Of a DNA stretch of 64,000 nucleotides, positions 1-64,000 are shown piece by piece (position 1 is the stretch's first letter; every line of letters begins with the position of its first letter). The position numbers were made by a program, and so were the translations under genes. This DNA comes from Galdieria sulphuraria (Eukaryota > Rhodophyta > Bangiophyceae > Galdieriales > Galdieriaceae), in NCBI RefSeq assembly GCF_000341285.1, contig NW_005178474.1, positions 245,570-309,569 of the forward strand, written 5' to 3'. The notes below the pieces were generated by a model that was given only the letters and a program-made list of their open reading frames with translations, did not search any database and was not told the origin of the DNA.

Positions 1-737
1 AGCAGAGGCGAAAAACTGGAGTTGACCACGCAGTTCACGTAGTTGATCCCCTCACTCAACTAGCCGATGTTCGAAGCTTTGAAAGGTGTTGAGTTTGAGT
101 TTGACAACAACCTGCTCAAATTGTGAAAATGGTTTAGGTTTATTCGTCAAAAGTCTATAGCAATGAAGCGCCTAAGACGTTGGAATTGGGTTTGTTTATT
201 TTGAGCATTTGACATAACCCTATCCTAATTAAGTTTTGAATAGTTGATACTATTACCTCTCTTTATTAACCTATTCTATTGGGTAATGGAAGGTTTTCTT
301 TTGTATCCTATCTCAAACTGGTTTTAGACGTACAAGTTGATATACTGCGTTTTCAAGTTTCCAAAGGAACGTGTCTCCCTTATGCTGTAAGTATGAATAA
401 CTACATATTTTTCCTTTGATTCTTGACTTTTGTAGCCATTTTTGGACTTGGTTGTTATTTGGTGCATTGCCTGTTTCCTTGCTTATGGCTTCGGGTGTAT
501 ATCGTGGAACTGTGACAGAGGTTTGTATTTACCTTGTTTTATGCTACAAGGAAACCCATCTTGTTACTTAGCCAAGATTGTATGTCTCTCGACTGAATCG
601 AGTACTTTCCCAATTTTATATTGCCTATGCTGAGGATGTAAGTAGCTGTCCCGATTTCATCCCTTTCTGCTGAAAACTGTTATGTAAAGCTTGGTCGATT
701 ACTTCGAACTGAAAGAGGTGGTTATGGAAATGGTTGA
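1..737 (+). CDS. membrane protein of unknown function, 5' truncated
   Basis: Seven consecutive exons join in one open frame and end at a TGA: 1-85, 138-189, 244-282, 328-386, 436-520, 572-637 and 690-737. All six introns are GT-AG and 45-54 bp long, and every junction keeps phase, which is the main evidence that this is real. The 5' end lies outside the window. The visible part has a basic stretch (MKRLRRWNW) followed by a strongly hydrophobic segment (LILLPLFINLFYW), then a second hydrophobic segment (FWTWLLFGALPVSLLMASG), and a hydrophilic C-terminus ending GGYGNG. This suggests an integral membrane protein with at least two spans and a basic cytosolic loop. I do not recognise the family. 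A competing frame is open across exons 4-5 but does not link to the other exons. Confidence 0.6.
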
Positions 738-902
738 TTCTTGTGGACTTGTAGTTTTGACTTGTACAGAAACAAAACACGTAACATGTTCCCATAGAAT
801 AATAGATTGCTTGTTCATCATTGGACAAAGTGTGTGAGATTTCAGTTTTGGCCATCACTTTGGTAGACTATGTTTCCAGTGAATATAGTAAAGACCAAGA
901 AT

Positions 903-2000
903 ATGATTTACAACCCTTTAGGTCATAGTGGGTTGTTAGTTTCACGTTTTTCTTTTGGTTCTTGGGTTACCTTTAGCGAACAAGTCGATGCCGACACTGC
1001 CTACTTGTTGATGAAAAGAGCCTACGAGATAGGTTGCAACTTTTTTGATAATGCAGAAAATTATGCTGCAGGTGAAGCAGAAAAGATCATGGGATATGCT
1101 TTTCAACGAGGTGTTCAAGAAGGAATTTGGTCAAGAGAAGACTTGGTTTTCAGTACAAAGATATTTTTTGGTTCCAAAGGAGAGTTGGATTCCGTCAACT
1201 CAAAGGGTCTCACTAGAAAGCACGTTATAGAAGGACTTGGAGCATCTCTTCGAAGAATGGGTTTTGAATATGTGGATATTGTCTTTTGTCATAGGCCTGA
1301 TCCACTGACTCCCATCGAAGAAACTGTTCGTGCTTTGAATTATGGTACGTTTATTACAGAACACAATCATAACGTAAATTGATATACTGGAATAGTGATC
1401 GAACAAGGAATGGCGTTTTATTGGGGAACGAGCGAATGGTCAGCTCAAGAGATTACTGAAGCGTGCAGAGTTGCTGACCTTTACAACCTCATAAGACCAA
1501 TAGCAGAACAACCCCAGTATAATATGTTTCATCGAAGACGTGTAGAAATTGAATATCAACCGCTTTATCGAGATTATGGCTTAGGAACTACGGTTTGGTC
1601 TCCTCTTTCTTGGGGTATTTTAACTGGAAAATATAGTGGAAAAATAGTCCCTGCTGGTTCTCGTCTTTCCTTGGAGAAATACAAATTTTTTCATTCGAGA
1701 GCTTTTAGTGAGCGAATCTGGCAATTGGAAAAGACTGATGCGTTGAAACCATTGGCACAAGAACTAGGTTGTTCTGTTGCTCAGTTGGCACTTGCGTGGT
1801 GTGCCTGTAATCCTAGTGTTTCCACAGTCATTACTGGAGCCACTAAAGTAGAACAAGTGGAAGAGAATTTTCATTCCATTTATATCATTCCAAAGCTCAA
1901 TTCCAACTACCTTAAGAGAATTGATGAGATTATTGGAACCAAGCCTGAACCAAGTGCAGAAACCAAAGCAGCCAGAAAAGTCCGTGGAATGGAACGTTGA
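903..2000 (+). CDS. aldo/keto reductase, voltage-gated K+ channel beta-subunit-like
   Basis: Two exons (903-1344 and 1396-2000) flank a 51-bp GT-AG intron that splits a Val codon; the product is 348 residues. I chose the ATG at 903 because MIYNPLGHSGLLVSRFSFGS matches the usual start of this family; an in-frame ATG at 870 would add 11 residues. The AKR catalytic residues are visible: Asp and Tyr in FFDNAENYA, Lys in VFSTKIFFG and His in DIVFCHRPDP. The stretches EQPQYNMFHRRRVEIEYQPL and TVWSPLSWGILTGKY resemble KCNAB/Kv-beta proteins and their plant and bacterial relatives. These are soluble NADPH-dependent oxidoreductases, and the physiological substrate cannot be read from sequence. Complete and of normal length. 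Confidence 0.93.
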
Positions 2001-2134
2001 GATGTTTTCTTTCATTATAGAATCTTTAGTCCATACGAAATTTTTTATTACTCTTACAAAGAACTGAGACGTCTTATTATTTGCATAATAGGAAAATAAT
2101 ATGTCCAAAGAATGTGATAATCACCATGAAACTC

Positions 2135-3355
2135 TTACCATGGAGTCCCTATCATGAGATTTCCAGTTTTGATAAACTGTTGCAAAAGCGCCGATATAAA
2201 GAAGAATATCGCTACTCTTCCCATCCAACTTTCTGAAACTAGGAGAATTTGTTGCAATTTGTCATTCTGTACAATCTTCTCAAAACATTTACCGCGAATC
2301 GAGTCAGATAGCAATTGACTACAAGATTTCAACCAAACCTTACAAAGCGGTTCCTTCGTATTGTTTATAGAGTCCACAACTTGTTGCCCTTGCTCATTCA
2401 CTTGAAGTTCCATTCTTAACCTATTCATGACGCTTTGCATCATTTCTTCGTTCATATCAACCATAACAAGGTTATCATAATGCTCTGTATCATGAGAGCG
2501 TTTTCGAGTTTGTGATATGAATTCTTTCATCATCGAATCCACAACTGCTCTTCCAACATTAGTTTGACGAAGAAAAGAACTCGAGGATTCGCCAGCTTTA
2601 ACCAATGAATCTATGTCGTTGGCCAAAGGCTTGAAATCCGTTGTCTCTCCCTGCTTTCTCCTGTTTGAAATATTTCCGAATAGCCAACTTTTTCTTTGTT
2701 GACGTTGCCCAACTCCCGCCTTCTCTATCAATAGATACGCACAGATTAACCACAACAACAAGTAAAGAACAATACACTTGAGAAAGATACCACTAGAAAG
2801 ATGCAAAAATAAACCAGAGTGGCCAATCACGTCCTCTTGAAACTCTTTGAGTGGAGTAACTAGTTGTTTGTCAGGAGATATAAAAGTTGTCGTGAATCTA
2901 TTCGAAAGTGAATTGGCAGGTTCTATATTTCCTTCTTTGTCCATCACGGCCAATCTCGAAACGTCAAGCATATGATACGAAGCGTGTTTCCTAGTGACTC
3001 TATACCAAAGAGGACCTAGTAACGAGTGGACAAAGTTCCCCATTTTCCTAACGTGTGACCCGACAACAACCAACAGACACAAGGTAAGTATATGCCTTCT
3101 TTCAAAATTATTTTTGTAATAAATATAACACGGCAAAGTTCCCAGTATCCAATGCAATCGAGAAAACCTATTGAAACCAGCACCTTTCATACAACGTCTA
3201 CTAGAATCAGTCACCACTACTTTTCGTCTATCCAACTCGAAAATTCTTGGTTTCAAGCGTGTTGCCAATAAACGTGCACGCTTAAAATAGAAACGTTCAT
3301 CACTAGCATAGTTACAGAAAACTTGCCAAGCCAGTCCCATCTTTGCTCTCATCAT
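2135..3355 (-). CDS. predicted membrane protein, unknown function
   Basis: A single-exon minus-strand frame. The first ATG is at 3355 (a second follows at once); upstream in-frame triplets are not ATG. The product is about 406 residues. It has a hydrophobic stretch near residue 85 (HILTLCLLVVVG), a strong transmembrane candidate near residues 190-210 (IFLKCIVLYLLLWLICAYLL), and a last hydrophobic stretch near the C-terminus (RVAIFFFISALLQQF). Between the last two lies a charged, Lys/Arg/Ser-rich region with Met/Asp/Glu-rich helices. No family is recognised. It starts only 39 bp downstream of the stop of the glycosyltransferase on the same strand, so the two could be co-transcribed or simply packed tightly. 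Confidence 0.6.
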   Translation of the reverse strand: MMRAKMGLAWQVFCNYASDERFYFKRARLLATRLKPRIFELDRRKVVVTDSSRRCMKGAGFNRFSRLHWILGTLPCYIYYKNNFERRHILTLCLLVVVGSHVRKMGNFVHSLLGPLWYRVTRKHASYHMLDVSRLAVMDKEGNIEPANSLSNRFTTTFISPDKQLVTPLKEFQEDVIGHSGLFLHLSSGIFLKCIVLYLLLWLICAYLLIEKAGVGQRQQRKSWLFGNISNRRKQGETTDFKPLANDIDSLVKAGESSSSFLRQTNVGRAVVDSMMKEFISQTRKRSHDTEHYDNLVMVDMNEEMMQSVMNRLRMELQVNEQGQQVVDSINNTKEPLCKVWLKSCSQLLSDSIRGKCFEKIVQNDKLQQILLVSESWMGRVAIFFFISALLQQFIKTGNLMIGTPW

Positions 3356-3394
3356 CTCTCTTTCTCCTTTTTGAAGAAAATCCAATCCACATAC

Positions 3395-5101
3395 TCATCG
3401 ATATGCCACTTTTGCAAACCNAAACAAAAAATACCAAACTACATAAGCAATAGCAAAATAAAATAAACAACGTCCAAATAAAGTTGATATAAATGAATCT
3501 ACACAACTGTTAGTATTCTCATAAGTGACAGGTTCCAAGTATAGAATGGACTCCATCGAGTCACATAGATAATTCAGTCCATAAGTTTCCATTCGAATCT
3601 TCAAAGATATTTCCAATGCTGCAGTATGATAAGACTCGAGATTACCAAACATATCCTGCAACTTGGTTGTCAATTCATCTAAAATAGAAATTCCCGAAGT
3701 GAATATGCTTTCACCAGCATGCGTTTCCGTCAAACGTGTTGCTACATCCAGCTGAACAGCTCCAGTTGCTACACATAATACAGGTTTTCCAAAATACAGC
3801 ACTTCTTGAACCACATCTGATAAACAAGGAACGACTACAATACCAACCATGGAACTGGAAAGAGCACAACCGAAAAGTTGCCTTTGTAGACTATAAAAGT
3901 TATTGGGGAGATGTTCAGGTTGTACATAAGAACCATTCATCCACCAAAAACCAGTCAAAAGAGTATGAAGCTCATTGACGATAGATAAAGTGACAACTCT
4001 CGATAGATAGGCTCCTTCCAAATTGATCAAAACTACTTGTTCTGAATAGAGTTTGGCAAATTCTATAGCAGAATTAGGTAAGGATTCTGTACATTGGGAA
4101 ACAATGGGTCCTGATAGCCAATAATACGAGGATAACGAGCGAGGAATTTCAAAAGCAAATGTAGTAGGAAATAGATAAATATGCTTTCTACAAAGAAGGT
4201 CTCGAATACTTCGATAACTATCAAGACCTTGATACCAACGTAGTCTATTCAATTTGTGCAATGCAGGACTTGCGTGTAACTCATATAACCACTTTTGAAG
4301 TACAAACAATGCAGTCTGCAATAAAGTTGCATTTCTAGAACCACCCGAAAGAGGCGGAGGCAAAAGGATATCTTTCAGTCCACTACTATCTGAAGAAATC
4401 GGAAATAAAGGTCCACAATATAATAAGAATAAAGGAATATCATACAAATCTGCGATATCCCAAGCAGCAAACACTCCCATATCGGCAACTATCATATCCG
4501 GTCTATCCTTTTGAATTTCTTTTGATATCACGTCAAATAAACAGTGCCTCAATGGAAACAATAAATGCTTTGGTAAATAATTTAGAGTCTTCCAAGCTGA
4601 CCTTTCTTGCCACAATAGTCTCAAAGTATAGTCCACAGGAGACTCGGAGAACTGAGGAGTTTTGTTGATTCGAGGTCGTCTGAAGTCAGAGGGTCTCATA
4701 CTTTGTATTCCGTTTTCTCTTTGATTTTTAGTTTCCACCCTATTGTTCTTCGTCGTTGTGACCAAGTCGTCTCGCACAGGAATCCACTCCAAGTTATAAT
4801 TCCAACTAGAGTTCATAATAGAGTCTGTCCTTCCTGGATAGATCATTCTTATTCGATGTCCTCGATGAGATAATTCTTGTGTTATTCTTTGCATCGATTG
4901 ACTTCTTTGACTTGCTCCGATGGAAACTACCAATATAGACAAGGTAGTATTTCGTTGTCGGATGTTGTTGGAAAAACTCGGTTCAAGTTGAGTATTCATA
5001 GCTAACGTATAATGAATCTCATTCAAAAATAAATGTCCTAGTATATAAAAACCGACAGAAGACATTAAAAAGCTATATAAATACATTACCAAGCACTTCA
5101 T
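3395..5101 (-). CDS. divergent UDP-glycosyltransferase (GT1/UGT-like)
   Basis: A single-exon frame of about 568 residues from the ATG at 5101. I prefer this start because it begins directly with a hydrophobic leader (CLVMYLYSFLMSSVGFYILG); upstream in-frame triplets are not ATG. The N-terminal Rossmann half contains LSILVVSIGASQRS, then a Gly/His stretch (ELSHRGHRIRMIYPG) and PDMIVADMGVFAAWDIAD, as in UDP-glucuronosyl/glucosyltransferases. The C-terminal half has VLYFGKPVLCVATGAVQLDV, matching the donor-binding GxP...Q-D part. The usual His-Gly-Gly of the signature is not present at the expected place (VVPCLSDVVQ). A C-terminal membrane span (CLFYFAIAYVVWYFLF) followed by a short basic tail matches ER-anchored UGTs. 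One N at 3421 leaves one residue undefined. Divergent from the TLC gene, with about 69 bp between start codons. Confidence 0.75.
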   Translation of the reverse strand: MKCLVMYLYSFLMSSVGFYILGHLFLNEIHYTLAMNTQLEPSFSNNIRQRNTTLSILVVSIGASQRSQSMQRITQELSHRGHRIRMIYPGRTDSIMNSSWNYNLEWIPVRDDLVTTTKNNRVETKNQRENGIQSMRPSDFRRPRINKTPQFSESPVDYTLRLLWQERSAWKTLNYLPKHLLFPLRHCLFDVISKEIQKDRPDMIVADMGVFAAWDIADLYDIPLFLLYCGPLFPISSDSSGLKDILLPPPLSGGSRNATLLQTALFVLQKWLYELHASPALHKLNRLRWYQGLDSYRSIRDLLCRKHIYLFPTTFAFEIPRSLSSYYWLSGPIVSQCTESLPNSAIEFAKLYSEQVVLINLEGAYLSRVVTLSIVNELHTLLTGFWWMNGSYVQPEHLPNNFYSLQRQLFGCALSSSMVGIVVVPCLSDVVQEVLYFGKPVLCVATGAVQLDVATRLTETHAGESIFTSGISILDELTTKLQDMFGNLESYHTAALEISLKIRMETYGLNYLCDSMESILYLEPVTYENTNSCVDSFISTLFGRCLFYFAIAYVVWYFLFXFAKVAYR

Positions 5102-5170
5102 TGCTTCAGACTTGTGAGAATGCACAAGAATTATTATTGAAGAGTTGAACGTCGAGTGAGACTGAAGAGC

Positions 5171-6294
5171 ATGTCTGGTATGCGGTTGCCGTTGGAAAGG
5201 CTCCAACAGTTTTTAGCAATTGTGGATTCAAAGCCTGCTATGTCCGTAGTATTTTTAGCTTTCAATGGGTGGATACTTTTGTTTTTTGTTTGTTTTGGCC
5301 TTTCCTGGGTGGTCTTTGCTCCCTTCAGAAGATTGGACCTTATTCACCGTTCGGATTGGGCCTCTAGGTAATATTTTGAACAGCTATTCTTCGAAAGCTG
5401 ACGCAGCATTAGAGTTGTTTCTTCCATCAACGCTACAGTGGGTTGTTTGTTGTTTGCAAAATTGGTTTTTGGAGAAGAGCAGCTTTATCGTACTGGAGTC
5501 TTTTCGAACAGTGCAGCCTCGTGAGTATCCTCATTGCCAGTAAAAGTTGCTTGGTTTTTGACAATTTTGTATAGTTGTGGACTTTGGAAATTGATACTTG
5601 GATACTTTTTTTACGACAGTTTGTTGATTGTTTTGGTGTTCGAGGTTCATGAAGCGATAAATATTCAGACCATCATTCATCATATCGTGGTAACCAGTGC
5701 AGTAATTTATTGTTTGGTAGGTTGAGCAACTGTTTTTATTTTCACACTACAGTTATTTTACTTTGATTTTAGAGTTCAAGAGATCCCTTAGCTATGCTTT
5801 GGGCGTCTGCCTTGTTCCTTACAGAGGCATCCACACCTTTCGTAAACTTGCGTTGGTTTCTTTCGGAATCGGTAGGCATAGCTTTATTGTTATTTTGCAT
5901 ACAGGGAAGCTGAAATGGGAAAAGAACTTGAAGCATACACGAATATATGTTGTTGCTGGTTTGTTGATGACTCTGGCTTTTTTCGTCGCCAGAATTCTTT
6001 TCATGCCCTATACGTTGGTAGGTTATCCATTCTTTGAGCTGTGGTCGTGTTCAGCTGAAACTGCACAAGTATTTGTTACTTTCCAATCCGAATATTTTGA
6101 ACTATTTATCGACATATCGTGCTTTTTGCGATGGCATTGTGGGTGGTTCGGTGTTTGTGTCTATCTATGTTTTGAATATTTACTGGTTTTATTTAATGAT
6201 GAGAGGACTTTATCATATTGGTCGTCAGTGGCTACTCAAACGAAGCAAAGAAGAGTTGATAGCGGAGAAGAATAACCACTCAGTCACAAACTAG
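5171..6294 (+). CDS. TLC-domain multi-span membrane protein (TMEM136/TLCD-like)
   Basis: Six exons with continuous phase: 5171-5367, 5413-5520, 5575-5716, 5773-5871, 5910-6017 and 6070-6294. Introns are 38-56 bp; the 38-bp one (5872-5909) is the least certain. The product is 292 residues with six or more hydrophobic segments. TLC (TRAM-LAG1-CLN8) landmarks appear in order: RVVSSINATVGCLLF, GYFFYDSLLIVLVF, the paired histidines in TIIHHIVVTSAV, LTEASTPFVNLRWFLSES, GLLMTLAFFVARILF, and the terminal LNIYWFYLMMRG. Family members reside in ER or plasma membrane and include ceramide synthases and membrane-fluidity regulators. The pattern here fits the TMEM136/TLCD4 branch rather than ceramide synthase. 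Exact substrate unknown. Confidence 0.88.
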
Positions 6295-6439
6295 GATCGG
6301 ATACCAAAGAATACCGAAAATATTTTTTCGTTGTTGAGCTTCTGATGAAGAATTTTTTCAAGCATACGTGGAACAATGACTATTCAGTTTTCTGATAAGT
6401 TTCACAGGAAATATTATCGAATACTTTCTAGACTTGCTC

Positions 6440-6442
<3 letters not shown>

Positions 6443-6517
<75 letters not shown>

Positions 6518-6518
6518 C
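6443..6518. repeat. compound microsatellite (CA)n-(TA)n-(GA)n
   Basis: Three dinucleotide tracts abut without interruption: about 16 CA units, about 9 AT units, then about 13 AG units. They sit in the intergenic space between the convergent 3' ends of the TLC gene and ALG5. Such tracts mutate quickly by slippage and would make a strain marker. Confidence 0.97.
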
Positions 6519-6554
6519 TTTGCTCTCATTGTGAAAAATATCCCCTTCGCAGAT

Positions 6555-7550
6555 CTATCTGTTCATGACAGTTTTATCAGTTGCTCGATAGTTATACAAG
6601 CACCACACCCCTATACAGTATTTGCAGCGCATGATTAACAAATCTCGTGACATATTCAGGACTGCCTTCAAAATGTTGAGTTTACTACCGGGAATTTCCG
6701 ACCATTTCACAGGAACTTCGTAAATAGGAATGGAATATTGCTGCGCAACATATAAAAGTTCCACATCAAAGGCCCAGCGAAAAAGATGTTGATTGGGAAA
6801 AACTAGTCGAGCTGCTTCTCTTGTAAACAGTTTAAAGCCACATTGAGTATCGCGAATATGCGTCACGCCACCAATAAGGTTCACATACCAATGGAAGCCC
6901 CACATGAAGAGTTTTCTTACAAAAGAACGTTCAGCTTGTTCCAACTGAGCACGTGAACCAATGATTATCAGCGGTTTCTCCTTATACGCTGAGCCTACCT
7001 TTCCTTCTAACTTCAAGTAATCCTCAAAGTACGTGGCTCCGTCTGCATCAGCCATCAACAAAAGTTCGCCACGACTGCTTAACATACCATTTTTCACTGC
7101 GGCACCTTTGCCACTGTTTTGAGGTAGTCTCAATACTCTAAATCTGTCCGTCCCGAGAGGCCCCCCAATCTTGTAAGCTACTTCGACTGTATCATCTCGG
7201 CTACCGTCATCTACAACGATAATTTCCCAAGAAAAACTGGCAACTCTTCTTGTTCGAGCTTCTAGAGACTTTATGGTTTCTTCGAGCATTTTGGGGAGTC
7301 TTTTCTCTTCATTATATGCAGGAACAATAACTGAGAGTGACTTTTCTGCGGGTGAAAATAAAGAAGGGAAAGGATAAGTTTTACTCGGGTCTGCTGGATC
7401 AATAAAAGTATAAGCGTGAGCTGCCGAAGCAACAAAAGATGGCCTACGAGAGTCCTTCAAGTATAAATAGACTATTATTAGGAAACTAAAAACTGCTAGA
7501 GCAAACCACCACAACATGTACAACAAATATGAATTGGCCCCCAAACTCAT
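6555..7550 (-). CDS. ALG5: dolichyl-phosphate beta-glucosyltransferase
   Basis: Single-exon gene, 331 residues from the ATG at 7550; in-frame ATGs at 7598 and 7625 would lengthen the N-terminus. An N-terminal membrane anchor (LLYMLWWFALAVFSFLIIVYL) precedes a GT2 glycosyltransferase domain. That domain carries SVIVPAYNEEKRLPKML, the nucleotide-binding VVDDGSRDDTVEVAY, GKGAAVKNGML, the metal-binding ADADG, IIGSRAQLE, and DTQCGFKLFTR followed by FDVELLYVAQ. These are diagnostic for ALG5, which transfers glucose from UDP-Glc to dolichyl phosphate on the cytosolic ER face, supplying donor for N-glycan assembly. Length matches the family (about 320-335). It lies about 150 bp downstream of the patatin gene on the same strand. 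Confidence 0.95.
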   Translation of the reverse strand: MSLGANSYLLYMLWWFALAVFSFLIIVYLYLKDSRRPSFVASAAHAYTFIDPADPSKTYPFPSLFSPAEKSLSVIVPAYNEEKRLPKMLEETIKSLEARTRRVASFSWEIIVVDDGSRDDTVEVAYKIGGPLGTDRFRVLRLPQNSGKGAAVKNGMLSSRGELLLMADADGATYFEDYLKLEGKVGSAYKEKPLIIIGSRAQLEQAERSFVRKLFMWGFHWYVNLIGGVTHIRDTQCGFKLFTREAARLVFPNQHLFRWAFDVELLYVAQQYSIPIYEVPVKWSEIPGSKLNILKAVLNMSRDLLIMRCKYCIGVWCLYNYRATDKTVMNR

Positions 7551-7696
7551 TCCATCGGCATTTTTCTTTTCAAAAATTCTCAGGGAAATACCAATCATCT
7601 CCAATCTGATAGAACGAATCCACATAAAAGCCACGGACTCGGAACAAGTCACTAAAAGCAGTTAAACTCCAACAAAACAATCCATTCAAAAACTAC

Positions 7697-10600
7697 TTAC
7701 AACAACAATTCATGAAGAGCCTTTGCAGGTTTCGGTCTCAATAGTTCACCTAACAATTCCAATCTACGCTATGTCAACCTCAAATAAAGGGGAATGCATT
7801 CTTGTCTTACCTATCTTCATTTTCCCGAATATATTGCTGGGCAAGCTCTGTCATCTTTGCAAGTTTACCAGGCCTTACTTCATCAATATCTATGGAGTCC
7901 GTCACAGGGTTCAACCGAAAATATCTATCTGATGGAAGTAAATCTTCTAAACTCTCATGAATCTATATAAAAGAGACTCTGTACAGCCAAAAAGATAAAT
8001 AACTCACAACTTACACTTTCTGTAGAGGTCGCTGAGTTGATTAAATAAGTAATGATATCATTCCAGCCAAGACTCGACTCCTTTCTACGTGTTGCTTCGG
8101 GTAACTCTGATCCAGTCAATCTTCCAGTTCCAATGGATACCTAACAACGACAGGTTAAAACAAGGAAAATAAAAATTGAATGCACGTTCATCATACGACA
8201 AGTTCAAGTGGAACATTTGGAAACAGCTTCTTAGTTTCGTGGATTGCTACTCCTGTAGGATTATTGGCGACCAAAGCACCATCAGCATACAGTTCCCCAT
8301 TGATTCTCATCTATAAATAGTCATAAATAAGTATTTGCAAAACTAAAATTCATAATCCTACTTCACTAAAATAAGTTGGTGCTGCACTCGAAGCCCGCAA
8401 ACCTTCCCACAGTTGAGCCTCTACAGAACCTTCGTATCTACTCTCCTTTCCTTCCATAAAAGTGTAGTTACGAAATAAATGTATTACATGAGGCTTTCGA
8501 GAAACTATGGAGCTGACAACAAAAACCTTTAACAGAATTAACTAGTTCATACTTTCTGACTTAAGGATGCTTCAAAACTCACCTTATTGGCATTATCTTC
8601 CGTCACACTATCAATGAACAATGACTTTCCTGCTTCTCGCTTCAAAATGCTCTCTAAGATGGATGCATCATAGTAAGACCTAGTTATGAGAAGTTTCGGA
8701 GTGTTGACCTAACAAACAACAAAATGAAACCTCCCCCTAACATTTAGACAAAAACTTACAGGTGTCTTGGTAAAAATTTTTCCAATCAACTCTCTGTATA
8801 AAGCTTCTACTTCCTCAATTGGTCGCTTTCTTAGGCCCAAGGTCACTGCAATAATACCACCGGTACTCGTGCCACCAATCACATCGAAACTAAAAATTTC
8901 AAAATTCAAGAACCATTTCAATGAATGAACACTCACAGTTCGTGAATTTCACATCCAGTAATGCGTTTCAGGTATTTTAAAATCTCAAAAGTCATAATAG
9001 CTCGAGTTCCACCTCCATCAAAGGATAAGACTCTAATACCACGCTGTCCAGGAACTCGTGGACTCCAAATATTGATGCCTTTGAAATTTTCAAAAAATTT
9101 CCATTTTCTGAAAAAATTTTTACAAACCTAAACAAGCTAAAGCTCTTCTGGCACATCTTGCAACTCCTTCTGAATATCCTCCACTAGCACCTCGACTGAA
9201 TCGTTTCAAAGCAGCAACAAATTCTTTATCCTCACAGGCCTTACAATATATTCAACAAACCTTCCTTTGCAACGAAAAACTCCTACCTGTTTCCTCCATT
9301 TTCTACCTTCTGGTTCGAAGCAAAGAGCTAAAGAGCCAATTAAATGAAGAATCGACATTTTCACTTCGATCTGTCGCCCAGTTTGATGCAAAGACGATCG
9401 ATAAGGTCTCTTCCATCTGAAACGTAGGGCACTTCGTGTCGCACCTTCACAGATTATACTTTTCGAGAACTGACAAATTTGATTATCATTAAACTCCAAC
9501 ATAAGGCTTCTGGTGGCAGGAAGAATCGCCGCTAAATTTGCCAAAGCAGTAGCAGCATCTGCTTGTATTTCTTCCGAATCTTCAGTTAAGGCACGAACAA
9601 GCTGATTAATTTTATCCTTGTCCAAAAATTTTGCTGCATCTTCTTTCCAACGCAGATCATTTGCGGCTCTTATAAGATCATAAGTCGACTCGCCTACACG
9701 AACAAATCCATTAAGTGAAGCTATCTCTCATTTAAATATATATACACCCACCTTTGTTTTTGAGATCATTCTTTGGAACATTTTCAATCAAGCGTTTCGT
9801 TTCCGCTGATTCTGTCCTGTTTTCGTTGGCTATGGATTGGCTATCCACACTATCAAGCTGCTCTATTTCACTGGAATTCATTGAATTTCGAGCATTCTCT
9901 CCTTTCAAAAATGGATTCCATAAATTAGCTAAATTTGAAAAGAAACGCAACGAAGAGTCGAAAAGACTTTCTGGATAGCGACTTTTGACGTTTTCCTTCA
10001 ATTTTGATTCCGGTTGATCACTTTTCAACGACACAGTATATTCTGCATTCGTCATATTACTAGCTAGAGTTTCAGCATTCGTGTAGTCCTTCGCAATGTG
10101 TAGTTTCTCTTTGGGAGCATTATCTGACTTGCGATGAACATCAATGTTCATATTTTCCGTATCGGTCAACTTCGCTGAGTTTTCTGTTTCTAACTTACTT
10201 CCACTGCTACTGCTATCTTCGATAATATTTGAACCAGTAAAGTAATTCAGCGTACTGTTTGCAATTCTGTTATCGAAATTACCACTGGAACGTGTTGCTT
10301 TACCGACTTTTTCCAGATGTGAAGTTTTCGATGGTACTGAAGAGCCTTTGCAAAAAGCGTCGAACAGAACACGTTGTATTTCATACGGCAAAACGCTATC
10401 GATACCTTTTCTGGAGATGGTCCTTTGATAGAGCATTCACAAACCTCACAAGGTAAAGAACTCATACTTACTTTGAATTGTTCAGAGCCAGCGACACTAT
10501 CTCCAGAGTTTGCATATCAAACACGGTTGTTGTTGGGGTCGAGGTCAGTTGCAAAAATGGTTGGCTTTCTAACTCTTCCAAGGTTTTCTTTTGAGCCGAC

Positions 10601-10977
10601 TGAATGGTGTCTTTTTCTTGCTTTCCACCTCTTGGTATCCTATCAAGCTCTGTTCCAACTGAATCTTGCACAAATTTACTTGAGCTGTTGACGTTGATAA
10701 AAAACTTCCCGAGCGACCAGCCTAGTTTCCATAACTCATTAAGAATTTGTTTTTGTTTCTCTTTCTTTTCTGGAACTTGACAACGCAAAAGACAACGTCT
10801 GCTTTTCACTCTCTTTGAAACCCGCCCAACAACTGTGGTGTTGTAGAACGAAGGAAAAAGACTAGTATTCGACAACTTATTTGAGCACTGCGGTTGGCTA
10901 ATAAAAGCTATAAAGGATTCAGCTGAGTGAAATGTACTATATTTACAAGTTAGGCAAAGAGAAGAGTCGGTTCTCAT
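7697..10977 (-). CDS. patatin-like phospholipase with armadillo-type N-terminal region
   Basis: Twelve exons, all phases consistent: 10472-10977, 9752-10422, 9287-9693, 9128-9239, 8937-9078, 8760-8889, 8583-8708, 8362-8526, 8197-8310, 8015-8140, 7811-7962 and 7697-7763; 905 residues. Residues 1-390 are low in known domains and Ser/Asn/Lys-rich, possibly an organelle-targeting and linker region. Residues about 395-560 form armadillo-like helices (ADAATALANLAAIL ... CARRALACL). The patatin catalytic domain follows: oxyanion motif DGGGTRA near 585, nucleophile elbow GGTSTGG near 620, catalytic Asp in ADGALVANNP near 765, and RYFRLNPV. The Ser-Asp dyad is complete. ARM-patatin architecture occurs in plant PLA-I type enzymes; PNPLA8 is the animal relative of the catalytic part. 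Predicted lipid acyl hydrolase. Confidence 0.92.
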
Positions 10978-11076
10978 GTTTCCATAGCTGCCTCGATGAA
11001 ACCATTCCCAACCTTAACAAAACGACAAATTTTATCAAGTGCAAATGAATATCGCCTAAAAATGTTTTGACTTTAT

Positions 11077-11604
11077 TTACGGTTGCTGAAGATTTGGTTC
11101 CACCTTTTTTTTTCTTTTTGCGAAATAGGCACTAACGAGACCGCTAAATACTCCAGCAACAAAAGGAATAGCAATAACTTCTCGAAAACGGTCCAGATAA
11201 AAATTCGAGTCACTTACAGGTATTTCCTTCACCATTCAACACTTATTTTCCTAGTTGCGTTTGATTGAGCAGTAGAAGGAGGAGAAATATTTGTATTCTC
11301 ACGAGTTGGTATCAATAAGGTTTGGCTCCAACGATGGAAGGTAGAGTGGCTTAGCCAATCTTTCGAGTAAAAGATGAAATCTTTCCAATTTGATAAATAC
11401 CGATAAATAAAAATGCCTTACATCAACCTGATTCATTTGAGTATTATTTGGATAATGAAAGAAGTGATTGCTTGTTTCTTTCTTAAACTGTGCAAGATCT
11501 TCCAAGAGTAAGCTAGCAGTGTTTTACGTATTTAATCAGAAACACTTCCCAGTTTAGACGTCTTACTAACAAGGCGTCTTATCGTTCAAAAAATAGCTGC
11601 TCAT
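11077..11604 (-). CDS. small protein with C-terminal membrane span, unknown
   Basis: Four short exons give one in-phase product of 103 residues: 11567-11604, 11422-11512, 11303-11349 and 11077-11212, with introns of 54, 72 and 90 bp. The N-terminal half is hydrophilic (EDLAQFKKETSNHFFHYPNN). The last exon encodes a glycine-containing hydrophobic segment (VIAIPFVAGVFSGLVSAYF) followed by a basic stretch (AKRKKKVEPNLQQP). A single C-terminal span with basic flank fits a tail-anchored or small inner-membrane subunit. The second and third introns are longer than is usual here and have plain AAG acceptors, so those junctions are less certain. Alternatively the last exon alone could be translated from an ATG at 11235 (52 residues). 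Family not recognised. Confidence 0.5.
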
Positions 11605-12048
11605 CAGAAACTTAACTTGTCTCTACATAACTTTTCAAGATAGATATTTATTTTCTGAAATGTGCTAAGGGTGTCGTGCTATTCCAGACTTCGAGATAGT
11701 TATAGCTGAGAAAAATTTCAACAGAAGAGTTATTAGATTGAACCTAAGAACAAAATACTGTTCCAAATAAAAGTATGTTCTGCGCTTACAAAGTATTTAT
11801 CCAGATAGGAAACAATATCTAAAACTCAAAGTTGCCAAACTAGAAGAGTGTTGTATCCAACGCGCTAGGATGACTATTAACTTTGTTCGTCCGACTATTC
11901 CCGAAATCACATGGTTCAAGAAACAAACTACTTGAACAGTGAAACTGGGACTCAACCTTGACGATAGTTTTATTTATGGCGTCTGGGAACGGTCAACGAC
12001 AACTTGTAGAGCCGACGACGTGAAGAGATCGCCAATGCTATTTGGGCT
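11605..12048. other. intergenic spacer between divergent genes
   Basis: About 440 bp between the small membrane-protein gene (minus) and UTP13 (plus). No exon chain, RNA gene or repeat was seen. It must contain the promoters of both flanking genes, but no specific motif could be named. Confidence 0.6.
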
Positions 12049-14651
12049 ATGGATTCTCAACTATCCAAGCCACGGCCTACTAAGCTTCACATAAGGAAGT
12101 TATTCACCCGACGCGATGCGTTGCAACCTACTTATATAAGTAGAGGAATTTCTGTTTCTTCTGTATACACATTTGAAGAAGATAGTCGTGAAGTTCTTTA
12201 TCCGACTTTGGTGACTACTGTAACAACTCAAGCTTTTCTAGTTCGCTGGAATGGCAATCAAGTCCTTGTTCCCGTTGCTTGTTTTGCTGAACAAAATGAT
12301 GTAATTTCTTCTGTTTGTGTATCTCACTCAGGTTCAAAGGTTGCTGTTGCATACAGAAGCAGTCTTGTTGCCTTATATTCTGTCCCAAATGAATTCCGCA
12401 GGTCTAGTTTGGAGTCGAGAACTTCCTTGTTGGACCAACTGCCTGTTATTCGACAAGAACGTTCTTGGAAACCTATAGCTGGAAACATCATTGTACAGCT
12501 CGCCTTTGATTTCAGTGACACTTTCCTCGTCACGGCAACCACTGATGGAAAAGTTAAGATATGGGATGTTGAAGAAGGGCATATCACTCACAGTTTGAAA
12601 ACAGGAGCAGCAATCACGAAGACAGCTTTTCATCCTAGAGTTGGCCAATTAGAGCTCTTTTTATCTTTAGATGATGGTCGCTTATTGGTTTATGATTTGC
12701 CCACTCGAAACTTTTCGAAAACCTTTCAGTGCAATCAGGGTGCTATTGTTTCTTTTGATTTTCTTTCCAATGGGAACTTTGTCGTATTTAGTGTTTATGA
12801 CAATACGCTTCATTTGTTTCGGACCACTGATATGACAGCTATGAAACATATTTCTGTCGATAATAGCATCACCACAATAACTGCACTACCTATCATGAAT
12901 GAGCAAACGGATTTCCAGATATTTACAACGAGTAGCATATCAGGACGTTTGACCTTTTGGAGGTTTTCTATGCAAGAGCAACCTAAAATTTACAAGTCAA
13001 AGGAGCTACTGTTGAGTGAGTTGTATGGCGCAGTAGAATCCATTTATGTTTCGCTATCATCTCAAGTTTATCTTTTTGTGGGAATGGAAAATGATATGCT
13101 ACATGTTGTGGATACCACAAAAATGGAAATTACAACATCTGTCGTTGGAAATTTGGATGAAGTTTATGATATCTGCTTCTTATCAGAAAGCAAACGAATT
13201 GCTGTAGCTAGCAATAGTGAAGATGTTTATATATTTGATGGCAATCTAGACTATAAGTCAATTGTTCTCACAGGGCATACAGAGAGTGTTCTTTCTCTGG
13301 ACTATGATCCTTTAACCCAAGTACTTGTTACTGCTTCTAGAGATAAAACTTGTAGATTATACAAGTTGAACGACTTGGATGCTCTTTTTGAGTCGGACAA
13401 ATTAGAAACATTGGGATGTTTTGCCATCGCTTTAGGCCATGACGGACCGATTGGGGCCGTAAGTATAGCTCGTACGAATCACACAGATAGTTTCATTGTT
13501 AGTGGTGCAGCTGATCATACCTTAAAATTGTGGAAATTCAATACCAATTGGAATGGCGAGATAAGACAACTTAGTGCTAGTTGGACTGTTTCAGCGCATC
13601 AAAAGGATATCAATTGTGTGGCCATATCTCCAGATTTTGATATAATTGTGTCAACTTCTCAAGATAAAACAGCGAGAATGTGGTCTAGTAGAGACGGTAA
13701 ACCAATAGCCACTTGTATAGGACACAAACGAGGAGTTTGGCATGTTAGTTTTTCTCCTGTGGATCGTATTTTCGCCACGAGTTCTGGAGACTGTACAATT
13801 CGCATATGGAGTGCTAGAGATGGTGCATGTCTACAACTTTTGGAAGGTTCTTCAAGTTCTTTATTACGAGTCTTGTTTCTTCAAGCAGGGTCAGAGTTGG
13901 CTTCTGGGGGTTCTGATGGCTTACTGAAGGTAGGAAGTTATGAATAGAAACATTTTGTCTTTTGATAATTTGTTTAGATTTGGAATGTAAAAAGTGGTGA
14001 ATGCATAAGTACTATGGAGGCTCATGATGATAGATTATGGTGTTTGACCTGCATCTTGGATGGTGAACTCATTGCCAGTGGAGGTGCAGATGGTAGAATA
14101 CTATTTTGGAAGGATATTACGCTGGAAAAGGAAATGGAAGAAATGGAATCCAAAAAGGATTGGATTTTGAAACAACAAGACTTAGAAAACGCCATGAAAA
14201 GAAAGGAATGGCAGACGGTGTTTTCAATGTCCTTTAGAGTTAGATCAGCCATCTAAGCTGATGGAGGTATTTATTGTTTCTCGATTGTCATTCAGTTTTA
14301 CTCATATCACAGATGATTTGGAGTATTTCTACGGAAACAGATCATCTGGATGATATGTTAACTCCATTTTTAAAATCTTTGAATCCTTCGCAGATATATC
14401 GTTTACTTTGTTATTGTCGAGATTGGAATACCAACGTAAATCAATTTTTGCTCGCTCAACATGTTTTGAATTGTTTATTGACCAGCCATTCGTTTCATAA
14501 TATATCATCCATTCCCGGTACAAAAGAAGTGCTACAAGCTATTTTAGCATATTCAGAAAGACATTATCAGAGATTGTCTAAATGGTCTTCTAGGTCCTTT
14601 ATGCTGGACTGTATTTTAGAATCCATGGGTGGTGTTTCAAGAGTAGATTGA
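12049..14651 (+). CDS. UTP13: U3 snoRNP WD40 protein UTP13 / TBL3
   Basis: Three exons (12049-13929, 13978-14266, 14313-14651) encode about 835 residues. Many WD40 repeats are visible, with endings such as VKIWDVEEG, LKLWKFNTN, ARMWSSRDG and IRIWSARDG, giving two beta-propellers. The C-terminal helical Utp13 domain follows (NPSQIYRLLCYCRDWN ... ILAYSERHYQRLSKWS ... MLDCILESMGG). UTP13/TBL3 belongs to the UtpB complex of the small-subunit processome and acts in nucleolar 18S rRNA maturation. Exon 2 is not phase-consistent: near 14230-14236 (TCCTTTAGAG) one extra base breaks the frame. Dropping one T restores SLELDQPSKLMEM, which continues perfectly into exon 3. Splice sites cannot explain this, so it is a sequence error or a real +1 change. 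Confidence 0.92.
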
Positions 14652-14800
14652 CAAGTTTCAAACTTTGGTTTATCTAATGGCATATTCTGAGAATTTTACA
14701 GTTTGCCATTGCATCGCATAAGCCAGATAATGGAAGTTTTCATCTTAGCAGTTATTATTTCCAATTGAATTTTCTGATTCGGTTGAGCGGGCTTTTCAGG

Positions 14801-15095
14801 ATGAACTCTTCCCAGCCTTGTTCTTCTCATCAAGTAGGACTGTTCAACTAATGTAATACATAGTGTAGACTCACTATTGAGATAGGTTTTATTAGAGCGC
14901 ATTCTAGTTATCAATCAGAAGATAAATCAAGTCCTTGTTCAAGTAGATAAAGACCTGGAAGTAAGAATATCTTGAATATATGTTGGTTTTCGATAAGTAT
15001 TCTTCTAGACTTGGAACGAGTATGGAAGCGATATTGTACAAGTAAACCAAGTGCTTCGAAGATATATGCGCAAGTTGAATATCGCTCAGTCCTAA
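14801..15095 (+). CDS. 64-residue helical/coiled-coil microprotein in three exons
   Basis: Exons 14801-14833, 14886-14960 and 15009-15095 are separated by GT-AG introns of 52 and 48 bp, and each has a whole number of codons. The product starts MNSSQPCSSHQ and continues as one amphipathic helical stretch (VLLERILVINQKINQVLVQV, then DKDLETWNEYGSDIVQVNQV) before a basic end. Size and helix-only composition are typical of small subunits of coiled-coil assemblies, for example DASH/kinetochore or BLOC-type complexes, but no specific match can be claimed. It lies between the convergent UTP13 and sucrose-phosphate synthase genes, 150 bp after the UTP13 stop. The intron-exon structure is the strongest support, because the exons are too short to be noticed as open frames. 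Confidence 0.6.
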
Positions 15096-15297
15096 TTGGT
15101 TGGTTGTTCTGGATAAAGGAAGAAAAAGAGGTTGAGTTTATTCTATGACAAGATATCAATCACAATTTCTTGCTCTTGTGGACGATGAAATATTTGGAGG
15201 AAATACCAAACAAGAGAGATTAGCTTCGTCCGTAGCGATAACTCCTCTAAACCACATTCAATCATCACTCACTGCATTCAAGAAAAAAAAAGGTTGC

Positions 15298-18125
15298 TTA
15301 CCCAAAGCTTTCGAAAATACGAAAATGACAGATACCTTCAAGAAACCCTTTTGCAAATGAACTTTTAGCAAAGTATAATTGAGGAGGAGGACTTGACTCT
15401 AAATATTGTTGTACACAGTTATCGTGATTGGCTGGAGCCACCAACCGAATATTGCCTCGTATAAGATCTATATCAGCACCAACTGAAATACTTGCTAATA
15501 CATTTTCCAAAAGTACTCCTCGTAAAAGTGCAGCACGTCTTATAGCGACGCCCTTGCTAATTCCCGCAGGCACAATGTCAATATGTCTCTCTAATGATAT
15601 CCATATCGAAGAACAGAGCTCGCTTCGTCTCAGACGCTGTTGCAGAACACTACAAAGATTACGTTCATACTGCACATTAGATATCAAATCATAGGATATT
15701 TTAAATTCACGTTGATTGTCAGAGCTTTGAAGTCTCATAGAGGTATTCCACTCGTTGTTGATAACGCTAAGAATTTTTTGCCTGTCCCAGTCTTTACGGC
15801 AGCTTAGAAACTGAAAGTATTCTACATCCTTTTCATATGTTAAATAGAAACAAGAAGAATATAGTTCCTCTGAGGTTATTGAAGATGCAGAATTTTGCAA
15901 GATGCTTCCATCCGGTTTCAAAGTCTCACTTACAACATCTCCTTGCCATTCAACTCGAAGTTTAGAAGCATTCCATTTAAGTGATATATTAAATACTCTT
16001 GATTGTTTCACACAAGGTATCTGACATTCATCCATCTTCAAAAAGTAAATTTCGGTACCAACCGAAGAAATGATAACCTAAATGATTGAGACCAAAGACT
16101 TTTTATATGACAATGGAATACACAAACCTTTGGAAGAATATAAACACCCCAAAGCAACAATACCTGAACAGAAGATTCTATACTACGACCTGTACAAATC
16201 CATAGCTCTATCTTATCAACAAAGTTACTTGGAATAGCATCCAAAATAGAGAGCAATTTGGACATGGAAGCATAATCACCCAACAAGACATTGTCCAAGT
16301 CACAAATCAAAACCTTTTTGTCTATTTATCGGTTGAGAAGAAATGTCAACTCACATTCTTATTATCAACATACCCGAACAAGTCTTTGCACAAATCAGTG
16401 GCTGTACAATCCTTTGATTCAATAAAGAGAGCAAACACTGAGAAAAATGATTGGCATGACAGTCCCACGAAAATCGATACAAATTCTTCAAACCATTATG
16501 CATAAAGTTTTCCCAAGAACTCGGTTCATCTAATATGGACAGAATAGCTCTTTCAATTTCTGAAGAATTGTTTGGATCTACAGTTATTCCATGACCCAAA
16601 ATTTGAATAATTTCAGCAGCACCTCCTCGACAAGTGGCAATAACAGGAAGCCCTGACGCAGCAGATTCTAAAAGGGTCAAGCCGAAAGGTTCAAACCATG
16701 AAATATTTACAAAAACTCCTTTTCTTTTTTCCAAACCTTGAAAACGACGATATGGATCAACTTTGTTGTACTTGCCTGGATGCTGCATAACGATAAATTT
16801 CAGGTATGTCATGTTGCTCATGTTGTTTCGGATACATAACATTTCCATAAAGGTCATACAAGTCGATTAGTTTCTGAGGAATTAAGTACTATAAACGATA
16901 CATTTCTTGTTCACTTCGACTTACAAACACATTCAAAAGAATCTCCTGCGAATGAATATCCATTGTGTCGACATCTGATCGATTCCCTTAGATCATAACT
17001 TAGTCTTCTATTATATATAACCAAGAAAGACAAACCTAGTATTAGAACAAGGTTTGCTTTGGTTCTTAAGTATTCACTGCGGCCATATATTCGAATCAAA
17101 TTTTCCTAATGCAGAATCAAAAACCAAATGAACAGACGCGATAATTGACTCGTTACAATGTTCTTCTTCTTGTCAGGGCGACATATCATCAGTATAACCT
17201 TCTTATCCGTATTAGTAAGAAAACGGGAAGTATGACGACTGATAAAGGGCGAATCATGATCTGGACGAAAGTTGAATGGAATAATCAAAGACATAGGTTG
17301 CTCACCAGCAGACAATTCTTCTCCAATGGGCGGATGAAATCTTGTCAAATCAATTCCCGGAGGAATAACAACGTATACACTTCTTCTCCTTTGATCGTAC
17401 AAACCCCACTGTGATTCAATTTCATCTGCAGTAGATGTGACAATGAGTGATGCATAATCGAGACAACATTCTTCGGATTCTATTCTTCTTGTCATTTGAT
17501 ATTGACTTTCTATTTCTTCCATTTTCATTCCTGAAGCTTTAAAAGAAAGTCAGTTTAGTTATTATCAAATATTGAACGATCCTACTCTGTAATACGGACA
17601 ATTTTGTCCTTCCCAATGAGTGACCTACGTGAGTATGAATACACTGCAGAACACTGCATACTTTTATGGCAACATAACCAGCATCCGCATAGTGAGAATG
17701 AACTACGTCTGGAACTTTATTTTCTTGCATTGCATATCGTATAATGGCATCCACCATAAGGTCCAACTGATCCCACATAAGCTCTTTGGGAATATAATCC
17801 TCGGAACCCATACAAGGAATTCTCACAATACAAGCCCTTTCAAGTGGGATGTTTTTCAACAGTGGTTCTACTTTTTGACAATATTCCGGAGAAATTCTGT
17901 CATCCTTTATCGATTTTGTCCAAACTTGAACCCACTCAACAATTGGAAGCTGAGCCAACGCCTTTGCCAGTTCCAACACATATACTATTTGACCACCTAT
18001 AAAACCATATTACTTTAGTATCTATCCCAGAAATAAATACTCTCCTTACCTGTGTCTGGGTCTCTTCCAAGCTCTACGTTTTCTGCTCTTACTAAACCAT
18101 GGATAGTTAACAGTGCAATTTTCAT
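15298..18125 (-). CDS. SPS: sucrose-phosphate synthase with fused sucrose-phosphatase-like domain
   Basis: Nine exons, phase-checked: 18050-18125, 17586-17996, 17157-17536, 17036-17105, 16925-16986, 16792-16888, 16374-16736, 16128-16321 and 15298-16077; 810 residues. The GT4 domain shows [20 protein letters not shown] then [84 protein letters not shown], and the C-terminal [18 protein letters not shown]. The phosphatase-like part begins [14 protein letters not shown], then [10 protein letters not shown], and ends [12 protein letters not shown]. In the HAD motif DLDNVL the second Asp is Asn-flanked rather than the usual DxDxT, so phosphatase activity is doubtful. The enzyme makes sucrose-6-phosphate from UDP-glucose and fructose-6-phosphate in the cytosol. 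Length is closer to cyanobacterial (about 710) than plant (about 1050) enzymes. Confidence 0.94.
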
Positions 18126-18299
18126 ATCAACGCATCCTTCGATAATGGAAGACTATGTGAGATTTCTGTTAACAAAATATCGCTGGTGGTTTTCATACGC
18201 TTCCAGAAAAGACAAAAGTTACCTGTTATTATATGTGGTCATTCGAAGAAATAAAATAAACCATCCAAAATACAATGAACAAGTGCTGTTTTATTATAT

Positions 18300-18385
18300 A
18301 CGGTTGATAACTGTCTTTTTCAAGATATATATAATTATATATGTGTTTATATATATATATATATATATGAGTGTGTGTGTCTATT
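18300..18385. repeat. AT-rich simple repeat with (TA)n then (GT)n
   Basis: A run of TA dinucleotides around 18348-18368 is followed by a short GT tract (about 18369-18380). It lies in the 320-bp spacer between the start of sucrose-phosphate synthase and the end of the kinase gene. No coding exon chain is seen in this spacer. Confidence 0.85.
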
Positions 18386-18448
18386 TGCGTATCTGTAGAG
18401 AAGATCGAATCCCCATATCTTTCAAACTCGAGACATCAACTATTCCCA

Positions 18449-21039
18449 CTATCCGAGAGGGGAAGCACTTTTCAAGATTAGGACACAATCTTCAAAGTTT
18501 CCTCTTTTAGCATCATCTAGTGGAGTAGAACCCCACCGATCTACTTTGTTTGTATTGGCTCCGTACTTGAGCAAAAGACGAACAACTTCAACATGTCCTT
18601 CTGAAGCTGCAACGTGGAGGGGAGTACGTCGATCATAATCAGAATAATTGACTGGAGCACCAGCTTCCAATAACAATGCAACTCTTTCCACATCTCCTCC
18701 AAATACAGCATCCATCAACTCCAAACAAATGACGGAAGTTGCAACAGTCTGTTGCTTGGCCCAAATCTCTTTCTTCAGATTGAAGACATTGTTAAATAAC
18801 TCCACAACCTTATCGTGCTTATTAGAAACCGCATCATCTAAAGGACTCCGTTGCCAACGATCTGAAACAAATGCATTGGCACCATTTTTCAATAACAATC
18901 GAACCATATCAATATGACCCTCTGAAGCTGCAATGTGCAGTGGAGTACGTTGGTCATAATCAGCAAAACTGATATCTTGCGGATACATTGCTAAATGTTG
19001 TTCCACTGTCGAAGTATCGTTTTTGGCTACTGCATTCATTAGAGTCATACATCGCTGCAACTGAAGAACTTCTTCGCTTCGATTATGGAAACCAAATTGA
19101 CTTGCATCTTTCTGATTGATAATAGAAAAATTGCTTTCATCTTGAGAAGAGATTTCTGCTTGAAATTGTTCCAACTCCAATAAAATGTCCTCAAATGCTG
19201 GTCGCTTTTCAGGTTCCGTATTCCAACCTCTCTGAATCAACTTGGCAATACTTCGGGGAACAAGCAATTGCGCATCAGGAATAGAGTCTAGATTCTCTGG
19301 AGACTCACAAAACTCTTCTCCTTGAACAACAAGTGGAGGCCGCTTTCCTTCTGATACCTGAAACATCATCTGAATGGGCTTCAGACCACTGAATGGCTGG
19401 CGACCAGTGAATATTTCCCACAGTAAAATACTGAAAGAATAAACATCTGAATAGGAACGATAAGTTTCACCGAACATAACTTCAGGAGCCATAGTATATG
19501 GAGTTCCAATAGAATTCTAAAAGAGTTAAGCATCTTTATGAATAGCTTGAAACAAAAATACCTTGCTTGATTTCTTCCTTGTGGATTGGGAACGATTATC
19601 TGCCAAAATACTAAGACCAAAGTCACAAATGACGACATGATTGACGTGTTTATCGATAAGAACATTGCTGGATTTCAGGTCACGATGAAGTACAATAGGA
19701 ATAGAAGAATGTAAATAATGCATACCACGAGCAACACCTAATGCAACATGAGTAGCCTATTTGAAATCAATAAAAGTGAGAAAATATTCTAAAACAACCC
19801 ACTTGGGCCAACGAAAAAGGTTTTGCATATAATCCATGTAAGTAGTCATATACGCTTCCACCATTAAAAAGTTCAGAAACTATACAAAGTGGTTTCTCGG
19901 GATCTACACAAGCCCCCATATATAACAACACATTTGGGTGGCGCAGTTGGCTCAAAGTTTCTACCTCAGTAAGAAAATTCTTCATTCTCAATTCATTTGC
20001 ATTCGTATCCGCTTCATCATATTCAACAGAGCGGAAAACTTTTATAGCAACGGGCATATGCAACCATTGACCTGCCCAAACTTCTGCAAAGCTCCCATTG
20101 CCGATTTTGCAGACAAAGGTTAGACTCTCATAATCTATGGCAAAAGGAGACGAGAAATTATCTCTCTTCGTTCTTCTGATAGAAGGTTTTGTTCCTCTGC
20201 TCTTATCTTGGGAAGATAATTCCCTATTTGTCCAGTTAGTAGAAGCACTTGTTGACATTCTCTCTAATTCCACTGCCAGTAAATCTCCTTCTTTTGTCTC
20301 TCTTAAAGTTCCGTTGATAGGACCGACCATTTCTTCCAAGTACTTCAGAAATGAAATGAGAAAAGCCGAGCTTTCCGATAGTTCCTGGAAGTTTTCAAAA
20401 GAAACTCCTTGTTCCTTCGAGTTGTCTGAATCGGGTTTCTGTGGAAGACTTGCATGCAATATGTCCGATACTAAATCTGCTTTGTTATTTATGGAGTATC
20501 CTCGGGCCATAATATACTTGTGAATAAATTGTTCAAGTTCTTCCAAGTCAGAGAGCTTGAGCACACCATCAACATCTTCGTCAAACATGTAAAACAGATA
20601 ACGAACTCTTTCACTTGTACTAACATGACAAAAAAGAGAATAGCCTGATATAAACCTTTGCAAGGAAATGCTTCCAACGTTACTCACATCCAACTAAACC
20701 AATTAAGACAACTGCAAAAAACTTCTGAATGCTGCTTACCAATTCAAAAAAACTCTCGGCATCCTTTTTATCGTGTTCAGTAGCGTCTAAAACTACTTGG
20801 AGAAAGGTTTCCTTTGAAATTCTATCGTTCTCAACTTGCAACAACTCAAGTTTATCGCGAATGTTTCGTAGTTCTAAGAGGTCAACTTCAACAGGTTCCT
20901 TAACTGCACCAGAGTAGTTATTTTCTAAACTTCCCGCCAGTTCATCTTTGCCCTCAGTTGCGTCTACCACTTCTTCTTTTTGGTTGCTAAAGATTCCAAA
21001 ACTAAGAACCGATCTTGCTCGATTCATATCTGACACCAT
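18449..21039 (-). CDS. EF-hand / TKL-type protein kinase / ankyrin-repeat protein
   Basis: Four exons of whole codons: 20740-21039, 19803-20693, 19562-19756 and 18449-19516; 817 residues from the ATG at 21039. An upstream in-frame TTG codon at 21069 is not a likely start. An EF-hand-like loop near residue 135 reads FDEDVDGVLKLSDLEE. The kinase domain spans about 295-580: GNGSFAEV glycine loop, VAIK lysine, HRDLKSSNVLI catalytic loop, CDFG metal-binding motif, and GTPYTMAPEV activation segment. These are TKL/Raf-like Ser/Thr features, and all catalytic residues are present. Four ankyrin repeats follow (DQRTPLHIAASEGHIDMVRL and a near-copy), ending near residue 815. The order EF-hand, kinase, ankyrin suggests a calcium-responsive signalling kinase; substrates unknown. 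Confidence 0.9.
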
Positions 21040-22188
21040 TTCTTCGTTAACATCAAAGAAATTCTCCAATTCGAGACCGCTGTTCTCCTTTTTGAGTTGC
21101 TTTCATTGTCTATTTTATAGATATTCAATACTATTCTTGAGTATCACCACCTTTGCTATTCTTGGAATTTACATATGTTGATATACCAAGTTAACACCTC
21201 ATGGACTTTACAACAAAGTTATTCAACAGGAGATTCAATATCTTCTCGTTATGATTGGATCCTGCAAAGCCTTCTCAAGATTTGTAAGGCACTTTCCAAG
21301 ATCATTGTACTAAGAATATAGAGTTGTAACGGCAGAGAGTCGAAGCAGGATTTAGTTTATTCAGCACTCACTTTCTACAATCAAACCCAACTAGTTCTCC
21401 ACTATAAACAACAGTCCTTGACACGCATTCTCCGGTATGTCGTTGCAGCAAATTCCTATCTTTCCAAAGCAAATTTATCCCATCAAAACTTTGTTCGAAA
21501 GAAAGCACAGGTACCAATAGTCCACAGTATTGACTTTCTGCCAAATAGGGATGTCCTGGTTGGCCTTGACCAGTTGCGTTTTGTCTTGCTATCGACAATA
21601 GTCACGCCTTAATGCTCCAATCAAGAGTAGCTAACAGTTTACAAAACTTTTGTGGTTCAGAACCGTCTAATGCAGAGTAGAGAAAATAGTCTTGGACATT
21701 GCTCGATAACCAGAAAAGAGTAAATACCTTGGCCTTTTAAGATACTGCTTGAATGATATAGTTTTTCAAGGATAAAAGGCTCATGATATACTATTGTCTC
21801 CATATGGATGTTATACAAGACTCGAGTGCAAAGTAGGATCCTTCAATATATCTACTAAGAAAGTATTTGGCTCTTCTAGAATATTATATTATTGCTATTA
21901 TTACCGACTAGAAACGCTTTTTATATATGTTACGGATCTTGCATATTTATGAAATAAATAAAAGGAAATGTTTTTGAAAAGTATCTAGTCATTCCATACT
22001 AGCCGATACTTCATGATTCGCCAAGTTTCAAGACAGTACTTGACATTATTCTTCTTTTGAGAATTCTTGTTCTATTTTTTTCTTTCGATAAGATGGCGTA
22101 CGTTGCTCATAAAGTCCAAATATTACATTTGTTGGGAGTTCCAAAGTCACTTTGCCATCAGGTTATAGCCATACACAGACATATCTAA
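21040..22188. other. spacer with unresolved short open stretches
   Basis: About 1.1 kb without a confirmed gene. A minus-strand open stretch at 21368-21598 (containing GQGQPGHPYLAESQYCG) looks protein-like but lacks an ATG, has a stop just upstream, and could not be joined to other exons. Another minus-strand stretch at 22046-22156 (KVTLELPTNVIFGLYEQ) is open for about 33 codons but is cut by a stop at its 5' side with no usable acceptor. Either could be an exon of a gene I failed to assemble, or chance. Confidence 0.4.
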
Positions 22189-22724
22189 CTAAGGAGTTGA
22201 GCACATAGTAGACTCTCTCAATAAGTACCTATAGCTCAACAGAGATGTGATACTTTGTTACTCAAGTGCCTCTTTGTTTAAGAAATCAGTTGATCTCGAA
22301 AGACTTGCTCTTTTAAGAATAATATCACAACATTTTAATATTGTTAAAATTTGTTCATCGACTATAACTTGTGATCCCAACCTAACAACACCCCTTGGCA
22401 CAGGGTTTGCCCTAATACAACACGATATATGTTTCTGCACTTCTACAACCACGAAGAGTAGTTTCAACACAAATTACGGTATAATATTTTTACATAATCT
22501 CTACTTGACTGTTTTTGCTCAACTTGTAAGCAATCATAGTGCTTTCTGCTTGAACGTTCCTTGTTGTCCTTGTATAGTTGTCTCTGAGATGTCCCAGTCC
22601 AATTTTCTACAGAAACAATTGGTCTTGTGGACAGTCTCTATGGCAAGACTTCTTCGACGGTCTTCTGTGGGGTCTTCTTGTTGCATATTCTTCGAATATT
22701 CTTTTGATTCCAGTTTTCTTGGTC
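22189..22724 (-). CDS. possible minus-strand gene, structure uncertain
   Basis: From an ATG at 22724, divergent to the plus-strand gene at 22753, a frame runs through a basic N-terminus (QKNIRRICNKKTPQKT). It meets one in-frame TAG about 85 bases in and is then open again (RPIVSVENWTGTSQRQLYKD). A 35-bp GT-AG intron joins it in phase to a longer open stretch (RGVVRLGSQVIVDEQILTIL) ending at a TAA near 22260, or after a 33-bp intron at a TAG at 22189. The TAG sits at the end of a GT...AG stretch of only 21 nt, shorter than any other intron here. Other frames in the same place are also partly open. The product is not recognised. Confidence 0.3.
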
Positions 22725-22752
22725 CATCTTTGTAGCTATCATAGTAACTACT

Positions 22753-24111
22753 ATGGGTTTTTTTGAAGACTCATACGTTCCGTCAGAAAGTCGAGAACAA
22801 GACGGCTTCTCTTGTTTCCAAGAGAGACGAGGGGAAAGTGTTTTATTGGAACAACAACCATCTCACTTTTACTATTCACCACCTGCCGATAACAACACGT
22901 CTCAGTCTTTTTTGGATGTGAAAAACGGTGACAATAAGGTAAACTCAGGTGCAGTACTTGATAAACCAACGGCCTTAAGGGTAGAAAACTTATTGACTGG
23001 TGCAAGTTCATCAGTTTCCAAAGCCGAAGCTAAGCGGCACGTCGAAGGACAAAGTGAGTCAACCAAGATAGAAGATACGAGTGAAACTGGGAGTACACAT
23101 TCCAGAAAGTGTCGTAGGTGCTCTTCGCACGACAACCTAGCTATCCTATGTGAAAGGAGTTCAAATGAAGGAAAAAGAATCTCTAGAGTACCATCCGCTG
23201 AAGTCCTTACTGATCGAGGAATTTTTCTGTATCCGTCTCGTGACTATGCTTCAAAGACTCGTGACTATCACCTTTGCAAATCTACTCACAAAGGCAAAGT
23301 TTCCGATCACTCAGCTTGGGAAACGTCAAGTTATAAGCATCATAGTAGTAATGGATTGCCTCCTCTTTCTAGTCATCACGTAAAGAATGAAGAGCACTTG
23401 GTAGACTCAGCTTGTAAGTATTCTAGCTCTCTTGGGAATCGTATCGTTCGTAAAAATGAAGATATTACAAAGAGTGGTGAAAAGAAAACGGAAGCTTTGG
23501 AAGATGAAAGAAAAAGTGATACGAACTCTCGAGGAGGAGGCATTGCGGAAGAATCTTTCCCAACTCTTAATCCTTATTATTCAACAGTAGCCTTTCAAAC
23601 TGCTACTATAGCAGCCAATGAATTGCAATCAGAACTTAAGGCCACAGAAGAACTTTTAAATAGTGCGGCAAGGAGAAGGCGTTATCAGGATGCTTGGTAT
23701 TCTTCAACTTTTTCTGCAAATGGCTCTCTTTTGAATGATGCTGCAAGCAAGTGGACTCTTCAGGAGCAGCAGTCCTCCCAATTACATAGTTACTCTAGTT
23801 ATTTTCCTCAACCAATGGCGCAGATGGTTTCATTACCAGTTTATGTCAACCATCCCATACCCAATGCTCCCCAAGTTGCTACTTCTTTGCCTGGAAACTT
23901 CACTAGTCATTCATCAGAATCGCAGCAGCCTTCCTATTTTCAAGATGGAAACAGTATCCAAGATGCAGCCACTTTGACCAATCGAAACGTGCAATTGGAG
24001 CGACAAATGATGGATTTGCAATTGCAGTTGAACGAACTTCGAAACGAAAATGCAAAACTCAAGATGGAGAATCAACAGCTCAAACAACAAGTCTTCTCAA
24101 AAGTAACCTAG
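22753..24111 (+). CDS. serine-rich protein with C-terminal leucine-zipper-like coiled coil
   Basis: A single exon encodes 452 residues. The first 390 residues are Ser/His/Gln-rich and probably disordered, with a Cys/Arg cluster (HSRKCRRCSSHD) and a stretch rich in Ser-Ser-His. The last 45 residues form a clear coiled coil with leucines at heptad spacing (QLERQMMDLQLQLNELRNEN, then AKLKMENQQLKQQV). There is no basic DNA-binding region directly before the zipper, so bZIP identity is not supported; RRRRYQDAW-like basic residues occur about 100 residues earlier. It may be a scaffold or transcription-related protein. It starts 28 bp from the opposite minus-strand ATG and ends 44 bp before the HEATR5 stop. 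Confidence 0.75.
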   Translation: MGFFEDSYVPSESREQDGFSCFQERRGESVLLEQQPSHFYYSPPADNNTSQSFLDVKNGDNKVNSGAVLDKPTALRVENLLTGASSSVSKAEAKRHVEGQSESTKIEDTSETGSTHSRKCRRCSSHDNLAILCERSSNEGKRISRVPSAEVLTDRGIFLYPSRDYASKTRDYHLCKSTHKGKVSDHSAWETSSYKHHSSNGLPPLSSHHVKNEEHLVDSACKYSSSLGNRIVRKNEDITKSGEKKTEALEDERKSDTNSRGGGIAEESFPTLNPYYSTVAFQTATIAANELQSELKATEELLNSAARRRRYQDAWYSSTFSANGSLLNDAASKWTLQEQQSSQLHSYSSYFPQPMAQMVSLPVYVNHPIPNAPQVATSLPGNFTSHSSESQQPSYFQDGNSIQDAATLTNRNVQLERQMMDLQLQLNELRNENAKLKMENQQLKQQVFSKVT

Positions 24112-24155
24112 TTTGAATCTATTTACTAGTTGAAAAATTGCTCAAACAAATGTTA

Positions 24156-27100
24156 TTATTTAGTAGCATGTTTTAGAATTTTTTGTAAAGCTAATCGGTC
24201 CTCTTGTTGTAATGACTGTATTATTCGACGAAACACTGTTTCATTCTTCTTTGCTAGCTTCAACAAGTCACTTTGCAAAGCGAGCATTTTTTCATCATTT
24301 TCTTCATAGGCAGAAGTTAATATCATATCGATGGCAATTTGTATAATCAACGACTCGAAATAACCTTTCTGGTTACTTGTACCAACTTGCTGAGAATCTA
24401 TGTTTGATGAAGCCATCAGATGTATGTAAATACGCATCCATGCAATTTTCGTTTCTTTGTCATCCTCAACACCAACAGAATACGAAACGCTATTCCAATA
24501 TGTCCATCCAACTCTCCACAAGAAAGCCAACAATTCGGGACAATGGTTTGAAAACACTTCTATACCAGGCAAAATTACCAAAGTCAACCAGTTGTAACTT
24601 ACCACATTCAAGTCGTCCAAACCGATGCAAATCTGCGATAACGCTGATTTCACGAGGCTAGTTTCTAAGGGAAGGTATTCAATCATACAATATAATAAAA
24701 CAACTAATTTCTCCACTAGCTGTGCCTTCAAACGAGATGATATGAGTCTCAAACTTAGCAGTTTTTCTACACAATACTGAAATGAATGATTGGCAACAAC
24801 AGGAACGACATATTTGGAGACTAGTTGAAAGCTCTGCTTCCAGAACTTGGCTAACTGTTCCTTATCCACTTCAGCAAGCCAAACATCCTCATCAATATCA
24901 TTATCCAACGCCATGTTGTGAGTATGAAGATAGTATGAAAGACAATGAAAATAACCACAAGTCCCCATTAAGAACATTTGCAGAATACAGTCTCGTAAAT
25001 GATAGAATTCAGAAAATTTCCTATCATCTGCAATTTGAATAGGCAACATAAGAATCTTATATCTCAAGAAGCTCTGTGATCCCAATACACATTCACTGTC
25101 ATCAAATAAAATTGTATAGCATGAGGTAGATAACCAACAAAATGAGTTCACGATTCGCCTTTCTATCTAAATAAAGGTAATGTATCAAAACCTTACCAAA
25201 CGTTTTCATCTTACCTGAACCAGAATATTCTCATCACATACAGAACGTATCACAGAATGAAACACATGCAACGCAATACGGGGTGCCCTATCAACCAAGT
25301 AATGCCAAACAATATCCAAAAAAGAATGTTCTCCTTCGTTGTAAAGAAAGCCTAGCATCAAATTACTCTCAAAGCAGTTGATAAACTGTTGGGTTTCTTG
25401 AGATGCAGGACACTCATTTGTAAGGTGTCTTAGCCATGCCAAATGAATAGAAACAACCAAATCTTTCTTTTCCTCCAAATCTTGAATCTTTTCTGCTATT
25501 TGGACTCCAGGAGAATTTCTTTGTCTCCAGGAAACTCGGAACTCATCGTTGCCCTCTAACAAACTAAGCTTTAGGACCATAATCATATTACGAATAAAAC
25601 TTGTTCCATGTTTCCAAAATACTTCGGATAACTTATCTCGATAGACTCCATCACTACCTATAGAACAACCCCATTTCTCAAGCATCCACGAATGTCCATT
25701 AAGAACAAATGAAAAGTCTCCGATTACAGCCAATACATATGGACGTAGGACGATACAAGAATGAAAAGGAAAATTTGACAAATTGGATAAGCTCCGATTG
25801 TAATACCATTCACTTGCAAAATGAAGCATCGCAAACATTGTTACTACTCCCACTGGTTCCGACCAACGTTCATATTGCCAATAATTGGGCAACTGATTCC
25901 TTCTTTCTTGAGGAACCATGATTTCTATCAATTCACTACAAGGCCATCAACAGATCAAAATATGGTTTTACAAATACTGTAACTTACTCGTTGACAGATG
26001 GATTCCATAAACTTATTTCCACGGCAGCTTGCGCTGCTGCCACAACAATCATTGGGTGATGCTGAGGATTCAGAATGGAACGAATACTGGAGAAGAGCTG
26101 CAACAACGCACCTTGAGAGGGATTCTCGCTCCCGGTGGTTAATTTCTCTCTCATAACTCGAACTAACTGAAACGCTTCAATAATAGAGGCCATCCTTAAA
26201 CTTTGGCAAGAAGCCAAAATAAGTTGAATTGAATTGGAAAGAAGGAAATTTAAGGGAGCATTGCCTTCCTTTAATATATAACAAGCCGAGTCCATCAGCA
26301 AATCTCTTGTTCGTCCTTTCAACTGCCAAAACTTCATTTCATCAATGTCACTAAACAAACCACTTTCCAAAGCATTTTCAAGGCGAGTATCATTTTCATT
26401 TCTTTTCTCAGCACCTTTTTGTTCCAAAGAAATCAATTGTTTCGAACCACCTCGAAATGATGTGAAGAATATAGTAAACCAGAAGTCACCGAGGCCTCCT
26501 AAAGCCAATTTCTTTAGGAGGGAATTGGTCTCTAATGCATAGTCATCGTAGAGGTCCATTATCTCAATTAATAAGTGTGGAAGTGAAGGAAAAATTCGCA
26601 AAAGATGCTCGGAATCCATCCTCTCACACATCAAGGAAAGTGTCCGAATGGCATGCTTCAAAATAAAACCATGGCCTGTCTGTGTTCCTCGACATAAAGA
26701 CTCCAATAGTGTTAGAATATTGGCGACAATTGATATTTCATTATTCAGAGGAATGACGCTACGAACTAAATTCTTTTGATTCGTATCATGCGAGGCATCC
26801 TAAAAGAAAATGAATCAGAACGGAGTTGAAGATAATTTGAAAACAATTGTACCGTTTCCATCCAATTCCATATCCAAGAACAAATATCCAATATGAGAGA
26901 GTTCAAAATGGTGCAGTTCCAATTTGCACAATTCCAAAGGATAATTTCGCAGATTGTCAACATCTCGTTGTCATTGTCGTTAAGCCATGTTGGAAACCAT
27001 TTTTTCACGCACTCATTCAATATTTTCAAAGTACATATGGAAAGTAGACAATCCCCTTCCATAAAGTGATAAGCATGCCAGAAGCTGGCAGAAAACAAAT

Positions 27101-30100
27101 CCATCCATCGATAAACTAGAAATATTCAGTACTATGGATAGAAATGAAAGACTGCAATCAAACCTGCAACTCGGATATGTGAAAATGAAAAACCTTCCAT
27201 TCCACATTTCCATATATTAAAAATTTTGCTTAAAAATTTGTTTGGTTCATTTGCAAAAAGTGACGCGGCCTCCATCGCGGCGAAGACACCTGCAAACGAA
27301 GAATTCACGTCAGGAGAATCTAAAACATTATAGATGGCATCTTTAACAAGTATTCTATCAGCTTCATCAACAGGAACATTTTCATCCGAACAAAGCAGAG
27401 ATAAAGACATCACGCATATACACTGACGCCAAATTGCATATAAGCAAGGAGCAGAGCTGGATTCATTGGCCTACATTCATTACACTTCTAAAATAGTTCA
27501 TTTGGAAAAAAATGGATGACATACTTTTTCTTCAGATAACCGACATAGGTTCATTATCAAGTCATGTCTTAATTGAGTGTCACCCTTCTTCCCCAACTCC
27601 ACAAATGCATTAGAAATATAAAATAGAGTCGCCGATATTTCCTGCTGTTCCAAGCAAACATGCCATGGACTGATCTGTAGTTCTTCAAGTCTCTGGTAGA
27701 GAGAAACATCTAATGCCACCCAAAGTGATGCCTAACAATTTCTTGAAAATATTGATACTTCTTTAGAGTTTATTCTCACCTGAAGACGAGACAAACACCA
27801 GCCATCTAATGCCTGCTTTTGATTACGAAATTCTGAAGCATATTTATATCCAAATTTCGATCCAATCAAGGGAGAAAGAATATAATCTTTTGTGGATATT
27901 GGGAAGCTTAATTCGATCCAAACTGGATGTTTCCCTTCTTCAGCTGTTAGAAGCGTGGCTGAACAATCTATTGCAGTTTCAAGTTGAGCGAACTGACTTG
28001 GTAACTCAGCACCAAGTGATCCGAAAAAGGAGATCAATTGAAAGTAGTCATTGCATTCTTCCGAAACTTGGACAATTTCAGGAGTCACTTTCCTTCCATG
28101 AGAATGCACAATAGCTAGACAGACACGAAGGCATGTATCTACAGACAATTTGTTGTGATGAAGGTACAAACCACATCTTTTTGTTCCATTTCAGTCTTTT
28201 ATCAAAAATACCAATTCAAGAGAATAAGAGAACATACCTCGACAACCAAAACACTTCACAAAGAGAAAACAGTCGACGCATATTACTCCCGGTACTCCTA
28301 GAGGAATTTTCATCTCTTTGCAGGGCTTGCCAAACTTCTGCCACACGAACAGCACATGCACTTATTAGTACTGAAATGATACTATCAAAATTTGCAGGAC
28401 GTTCTCTGGGTTCAATGGCTCCCAAGAGGTAATACAGAGCTCCCAATGATGCTAACCTTGCAGCAGCTAATGAAGCTTCTTGTGCAGAAAACTCGACTTG
28501 TGGATTAATTTGTGAACTGATAGCTAACTGACGAGTTTTGTTCACTTCAACGACGTTTCTCAAAAACGATAATTCAGTCTGCCAAAAATACAATAATCTA
28601 GTGAGGTGGGATGACTCCAGAAATCGCGCAACTCTGGTTTTCATTAAAGATGCAATGAGTATCCAACCAGCGCGACGTCGAATAGATTCTGCCGTTTGAG
28701 GTAGAGAAACTTTCGAAAGAATGTGGGGCCTGTTTGAAAGATAAAGTCAACAGTCATTCAAAACAAACATTTAAGCCAAAGACAAACCTTAAGAGACCGA
28801 CGGCATCGGAAAAGATTTGACCTAAAAGTCCACCTGGGAGACCGAGTTGTTCATCTTTCTCTTGCAGTAATAGACAGGAAATTCCTGCTGAATAACCTAA
28901 TATACGAGATAGTAATGAACCGTATAATTGTCGAAATTCCAGTGAAGAAAGTTTCTTTGTAAATTTTAAGTATCTTCAAATACAAAAAATAATAGAGACA
29001 AACCTTGTGACTAGGCGAATATAACTCCAAGTCAGAAATCTTCAAAAGTTGCAATAACTCAGTTATCAGTGACTCTCTCAAACCAGAATCTAAAGCTCCA
29101 CAAGAAGCTAAATAGTTACAAGAAGAGTAGCGTAGATTGGCAGATCTAAAAACCAAACATTTTTGAGTGATTTGAGTTCGCAGTTCTGACAAGGCTTTGT
29201 TATTTGAGTCTATCTCAAGCAACCTAACAATTGACGCACAGCTTCCAAGTAAAAGAGCCAGACGTTCTATAACTAATGAAGAGTGACCTTCCACATCGAA
29301 GATCTTACTGTCCAAACGTGCGATATCATGAAATATTGTTAAGCAGGATTGTTGTGGAAGACTATGAAGAAAACCCAATTGCCATGTCTTTAGAAATTGT
29401 TCAAAACAATAAAGCTGAGAATGCAACTGATCACGAAAATTCTTCTTAAATGTTGTCCGCCTTTGGGTTTCGGCATCCTTTACAAAGCCCAGAAGCAATA
29501 AGTGATGCAAGACTGTCAGATCTATTTTGTTCGATGATAAATAATTACACATCAGATGACAAAAATGTTCAATATAAATATTCAGATTGTCAACATCTTC
29601 CAACATTTCTATTTCGCAAACGATTGAAGGTAACTGAATGCTACATTTTCCATAAATCAGTTGACTTAAGATCTCTCCAGAACTCAGTTCATTCCCTTTT
29701 ATAACATTCATAAAAGAGTCCTTATTCCTTTCAAAAATGCAGTTGGCATATAAACGCAGCCACTTTTGATGATATTCTTTGCAAGAAACTCGAGACTTTT
29801 TCATAGCTCGCAATATAAGTCGACTCAGACATTCCACAACTGTTGCTGTATTGTTGCTGTAAGAAATTATATGTGTTGGAAGTGACACTTCAAGTTTCAA
29901 CACATCTGTATTGCTTACGAGACACTCATATATATTAAAAAGAACTGGTTGATCACAAAAATCAGACGCTGACAAGTTAAGAAACGAAAAGATGTTTTCA
30001 ATTGTAAATTTCTCATAAGACTTAAGTTCCGAAAATATCCGATATATACTCCTGGCAGTCTGAGTAACTGCCAGGCGCTGAAACTCGAAAACTTGAAACT

Positions 30101-30698
30101 CTTTTGTGGAGCCTTTACTCTCTTTCAAGAGTCTATTGTCACTTTTCGACGAATACTTTACTTGCAGTTGTGGAAGAAAGGGCTTTCTGAGGGGCTTATT
30201 AATACGATGAATAGCTTTTCCACTGGTCAGCTCCTTTAACAATTGTTGTTGTTGCTCCCTTGAGCCTTTCAAAGCAACCAAGCAATATGAGGATACTTTG
30301 GAACAATACGATAAAATCTTTCTTCTTAAAAGCTCCAAATCTTCGTCGGTTTCAATCAAGAATATTTTCCAAGTAGAAATGGCACCCTTCAAGGAGTCAC
30401 TCACATCCATAAGAAGCTCATCAACCAGTGAGACTCCACAAAAGTCAAGCAAGTCCGATAAGGTTCGAAACAGCGCTTTATGGACTGTACGCAATTCGCT
30501 TTCTAAACCGGACAAAAAAGCAAACAATTCCTTGGCAAGCTTTCTACAAATTTCGGACTCCGATATGCCTCCTTCCGGTTTAAGTTTACATAGAAACTCT
30601 TGTAGGCTCTTCGAAGTTTGGAAAAGCTTAGCTTCATTGTTAGAGTCCTTCAATGCTTCCTCAAAAGTTCTTAAGGTTTCCACAAATTCTTGTGTCAT
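24156..30698 (-). CDS. HEATR5: HEATR5 / Laa1 / SWEETIE homologue, giant HEAT-repeat protein
   Basis: Ten exons, phase-checked: 29004-30698, 28788-28954, 28238-28729, 27780-28176, 27525-27731, 27164-27470, 26853-27115, 25988-26799, 25215-25935 and 24156-25166; 2023 residues, close to the family's roughly 2050. The product is alpha-helical throughout, with no catalytic motif. Recognition rests on RRRAGWILIASLM near residue 640, preceded by LYGSLLSRILGYSAGISCLL with LGLPGGLLGQIF. These correspond to the RTQAGWLLLGALM block and its preceding GYSFAMAALL/LGIP segment in HEATR5. The C-terminus (LLKLAKKNETVFRRIIQSLQ) matches the family's final helices. Laa1/HEATR5 associates with clathrin adaptor AP-1 in Golgi-endosome traffic; the Arabidopsis homologue SWEETIE affects sugar and starch metabolism. 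Sequence identity is modest, so orthology is inferred. Confidence 0.78.
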
Positions 30699-30744
30699 TG
30701 AACAACACCCAAAACGGATGGATTTTCAACAGCAACTTTCTTGA

Positions 30745-33700
30745 TTCATTGGTATTATCTGATATCTTTTATAGGACTCGATACTAAACATAAAGTTGGT
30801 CGTTCTATTACACGAAAAATGAAAAGTGAAGGTTCAAATCAACTGAAATGGACTTGAAAAACCAATAGTCTATGTCAAGAAAACGAGCTTCAACCAAATT
30901 GACTATGTACTATGAATAGACAAAGGTACCAAAAAGTGGATACAACTCGTCAAGAGACCATAAAGATGTCAATAAATATATTACACCAACTGTGGTCCAC
31001 CTTGTTGAATTCTTAAACAAACTCTCTTACCTACACAACGTAAGTCGTCAACTGCCCAGTAGCTTTTGGTTATGAGGTTCAGTCTTCAATATTTCTTTGC
31101 AAGAAAAGTTTACTTCTTCATATGTGAAGAACTGTAACTTCTTTCCATCGGCAAATTCTACTGAATCGACCTTGAACTTTGTGCTCCTTTTAAGATTAGC
31201 TCATCGACGGCTACTGTCAAGAAGTTTTTGCTAGTGCGATTGAGAGTTTCTTCGTGGAACCTTGTAGATTTGGATCGTCAATATTTGTTGAATAATGCGT
31301 GCACCTGTTAAGAGTAGTGGTTCTTAGTCAAGCATAAGAGAAAAGGACATTCGAACGTACTGGCCTCAAGACAAGAATTCAAATATAAGCTAGGATGGAT
31401 CTTGCAGAAGAAAGCTGAAAAATCATCCGACTGAGAAAAAACAATCCTTCTTATCTGATATTTCTTCACTATTGAAGTTAGAGGGAGACTGCTGTTTGAC
31501 TTGGTTGTTTCCTATACAGTCGCAGGAATTTTACCAATAAAAGCTTATCAGAAAGTTCATTAAAATTCTGGCTGCTTCAGACTTGAGGATGTTCTGAAAA
31601 ACCACGTATAATATACTACACTAATGAAAGCAGTTAACCTCAGATGAAGTTCAAACGAGTAACTCTATAGGACATAGACAATGATTTCGTGTTTGGTGTT
31701 AAGTGTTGGACGTTTGAGTAGTGGAATTCTTTGAGAGGAGTTACATTTTTTACTACGACAGAGAGAGCAAAGGTTTAAAAGTATCCACAAATACTTTGTA
31801 AAACTTGATATAAGTCTCGTGATTTTTGAAAGTTCTTCGTTGTTAATTGAATGTCTTTCCTTGTAAGTAAACGAGCAACTAGTTGTAGTTGAGCTTTGGC
31901 AAAATAATTTGTATGAAGACGATGATAATAGACTCTAATTTGCTATTCCCTTCCATTATTTTGTTTAATGGACTGGAACCAAAAGAAGTTTGTCAAAGGG
32001 TAAAACCCAGGAAAATATTTGATATTTAAGGTTGCATTTGACTCGGGACGGAATTATGAAAAGATTCGGATAGTATCAGCTTGGAGAGATGAAAGAACAG
32101 TTGTTATGCACTGACATGGTTGGCATATCCGGATAACCTTTACGACTTTTTTGTTCACTTGCATTGATCCATGATCAAGTTTATTTTGGAGAAAAGTTAC
32201 ATTGATTTTGAAACAATGAATGCAAATGCAATACCTCTTTTATTTTATTCTTACACAATCTACCGTGGCATTGCACATGATGAGTGTATCTTGTCACTCT
32301 CATGTCAGAATTTTCTGCCTTTTCGAAAGATTTTCTCAAAGTAGAAATAAGCATTATTAGGACTTAATTCTAAAGTTGTGGTCAAACCGTCGAGAGTAAT
32401 GAGAAAGTGAAGTTATTTTTCTTCAATCTATTTGATGTAAATGATCCTTGCTACTAAAGTTGTGAGAATGAAGACAACTTCCATTGATTACACAAATTTC
32501 ATAAACAAAAGTGCTGTGCTAATGATTCGCATGATACGGAGAGAACTCAAACCAAACTTTTTCAAGGAAAAAGACCGTCTTACTTGATAGTCCAGGAAAG
32601 AGTTTAGACATTGACTTGATTTTCTGTTGTTATGAACTTGTCGAATAATTGAAAAAGTAGTCGAATGATAGACAATGTTGTAAGCAAATCTAAAGTAAAG
32701 TAAATTATTGAGTTGGTTTGAGCTAGCCTTAGATTGCCAAAATGGAACCACCTGGAACAATAGCAAGAAACTAACTTGCAAACTTGGTCGTGACAGGGGA
32801 AGATAATATTGAACCGCCTTGCGGTCAACTTCATCAATCAGATGATGATAACTTGTCTGATGTACAGAATTGTAAACAATTGTCTCATATAGGCATTATG
32901 TCAAGCGAAGGGCTTTCGCTTGAAGAATGAAATTGTATAAAGTAAACAAGCAGAGATAGAGAATTTGAAAGATTTGAAGCCTCCAGATGAACAGGCTAAT
33001 TCCCAAGTCGGACAAGCTCCTGTTCGGTAACAAGACGATCTTCAACAGAATACTACAGCATACATCTTACGAAACCTGTGGCAAACTTGTACGAACTAAA
33101 TAAAAATGTTCTGGAAGAGATGAACCGTGGCATAATCAGCCTATAGAAATTGAATATCATAAGAAAAGAGAGAAAAAGCAATTGGGTTGAAATATTTTCA
33201 AACCATTTAAAAATTGGGCTCAAGTCATGAATAGCAAGTGAAGATGAAATCTTAAAGCACAAAACTTAAACGCCGAATAGTGTTTTAAAGATAGCTTTGA
33301 TAATGTTTTTCAAAAGGTCGCTGGCCATTTGAAAAATTTTCACAAAGAATAACTTGTTTAGCACTTGTTCAAATCATAGAATAAAATTATTACCTACAAC
33401 AATCATTTAGTCCTTTAGAATTGGGAATGTTCAGAAATGGAATCCAATATTTCGTGATAATGGGACATTTAAGTTGTCGTTAAAGTAATAGTGACGAAAT
33501 GGCATGTATGCCTTATCCTTTCTGTAAATGCAAAACGAATTGATACGGATGAAACAATCAACCACGTTGCTTTCTTCAGGAGATGAAGTTGTCGTACATT
33601 TCTGAAGCATTAGTCTACAATTTCATCTAAAAGTGTTATTCATATTCGCTTGTCCTTTATTGTAGCATCTTTTCTATACAAATAGTTAAATGGTTTGCTT

Positions 33701-35000
33701 TGTATTCTCTATTCGTAGTATCAAATAATCATAATTGGTGTTCAGTCAAGACTGTTTCCTCACAAGCTACAACTGTTAAAGGTCAACTCGCAACACGCTT
33801 CTATATAAATTGTTTCCTTTTAAGAGTTCAAAACTTTTACATGATTTCTATTCAAATTTGGTTTTTATATGACTGCACCGTCAAAGGATATTCATTGAAT
33901 TGCTAAAACCATACATTTCTTTCATAGAGATATAGAAAATAGACAATCTTACAACCACAATTGATATTTTTTGAATTCTATAATATAAAAAATTATATCG
34001 ACTCAAACTGGCAACTTATATTTCGACGAGCTTGTGAATCATTAAAATATAGCTATTGACTGGCATATCTATCTTTCTATAATAACGCAACTAAAACCAT
34101 ATTAAATATACCTTCAAAAAAACACTATGAAAAGTGCTCATTATCTGGTTTTCCAACGCTGCTTTATTTCAATAGAAAGAATCTCTGAAGGCGAATCATC
34201 ACAAATGCAATAGTAAAACAAGAACGAGATTCAACGCTTTTTTTGGATTTTGTACAATTTGAAAGTGACATAGTGAATAATGACATGTATCGCTAATTTC
34301 AGCACCAATGATGTTCAGAACATATTATGCAATACAATGCTATGTAGGATAAGTAGTATGAATTTTTCATGAACCAGATTTGTTATCCAACCAACAGACT
34401 ATTTTCGAGGCAGACTGCCTGGTTTTTGAAAGGACAATTCAAGTAAGACATAAACGAATTTGAAACGCACGACAAGTTTACTGCTTTATAAATGAAACAA
34501 TGAAAGGTTGCGTTGAAGATCCACAGTTTATTGCCGACTCAAAAAACTACTACGGACTTTATCAAGTAAATCAAGTCAAAAGTTTTCAAAAATGGAATTA
34601 TTAGAAGCAACAAATGCATTCTTCAATCCATCCGATACTTTGTCAATCATCAATTCTATATCTCTTTCACAAAGCGTGACAAGTTCATAATTAGTACTGT
34701 ACAAGTGTTTCGTTACTATTTGCTATGTTAGAACCGTTTGTTACAGCAATTACTCCTGATATCATCCAAAGTTTCAAGTATATTTCTCAGTTTTTTTTCC
34801 AACTGTGAGACGTCACTTTATAATATATGGGCGAGTACCACGTCGGAATAGCTCGTCAACTTCCAAATCTACTCGAATTGTTTCATACGATATAAACTAC
34901 TCTTGCCAAGTCTCCACAGCCGAGCACCTGTCAATTGTACATTGTTCGTTGTGATAAAGAGGAACAGTAAACGCTGTTTCCGACACAGTTCAGTCAAACG
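30745..35000. other. gene-poor AT-rich spacer
   Basis: About 4.2 kb directly after the HEATR5 start. Only short scattered frames rich in Phe/Leu/Ile/Ser are seen, typical of AT-rich noncoding sequence. No exon chain, RNA gene, transposase or reverse transcriptase was found. This begins the low-density half of the window. Confidence 0.6.
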
Positions 35001-35079
35001 AGACAATGGGAGCTTGTGCAACTTATTTTAAAAGAACTATTCAAAGAAGACAAAAAATTTCCTCTATATGTTCCTTTAA

Positions 35080-35406
35080 AGGAATTACTTCAGCATCAAG
35101 TTCACAAGTAGTGAAAACTTTGAGTTCAGGCGTGGAATTGAACAGCCAGCTGGCTTCGTTTTAACAAATCGGTGTACAACCAACCGCGAAGTCAACGTAT
35201 CAAAACAGTTCTTCCAGCAATTTTCTTTGGATCGAAAAACTTTATTAGGTGAGTTTGCCTTTCTCGTTGACTTGTGTAAGCTTCCGAGCTCCGTCAATGA
35301 TGGTCCGGTTGAACAAGAACATTTTCAAACAACTATCCTTTTCTTGTGCCAAAACGAAGAAACCAACTGGGAAATAAAACCGAGTGTTGTTCAGCATTTG
35401 CAGTAA
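35080..35406 (+). pseudogene. orphan open coding stretch without a start codon
   Basis: A plus-strand frame stays open for about 108 codons, from just after a TAA near 35077 to the TAA at 35404, and has no ATG. The composition is protein-like and balanced (FRRGIEQPAGFVLTNRC, then FQQFSLDRKTLLGEFAFLVD). Upstream, an ATG at about 35006 opens a different frame (MGACATYFKRTIQRRQKISS) that could join it through a one-base shift near 35080. This could be a frameshifted gene or an exon whose partners I missed. The family is not recognised. Confidence 0.35.
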
Positions 35407-35669
35407 AGTGTTGCACCTAAATAATAATAGAATTGGAAGTTTATCTCCAAAATTTGTAAGTATCTTTGTAGATGAGTTTAAATGGGGAACAACTAATAGT
35501 CACCTCTTCTGTTGTGGCCCAGTCTTTACGTATAAATAGTGTATTACAGCATCTAAAAAATAGTTGAATTTAGTTTTTCCGCCAATTAAGATTCTCATAA
35601 TATCAATCGATCAAGCAATTTATGAAAACATTATCTTTCAATAAAATTAAAATCATCCAAATGTTCAGT

Positions 35670-35760
35670 GTAGTGGGAAACAGCGTTCCCACTACTCCGC
35701 AGAGAAAAAGTTTTTCCTGCGCCAAAAATGTGGGGAGCGAATTTTTTTGAACTTCAGGTG
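35670..35760. other. two adjacent hairpins followed by a T-run
   Basis: Bases 35670-35679 (GTAGTGGGAA) pair perfectly with 35686-35695 around a six-base loop. Immediately after, 35699-35720 forms a second stem (GCAGAGAAAAA with TTTTTCCTGC, one bulge). About 20 bases on lies GCGAATTTTTTTGAAC, which resembles an Sm-binding site. Structured RNA is possible; no known RNA family was recognised. Confidence 0.4.
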
Positions 35761-36299
35761 AGTTTATTTTGAACAACAGTTTTATCTTAATTGACGCCTC
35801 CAAGTAAAAGTTATATGAATATTATTGAAGGAAAACTTCGTTGATATTGGGATATTTCGGATATTGGACTCCAAACATAAACTTTAGCACATAGTCCTTT
35901 AACTTTCCACGGAATATGGTAGTTATGTAGACGACTTTATAAAGAGAAACTTGTTTATTTCCTTTTGACTAACTTGTGTATATATGACAGAGACTGTTAT
36001 GAAAGAGAGTTATTTCCTAAACTCAAAAGGGACAACCAGATTCAGACTCTCTGTTGTTTCACTTACACTGTTGAATTCTTTCAGAGGGAGAAACTTTAGA
36101 TATAACTGGTCTGAATTTGTTAACGGACAACCCAACATTGACAGGAATAACTTGTTTCGCTTAGTTCCTGTGAATTGAACGTTAACTAAGCTTGAGACTT
36201 CATCTTTCATTCAATCACTTGAGATTCGGTTCTCTTCTTTGTTTTGAAAGACCCGTGTAGGGTTGGAATTCAGCCAAGCCAAAGTTCACTTATTTTCCA

Positions 36300-36590
36300 C
36301 TATATCCTTTCTATAACTCCTCTATTCCAAGTTTCCCAAAAACTTCTTTCATTTTCTGCAAACAAACAAACAACATAAAGTTCCCCATTTCTATAAATGT
36401 GACAGGCTAACTCTATCCCAAATAAACTTAAATTTTTCTTGTCAATGACATTAATTAAATATCGAAGTCCTGGATAGAGTCTATTTCTAAACCTTTTGTC
36501 TCTGGAACAAAGTAAAATCAGCAAAGGAACCAAAGTGCTCCTTGGGCATGCATTGACTTGAGCATATTTGGCCAAGATAATGACACTCAA
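36300..36590 (-). pseudogene. coding fragment, possibly from the ATPase-family C-terminal domain
   Basis: A 96-codon open stretch without an ATG start. Its end (GIELACHIYRNGELYVVCLF) resembles in pattern the region around PDAYVVFHNGQTRYVVAFSF in the intact ATPase copy and PDILFKLHGR...LMIVGIACK in copy 1: a short strand, a turn with Asn-Gly, then a hydrophobic strand. The resemblance is weak and rests on one segment, so assignment to the family is tentative. Confidence 0.3.
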
Positions 36591-36732
36591 AGTTCAACAA
36601 ATAGCTGGTAAATGTGTTCATCATACCACACTGTGATCGAATATTCGAAGGATAAATTTCAGCAACGCATGTAGACAGGTCCCAGTCCGAGACAGAAGAA
36701 GAAGCGAAACAATATTATTCCTCTGATATTTA

Positions 36733-37122
36733 ATGCCTCACAAAGTTTATTTCCATCAAGAAACGACAAGGCACAAAACCTCTAAAGAGCTAGAGACAGA
36801 AATGGCATGGACACCAGGAATAACGTCCTTCTGTCTACATGAACTATCAACAAAAAATAGTAGGCAATCAAAAAGCATCGTTGCAAAACCCAATAAAACA
36901 CTAACTTTAATGCTACGAGAAATAGTCATAACAGTAAGTCGCACTGAATCAAAACAATACATCGTAGCATTGACTATAAAAGACTATTCTGCAATTTGTA
37001 GTGCAACTGCTATCATGTTTAAACGCTCAACGCTAGATTGCCCGCACATAATACGAAGAAATCCTGAAGAAGACTTGATCATCTCTTTTCCGTTTCAAAT
37101 GAATTCACAGATTAAAGCGTAA
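36733..37122 (+). CDS. hypothetical protein, 129 residues
   Basis: An ATG-initiated single-exon frame ending in TAA. The product is polar and basic at first (HKVYFHQETTRHKTSKELET), then a possible beta-rich stretch (LTLMLREIVITVSRTESKQY). No domain or neighbour gives a function. It is the longest ATG frame between 31 and 40 kb on this strand, which is modest evidence of coding. Confidence 0.3.
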   Translation: MPHKVYFHQETTRHKTSKELETEMAWTPGITSFCLHELSTKNSRQSKSIVAKPNKTLTLMLREIVITVSRTESKQYIVALTIKDYSAICSATAIMFKRSTLDCPHIIRRNPEEDLIISFPFQMNSQIKA

Positions 37123-38144
37123 TCTTCCAAAGCTATTCGATTGAAACGACTTGATTTCAAGAAAGAATCACACGCTGCCTTTTCTCGTCCGCTTGCTCAA
37201 AGATTCCTGTTTATTTGTTGAGACTGACAGTTGTCTATGATTCCGAAACCAAACTATTGACTTTTCTATTGTCAAAAAATACTATAAACAAGTATAAAGA
37301 CTTTTGCTATTTCCAAGACAATAGGACTTGTGATTCCAAAATTGTTTGAGCTGAAATAGAAAACATCAAATTTGTTTTTGTATTGCAGACAGATAAAAAA
37401 TATTTCAAAACATCGAATCCGAGGCTTCTTGTTCAAACAGGTGCAACTACTGTTCGACCTGATTTTTTTAGAAAATTTGCTTTGTTGAACTATGAAAAGC
37501 TACCAACAGCGTTAAGAACATAACAAATTACCCAGCCATGTGCTTTGATTATTGATTGAACAAAAAAATTGATTTACGCTTTCTCCTCCTGTTTTCATTT
37601 TTTTCCAGAGAAATGAAATAAAGTTGATCATTTGGTGTTATAGTTATAGAAAAGTATTTATGTACGCAATTTGTAAAAGTAACTTTCTAGTTCAACAGAG
37701 TTGTTGGATCACAACACAACTTGTACTCTTGTACACGAGTCAACTATTCTGATTGTTGCACCATAAAATACTTTATACCTGTTAGTTATATTCAGAGTAC
37801 TTGCACTACAAAGGTAGGTTGTTTCTCTAACAGCGATGATCTCTTACAAGTAGGACATAAAGCTAGTGGAATATTGGATCGAATAATATTGCTCTTTATT
37901 TGTTTCAACATATTACAGTCTATGTATAAGGACTAGAAGGATATCAAACAAGTTGTTGACAAGTGTTTCACTTTTCTAGTTCACGAAGAGGTTCAAAAAA
38001 GACTCAAAGTTCGTCAGCAAACAACCTGATTAGTCCAAATTCACCTTTTCTTGAAGCAAACTCAATAATAGGGAATTTTTCACGACTGTTCTTTTCACAA
38101 GAAGAAGAAACATTACCTTTTGGAATTCAGAAAGTGAAAGTACT

Positions 38145-38164
38145 NNNNNNNNNNNNNNNNNNNN
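38145..38164. other. assembly gap of 20 N
   Basis: Twenty undetermined bases. The gap lies at the 3' edge of the decayed ATPase remnant, so part of that remnant may be missing from the assembly. A single additional N is at 3421 inside the glycosyltransferase gene. Confidence 0.99.
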
Positions 38165-38212
38165 CTCGTCCTCTTGATTGTAATTGAAGAATGAAAATAC
38201 CATCTTCATTGC

Positions 38213-39185
38213 TTAAGATTGCTTCACAAAAGAAATTCCAAGCATTATGAGGAATATTAATCCTTGAAGCTCTAAATTGTCCTGATACTCCGAAATGGAA
38301 AGAAGACATACTTTTGGAAGAGAAATCCGTCTTTCTGATTGAGGGTTGTTGAAAGTTTCAAAAATATAACCTTCCACTTTTTTATTTTTACATAAGCTGA
38401 TTTCTCGCAACTTGGAATAGGAACAAAATCGAAGATGTAATACCAAAGCAAACAATACTTCGAACTGTAGTACGCCATGCGTCGCAGGAACATGAGTGAG
38501 AGTCAAGCTGGAAAATAAGTGACAAATAAAACGAATTATAGGAACTTCATGACAGGAACGTTCAAGATATTTCAAAACAATTTTTGAAGAAACCAACTTG
38601 CAAGTATAATAAAAACCAAAGTGGCTTGCAATATTCAGAGTAAATTCAGTATATTCGCTAAACTTCAAACGACCAAAGAATGTTTCTCTCTAATGAAGAG
38701 GATTCCTTAAGATACTAGCAAAAAGCAGCGTAGAGAACACAGCATATCCTTTAGGTCCCATTCTCTCCCACTCTCAAAGAAAGATTTTTAAGCATAGGAA
38801 TTGTTTTGTACCGTGTTCCTTAATTCTTCTTCTGATAGTCTCTCCATTGTGGTCCAAAAAACTGTCGACAAACTGGAAGTGTCTCATGTAATAAATAATG
38901 CCGTGCCTTTTCATAACAATACTTGTATTCGGTTGGTCTATACATTATGTAACTTGTAAGTTGCGTGTCTAATGCTTTCAATCAGAGATAAATTTGAAAG
39001 TAGTGAATGTCATCTCCTCCATAAAAATATCCAATCGAAACACTTAGACATAAATGACACAATAGTTCCTTGTTCAACAGTTTTTCCAGTTGATGACGAA
39101 GTTCCCATAATGTTAATACATGCGTCAAATGCAATATCTGATAGCCCACGCACATCTTTCCTTGAAGCCTCAATGACACGTCAAT
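38213..39185 (-). pseudogene. decayed ATPase-family remnant
   Basis: The minus strand at 38213-38668 is open for 151 codons with no ATG and aligns collinearly with the middle of the intact copy at 43032-45536. NIASHFGFYYTCKLVSSKIV parallels DLVATFGFYSE...KFKIGCCEFI, and VPATHGVLQFEVLFALVLHL parallels IPDTSTAKGVFFEFVFMKIF. Further 5' on the same strand, about 39080-39108, a short frame carries NIMGTSSSTGKTVEQ, which resembles a P-loop. The spacing between the two parts is about half that of the intact gene, and stops and frame changes lie between them. I read this as an old, deleted copy. The P-loop part is less certain than the first part. Confidence 0.5.
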
Positions 39186-40207
39186 CTCTATAGGACAAAT
39201 GGAGCTTGCTTGAAATGTTAAGACTAATATGATCTCTTGGATAATAAAAGATCAAGTGACAACAATCTCATTGGGTGGGATTTACTCGCATCTTGTATAT
39301 TTGGCAATATTTGACCAGGTCACCATAAAAACTTTTGAAATACCAAAACATCTTCGAATATTCTGTGCTGTCTGGAGGATCGTTTCCATATTTTGTAGGC
39401 AGGTCCATTAATACTATTATCATTATTATTATCAATCTTCCAAAATGTTGTTATGATTGAACTGATAGTAGCTCAAAGTCAGTTTTAAACTTTCCTTCCA
39501 TAGTATATACAGGTTTTGAAACTTTGGAAATGTGTTTCTTTCAGAAAGAGTTCATATGCTACAACAAAACGATTAAAAATGTTGGGTTGGTCCGAAATTA
39601 TTTTATTCGTTTTGCTAATAGATTCGAAAACTCGTCTAGTGCCTTGTTACTAGATCCTTCAGTATGGAGAAAATAATTTTTCTAAACTATAATATGGAGT
39701 AAGGTTAATATGGTGTGATTTTCTCAACTTTCCTATCTAGAAATACTCTACCATCTTCATAGGATGATGAGACCCTGAGAACAACAAGTTGAAATATAAA
39801 TTTGAAATTGTAGAGAACCCTTCAATACGCTCTTCTAGTCGGATAAAAAAGTAGAGTAATATTCTTTCTGGAGACAAGTAAAAGAAGACTAAAGACAAAC
39901 ATGAATAGATGTAGCAACAAGTTGCCAAGTTTTGAAATTGTGCAAAGTCCAAACTATTTCGTCGTTTTCAATGGAAATGAACGTCAAAATCAGAGCTCAG
40001 CTTTGTTGTTATAAGTTTCATTTATGCATTATACAGCACGTAACAATGGAATATGTCATCCAAATCGTGCAATTGTAGTAAGAGGAATAAATTTGCTCAA
40101 ATTTGATATAGTTTTTGACAGTGTCTTATAAAACAGCCCCTGATTTATGACGACTTTTGAAAGTGTCTATCCTTGGAAAAATTCTCAGATATTAAAACAA
40201 GATATTC
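38669..40207. other. spacer, no gene resolved
   Basis: Apart from the possible P-loop remnant near 39.1 kb, only short frames are present. A small ATT trinucleotide run occurs near 39410-39435. No RNA gene or mobile-element protein is visible. Confidence 0.5.
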
Positions 40208-42328
40208 CTAAATATTTTTGGAAAGAGATAAAACTATTTCTTGTAGGGTTGAAATGCCAATATTTCTCGAATGTGGATCATCCACAGACTTGAAAGCGTT
40301 CCTTAAATTCGATAAAATGTCTTTGCCAATAAAGTTTTCTACATCAGCTTCAGAAAGAATAACCAATTCACAGTTGTGAGGAATCAACAAATCTCCAACA
40401 CCATCGCCAAAAGAATAACAACGACTAGAATGATTCAAGTCCTCAGATACGTTGGTCGCTAACTGAGTACTCATAATAATCAACATACAATGCCATGTAG
40501 GATGACTAGTCAATGCTTGATCATGAACTGGTTTTAAAAACTTGTGAGCTTCTTCCAAAATTTCATTCCATCGAATACCATTACGACTCCATCTGCCTTT
40601 ACAAGCAATACCCACAATCATCAAATTCTTCTCATTCGTTCTTCCATGCAACTTGAATAATATATCTGGACTATGAAAAGTTGAATGAAATGGAATATAT
40701 ATCTTTTCAAATTCTAACATTTCTTCCACTATCCTTTCCCATTCATCATTGCTTCCAAATGTCATTCTCTCCATTCCTGATACAGCTCTGGTATAATGTA
40801 TAGATTTCATATAATAAGCAGCAGATTCGGAAGAAAATTGTAAATTCATCTCATTCCAAACACGAGACAATTGACCAAGAGTAGAAAACATTGAGCTGTT
40901 TGTAGGACGCCGAGAAAAATGTAAATAAAACAGTGTAGCAATAAGACCTTCCAAAATTCGACATTTCGACTCATAAAAGAATTCAACAGATTGAGACTTG
41001 AGAGTTTGTAAAAGTAACCATTCTAAACGATCATCCTTTAAGCCTTGGTCAATATATTCAATCAGTAACTTGGGAATCAACACTTCATAGCGTTCGTTGC
41101 GGTCTGGTTCTATAACCAATCGACGATAGAGACACATATCTGTAACTAGATCAAACAAAAACACATCAGAATTTGAGCTCATTTGCACAGTTTCATCAAA
41201 ATCAAATCGAATACGATACAAAGATAATAACGTAAGCATTCTTAACAAGCGCTTACGCTGCTCACTGAGACTTATCAGACGAGGTAAGAATGGCGCAACA
41301 CAATAATTTGTTACTAAAAAACCATTCATTATGATCAAGAAGGTTTCCTTAGATAATAAGAAATTGTTGTTGGATGACTTATACAGCAAAAGGTAACTGA
41401 TTGCTCGAACAAGTAAACCAGGAACACCACCAGTCAATTCCAACAACAATTCTGCAAGTTCACTAATTGAGAAGTCTTTGTGACAAAGAATTTCTGAAAC
41501 CTTTGGGCTCCCAGGGAATAAAAAGGAAGAACTTTTCTCCAAATGTTCCACGATACTATGTTTCTCAAGCGGCGAAAGAGGAATAAACACTAACTGAACC
41601 CTTGAGACTGAAGCTACGTAATTATATATATTTAAGCCTTCACTTTTCCCAACAACAATAAAAAACAAGTCGGGTTCTTTGCACAATTGACTAATGATAC
41701 CGAAAAAGTCATTGTAAGGTCGAACTCTTCCGTCATGGGTTCTCTTGAAATGAAATTCGTCGAGACTTTCGTCTAGGACACCAACTTCATCAAATGCTAT
41801 CAGAAGATATTGATCAGAAGGAATCCTTAGTATATCTCGTAAGAGTGGAACTAGGTTGGAGGGTTCCATATCCACCATTTCGAAGGCTTCTTACTTTCGA
41901 AAAATTTCCGCGCCAACTTGAGAGCAGGCAGCCTTTATTAACAAATAGTAGACTGCCCACTTCAGGTTTCGAAAAAACTCTATGGGGACTGTGGGCTCCA
42001 ACCGCCTTAAATCCGCATAAAGCAACGAAGCCCTTTTTAATTTCTCCAGGAAACCTCTTCGGTTGGCCTTCTCAGACTCATAAACGTAATCGAGACCTAT
42101 CAGTGCACTTTCACCCATATTATTCACCAGTTCCAAGTAACTTTGTACGAATTTCGTCTTTCCACTTCCGAAGAGGTGAGGACCAAAGGGTATGACTGGT
42201 TTGAAATGGCGATCAAGTTTACGGAGAGTGTATAGCTGAAATAACTGCAGTGTTACTACACGAACATCATTTTCTCGGTGTACTACAACCATGTCATATA
42301 CGGTTTCTGGTTCAAGCTCACTAGACAT
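40208..42328 (-). pseudogene. archaeal-type P-loop ATPase, copy 1, interrupted by an in-frame stop
   Basis: One reading frame runs from the ATG at 42328 to 40208 and is broken only by a TAA at 41891-41893; conceptual length is about 706 residues. The N-terminus has the Walker A motif PHLFGSGKTKFVQSYLELV. After the stop comes Walker B-like YLLIAFDEVGVLDESLDEF, then GGVPGLLVRAISYLL, typical of archaeal ATPase (ATPase_2) and STAND-like NTPases. Near the C-terminus SPDILFKLHG...LMIVGIACKGRW has the spacing of a PD-(D/E)XK core with the acidic residue replaced. It ends at LSEADVENFIGKDILSNLRN and has no SAM-like tail. A GTAAGA donor-like sequence overlaps the stop, but no acceptor restores the frame. 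It could be a pseudogene or a sequence error. Confidence 0.75.
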
Positions 42329-42479
42329 ATCGTAAGCTATGAAGTAAATTATGCAACAGAAAAATACAACAATGATCGATCAATCTTCTTTAAAAGTCCA
42401 ATGCTCAAACGTTTGATTGTGAAGCTTAGGACAAATCTTAAAAAGTTCATTGCTCAAAATTTCTAACGGTTGATAATTG

Positions 42480-42910
42480 AAGAAAGAGTGCTCCTTGAGC
42501 CTTTTATTTGTATGACAAGTTAACAGAGTTGCTCCGCGTTCAAATTGAAAAGTGACCATCTCGCACTTTCAAGTTGACCTTACAAAGCATCCGAATTGGA
42601 CTGATCACTGCACACAACATGAGAACAAATCAAAACTAATTGCAATCGAACTGAGATTTTCTTTGCAAAGCTAATTTCGGTCAAACTCAACTTTGTTGAA
42701 AGGCTTAAGCGTCGCTAGGGAGTTGACAGAACTTCCTTACAACGCTATCTTTCTCCCGTCGCAATATTACTATGGTATCAAGATAAATTCTATCTATACC
42801 AGTTATTATACCAATAGCTTTTTAAATCTCCTTTAGTGGAATATTTTCTTCAATAAAACTCACTAAACATAAAAGACTCCATATCTCCTGTGAAAGCATT
42901 TGCTCAAAAT
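42480..42910. repeat. duplicated noncoding block, left part
   Basis: This block resembles 57420-57880 in the same orientation. The clearest shared word is GTCGCTAGGGAGTTGA (16 bases) at 42711-42726 and 57704-57719. It is preceded by TCAAACTCAACT and followed by GTGGAATATTTTCTT in both. GCTCCTTGAGC marks the left edge in both. It forms the 3' flank of the intact ATPase gene. Confidence 0.75.
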
Positions 42911-43031
42911 CGAGTAAAGCAGGTTAACATCTCCAATGTTCGATAATAGAATAAAAGAAAATTTTGTATTTATGAGTTGCAAATACAACGAATGAAACAT
43001 ATTGAAAAAATGACAAAACTCTCAAATACAT

Positions 43032-45536
43032 TCATCGTTCGTTAGCGAGATATGACCTTATAGAAGATCTTATCTTCAACCTCAACGCAGGTTTATCTAT
43101 ACCCAAGTCCCGTAAAATTTCTTTGGTCACCGCTGGAAGCTCGTCCATATCAATATCTTCCACTTTCGGAAGACAATAAGCAACATCTTCTTCAGAAAGA
43201 CCACAATATTCTCTTAGGAAAGTATTCCAATCAAATGACGAAGACAAAGAACTCGATGCTGCAACCCTTTGTTCGCCTCGTGTATTTCCTTCTTCCACTT
43301 GCATAGCACTTTGAAAACCTTCCATTTGCATCCTATTCTCCTCATTGGTTCTCGGTCTTATATTTCGAGCTACTCTTAAAGTAACATTGAATGGCTTAGC
43401 TTCCAAAGGCGAAACATATTCATCGGACATCGACTCAAAGACAGTTTTACACCATACTGAAAAGTCTTTTCTGAACTCTTCTCGGCTTGCTTTCCCAATT
43501 TTCCTCAAAATATCGAAATTTTCTCTTCCCAAAAATCGTTCAAGGTTCCTTTGAGAAACAACTACCAATTGCAGACATGATCGACGACTTTCATTCAAAG
43601 TTGACCCTGCAGAATGTTCAGTAACCAAATAACTTGCATCCTCAACAATATTCTGTTCTTCACTAGAGAAAACTACAGATCGATCATATCTAGTACAAAC
43701 TACCACAAACTGAAAACAAAGTTGAACAGATGAAGGAGATCCGTCATTCAAAACGGAAATAACTTCTTGGAAAAATTGTTCTGCTTCCTTCTCAATATCT
43801 CTCTTCGAAAATTCAGTTTTGTGATAAAATGTAAATGAAAATGCAACAACATAACGTGTCTGTCCATTATGGAATACAACATATGCATCAGGACCACTCG
43901 AATCGCCATCTTTTGGAACAAAAATACCACAACGTTGTAAATATTTTCCATAATGGTCAGAAAATGAATCAGAGACATTTCTCAAGATGGGTATATCATT
44001 AGATTTTGTTGATTCCATAGAATAAGAAACATTGTCCTGTTCAATAAAAGAACCCTGGAAAATTCCTGGAATAGCAGAATGCACAATAGGCGAGGAATTA
44101 GAATGAAGAAAAGCTAATAAGCGAAAGCGAAAGATCTTCATAAATACAAATTCAAAGAAGACTCCCTTTGCTGTTGAAGTGTCGGGAATATAACTAAACG
44201 GAGATAAACGAAAAAGTTCAGTAGCCTCACGGAAAAAGCTATAGTTGCTATGAGCTCTCAATATAAATTCACAACAACCAATCTTGAATTTAGTGCCCAA
44301 ATCAATCCCGTCAGTTTCACAAATTTCAGAATAAAACCCAAAAGTTGCAACCAAGTCCATCAAATAAGTTCTCGTTCCACATAGAGTAATTGCAAATCCG
44401 ATTGGGAAAACTGTTCCGAGTTGATAATTCAAAAAGACAAATTCATATCGAAGAAGGGTTGAGGAATCTAGTATCTCTGGAATAATAAACGTTAACGAAT
44501 GTAGTAGTAAAGACCGGAAGACACCATCTAACAAAAGTTCCATATTGTCGTTGTTGATAGCAGGTTGCGATAAGTTTGCAACTTTCCGTACTAGGGCAAG
44601 TAAAGTATTCCTTAAAATCAACGGGATACCCCCTGTCTTCTTTTTCAACAATTCTAAAAATCGATGTCGTATACCATCTGAGGGTAATAACCAGTCCTTC
44701 AAGGACTTTCCATCATAAGTTGCCAGCTCAATATATTCGTTAATATCACGGAGGTTAAAGGGATTCAACCGCAACATACGAAGACTCACACTACTGGAGC
44801 GAGCATCAGACAAGGGGGCCGAGATTTCAGCAGTCCGACCTGCCAAATAGACAATTAACTTCCCTGTAATCAAAAAACCACGTAAAATACGGAAGAAATT
44901 CCGGAAAGGTACATATTTTGGGTCAGACTCGACGAACTCTTTCGCGCCAAGTTCACTATAGTATGTGGTGAGGTAACTCAGGTGACTAAGTTCGTCTATC
45001 ATCAAAAATAAATATCGTTTCTGAAATTGTTCGAGAAGAAAATTAATAGCTCCTACAGTATCGAATTTCTTTACCGTCCTCTGAGCCATCTGAAGAGCGT
45101 CCGTATCTTTACCATTTTGTCGATAAGCGTTCAAAATAATATTATACATCAAAGCCTTTCGAAAACTTGGAAAAGGAGCATCAGAAAAGCTCTCTCTTAG
45201 TTCTAAGATAACTGACAAAGTTTGTTCCGCAAAGTGTTTCCAAGGCACCTTCAACGCACTCGGTTGGGGGTTATCGTTTGAACTGTGTAGTTGTTGAAAA
45301 GCCTGTGCATTGGAACACTCACGCTCTGCAAAAATATTCAAATAGGCCAAAAAGTTTTGGCCTACAAATGTTTTGCCGGCTCCATAAATATGCGGCGCAA
45401 AACAGCAAGCCGGGCGATTGAACGAAGGCCCACCGTACGCCTTCTCCGAGAACTGAAAAAGAAACGTCTGTATAATTGTCCTGACGTCCTCTTCCCTGTC
45501 AATTTGTGGTTCTTTTAAGCGGTATATTGTTTGCAT
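43032..45536 (-). CDS. archaeal-type P-loop ATPase, copy 2, intact, with SAM-like C-terminus
   Basis: Single exon, 834 residues from the ATG at 45536; no intron, unlike most genes here. Walker A is CFAPHIYGAGKTFVGQNFL (near 47-65), Walker B is RYLFLMIDELSHLSYLTTYY (near 180), and a sensor-like helix follows GGIPLILRNTLLALV. A middle region FKIGCCEFILRAHSNYSFF precedes GPDAYVVFHNGQTRYVVAFS, which has the strand order of a PD-(D/E)XK-like fold but lacks the ExK residues. The last 65 residues (WNTFLREYCGLSEEDVAYC ... LGIDKPALRLKIRSSI) look like a SAM domain. Galdieria sulphuraria is reported to carry a greatly expanded family of archaeal-derived ATPases; this is presumably a member. Crinkler/RHS-type NTPase-nuclease proteins are the alternative. 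Confidence 0.85.
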   Translation of the reverse strand: MQTIYRLKEPQIDREEDVRTIIQTFLFQFSEKAYGGPSFNRPACCFAPHIYGAGKTFVGQNFLAYLNIFAERECSNAQAFQQLHSSNDNPQPSALKVPWKHFAEQTLSVILELRESFSDAPFPSFRKALMYNIILNAYRQNGKDTDALQMAQRTVKKFDTVGAINFLLEQFQKRYLFLMIDELSHLSYLTTYYSELGAKEFVESDPKYVPFRNFFRILRGFLITGKLIVYLAGRTAEISAPLSDARSSSVSLRMLRLNPFNLRDINEYIELATYDGKSLKDWLLPSDGIRHRFLELLKKKTGGIPLILRNTLLALVRKVANLSQPAINNDNMELLLDGVFRSLLLHSLTFIIPEILDSSTLLRYEFVFLNYQLGTVFPIGFAITLCGTRTYLMDLVATFGFYSEICETDGIDLGTKFKIGCCEFILRAHSNYSFFREATELFRLSPFSYIPDTSTAKGVFFEFVFMKIFRFRLLAFLHSNSSPIVHSAIPGIFQGSFIEQDNVSYSMESTKSNDIPILRNVSDSFSDHYGKYLQRCGIFVPKDGDSSGPDAYVVFHNGQTRYVVAFSFTFYHKTEFSKRDIEKEAEQFFQEVISVLNDGSPSSVQLCFQFVVVCTRYDRSVVFSSEEQNIVEDASYLVTEHSAGSTLNESRRSCLQLVVVSQRNLERFLGRENFDILRKIGKASREEFRKDFSVWCKTVFESMSDEYVSPLEAKPFNVTLRVARNIRPRTNEENRMQMEGFQSAMQVEEGNTRGEQRVAASSSLSSSFDWNTFLREYCGLSEEDVAYCLPKVEDIDMDELPAVTKEILRDLGIDKPALRLKIRSSIRSYLANER

Positions 45537-45799
45537 TATCCAAAGACTGATACAACTCGAAACTTTCAACAACGAATGACCTAAACACAAATTGTAAATT
45601 GGACAAATTGATAATGTTTTTCAAGAGTTTCCAGGGCGGCTATACAGTTACTTTGGATATCTTTAAGTTGGTTTATGACACTTTAGCCACTTCAAACCTA
45701 TCGAGGGATTAAAGTTGTAAAAATGAAATTTCGGAATTTAAACCTCTCTTTGAACATATTTCAAGCTTTGAATTGTTTCTATTGTAACAGTCCCACCTT

Positions 45800-46340
45800 T
45801 TCCTTTGAGACGTTGAGCTCCACTTGGCTTGTATTGTCTTTTTGGATTGTCCAATATTGAATACCTCTGTTACCTTTATATACTCCATTCAAGAAATATC
45901 GTTGTTTAAACTCTGGTATCCCATGGAAATTCGCTGTTTGCGTTTCGAGGAGATAACCAAGGCAATGGATTCCAAATAACTCAAGGTCGTGAACCTTTCA
46001 TCTCTCTCGTAAATCAGCAGGTTTTTATTGAATGTCGTTTTAGAATATTTTTCGTGCATATCTGCAGTCAGAATCTTGGTCCTTTAGGCTCTTGTCGATA
46101 TCAGCCCTTGGGTTCACATTTTTAAGATAGTTTGTAAGAACCTTAACTAGATTCTTAGTCGAATCCTATTCCTTTTATTTTTGGGCACTTTAGTTGTGTC
46201 CGTTTTCATTTAGGAAGATACTCTTTTTAAAGAGACGAATTATAGGTTTGTGATCAGATTTGGAACATAAAAGACATTTCTCAGAATAGCATGCAAAAGA
46301 AATCCAGGGACTATTTCTACCCATCTGTCATAGTGTGTCC
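45800..46340. repeat. duplicated noncoding block, right part (SAM synthetase upstream region)
   Basis: This block resembles 58130-58640. The best-kept segments are ACATTTCTCAGAATAGCAT near 46274-46292 versus GCATTTCTCAGGATAGCAT near 58601-58619, and CTTGGGTTCACATTTTTAAG versus TTTGGGTTGATATTTATAAG about 180 bases earlier. It lies between the start of ATPase copy 2 and the start of the SAM synthetase gene and so includes that gene's promoter. Confidence 0.65.
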
Positions 46341-46373
46341 TCATAGAATGGCACCTTTAAAAGGGTCAGATTC

Positions 46374-47665
46374 ATGGGTTCAGTTGGTGATTCATCTACT
46401 TTCTTATTTACCTCAGAGTCAGTTAATGAAGGTCATCCGGATAAGATATGTGACCAAGTAAGTTTTTATGTATTCAGTTAGCAGACTTGTTTCATTACTC
46501 TTGTTTCACAAAGGTTTCCGATGCCGTCCTAGACGCTTGCCTTGAAAGGGACCCTCTCGCAAAGGTAGCTTGTGAGACAGCCACAAAGACTGGCATGGTT
46601 ATGGTTTTTGGTGAAATAACTGTAAAGGGTGCTACTATTGATTATGAGAAGGTTGTGAGAGATACCATAAAGGAGATTGGTTTCGATGATGAGAAGAAGG
46701 GCTTGGACTATAAGACTTGTCGAGTGTTGGTTGAGTTACATCAACAGTCACCAGATATTGCACAAGGAGTTCATGAGAACCGTGCAGCTGATGACGTTGC
46801 TGCTGGTGACCAAGGAATTATGTTTGGTTATGCCACGGATGAGTCTCCAGACTATATGCCGTTGACACATAGTTTTGCTACTCGTCTTGGGAAACGTCTG
46901 ACTGAAGTACGTAAGAAAGGCACTTGTCCTTGGGTTCGTCCAGATGGCAAGACCCAAGTTACTATGGAATATCGAAAGGAGAATGGTCATTTGGTGCCTT
47001 TAAGAGTTCATACTGTCGTCATATCTACGCAACACGATGATAACGTATCGAATGAGAAGATTCGTGCAGATTTGCTGGAAAAAGTTATCAAGGAAGTCAT
47101 TCCCAGTAAATATTTAGACGATAAGACTGTTTATCATTTGAACCCAAGCGGACGTTTTGTGATTGGAGGACCGGAAGGTGATGCAGGTTTGACAGGGCGA
47201 AAGATCATTATTGATACTTACGGTGGTTGGGGTGCTCATGGTGGTGGCGCTTTTTCTGGAAAAGATCCTACAAAGGTCGACCGCTCAGCCGCTTATGCTG
47301 CGAGATGGGTTGCCAAGTCTATTGTTGCTGCAGGACTTGCACGTCGTTGCTTGGTTCAGCTATCTTATTCTATTGGAATCGCCTCACCACTCTCCGTCTT
47401 TGTGGATACTTATGGAACGGGAACCAAGCCAGATCAAGAAATCTTGGAAATAGTCAAGAAGAACTTTGGTAAGTTTTGCGTTTTACTTTAAGATTGATCA
47501 TAACCATGTTTTGTACCATAAGATCTTCGTCCTGGTCGTATCATAAAAGATTTGAATTTGTTAAGGCCTATCTATAAGCAGACTGCAGCTTATGGCCACT
47601 TTGGCAGAGATCCCAAAGTAGAATCGACGTTTACGTGGGAAATACCTAAGAAACTGGAATTTTGA
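46374..47665 (+). CDS. MAT: S-adenosylmethionine synthetase
   Basis: Three exons (46374-46457, 46514-47468, 47523-47665) with introns of 56 and 54 bp give 393 residues, the usual family length. Motifs in order: [17 protein letters not shown] (methionine-binding region), [31 protein letters not shown] (the GAGDQG-type loop with Ala for Gly), [19 protein letters not shown], the phosphate-binding [20 protein letters not shown], and [11 protein letters not shown]. The enzyme forms S-adenosylmethionine from methionine and ATP in the cytosol. The ATG at 46374 is chosen because it directly precedes the conserved [11 protein letters not shown] start. It is a housekeeping island inside the ATPase-rich region, convergent with PPIL4 (about 140 bp between stops). 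Confidence 0.97.
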
Positions 47666-47804
47666 ATATCCAATAAAATTATAAAGAATATTGTGCAAAA
47701 ATGGTAGTCACATTGTCTGTTACATTTACAAATAACATTTTGTTCTCAAAAAGAATCCACGACGAATTGGTATCAGAACAACTTGTTCTTTCGTCATTTG
47801 TTAG

Positions 47805-49412
47805 TTATTTGTACCTTTTTGAAGTTTTGGAGTAAGAGCTTCTACGATGCTCTTGAAACAAGGCTTTCTCTTCCAAGTCATCGAATACATATTCATTGTG
47901 ATAGGATCGTTTTCCGTGACCTATTAGGAAAGATAATTAATATTATCAATTCACATCAGTTTCATTATCAACCGAATAAACAACACATACTTTGAAGCGA
48001 TTCGTCCTCGTCTAAACGAATACAATGGCCTTGACGAACACGATTCCACAACTTGGCAACACTTTGTGAAAAATCTACCTGAACAACAATCAACAAATTT
48101 TAGCAAAAAAATAGTTAAACCAGTATATTCCTACTCTTATCCTTCGATCATCAATCAAACAATTGTTCATTTTAAAAAATGCCTGTTCACAAGCTTTACG
48201 GTCAGGAAACTCTATAAATCCATAACATAGGGACTCGCCAGTAACTTTGTCTTTAATTATCTCAGCCTTACAACCAATTTCACTACTTTCTACACATAGT
48301 CAACCAATTCATAACAAACCTTGCATTCACCAAACCGAGAAAAAATAAGTTCCAAATCTTCGGAACGAGTCACAGGATTCAACTTGCAAACAAATAATGT
48401 CTACATAGAATAAAAGTCATTAGACTGGTCCATCTTGCACAATTTTCTCTCTTACATTATCCGGTGGTTTAACTTCTGCATCAGGAATATCTCCAATGAT
48501 CTCTAAAACCTCTGCACGAGAATGTGCCTCTTTTCTACGTCTCAACTTTTCTCTCTCTTCACTATCCATTCCTTCCTCTTCTTGCCAGATTTCATCATCA
48601 TCTGAAGATTTACTTTCGAATTACAATCACTTTTCTTCTTCTACAGAAACTTACCTAGTCGTACTTCAGAGGACACGACATTTTGGTTTCCATCTCGTTC
48701 AGGAGAAGAAGGTATGGGTGGCATACCTGGAGGATCAGGAAAAGGGTCGTCCAATATAATCGTATGATAGATGCGAATAACTTGAAAAGGTTTCTTCTTT
48801 TCGTCAACAAGGACCGATTCTATTGCTTCAACTGTTTCCCAACCCTATAGAAAATAATATAAACAACTTGAATACGCAAATGAATAGGAATAAATACCTC
48901 TTCTACTTGACCAAAAATGGTATATTTCTCATCCAAGTAGTCCAACTGATCACTAAGAGTAATAAAAAACTGACTGCCATTAGTATTTGGCTGACCGGCA
49001 TTAGCCATAGAAACTCGTCCTTTGCGATTATGTCTATCAGTGAAAAACTCGTGTTTTAGCACTTTCAAAATCTTACATAAATAATAAAGTACCGAAGCTT
49101 GGGAGTGAACTCGTCTTCAAAGTATCGTGCTTGTTCTCCAAAACAAATTCCATATATGCTTTCACCTCCTTTACCTGTAATTGTCGGGTCACCTGTTTGT
49201 ATAACAAAACCCTAAATTCAAAAGAATCAACCATAAAACTTCTAAAAAGACAGTTTCAACTACAAGCTCACCTTGTCAACATAATGAAAAGTACAGAGGT
49301 GATAATACTTGATCTTGCAAAGTTTGAGAAAATTTTTACAAGTTAAAGGTGCAAGGTCTGTGAAAAGGTCAACAACAATATCTCCTCTTGAAGTCTGCAA
49401 CAAAACACTCAT
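47805..49412 (-). CDS. PPIL4: PPIL4-type cyclophilin with RRM domain
   Basis: Nine exons: 49272-49412, 49093-49211, 48898-49033, 48655-48844, 48456-48601, 48320-48400, about 48135-48287, 47991-48078 and 47805-47920; about 389 residues. The cyclophilin domain starts [20 protein letters not shown] and contains [29 protein letters not shown], and [20 protein letters not shown]. The middle linker has [17 protein letters not shown] and a charged helix, then the [23 protein letters not shown] and SLCYGFIEF with [22 protein letters not shown]4 is a nuclear, spliceosome-associated protein with a cyclophilin fold. All junctions fit except that between exons 6 and 7: the frame resumes at AGTAGTGAA, which has no AG directly before it, so there is a base error or a noncanonical splice. 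The C-terminus is shorter than in animals (about 490). Confidence 0.9.
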
Positions 49413-49730
49413 GCTTTGGCGAATGCTAAGTATTTCACAACTTTTAGAAACCACCTTTCGTAATCTACTGTATACAGTTGTAACTCAACAGAAAAATGAC
49501 AAGGCTATAATGAAGGTGAATTGTCGAACACTCTCTTCTTTCACAGTAGCTATAGTTTCTTGTATACTTGGTGTTATAGTGACAAAAGATTTCCAGTCAG
49601 TTGTATGAAAAAAATTGGAAACTGTTAGGAAGTTACCAAAATGATTAGCTCTTAGCAGTTGAAGATGCTGAATTTAATCAATTTATTATGATTACAAAGC
49701 ACAACTCCATTTTTTATGATTGCCAACATT

Positions 49731-49970
49731 ATGTCAAAGAACCAAGACGCTCCTTATCGACCTGTGACTTTAACCTCACGAAATCTCAAGGTCTTTGATT
49801 TTCTTTCGTTTTTTCTCTTTTATATTGGTACAGTGCTATCTTGTAATCATAGGAAGACAATAACTTTTACCTCAACTTTTGTCCATCAGAGATTAAAAGA
49901 TGAAGGTACTTTTCCATTCTTTCAAGTTGAAGAGAGTCACCAGCAACGTACGCAGGTTCATACCATATGA
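49731..49970 (+). CDS. possible small protein, 59-80 residues
   Basis: An ATG frame (MSKNQDAPYRPVTLTSRNLK) continues to a TGA near 49970. The middle 63 bases begin GTCTTTG, are pyrimidine-rich and contain TTGGTACAG and GGAAG acceptor-like sites. Removing them keeps the frame and deletes the only hydrophobic stretch, joining TSRNLK to TITFTSTFVHQRLKDE. The hydrophilic product looks protein-like but is not recognised. An in-frame ATG exists at 49716. Confidence 0.35.
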   Translation: MSKNQDAPYRPVTLTSRNLKVFDFLSFFLFYIGTVLSCNHRKTITFTSTFVHQRLKDEGTFPFFQVEESHQQRTQVHTI

Positions 49971-51223
49971 GCAAATACCAGTCAAATCTAGCCAAACCAT
50001 TGTAATTTCATAGCATTCGTACACAACGCACTTGCAGAATTCCAAACAGGAAAGGGTTTGTATGTTTTTGCCATTGTTAGATATGACTCGTAGTCATCTG
50101 AAGCAGTCTTCTATAAAATGCAAGAAAGTTAAAGCTGCCCGAGAAACTCTTAACAAAGAAGTCGCAAGCAGAACCATATAATTCTTGGTCTGTGGTTGTC
50201 CAATTTCTAAACCGTTTGTTTAGCTAATTATAGGCATATTTTATTGCACACTTGGCAAAAGTTTAGATTGACGCTATCAGCTATATGACACTTGATTTAA
50301 GATTGAGGACGGTCTTCCTCTCGTTCCAGTTCTATAAACTCAACCAGTGAATCTTCAACCCAAAAATCAAACCTCACAGGTGTTGAGATGCCTCCCTTTA
50401 ACTTGATAGAATGTGTTCAATTCATAAAAGAGGAATTCCCTTGCTTTTGTACAGCTAATAAAGAGAACCTCACAAGTTGAGACAAAGTTAATATCTGTTG
50501 GCAGTCTTGCTCTTCGCAATTTTTAGACCTATACAACTGAATTCAACGTTACAAAGCCTATTCCAATCAAACTAACTATGTTCCACATAAAGTACTGTTA
50601 ACACTAAATGATGAAAATTAGCCATATCAAAGCAATGTGACTATGAAGTTTGTTCAATCGGATTTCACTTAACTTTTGCAACTATTCAAAGTTGAGACAG
50701 CTGGTGGTCGATTCCAATGCATAAGTTTTGAATAAAATTGTCAACCTCTATGTAATCTTACAAGAGAGTTTATAACATACAGTAAATTATGTCGCCATAT
50801 AGAGCTTTGAGATAGACTGCTTGAAGACAGAGCTGAAGTTTTAACAAAAATTGAAAACTTTTAAAGTGACTGGTTCTATTGTCATTCATTGGGTAATAAG
50901 TTGGAATAAGAATCTAGCACTTGGCATATCATCTCCTCAAATACTTGCATTCCATAGGAAAACACGACACAAGCGAATATATATACTTCAATACAAATTC
51001 TTCATAACCAAATAAGAAACATTGAAGAAATCATTTTGGCTAATGATAATTCTTCCTGGTAAAGCTCTCTCAGTTTCTTTGTCAAAGAATAGATTCTCTA
51101 AAAAGTGATTTTGCATTGCTTCCAGTTGTAAGCCATTTTATCGAGTCTATTTCTTTCGAGTAGCAGTTTGTAGAGTTGTTTGGAAGACAAGTAATCCCTT
51201 TCTCTTTCTTGCACAAAATATTC
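49971..51223. other. spacer, no gene resolved
   Basis: About 1.25 kb with only short frames on both strands. No exon chain, RNA gene or repeat was identified. Confidence 0.5.
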
Positions 51224-51514
51224 TCAAATGGAACTTTCATCTGTTATGAGTATATTCGAGTGACCTGCAGCATAACTCCATTTATTCATGAGACAAGACC
51301 ATTCAAAAAAGTAAGAGGCCGTGAATTCTTTTAGTCCTCGCAGAACCTTAAACGATACTTTGTCATATAAGCACACTGATGTTGTTCCTTTCCCAAAAGT
51401 TTCTTTTGAATGTTCGTCGTCATAAGAAAATCGTTCTGCACTTAATAAAGGAATGACTTGAACTCTTTGCAATAAGATATAAAAGCTTGTCAGTTGAGGT
51501 TCAACAATGCCCAT
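51224..51514 (-). CDS. hypothetical protein, 96 residues
   Basis: An ATG-initiated minus-strand frame (start at 51514) just downstream of ATPase copy 3 on the same strand. The product mixes charged and hydrophobic residues (LSAERFSYDDEHSKETFGKG, then YDKVSFKVLRGLKEFTASYF) and is not obviously low-complexity. It could be a small gene or a fragment of an older ATPase-like copy, but I see no convincing alignment to the intact copies. Confidence 0.35.
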   Translation of the reverse strand: MGIVEPQLTSFYILLQRVQVIPLLSAERFSYDDEHSKETFGKGTTSVCLYDKVSFKVLRGLKEFTASYFFEWSCLMNKWSYAAGHSNILITDESSI

Positions 51515-51679
51515 TTAAGGAAAAAGTTCCTAGTTAGTATTCTAAAATAACGACAGTGTCAATTTCATATCAACCCAACTAGTTTCCGACAGTGAGAGCT
51601 TCCTCCAAACTTTATTTATTCTTTCCATGACTTTAAGAAAAAAAATACGGTTAATGGATCCGTTCATATTCTAAAGTTA

Positions 51680-54182
51680 CTAAGAAAACTCTTCAGTAAT
51701 GCCACTAAGCAGTTTGGCTATTACGATGGGATCATTGATACCCATGCGAAGTAATGAATCTTCATTAAGTCTGGAAAGCGAAACTCTGCCAAACCTTGAA
51801 AGTTTCCTAAAACAATAGGCAACATCCTCTTCAGAAAGACCACAACGGTCTCTTAAGAAAGTATTCCAATCAAATGACGAAGACAAAGAACTCGATGCTG
51901 CAACCCTTTGTTCGCTTCGTGCATCTCCTCCTTCCACTTGCATAGCACTTTGAAGCTCTTCCACTTGCATCCTATTCTCCTCATTGGTTCTCGGTCTTAT
52001 ATTTCGAGCCACTCTTGAAATAACATTTGATTGCTCCAAAGACGAAACATATGCATTGGACATCGACTCAAAAACAGTTTCACACCATACTGAAAAGTTT
52101 TTAGAAAACTCTCCTCGGTTTGCTTTCCCAATTTTCCTCAACGTTTCGACATTATCTCGTCCCAAATACACTTCAAGGTTCCTTTGAGAAACAATTACCA
52201 ATTGCAGACATGATCGACTACTTTCATTCAAAGTTGATCCCGAAGAATGTTGAGTCACAAAACGACTTGCATCTTCAACAATATTATGTTCTTCGGTAGA
52301 GAAACCTACAGATCGATCATATCTAGTACATACTACCACAAACTGAAAACGAAGTTGAACAGATGAAAAAGATTCGTCATTCAAAACGGAAACAACTCCC
52401 TTAAAAAAATGTTCGGCTTCCTCCTCAATATTTGTTTTCGAAAATTCAGTTTTGTGATAAAATTTGAATGAAAATCCAACAACATAACGTGTTTGTCCAT
52501 TATGGAATACAACAAATGCATCAGGACCACTAGAATTGCCATCCTTTGGAACAAAAATACCACAACGTTGTAAATAATCCCTATAATGAACAGAAAATGA
52601 ACCAGAGACATTTCTCAAGATGGGTATATCATAAGATTTTGTTGATTCCATAGAATAAGAAACATTGTCCTGTTCAATAAAAGAACCCTGGAAAAATCCT
52701 GGAATAGCAGAATGTACAATAGGCGAGGAACTAGAATGAAGAAAAGCTAATAAGCGAAAACGAAAGATCTTCATAAATACAAATTCAAAGAAGACTCCTT
52801 TTGATGTTGAAGTGTCGGGAATATAACTAAACGGAGATAAAGGAAAAAGTTCAGTAGCCTCACGGAAAAATTTATAGTTGCTATGAGCTCGCAATATAAA
52901 TTCACAACAACCAATCTTGAATTCCTCGCCCAAAACTTCAGAGTAAAACCCAAAAGTTGCAACCAAATCCATCAAATAAGTTGTCGTTCCACATAGAGCA
53001 ATTGCAAAGTTGATTGGAAAAACTGTCCCGAGCTGATAATTGAAAAGAACAAATTGATATCGAAGAAGGGTTGCAGAATCTAATATCTCCGGAACAATAA
53101 ACGTTGTTGTCTTTCGTACTACAGAGTGAAAAATATCATCTAACACACTTTCCATATTGTCATCGTTGATAACAGGTTGCGACAAGTCTGCAGCTTTCTC
53201 TGCTAGGGCTACTAAAGTATTCTTTAAAATCAACGGAATACCTCCTGTCTTCTTTTTTAATAATTCTGCGAATCGATGTTGCAAGCCATCTGAGGGCAAT
53301 AACCAGTCCTTCAAGGTCTTTCCACTATAAATTGCCAGCTCAAGATATTCATTAATATCGTTGAGGTTAAAAGGATTCAATCGCAACATATCGAGGCTCA
53401 TGCTACTGGAGCGAGCATCAGACATACGGGCTGAGATTTGAGATGTCCTGCCTGCCAAATAGACGATTACCTTCCCTGTCATCAACAAATCACGTAAAAA
53501 GCGGAAAAAATTCCGGAAAGGTACATATTCTGCATCGGGCTCGATAAATTGTTTCATGGTAAGTTCACTATAGTATGTGGTGAGGTAACTCAGGTGGCTA
53601 AGTTCGTCTATCATCAAAAATAAATATTGTTTCTGAAACTGTTCGAGAAGACAATGAACAAATAAAAAAACACCAAAATGCTTCACCGCTCCGTCCGTGA
53701 AATCTAAAGAGCCTCGCGCAGCCATACCATTACACTCGGTCAGCAGCCAGAACAATATTATACATCAAAGCCTCTAGAAACCTTGGAAAAGGAGCACCAG
53801 AAAAACTCTCTCTCAGTTCTAAGACAACTGACAAAGTGTTTTCCGCAAAGTGTTTCCAAAAAAAGTTCTTCACCTTAACTCCTCCCAATGAGCTCGTGTT
53901 GCTTTCAGGGAAATGGCCAGGGCGTCCCTCCGTCTCCTTTTGCTCTTCTTCTTCGGCAAATTTGTTCAAAAACTCTAAAAAGTGTACACCGACAAAACTC
54001 TTCCCGGCTCCGAAGATATGCGGAGAAAAAGAAACAGCGGGACGTATGTCATTCAAGTTTCCCTCAGTTGGAGAAAACTGGTTCAAATAAGTTAGAATAA
54101 TAATGTAAACATCTTCTTTTCTATCTATTAACGGTACTTTTGTCATTCCAGGCAAACTTATGCGTATCTCTTGACTAGCCAT
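51680..54182 (-). pseudogene. archaeal-type P-loop ATPase, copy 3, frameshifted between Walker A and Walker B
   Basis: Two overlapping frames cover a copy-2-like protein. The N-terminal part starts at the ATG at 54182, carries Walker A FSPHIFGAGKSFVGVHFLEF and stops near 53730 at LAADRV. The rest is in another frame from about 53750 down to 51680, with Walker B QYLFLMIDELSHLSYLTTYY. The body is very similar to copy 2, including FKIGCCEFILRAHSNYKFF, GPDAFVVFHNGQTRYVVGFS and WNTFLRDRCGLSEEDVAYC. The segment linking the two motifs (about 53650-53750) is unlike copy 2, and no GT-AG pair restores phase. The last 40 residues also differ from copy 2, though they keep a SAM-like LLRMGINDPIVIAKLLSGI. 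Probably a recently disabled copy; a base error is the alternative. Confidence 0.75.
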
Positions 54183-54279
54183 TTTACACGCCGCCAATCC
54201 AAAATCAATGAATGAGTGATGATGAGAAAAGGGTGATGAAAGCGATGACCTAAAAGCTTTCAAAGGAGCCGAGAACAAA

Positions 54280-57200
54280 ACACTTGGAGGAGGACAAAGG
54301 AGTTGGAAGGAGTGTATGTTTTATTGTTCGAGCGATTGCTTTATTTGGTGATTGGTAAAAATGATCTCTTTGACACTTCTAGACTCACAATGACAATAGA
54401 GAGAAAGCAGGAATATTTTCTTGCTTGTCATAACTAGAAACTTTCTTTTACAATAGACAAGAAATAGATTTCTATGAATTTTTGTGGTGAATTAGATTGA
54501 TGGGTACTCTTTCTATGGCTTGTATACCGTAAGAGAGTTTTTCTACTATCTTCCACACTATCTTACACGCAAACTCCTATATACAAGTCTAATAAGATAC
54601 AAGCTTTTTGTAAGTTACAGACGAAATACAGTGGGAAACACAGAATTGCAATGAATGGGAAGTCTGTTAGTTTGTAACCGTTCGTAGCAGTCTATAAATA
54701 CAAAAATATCTAAATGAATTTGGAGAAGAGTATAATGAAGATTGTCATACTGACTTATCATTAAATACAAGCCATTATTGATATAATAGCTACACAAGTT
54801 GTCTATCCTTTGTTCGACTTTTACCAAGTTGTGAATATGTCTTATATAAAAACATCAATAAAGGCTTCAAATATAGTAACTATAACCGTTCATTTTCCAC
54901 ATATCGATGCTGAAAAAAGAGCAAAAGATTGAGCCAAAAAATTATTTAACTAAAGAAGAAACCTTGCATACTTGAGTCAAGGTCGAGTAGTGTACCAACT
55001 TGAAAGCTTCAGCAATTCTCCAACTGAAAGCCACTCCATATTGAAGAACTTTTACCCAACATGACTCTTGACTGAAAGACGTTGTAGTTCCTAAGTTATC
55101 GGTCAAGTGATTGTTGTGGAATGACAATACTTCAAGATTGGATATGGTTTCCTTTGACTAATTAGAAACAATTCTGTTCCACTCTCAAAGTTGTCCTTTG
55201 CAATGCAATATAAATAGAACTCCTATGTAAATAGTAATTGTCTGAAATAGAAAGTTCTTATCTCAGTGTCCAAATGGGTAGAGTCACTTAAGATGTCTCT
55301 TGTACTATCGATAATTGAACAAAGTTTTTCATCTTTGCAACCGGGTTACTTTCCCTATCTAAGAGTCGGTGAGTTTTCAGTCTAATTCACTAAAACAGAG
55401 TTTGGATATATAGTGTCGTGAGTACTTTTGAGATAGAGTTTGAATTGCAAACCAAAATACTCTTTTTAGTATTTCCTCTTACCTTTGCTATATTTTCTCT
55501 TGGATCCAACAAGTTTCATATTTGTAGAAGCCATTCATATGAATTCCAAGGCTAGAAATGCAGTTTGAAAAAAACACATAAAAACGAAAGGAATCTAAAC
55601 TTTTATCGAATTTCAACAAGCTAAAACTCTTTTTAAGACCGCAGTGCAGGTTCTCAAGTTAGAGGAAGCCTCAAGTTTTTGCTGCAACTCCCTTCGTTTG
55701 TTGTCTAAAACCGAGGAAAACTCTCTTCTATTCAGTTAACAAAAGACAGGAAGGACAGTCCAAGTGAAATCTACAAACAACCTTTTTCTGTCTCAGTCTT
55801 TGAAAATTATAGTAAAAGGAGTTACTAGTCTTCTTTCAACAGACTAGAAAGACAACATAGCAGACACTTGAAGAATGTTTTGAGATATTCTTTCGGTAAC
55901 CACTTTACTAAGTATTTGGACAAGAAAGGATATTTTTCATTCTAGTTGTATTCAACATGTATGTAAGTATAGTCTATTCATTTTGAATCATTGCTACAAC
56001 TCTGCAATATCGCAAAATTGACACCAAAAATAGCCTTCAAATGAAAAACTTTTAGTTTTGAAACATGTTCAAAGGTATCTCCGAAATATTTGAAAGATTG
56101 CACTAGTGTATTAATCGAATCATTCTCCTGCACACAAGTGCATATCTCAATATCCAATTTCTGTAAGAGTCAACAACTCCTGTTTTCTCCTCTGAAAATA
56201 CTTGCAGACAATAGTGACATTTGATACTGTGGATTCTGCTAAGAGAAAACTTATTTTCAAAAAAGTTCAATTCAGTCCAACTGAGACAATCCTATCGATT
56301 CTCTTCTCGTTTTTCATCATAGCATTTAAATCATAGTTGAATTGTCTCTTCCAAGTAGTCGACTATATAGTTGAGATGTTTTTGAAGGTAAACATGACTG
56401 TTTAGGTTTAAAGGCTTTCACTGCCTTCTCTTGTACCATCAACTTTGAACTTTGTAAAAACCACAAATTGTAAACATAGATAAGAAAGCAAACTATATAA
56501 AACACAAAGCTGCCTTAGGGAATGGATAACTCCAAGAGAACTCTTATGTCTTCCAGTACGAAGAAAACAAAACTTTTAAAAGCTCTGCAAATTCAAGGAA
56601 AGATTTGTTCAGCTCCACTCGTCTCCTACTCTTTTTCCACTCTCTCAAACATCAGCTCCTTGAATAAGTGAGTCATAATACAAAAGTCATTCGCGTTAGA
56701 CACTAGGCAGAAGACTCTCGCGAAATAGAAACAGATGGATACACTAGTACAGGCTTCTTTTAAGATATTTGTAACAAGAATCAAAGACAACTCAAAGTTT
56801 TGTATAAACAAACTGTCTATAAATACAAGAAACGTTCATTTCCAATAGGGACAAGTCAAACATAAAGAAAGAAGAAAAGATATAGTCTTATCCAAATTGC
56901 TCTAAAAAGAAGGAAAATGCCTCTTTCAACTTTGCATTATTCAGCAGAATAAAATTGTGCAGACTCAAATTGATATTGTGATTATCCAAACCGGTAAAGG
57001 TCTTGTTCTCTTAAATATACTAGATCAATTTCGTCTCCTAGTGAAAAGAAAAGAATATAAACGTAGAAATAATGGAAAAATAAGAATCTTTCATCTCCTC
57101 TTCGCAAAGTAACAAAGAAAGGTGAATCTTGAAATACATGTGCAAGGAGAAGCAAAAGCATCACCACTTTTACCGTTGTTATACTAGTTAAAAGCTCTCA

Positions 57201-57410
57201 AAAAGTTCTTTACGTGGAGAATGAACCAATAGCCTTGAAACGTTTGAGGTTCGATCCTACTTATCGTAAGTAGTTTATGTACGAATTTGTGTATAGACAA
57301 AAGTATTCCCAACCTTTGGTCAGTTTTTTACTATTGTCCTGTCCTCTGTATACTTTCCAATTCTAGAGTTGAATATACGATTTATTCTTCTTTATAACTC
57401 GTAATCGAAC
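54280..57410. other. gene-poor AT-rich spacer
   Basis: About 3.1 kb upstream of ATPase copy 3. Only short frames of hydrophobic or polar low-information composition are seen. A sequence GGTTCGATCC at about 57248 resembles a tRNA B box but has no matching A box or cloverleaf. Confidence 0.55.
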
Positions 57411-57419
57411 AAAGATTGC

Positions 57420-58640
57420 TCCTTGAGCGTAATTTGCATAGAAGGGAAGATTATAGCTCTCACAACGCAAGCCAAACAGAGTTAATGTCATTGAAATTAG
57501 AAAATGACCATTTTACACCTTTAAGGAGTTTTCCTTAATCTTGAGTGACCAACAAAGAAAGCTTCTCAGATCGAGAACGAGTCAAAAACTAGTTGTAGCA
57601 AAAACCGTTCTTGATTTGTTATCAAAATAGGCTCACAAGTAGTTTGAAATTTACCTTGCAGAGACAAGATTGATCAAACTCAACTCTGTTAAAAGGCTAC
57701 AGTGTCGCTAGGGAGTTGAGAGGACCTTTGTTACGACACTGTTCTTCTCGTTTCACAAAAATACTGAGATGTGAGATTGATGGTATCTAGCACACTTATT
57801 GTTCCAGAAACTTTTTACATATCTCCAAGTGGAATATTTTCTTTCATAAAACTGTCACTTAAAATAATATATCTCCAGTGAAAGGAGACAATACAAAGCG
57901 ATCCTTCTCATAACAATCCAATCAGAAATTCAACACAACGGTTTGATTGTTGGATGGAAAGGAAGTTTCAGTGAGTATTGTCAAGGCTGTGGACCCGATT
58001 CAAGTTTGCTATTGAAACTTCTCAGACTTTAATTGCTAAAACAAATTCGTCGTTCGTTTTAGTTGGACAAGTGAATTTCTATTATCTACCTTTCTCTTTT
58101 AAGCTCTGCAAATGTTTCTTTTAGAACAATCCATCGAGTCCTGTGCTCTGAGTTCAAAGTAGACTGTAGTTTCTTTTTAGTAAGTACAAATTTTATTATC
58201 TCTTTGGAGTTTATATACTTTATGCAACACTTGTTGTTATTTCACTTCTGGTCTTGTATGGAAATTTGAGATTAGCATTGTCGAGAAGAGAACAAAGACA
58301 AAGGAATTCAAGCTGTCGTTGAGTGTTGGTACATTAATCAACTAGTTGTCTCACAAGTTTGTTTATTTTTATCGATAATTGTTCCAGAACATTTTTGCGT
58401 ATGTATTAGCAGTTGAAAGTCCTGTAGTCTGTTGTTGAGAAACAGTCTTTGGGTTGATATTTATAAGATATTCTGCAAGAAAACAGTTAGACTCAGTTGA
58501 GTGTTTTGTTCAGTACACATAATTATATTCCGTATGGTAGTTTTTTGTCTTCTATATGACTCTTTTCAAGATGGAAAACTCGGTCTGTAACTCTGCAACA
58601 GGCATTTCTCAGGATAGCATAGGAAAGTCTCGAGTCCATC
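57420..58640. repeat. diverged duplicate of both flanks of ATPase copy 2, without the ATPase
   Basis: The left part (about 57420-57880) matches 42480-42910 and the right part (about 58130-58640) matches 45800-46340, in the same order and orientation. In the first locus the two parts are 2.9 kb apart and enclose the ATPase; here they are about 0.25 kb apart. The intervening bases contain TCGTCGTTCGTTT, similar to TCATCGTTCGTTA at the very end of the ATPase coding region (43031-43043). No SAM synthetase exon follows here. Confidence 0.6.
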
Positions 58641-61600
58641 ATTGCATATTTTCAATGATTGTTTGTATTGTCGAGCGTTTAGATCAATTCTCTATTGATT
58701 CGAATATATATTTTGAAATATTACGGATAGAGGGCCTTAGATAACGAAAGCTGAATAAACTTGTATTTTGAAAGCAAGGAAAAAGTTTTCAGTTCAAAAT
58801 ATACTCACCTTGTTGAGAACCATGAAATAAAGCAAGCAAAAGGACACTGTTGAAAATCTTGGTTGTGTTCACCTGGGTAAAAAGTTGTGACAATGGCGAT
58901 TGTAGTTACTCGTCCGTTTTTGAAAGACGCCTTTGTTTTTATGAATTACTGGTTTTACCGAGGGTGAAATATGTCTAAAAGGATATTTAAGTCGTAAGAG
59001 TGATAAAGTTGGAACTAGTATTGATGGTGTTTCTGAAAGGCATCTATTGCAAATTGTCTTTGGTCCATAGTACAGTTGGAAAGGAGGGTAACATTAGTAG
59101 GAAGGTATGAATGGGAAACAAGGCGACTTGTGTATAACAGTATTTGCCTTGTCAAGAGTGCTGGCTGATCTGTTTTTCATTTCAACACACTGAAAGTCAT
59201 TCTGTTGAAAGTGGTGGTAGTTGTAGCTGTCAAAAAGTGAAAAGGAGACTTCACCTTTTGTGCAAACAGGTTGCATTTGAATAGTATACAAAGTAGCTCT
59301 GAAAGAAACTCACGAAGGATTGGTTGAACTTCTACAATGTTACACAAGTGCACACATTGATATCATCGTGTCCGACTAGAGTTTTTGGTTTGACTCTGAA
59401 GATAAAGTCCAACTCTTGATAGATAATTCCTAGAAAGCATACGCAGACGAACAAAGTAGTTTGCACATTGGCACAAACCATAAAGCATTTTTCTATTATC
59501 GCAGCAAAATCAAACCATTCGCCACTACTTGAAATTCAACCACATGAACAACAACAAATATGAGCTCAAGGCTGGTAAAGTATGGCATAGTCATCAAGTC
59601 TACAAAGAGAATGATTCCTGCTTGTATCTTTTACTGTTTTCTTCGTCGTTGGCATGAGTGGAAAAGTGTCATTGTTTTATTTACTTGGAATTGTAAACAG
59701 ACAACAACAACAAGACAAAGTTATAGTGTTTGGTTATAGTGGTACATGGAATATTAATAATAGTTTTTGTCATAAAAGTACGAATTTGACCTATTTTTTA
59801 CCATACAGGAAAATTGCATTGTTGAGTTTACAAAATAAAAGGGCATCATTTGCACACTTACAGACTATTCTTGTACCTTGCTGTCGGTATAACTAAATAC
59901 GGTTCTGATTTTGAACAACAAATAGGGTATCGAGTTGCTTTAATGGTCGATTTTCGGATTTTTCTCCTACATGTTTGAGACTAATCTTTACCTTTTGATT
60001 CTTGAAACGAACTTATTTGTTATCTCATGATAGTATGATGAAGCAACTAGTCGTCATTTCTTTTCGGAAAACGTCGACGTACAACTTTTCAGATGCTTTT
60101 TTCATTGGAAATCCTGATCACAAAGAATCTCTTTGTCCCGTGATAGTTGCGTTGCATTTGTAGGGATGGGTAACTCCAAGTGATCAATTCAAGACAATTT
60201 CGTCAGTTGAATCAAGTAATCTTTGACAAGTGAACTTGCAGTATCATGAAAGTGTACAACATACTGTCTTATGTGATCTTGAATCTACTACTGATCTATG
60301 TGGATATATTGTATTGTTCTTATGTCGAAACTACACCTTTTGACTATTTATGCTTCAGAACATTTCCATCTTACTTCTTCGACCCTAAGACCAGCTTGAT
60401 ATGGAGTGGTCATCTAGTCGATAAGGATAAGATAATATTTCTATCTCGTTTTTTCTCTTCTTTATCGGTTTAATTGTGGAATGGTGAAGATCTTGTTTTT
60501 TAGAGTTGTAATATGTTGTAAAAACAGTTGAATGCTCATTGTACAAGAAAAGGGATGAAGATGATAGAAAGTAGTATCCAAAGACTGCGGGATGATGTAA
60601 ATTCAGAGAAGCAACAAGATTGCAGTCAAAGTTCTATATAAACGATCTATTGGGAATAGAAATTGAACTTGTCTTAGTACGAAATACTGGTTGTTTTCCC
60701 TTATTCATATGAATTTTCATAAAAGACAAAAATTTACGTTTTACATAGTATATACTTTTCATTGAAAGAATATAGAAAGGTCAGTTGAAAGAACTTCAAG
60801 GAAAAGAAGTAAATGAATGCTTCCCTGGCTTCACGGGGTTAAAATATCAGATCTATGATGTACAGATTTTGAGGTTGATGCTCACAAAAAGCAGAATCAA
60901 TTCTGAGATTTTTACACAAGTAGCAGCAAAACACAAAATAGTTGTCCTGTTCTAATTTCAGGATCTTTTTGTATATCCTTTGATGCTTGAACCTTTTCGC
61001 AGCCTTTGGTGGTTTTCATCCACCTCTTAACCTTGGACTATTACCACAATTGATTCAAGTGATAAATGACAATGTATTTATGCCGTACCAATACCTTGTT
61101 CTATGTATGTGTTGAATTTGAATCTTATTTCAAAGTGATATCCGAAACAATTCTGGTTACAGCTGTGTTGAACGAAGTAATAATAACTTGCTTTAGAGTA
61201 CCCTGAATCTTATCACTTCTAGTTAAATCTCAACCGGATATGGCACAACTATTCTAGTAGATACGTAACAAAAGGTCTATTTGATTTCTTCCTTCTCAAC
61301 GTATCTAGAAACTGGTTACTGCTTTATATTACTTGAATTGTATACTGAATTCAATGATTTACTGTTCAATGGAAAGAAAGTAAGATATTTCTTGATACTG
61401 CTCATCTAAGATAACATTCTATATACGAGTTGGTCATTTGTTGATAACTAGTCGAATATCTCATCAAGACGAAATTCTGTTTCATAAGTAAAAATGTCCT
61501 CTATGGTTCGTTCAACTTTTGAATTCTTAGAAATTATACTGAATTTATCGAACGAATTAGTCCGTATCTCGAGAAAAACGATTTGCCATATAGTATTAAT

Positions 61601-64000
61601 AGTAGTATTATTACTAAGGATACAGAAGACTAGGGAGATGAAGACTTGGTTTGAGAAAAACTTGGTAGTGTTTGAGTGTCCAATAATTCCTCCGCGATAT
61701 TGAATACGTTTTCGTTGATCATTTCATCCTAGATAGCTTCGCGAATCGACTCAAGCGATGAATTGTAATGTATCTTTGCAGTGCTACGAATCTGTTACTA
61801 CCAGTTTATATATTTTGATATGAACTAGTTGTTTGTTCAGATATAAATACGTCAAACTGTACTTGATTCAATTTCATAACTACTTGTTTTGAAGTACCTT
61901 CAGTTATACAATTTCGTTCCAACCAAGCATTACTGGGTACACTATAGTCACTTCGCAGACAAGAGTCAGATTTAAATCTTTTTTCAAGTGTTCGCATCTA
62001 AATGCGTTGCTTGTTAGAAACGTTCAAAGTTTGCTATTGAAATATAGCCCTAGCAATGAATGGAATCAATGTGTTAGACAAGATAACGGCACAGCTCGAT
62101 GCACAAAAAGTTGAATCAACGTTTCCATTCAAAATCAATTGTTTGATAGCAAGACTAATATACGTTGTTATTTTTTAGGGGTATCTACGAGAGAGTTGGT
62201 TGAATTGTCATTATGTGGACATTGGGTTATCCAATAGAGTTTCTGTTAGATAGTGTTTGTATAAGATGGATTCTTTAAGGTAGAATTGATACTTTATTGA
62301 ATACTAGTTGTCAAGTTGAGAAAGACTTTGTACCTTTGCACTTGAAATATCGCTGTTGTATGTACAGAGTCTTTATATCCGAAGCAGTGTTTTATGTGGT
62401 CTTTAGGCTCCCTGTATGCTTGATTCAGCGTCGAATTGTCCAAGATTATCTCGATTTGCCTAAAGTATTCTAGTCCTTACTCTAAAAGGATGATTTACAG
62501 ACTATTATTTGGATTACTTAAAATCAAGTCGAAGATCAATTCATGTGAGAATCACCGGGTGAGAATCCGAATTGCAACAAAGCATCAATTTTCCCTTGAT
62601 ATTTGTATGCTGCGTGCACTACTGGGAAAATGGTCGACCATAATTCAATTTAGGTACATTTGTGGATTGACTTTCATATTGAATGACAATGTGTTTCTAG
62701 AATATTGAGAACATGTTACTATGGATGAGCATAAATCAATCAGCATCCAACATTCTTGTATCTGTACGGAATTCAATTGAACTTTGTTTAAATCCATTGA
62801 TTCCTATCACTATTGGTGGAGCACATTCTCGTTTTACTGCCTTGGCACCAAGCTCAACTTGCATCATAGAATCATTAATTTTTGATAATAAAGGTATTGT
62901 GCTAAAAGTCTATTGCTTCGTTCTATTGACTGGTCGGAGAGTAGTCATCATCTTGTTTATCTTATCTTTTCAAGAAAGTTGCAATTACTGAACACTAAAA
63001 ACTGAACTTTAATTGAAAAAAAGTATGACAGCAATAAACTATACTATTCATAGACCACAGAATCATTTGATTTAGAAGAACATTCAACTAGTTTGTAGAC
63101 GATTGGTCACAAACGAACCGCAAAAAGAAGCAATGTAACCTTGCTGATACAAGCTATTGAATCTCTTGTCATGTTTATATGTTGTGTAGTACAAGATGAA
63201 GAAAATGAATCCTTTCATTTCAACTTTTATACTACTCGTTGAACAAAAAAATACACCAATTTGCTTTGGAAGAAAATAGATGATGGAAGATATATAGTGA
63301 AAAAAGAAAGAAATGGCTTCCTAGTTCAATAGACTACAGACATAGTGTTATGAGCCAAAAGTCTTGACTTTGATTCTCATTAGAAACATCAACGATACTC
63401 TTGTCGTCATTAGTAGAAAAAGTATTCCCTAGTAGTATCTCATACTGGTAATAGTAGAGCGTTTATGGCATTTTGTTTTGTTTATCCATTCTACTGATAT
63501 GCATGACCTGTATTTGAACACCATAAGACAAAAAGTAGGCTGTTGAAACAATATGTTTAATGTTTGTGTATTTCATGGCATCCCTAATCGTTATAAATTG
63601 TCCAAAGCTTCAAAGACCTGATTACTTTAGGCATTTTTTATTTTTTTCTCACGAACTTTATTCTTCTTCTTCCCTTTTTTTATATCTAAAATGAATATCA
63701 TACAATCCTCACTGATAGAATACAATCAAATTTCTATTCGAAAAGGTAAAGTTTAGAATAAAGCAAGGCATATACAATCTTACTTGCAGAATCATTATTT
63801 GCATTTCTGTAGATATTATTCTCTATATAGCTGTAACTTTCTTTACTGGTTTGGAAAGTGTAGACAACAACATTTATAGGAAGAACAATATCAAGTTTAT
63901 GATTCAACTCGATCTCGACACTAGTATTCCATGAAGAAGGATATCACTCCTCATCATACTCGACGAATGGTTTCGAGTTCGACCTAATCATCTATCTTAT
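58641..64000. other. gene-poor AT-rich end of window
   Basis: About 5.3 kb with short ATG frames only, for example 59654-59896 (plus, 80 codons) and 62713-62991 (plus, 92 codons). None has a recognisable domain or a chain of spliceable exons. No telomere-type repeat, transposase, RNA gene or CRISPR-like array was seen. Confidence 0.5.
60246..60473 (+). CDS. possible small membrane or secreted protein, 75 residues
   Basis: An ATG frame ending in TAA. The first 25 residues (VYNILSYVILNLLLIYVDIL) look like a signal peptide or membrane anchor, followed by an aromatic-rich stretch with Cys (FDYLCFRTFPSYFFDPKT). Hydrophobic frames are common by chance in AT-rich DNA, so support is weak. Confidence 0.22.
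   Translation: MKVYNILSYVILNLLLIYVDILYCSYVETTPFDYLCFRTFPSYFFDPKTSLIWSGHLVDKDKIIFLSRFFSSLSV

Follow-up and report, generated by a model that had tools for sequence, protein, structure and literature searches.

A clustered family of STAND-like ATPases in Galdieria sulphuraria with a probable nuclease-like domain and a SAM-bearing branch whose two observed copies differ by a sharp intradomain junction

Excerpts of PMC6629376 attribute 211 'archaeal STAND ATPases' without hits outside the species to Galdieria sulphuraria 074W; unpublished resequencing quoted there places these genes next to every telomere, and the same excerpts doubt their transfer from archaea. The Galdieria ATPases are likewise described as highly duplicated in subtelomeres in excerpts of PMC9812998. 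Both the origin and the function of these proteins are disputed. The STAND class of NTPases is defined by a Walker A motif, a Walker B motif of the form hhhhDE and a GxP motif. Archaeal proteins of the ATPase_2 plus DUF234 type, such as MJ_RS08955 of M. jannaschii (L001:1934-3253), consist of an ATPase followed by a further C-terminal domain, which is nuclease-like. The paper that defines the Crinkler-RHS (CR) proteins is reportedly that of Zhang et al. (2016). Excerpts of PMC5289972 present CR proteins as a combination of NTPase, HTH and REase domains, and SAMD9 appears in excerpts of PMC5445408 as a vertebrate STAND-like NTPase with a polymerising SAM domain.

We analysed a stretch of 64,000 nucleotides of G. 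sulphuraria DNA, referred to as the window. On its minus strand lies the gene G1 (43032..45536), which runs from an ATG at 45536 to a stop codon at 43032 and encodes 834 residues with no internal stops. The P-loop and Walker B motif that an earlier note had read in this protein were both located (GAGKT at residues 52-56 and LMIDE at 178-182); they are followed by TGGIP at 301-305, PD at 549-550 and a SAM-like tail that begins at residue 768. Within the P-loop, PHIYGAGKT, a histidine takes the place of the classical first glycine. Judged by motifs only, GAGKT, LMIDE and TGGIP in G1 correspond to the three STAND elements, with equivalents in its two relatives in the window, G2 and G3, and the best reading of the sequence is that G1 is a STAND-like ATPase, whose P-loop ATPase region we place at residues 1-346 (44499..45536, minus strand) from the motif positions and from a profile alignment (hhalign) of residues 175-269 with archaeal ATPase_2.

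Like the 'archaeal STAND ATPases' in the excerpts of PMC6629376, the G1 family is STAND-like, has more than one copy and gave no confirmed outside relatives in the collections searched; we infer that it is probably the published family. The SAM tail and the differing SAM halves of the window genes, which we describe below, are not mentioned for the Galdieria STAND ATPases in those excerpts. Full-text searches of a literature that leaves out most subscription journals returned, to judge from titles, only papers on myosins and MADS-box genes for Galdieria with SAM domain or sterile alpha motif, and only one on white rust for Galdieria with crinkler; the excerpts of PMC7159879 do not mention Galdieria.

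The C-terminal landmarks from which the earlier note had proposed a SAM domain, W..FL...GL and LGIDKPALRLKI, are found in G1, and by profile match and predicted fold the tail (residues 768-834; 43035..43235, minus strand) is a SAM domain. In the profile check against PF00536 and PF07647, the last 76 residues taken alone scored 24.7 bits with SAM_1 (E 3e-5), over the curated Pfam cut-off of 23, and none of five randomised tails (four shuffles and one reversal) gave a SAM match at E<=1; two of the five weakly matched other families, with a best E of 0.017, which is the level of noise. An AlphaFold2 model of the full protein, built from a four-row alignment, has a mean pLDDT of 43 and falls below 50 at 603 of 834 residues. 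Within this model, residues 771-830 are predicted at pLDDT 82-90 to form five helices (770-777, 782-792, 797-802, 805-810 and 816-833), so that the refuting condition set by the earlier note, a C-terminus other than a five-helix SAM bundle, did not overturn the claim. When the full model was compared by Foldseek with the PDB, the best 50 of 381 matches included the SAM structures 2e8o, 1ow5 and 3bs5 at prob 0.95-0.97 and E 0.24-0.9, E-values that may be weak because the query is long and mostly unreliable; the top rank was taken by a wheat resistosome (E 0.017, prob 0.41).

A related tail, whose second half is unlike that of G1, closes G3 (51683..51874, minus strand); it matches SAM_2 at 17.0-17.1 bits (E 0.006-0.007), under the cut-off of 20.5. 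A SAM-like tail is absent from G2. That these tails are generic helical extensions which resemble SAM by chance would fit the sub-cut-off scores of the G3 tail and of full-length G1 (20.4 bits, cut-off 23), as well as the alignment of the later part of the profile alone (positions 27-62 of 64). We regard such a coincidence as extremely unlikely, since the isolated G1 tail is over the cut-off, SAM models are the sole families listed for both diverged tails, and the confident five-helix model, the Foldseek SAM matches and the randomised tails all speak against it.

The two relatives were found by tblastn of the G1 translation across the whole window, and all three genes lie on the minus strand with the same order of Walker A, Walker B and TGG[IV]P. 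The second SAM-bearing copy, G3 (51680..54182), is 75% identical to G1 over 680 residues (G1 147-826) and 54% identical over a further 136. G2 (40208..42328) is a distant, SAM-less paralog with 21% identity to G1 (24% over 323 residues in the tblastn alignment). Neither paralog, nor the junction inside the SAM domain discussed below, was part of the earlier note.

The frame of G3 is interrupted near 53735, and removal of a 55-nt GT-AG intron there would also mend it; that of G2 contains one in-frame TAA at 41891-41893, overlapping GTAAG. Across both strands of the window GTAAG occurs 102 times and TAA 2317 times, so that about 4% of TAA would lie in GTAAG by chance. Candidate GT-AG introns that keep the frame number four in G2, ten in G3 and, without need, nine in G1. 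Splicing of the 69-nt candidate would cost G2 a helix that precedes Walker B and that aligns with G1 in the read-through, so the TAA may or may not belong to an intron. With possible intron donors at both interruptions, the sequence decides neither for 'pseudogene' nor for 'intronless'. For G1 itself, which the earlier note had called intronless, the frame is open, yet the nine candidates (36-138 nt, three of them 54-63 nt, at about residues 130-200) preserve it equally well, and the absence of introns is thus not proven from the sequence.

With the frames of G2 and G3 interrupted, part of the cluster may be decaying, and one could suppose that the whole family is: open frames and residual domains would then be kept by gene conversion, with no present function. 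The interruption of two of three copies in the window and the loss of nuclease residues described below are in keeping with this, as is a dN/dS of 1.26 between G1 and G3 at residues 700-765, a value that is based on 4 synonymous and 17 other changes. Against it stand the intact 834 codons of G1, the overlap of both interruptions with possible intron donors, and an overall dN/dS of 0.53 (bootstrap 0.40-0.71; 591 codons of residues 166-765, 300 resamples), whose upper bound lies at 0.71. By this codon comparison the G1/G3 core is under purifying selection, and we consider decay of the family unlikely.

Several other features of the window were recorded. A plus-strand gene between G1 and G3, which we take to resemble S-adenosylmethionine synthetase, has, by reading only, two readable introns with GTAAGT donors (56 nt at 46458-46513 and 54 nt at 47469-47522). 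Neighbouring minus-strand ORFs at 18449-20693 look, by eye, like pieces of a single gene with EF-hand, protein kinase and ankyrin-repeat parts. Two segments without a long ORF, 57645-57884 and 58097-58311, resemble the DNA upstream of G2 (42652-42896, 72%) and of G1 (45759-45975, 67%); they may be the 5' flank of a fourth copy that has been lost, or else a repeat common to these places. From 54300 to 64000, about 10 kb contain no ORF longer than 92 aa at a G+C of 0.33-0.35, with DNA of long ORFs on the left; this is possibly the start of a subtelomeric zone. The algal telomere unit is AATGGGGGG. As it occurs 0 times in the window on either strand, a subtelomeric place of the cluster is not shown.

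The relation between G1 and G3 is not uniform along the genes. A tract of about 2.1 kb (43164..45243 and 51803-53859, minus strand), delimited by blastn, sliding identity and change-point analysis, is 86% identical in DNA and ends near residue 97 and inside the SAM domain. Over the first 97 residues the identity is 37-63% per 60 columns, and past residue 791 it is 38-43%, a level that carries on into the 3' flank; within the tract there is a dip to 63-65% at residues 134-171. From residue 700 on, the best single change-point falls at residue 789, with 90% identity before it (261 sites) and 43% after it (129 sites), and its log-likelihood gain of 48.3 compares with a maximum of 12.8 in 2000 permutations, none of which reached it. 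The codons past the junction agree between G1 and G3 in 42% of cases versus 26% when shuffled (0 of 2000 shuffles reach the observed value), which makes the tails look like SAM halves that diverged long ago and not like unrelated DNA. The sharp stop of the 86% tract inside the SAM domain therefore indicates that the two genes have similar cores but SAM halves that parted long since.

SAM domains bind each other through surfaces that lie within the segment differing between G1 and G3, and head-to-tail SAM polymers show a split into an acidic and a basic part. Across helices 2-4 the charge is -8 in G1 and +1 in G3, and in the last segment it is +5 in G1 and -2 in G3; as calculated from sequence, the split of G1 fits the head-to-tail pattern and that of G3 does not. 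Such a junction could result if two older genes, each already with a SAM domain, exchanged their core by conversion, or if a third copy donated a new SAM half. In the former case the fusion to SAM would predate the likeness that the cores now show.

We turn to the ancestry of the ATPase, which the earlier note had called archaeal in type. Its proposed check against ATPase_2 (PF01637) failed to place the proteins in that family: Pfam ATPase models gave no match at E<=10 to G1 or to either piece of G3 (G3a, G3b), and G1 has neither an ATPase nor a nuclease match above cut-off in Pfam. The sole match to ATPase_2 came from the read-through of G2 (13.2 bits, E 0.079, cut-off 33.2), and the two separate pieces of G2 had no Pfam match. 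As reference for a profile comparison we took the ATPase_2 plus DUF234 protein from the M. jannaschii plasmid with 17 unbroken relatives, and aligned the profiles with hhalign. The ATPase region of the paralogs scored 31.9 against the archaeal ATPase_2 profile, with 22.8 as the best of 60 column shuffles (0 of 60 reached the score), at a probability of just 21% and an E of 0.001 for one comparison; the alignment covers Walker B, the following GRT/GSS and the LNPFNLRDINEYI helix, with Walker A outside it. With G2 alone, 43 of 60 shuffles reached the score, the top shuffle at 31.8. Compared one by one with proteins of the M. jannaschii plasmid, the ATPase region showed no preference for ATPase_2, scoring 22.3 with ParA, 19.9 with a DEAD-box protein and 16.4-19.1 with three ATPase_2 proteins. 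MJ_RS08955 shares with the G1 family a profile alignment from Walker B to the helix region; it differs in that there is no Pfam-level membership, the DUF234 score is reached by shuffles and no SAM domain is listed in the archaeal protein. Archaeal descent of the ATPase is weakly supported by these sequence comparisons.

These data bear on the published idea of a heat-adaptation ATPase acquired from archaea, which is repeated in excerpts of PMC9812998. The weak ATPase_2 similarity of the G2 read-through and the profile similarity of the ATPase region agree with it. The excerpts of PMC6629376, however, report no hits outside the species and a temperature response of a patchy subset alone, and our profile searches of archaeal genomes, which had no positive control and say little, found no match in 300 and in 194 genomes at E<=0.01, nor in 4 at E<=1. 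We judge a heat-adaptation ATPase of archaeal origin to be highly improbable.

The middle of G1 (residues 456-690; 43467..44171, minus strand) is delimited as a restriction-endonuclease-like region by paralog alignment, a low-confidence AlphaFold2 model and Foldseek. It aligns with G3 (83%) and G2 (23%), and the PD is invariant in all three. A separate model of the region (pLDDT 41, pTM 0.42) predicts a long helix, strands before, at and after PD, then helix, strand, helix and strand, an order of elements that is that of the endonuclease-like core fold. This model was compared by Foldseek with the PDB and viral libraries. Among the best 50 of 788 PDB matches, FokI ranks first and seven, counted as whole chains, belong to enzymes that restrict or nick DNA (1fok_A, 2fok_A, 2fok_B, 5liz, 5lhc_A, 2ewf, 1bam), including FokI, BspD6I and BamHI; the best E is 0.023, none reaches 0.001, and many unrelated folds stand in the same list. 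An uncharacterised podovirus protein at the top of the viral library (7.1e-4, prob 0.98) was left uninterpreted, as the query model has a pLDDT of 41. The hhalign score of the region against archaeal DUF234, 15.7, was matched by 9 of 60 shuffles. The nuclease-like domain claimed for the middle of the protein is probable from its modelled topology and its structural neighbours, which agree at low confidence; the DUF234 profile score did not stand out from shuffles.

The statement that G1 lacks the ExK residues holds: the (D/E)xK place reads S-F-T in G1 (S567 and T569 at the E and K places), S-F-K in G3 and A-C-K in G2, so that the acidic residue is absent from all three (S, S, A) and the lysine is retained in G2 and G3 and is T in G1. 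In all three copies the next helix has glutamates 12-17 residues past the lysine position; counted from SFK in G3, E stands at +6, +13 to +15 and +17, and counted from ACK in G2, at +12, +15 and +16. Some restriction enzymes, such as Cfr10I/NgoMIV, use a glutamate moved to the next helix, and G2 and G3 therefore need not be dead. A catalytic glutamate moved in this way in G2 and G3 is no more than a possibility.

An NTPase, a helical stretch and a REase-like domain follow each other in the same order in CR proteins (excerpts of PMC5289972). The family may be a red-algal counterpart of Crinkler-RHS proteins, in which a P-loop NTPase, a helix-turn-helix and a restriction endonuclease would serve in conflicts with parasites of the genome or with other organisms. 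According to PMC7563717, RHS outnumbers every other gene family in Trypanosoma cruzi, and in excerpts of PMC6629376 the Galdieria ATPases, said to adjoin telomeres, are likened by the authors to VSG and CSEP genes. G1 nevertheless has no sequence match to CR proteins and no known header, and carries a C-terminal SAM domain instead; among the Pfam matches at E<=10, compared by Pfam names only, there is no RHS- or Crinkler-named family, no above-cut-off Pfam domain was found at the N terminus, and the lack of AATGGGGGG in the window gives no sign of a subtelomeric place. We regard a CR counterpart as possible, if on the doubtful side.

Searches for other relatives covered several collections. 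Viral contigs scanned with G1, G2 and G3b and prokaryote genome contigs scanned with G2 only held no confirmed relative, plasmids scanned with G1 held none, and phages scanned with G1 gave portal proteins only, at E>=2. G1 matched no PDB sequence, and a ribosomal protein found in the PDB with a profile (E 1) was taken as chance, as were sub-cut-off Pfam matches to LAGLIDADG_3, PPR, Cas9_PI, TIR_3 and similar families. With G1 and G3b, NCBIfam gave one PPR match (E 0.93) and PADLOC none. By description in the excerpts of PMC5445408, the SAMD9 family is like G1 in joining a STAND-like NTPase to a SAM domain; it is unlike G1 in that its SAM domain is N-terminal, its P-loop lysine is replaced, and AlbA, Sir2, TPR and OB domains are present.

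The SAM domain, the motifs, the paralog cluster and the sharp SAM junction are supported directly by the data. What stands of the larger claim is a cluster of STAND-like ATPases of one family, probably with a nuclease-like domain, that has a SAM-bearing branch; the two SAM-bearing copies seen differ by a sharp intradomain junction. The explanation that best joins these features, to which we give an even chance, is that of fast-evolving, clustered STAND-like ATPases with a degraded REase-like domain, which are assembled by SAM domains and recombine their SAM halves. Read from the N terminus, G1 would begin with a switch that binds ATP; a helical stretch would follow, then a restriction-endonuclease-like domain whose active site has degraded, and finally the SAM domain of this subfamily. 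ATP binding would open or close the core, and the SAM tail, for which a role in docking or oligomerisation is plausible, would join copies head to tail or to a partner and so gather domains that contact nucleic acid. The nuclease-like domain of G1 would bind and not cut; the lysine-keeping copies G2 and G3 might have retained cutting activity by drawing a glutamate from the helix that follows. Through recombination or conversion the copies would homogenise their cores and keep or import SAM halves that differ, so that neighbours would assemble with different partners. That similar cores with recombined, differently charged SAM halves amount to diversified SAM-assembled switches with changing assembly partners, a signalling or defence repertoire like that of NLRs or SAMD9 in a single-celled red alga, is a further step that we consider rather unlikely.

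If the window genes belong to the Galdieria ATPases, the SAM domain on some copies provides a testable handle, oligomerisation, and the SAM junction suggests that partner choice, beyond catalysis, is being diversified. The SAM-bearing ATPases would thereby offer a concrete alternative to the heat-adaptation idea.
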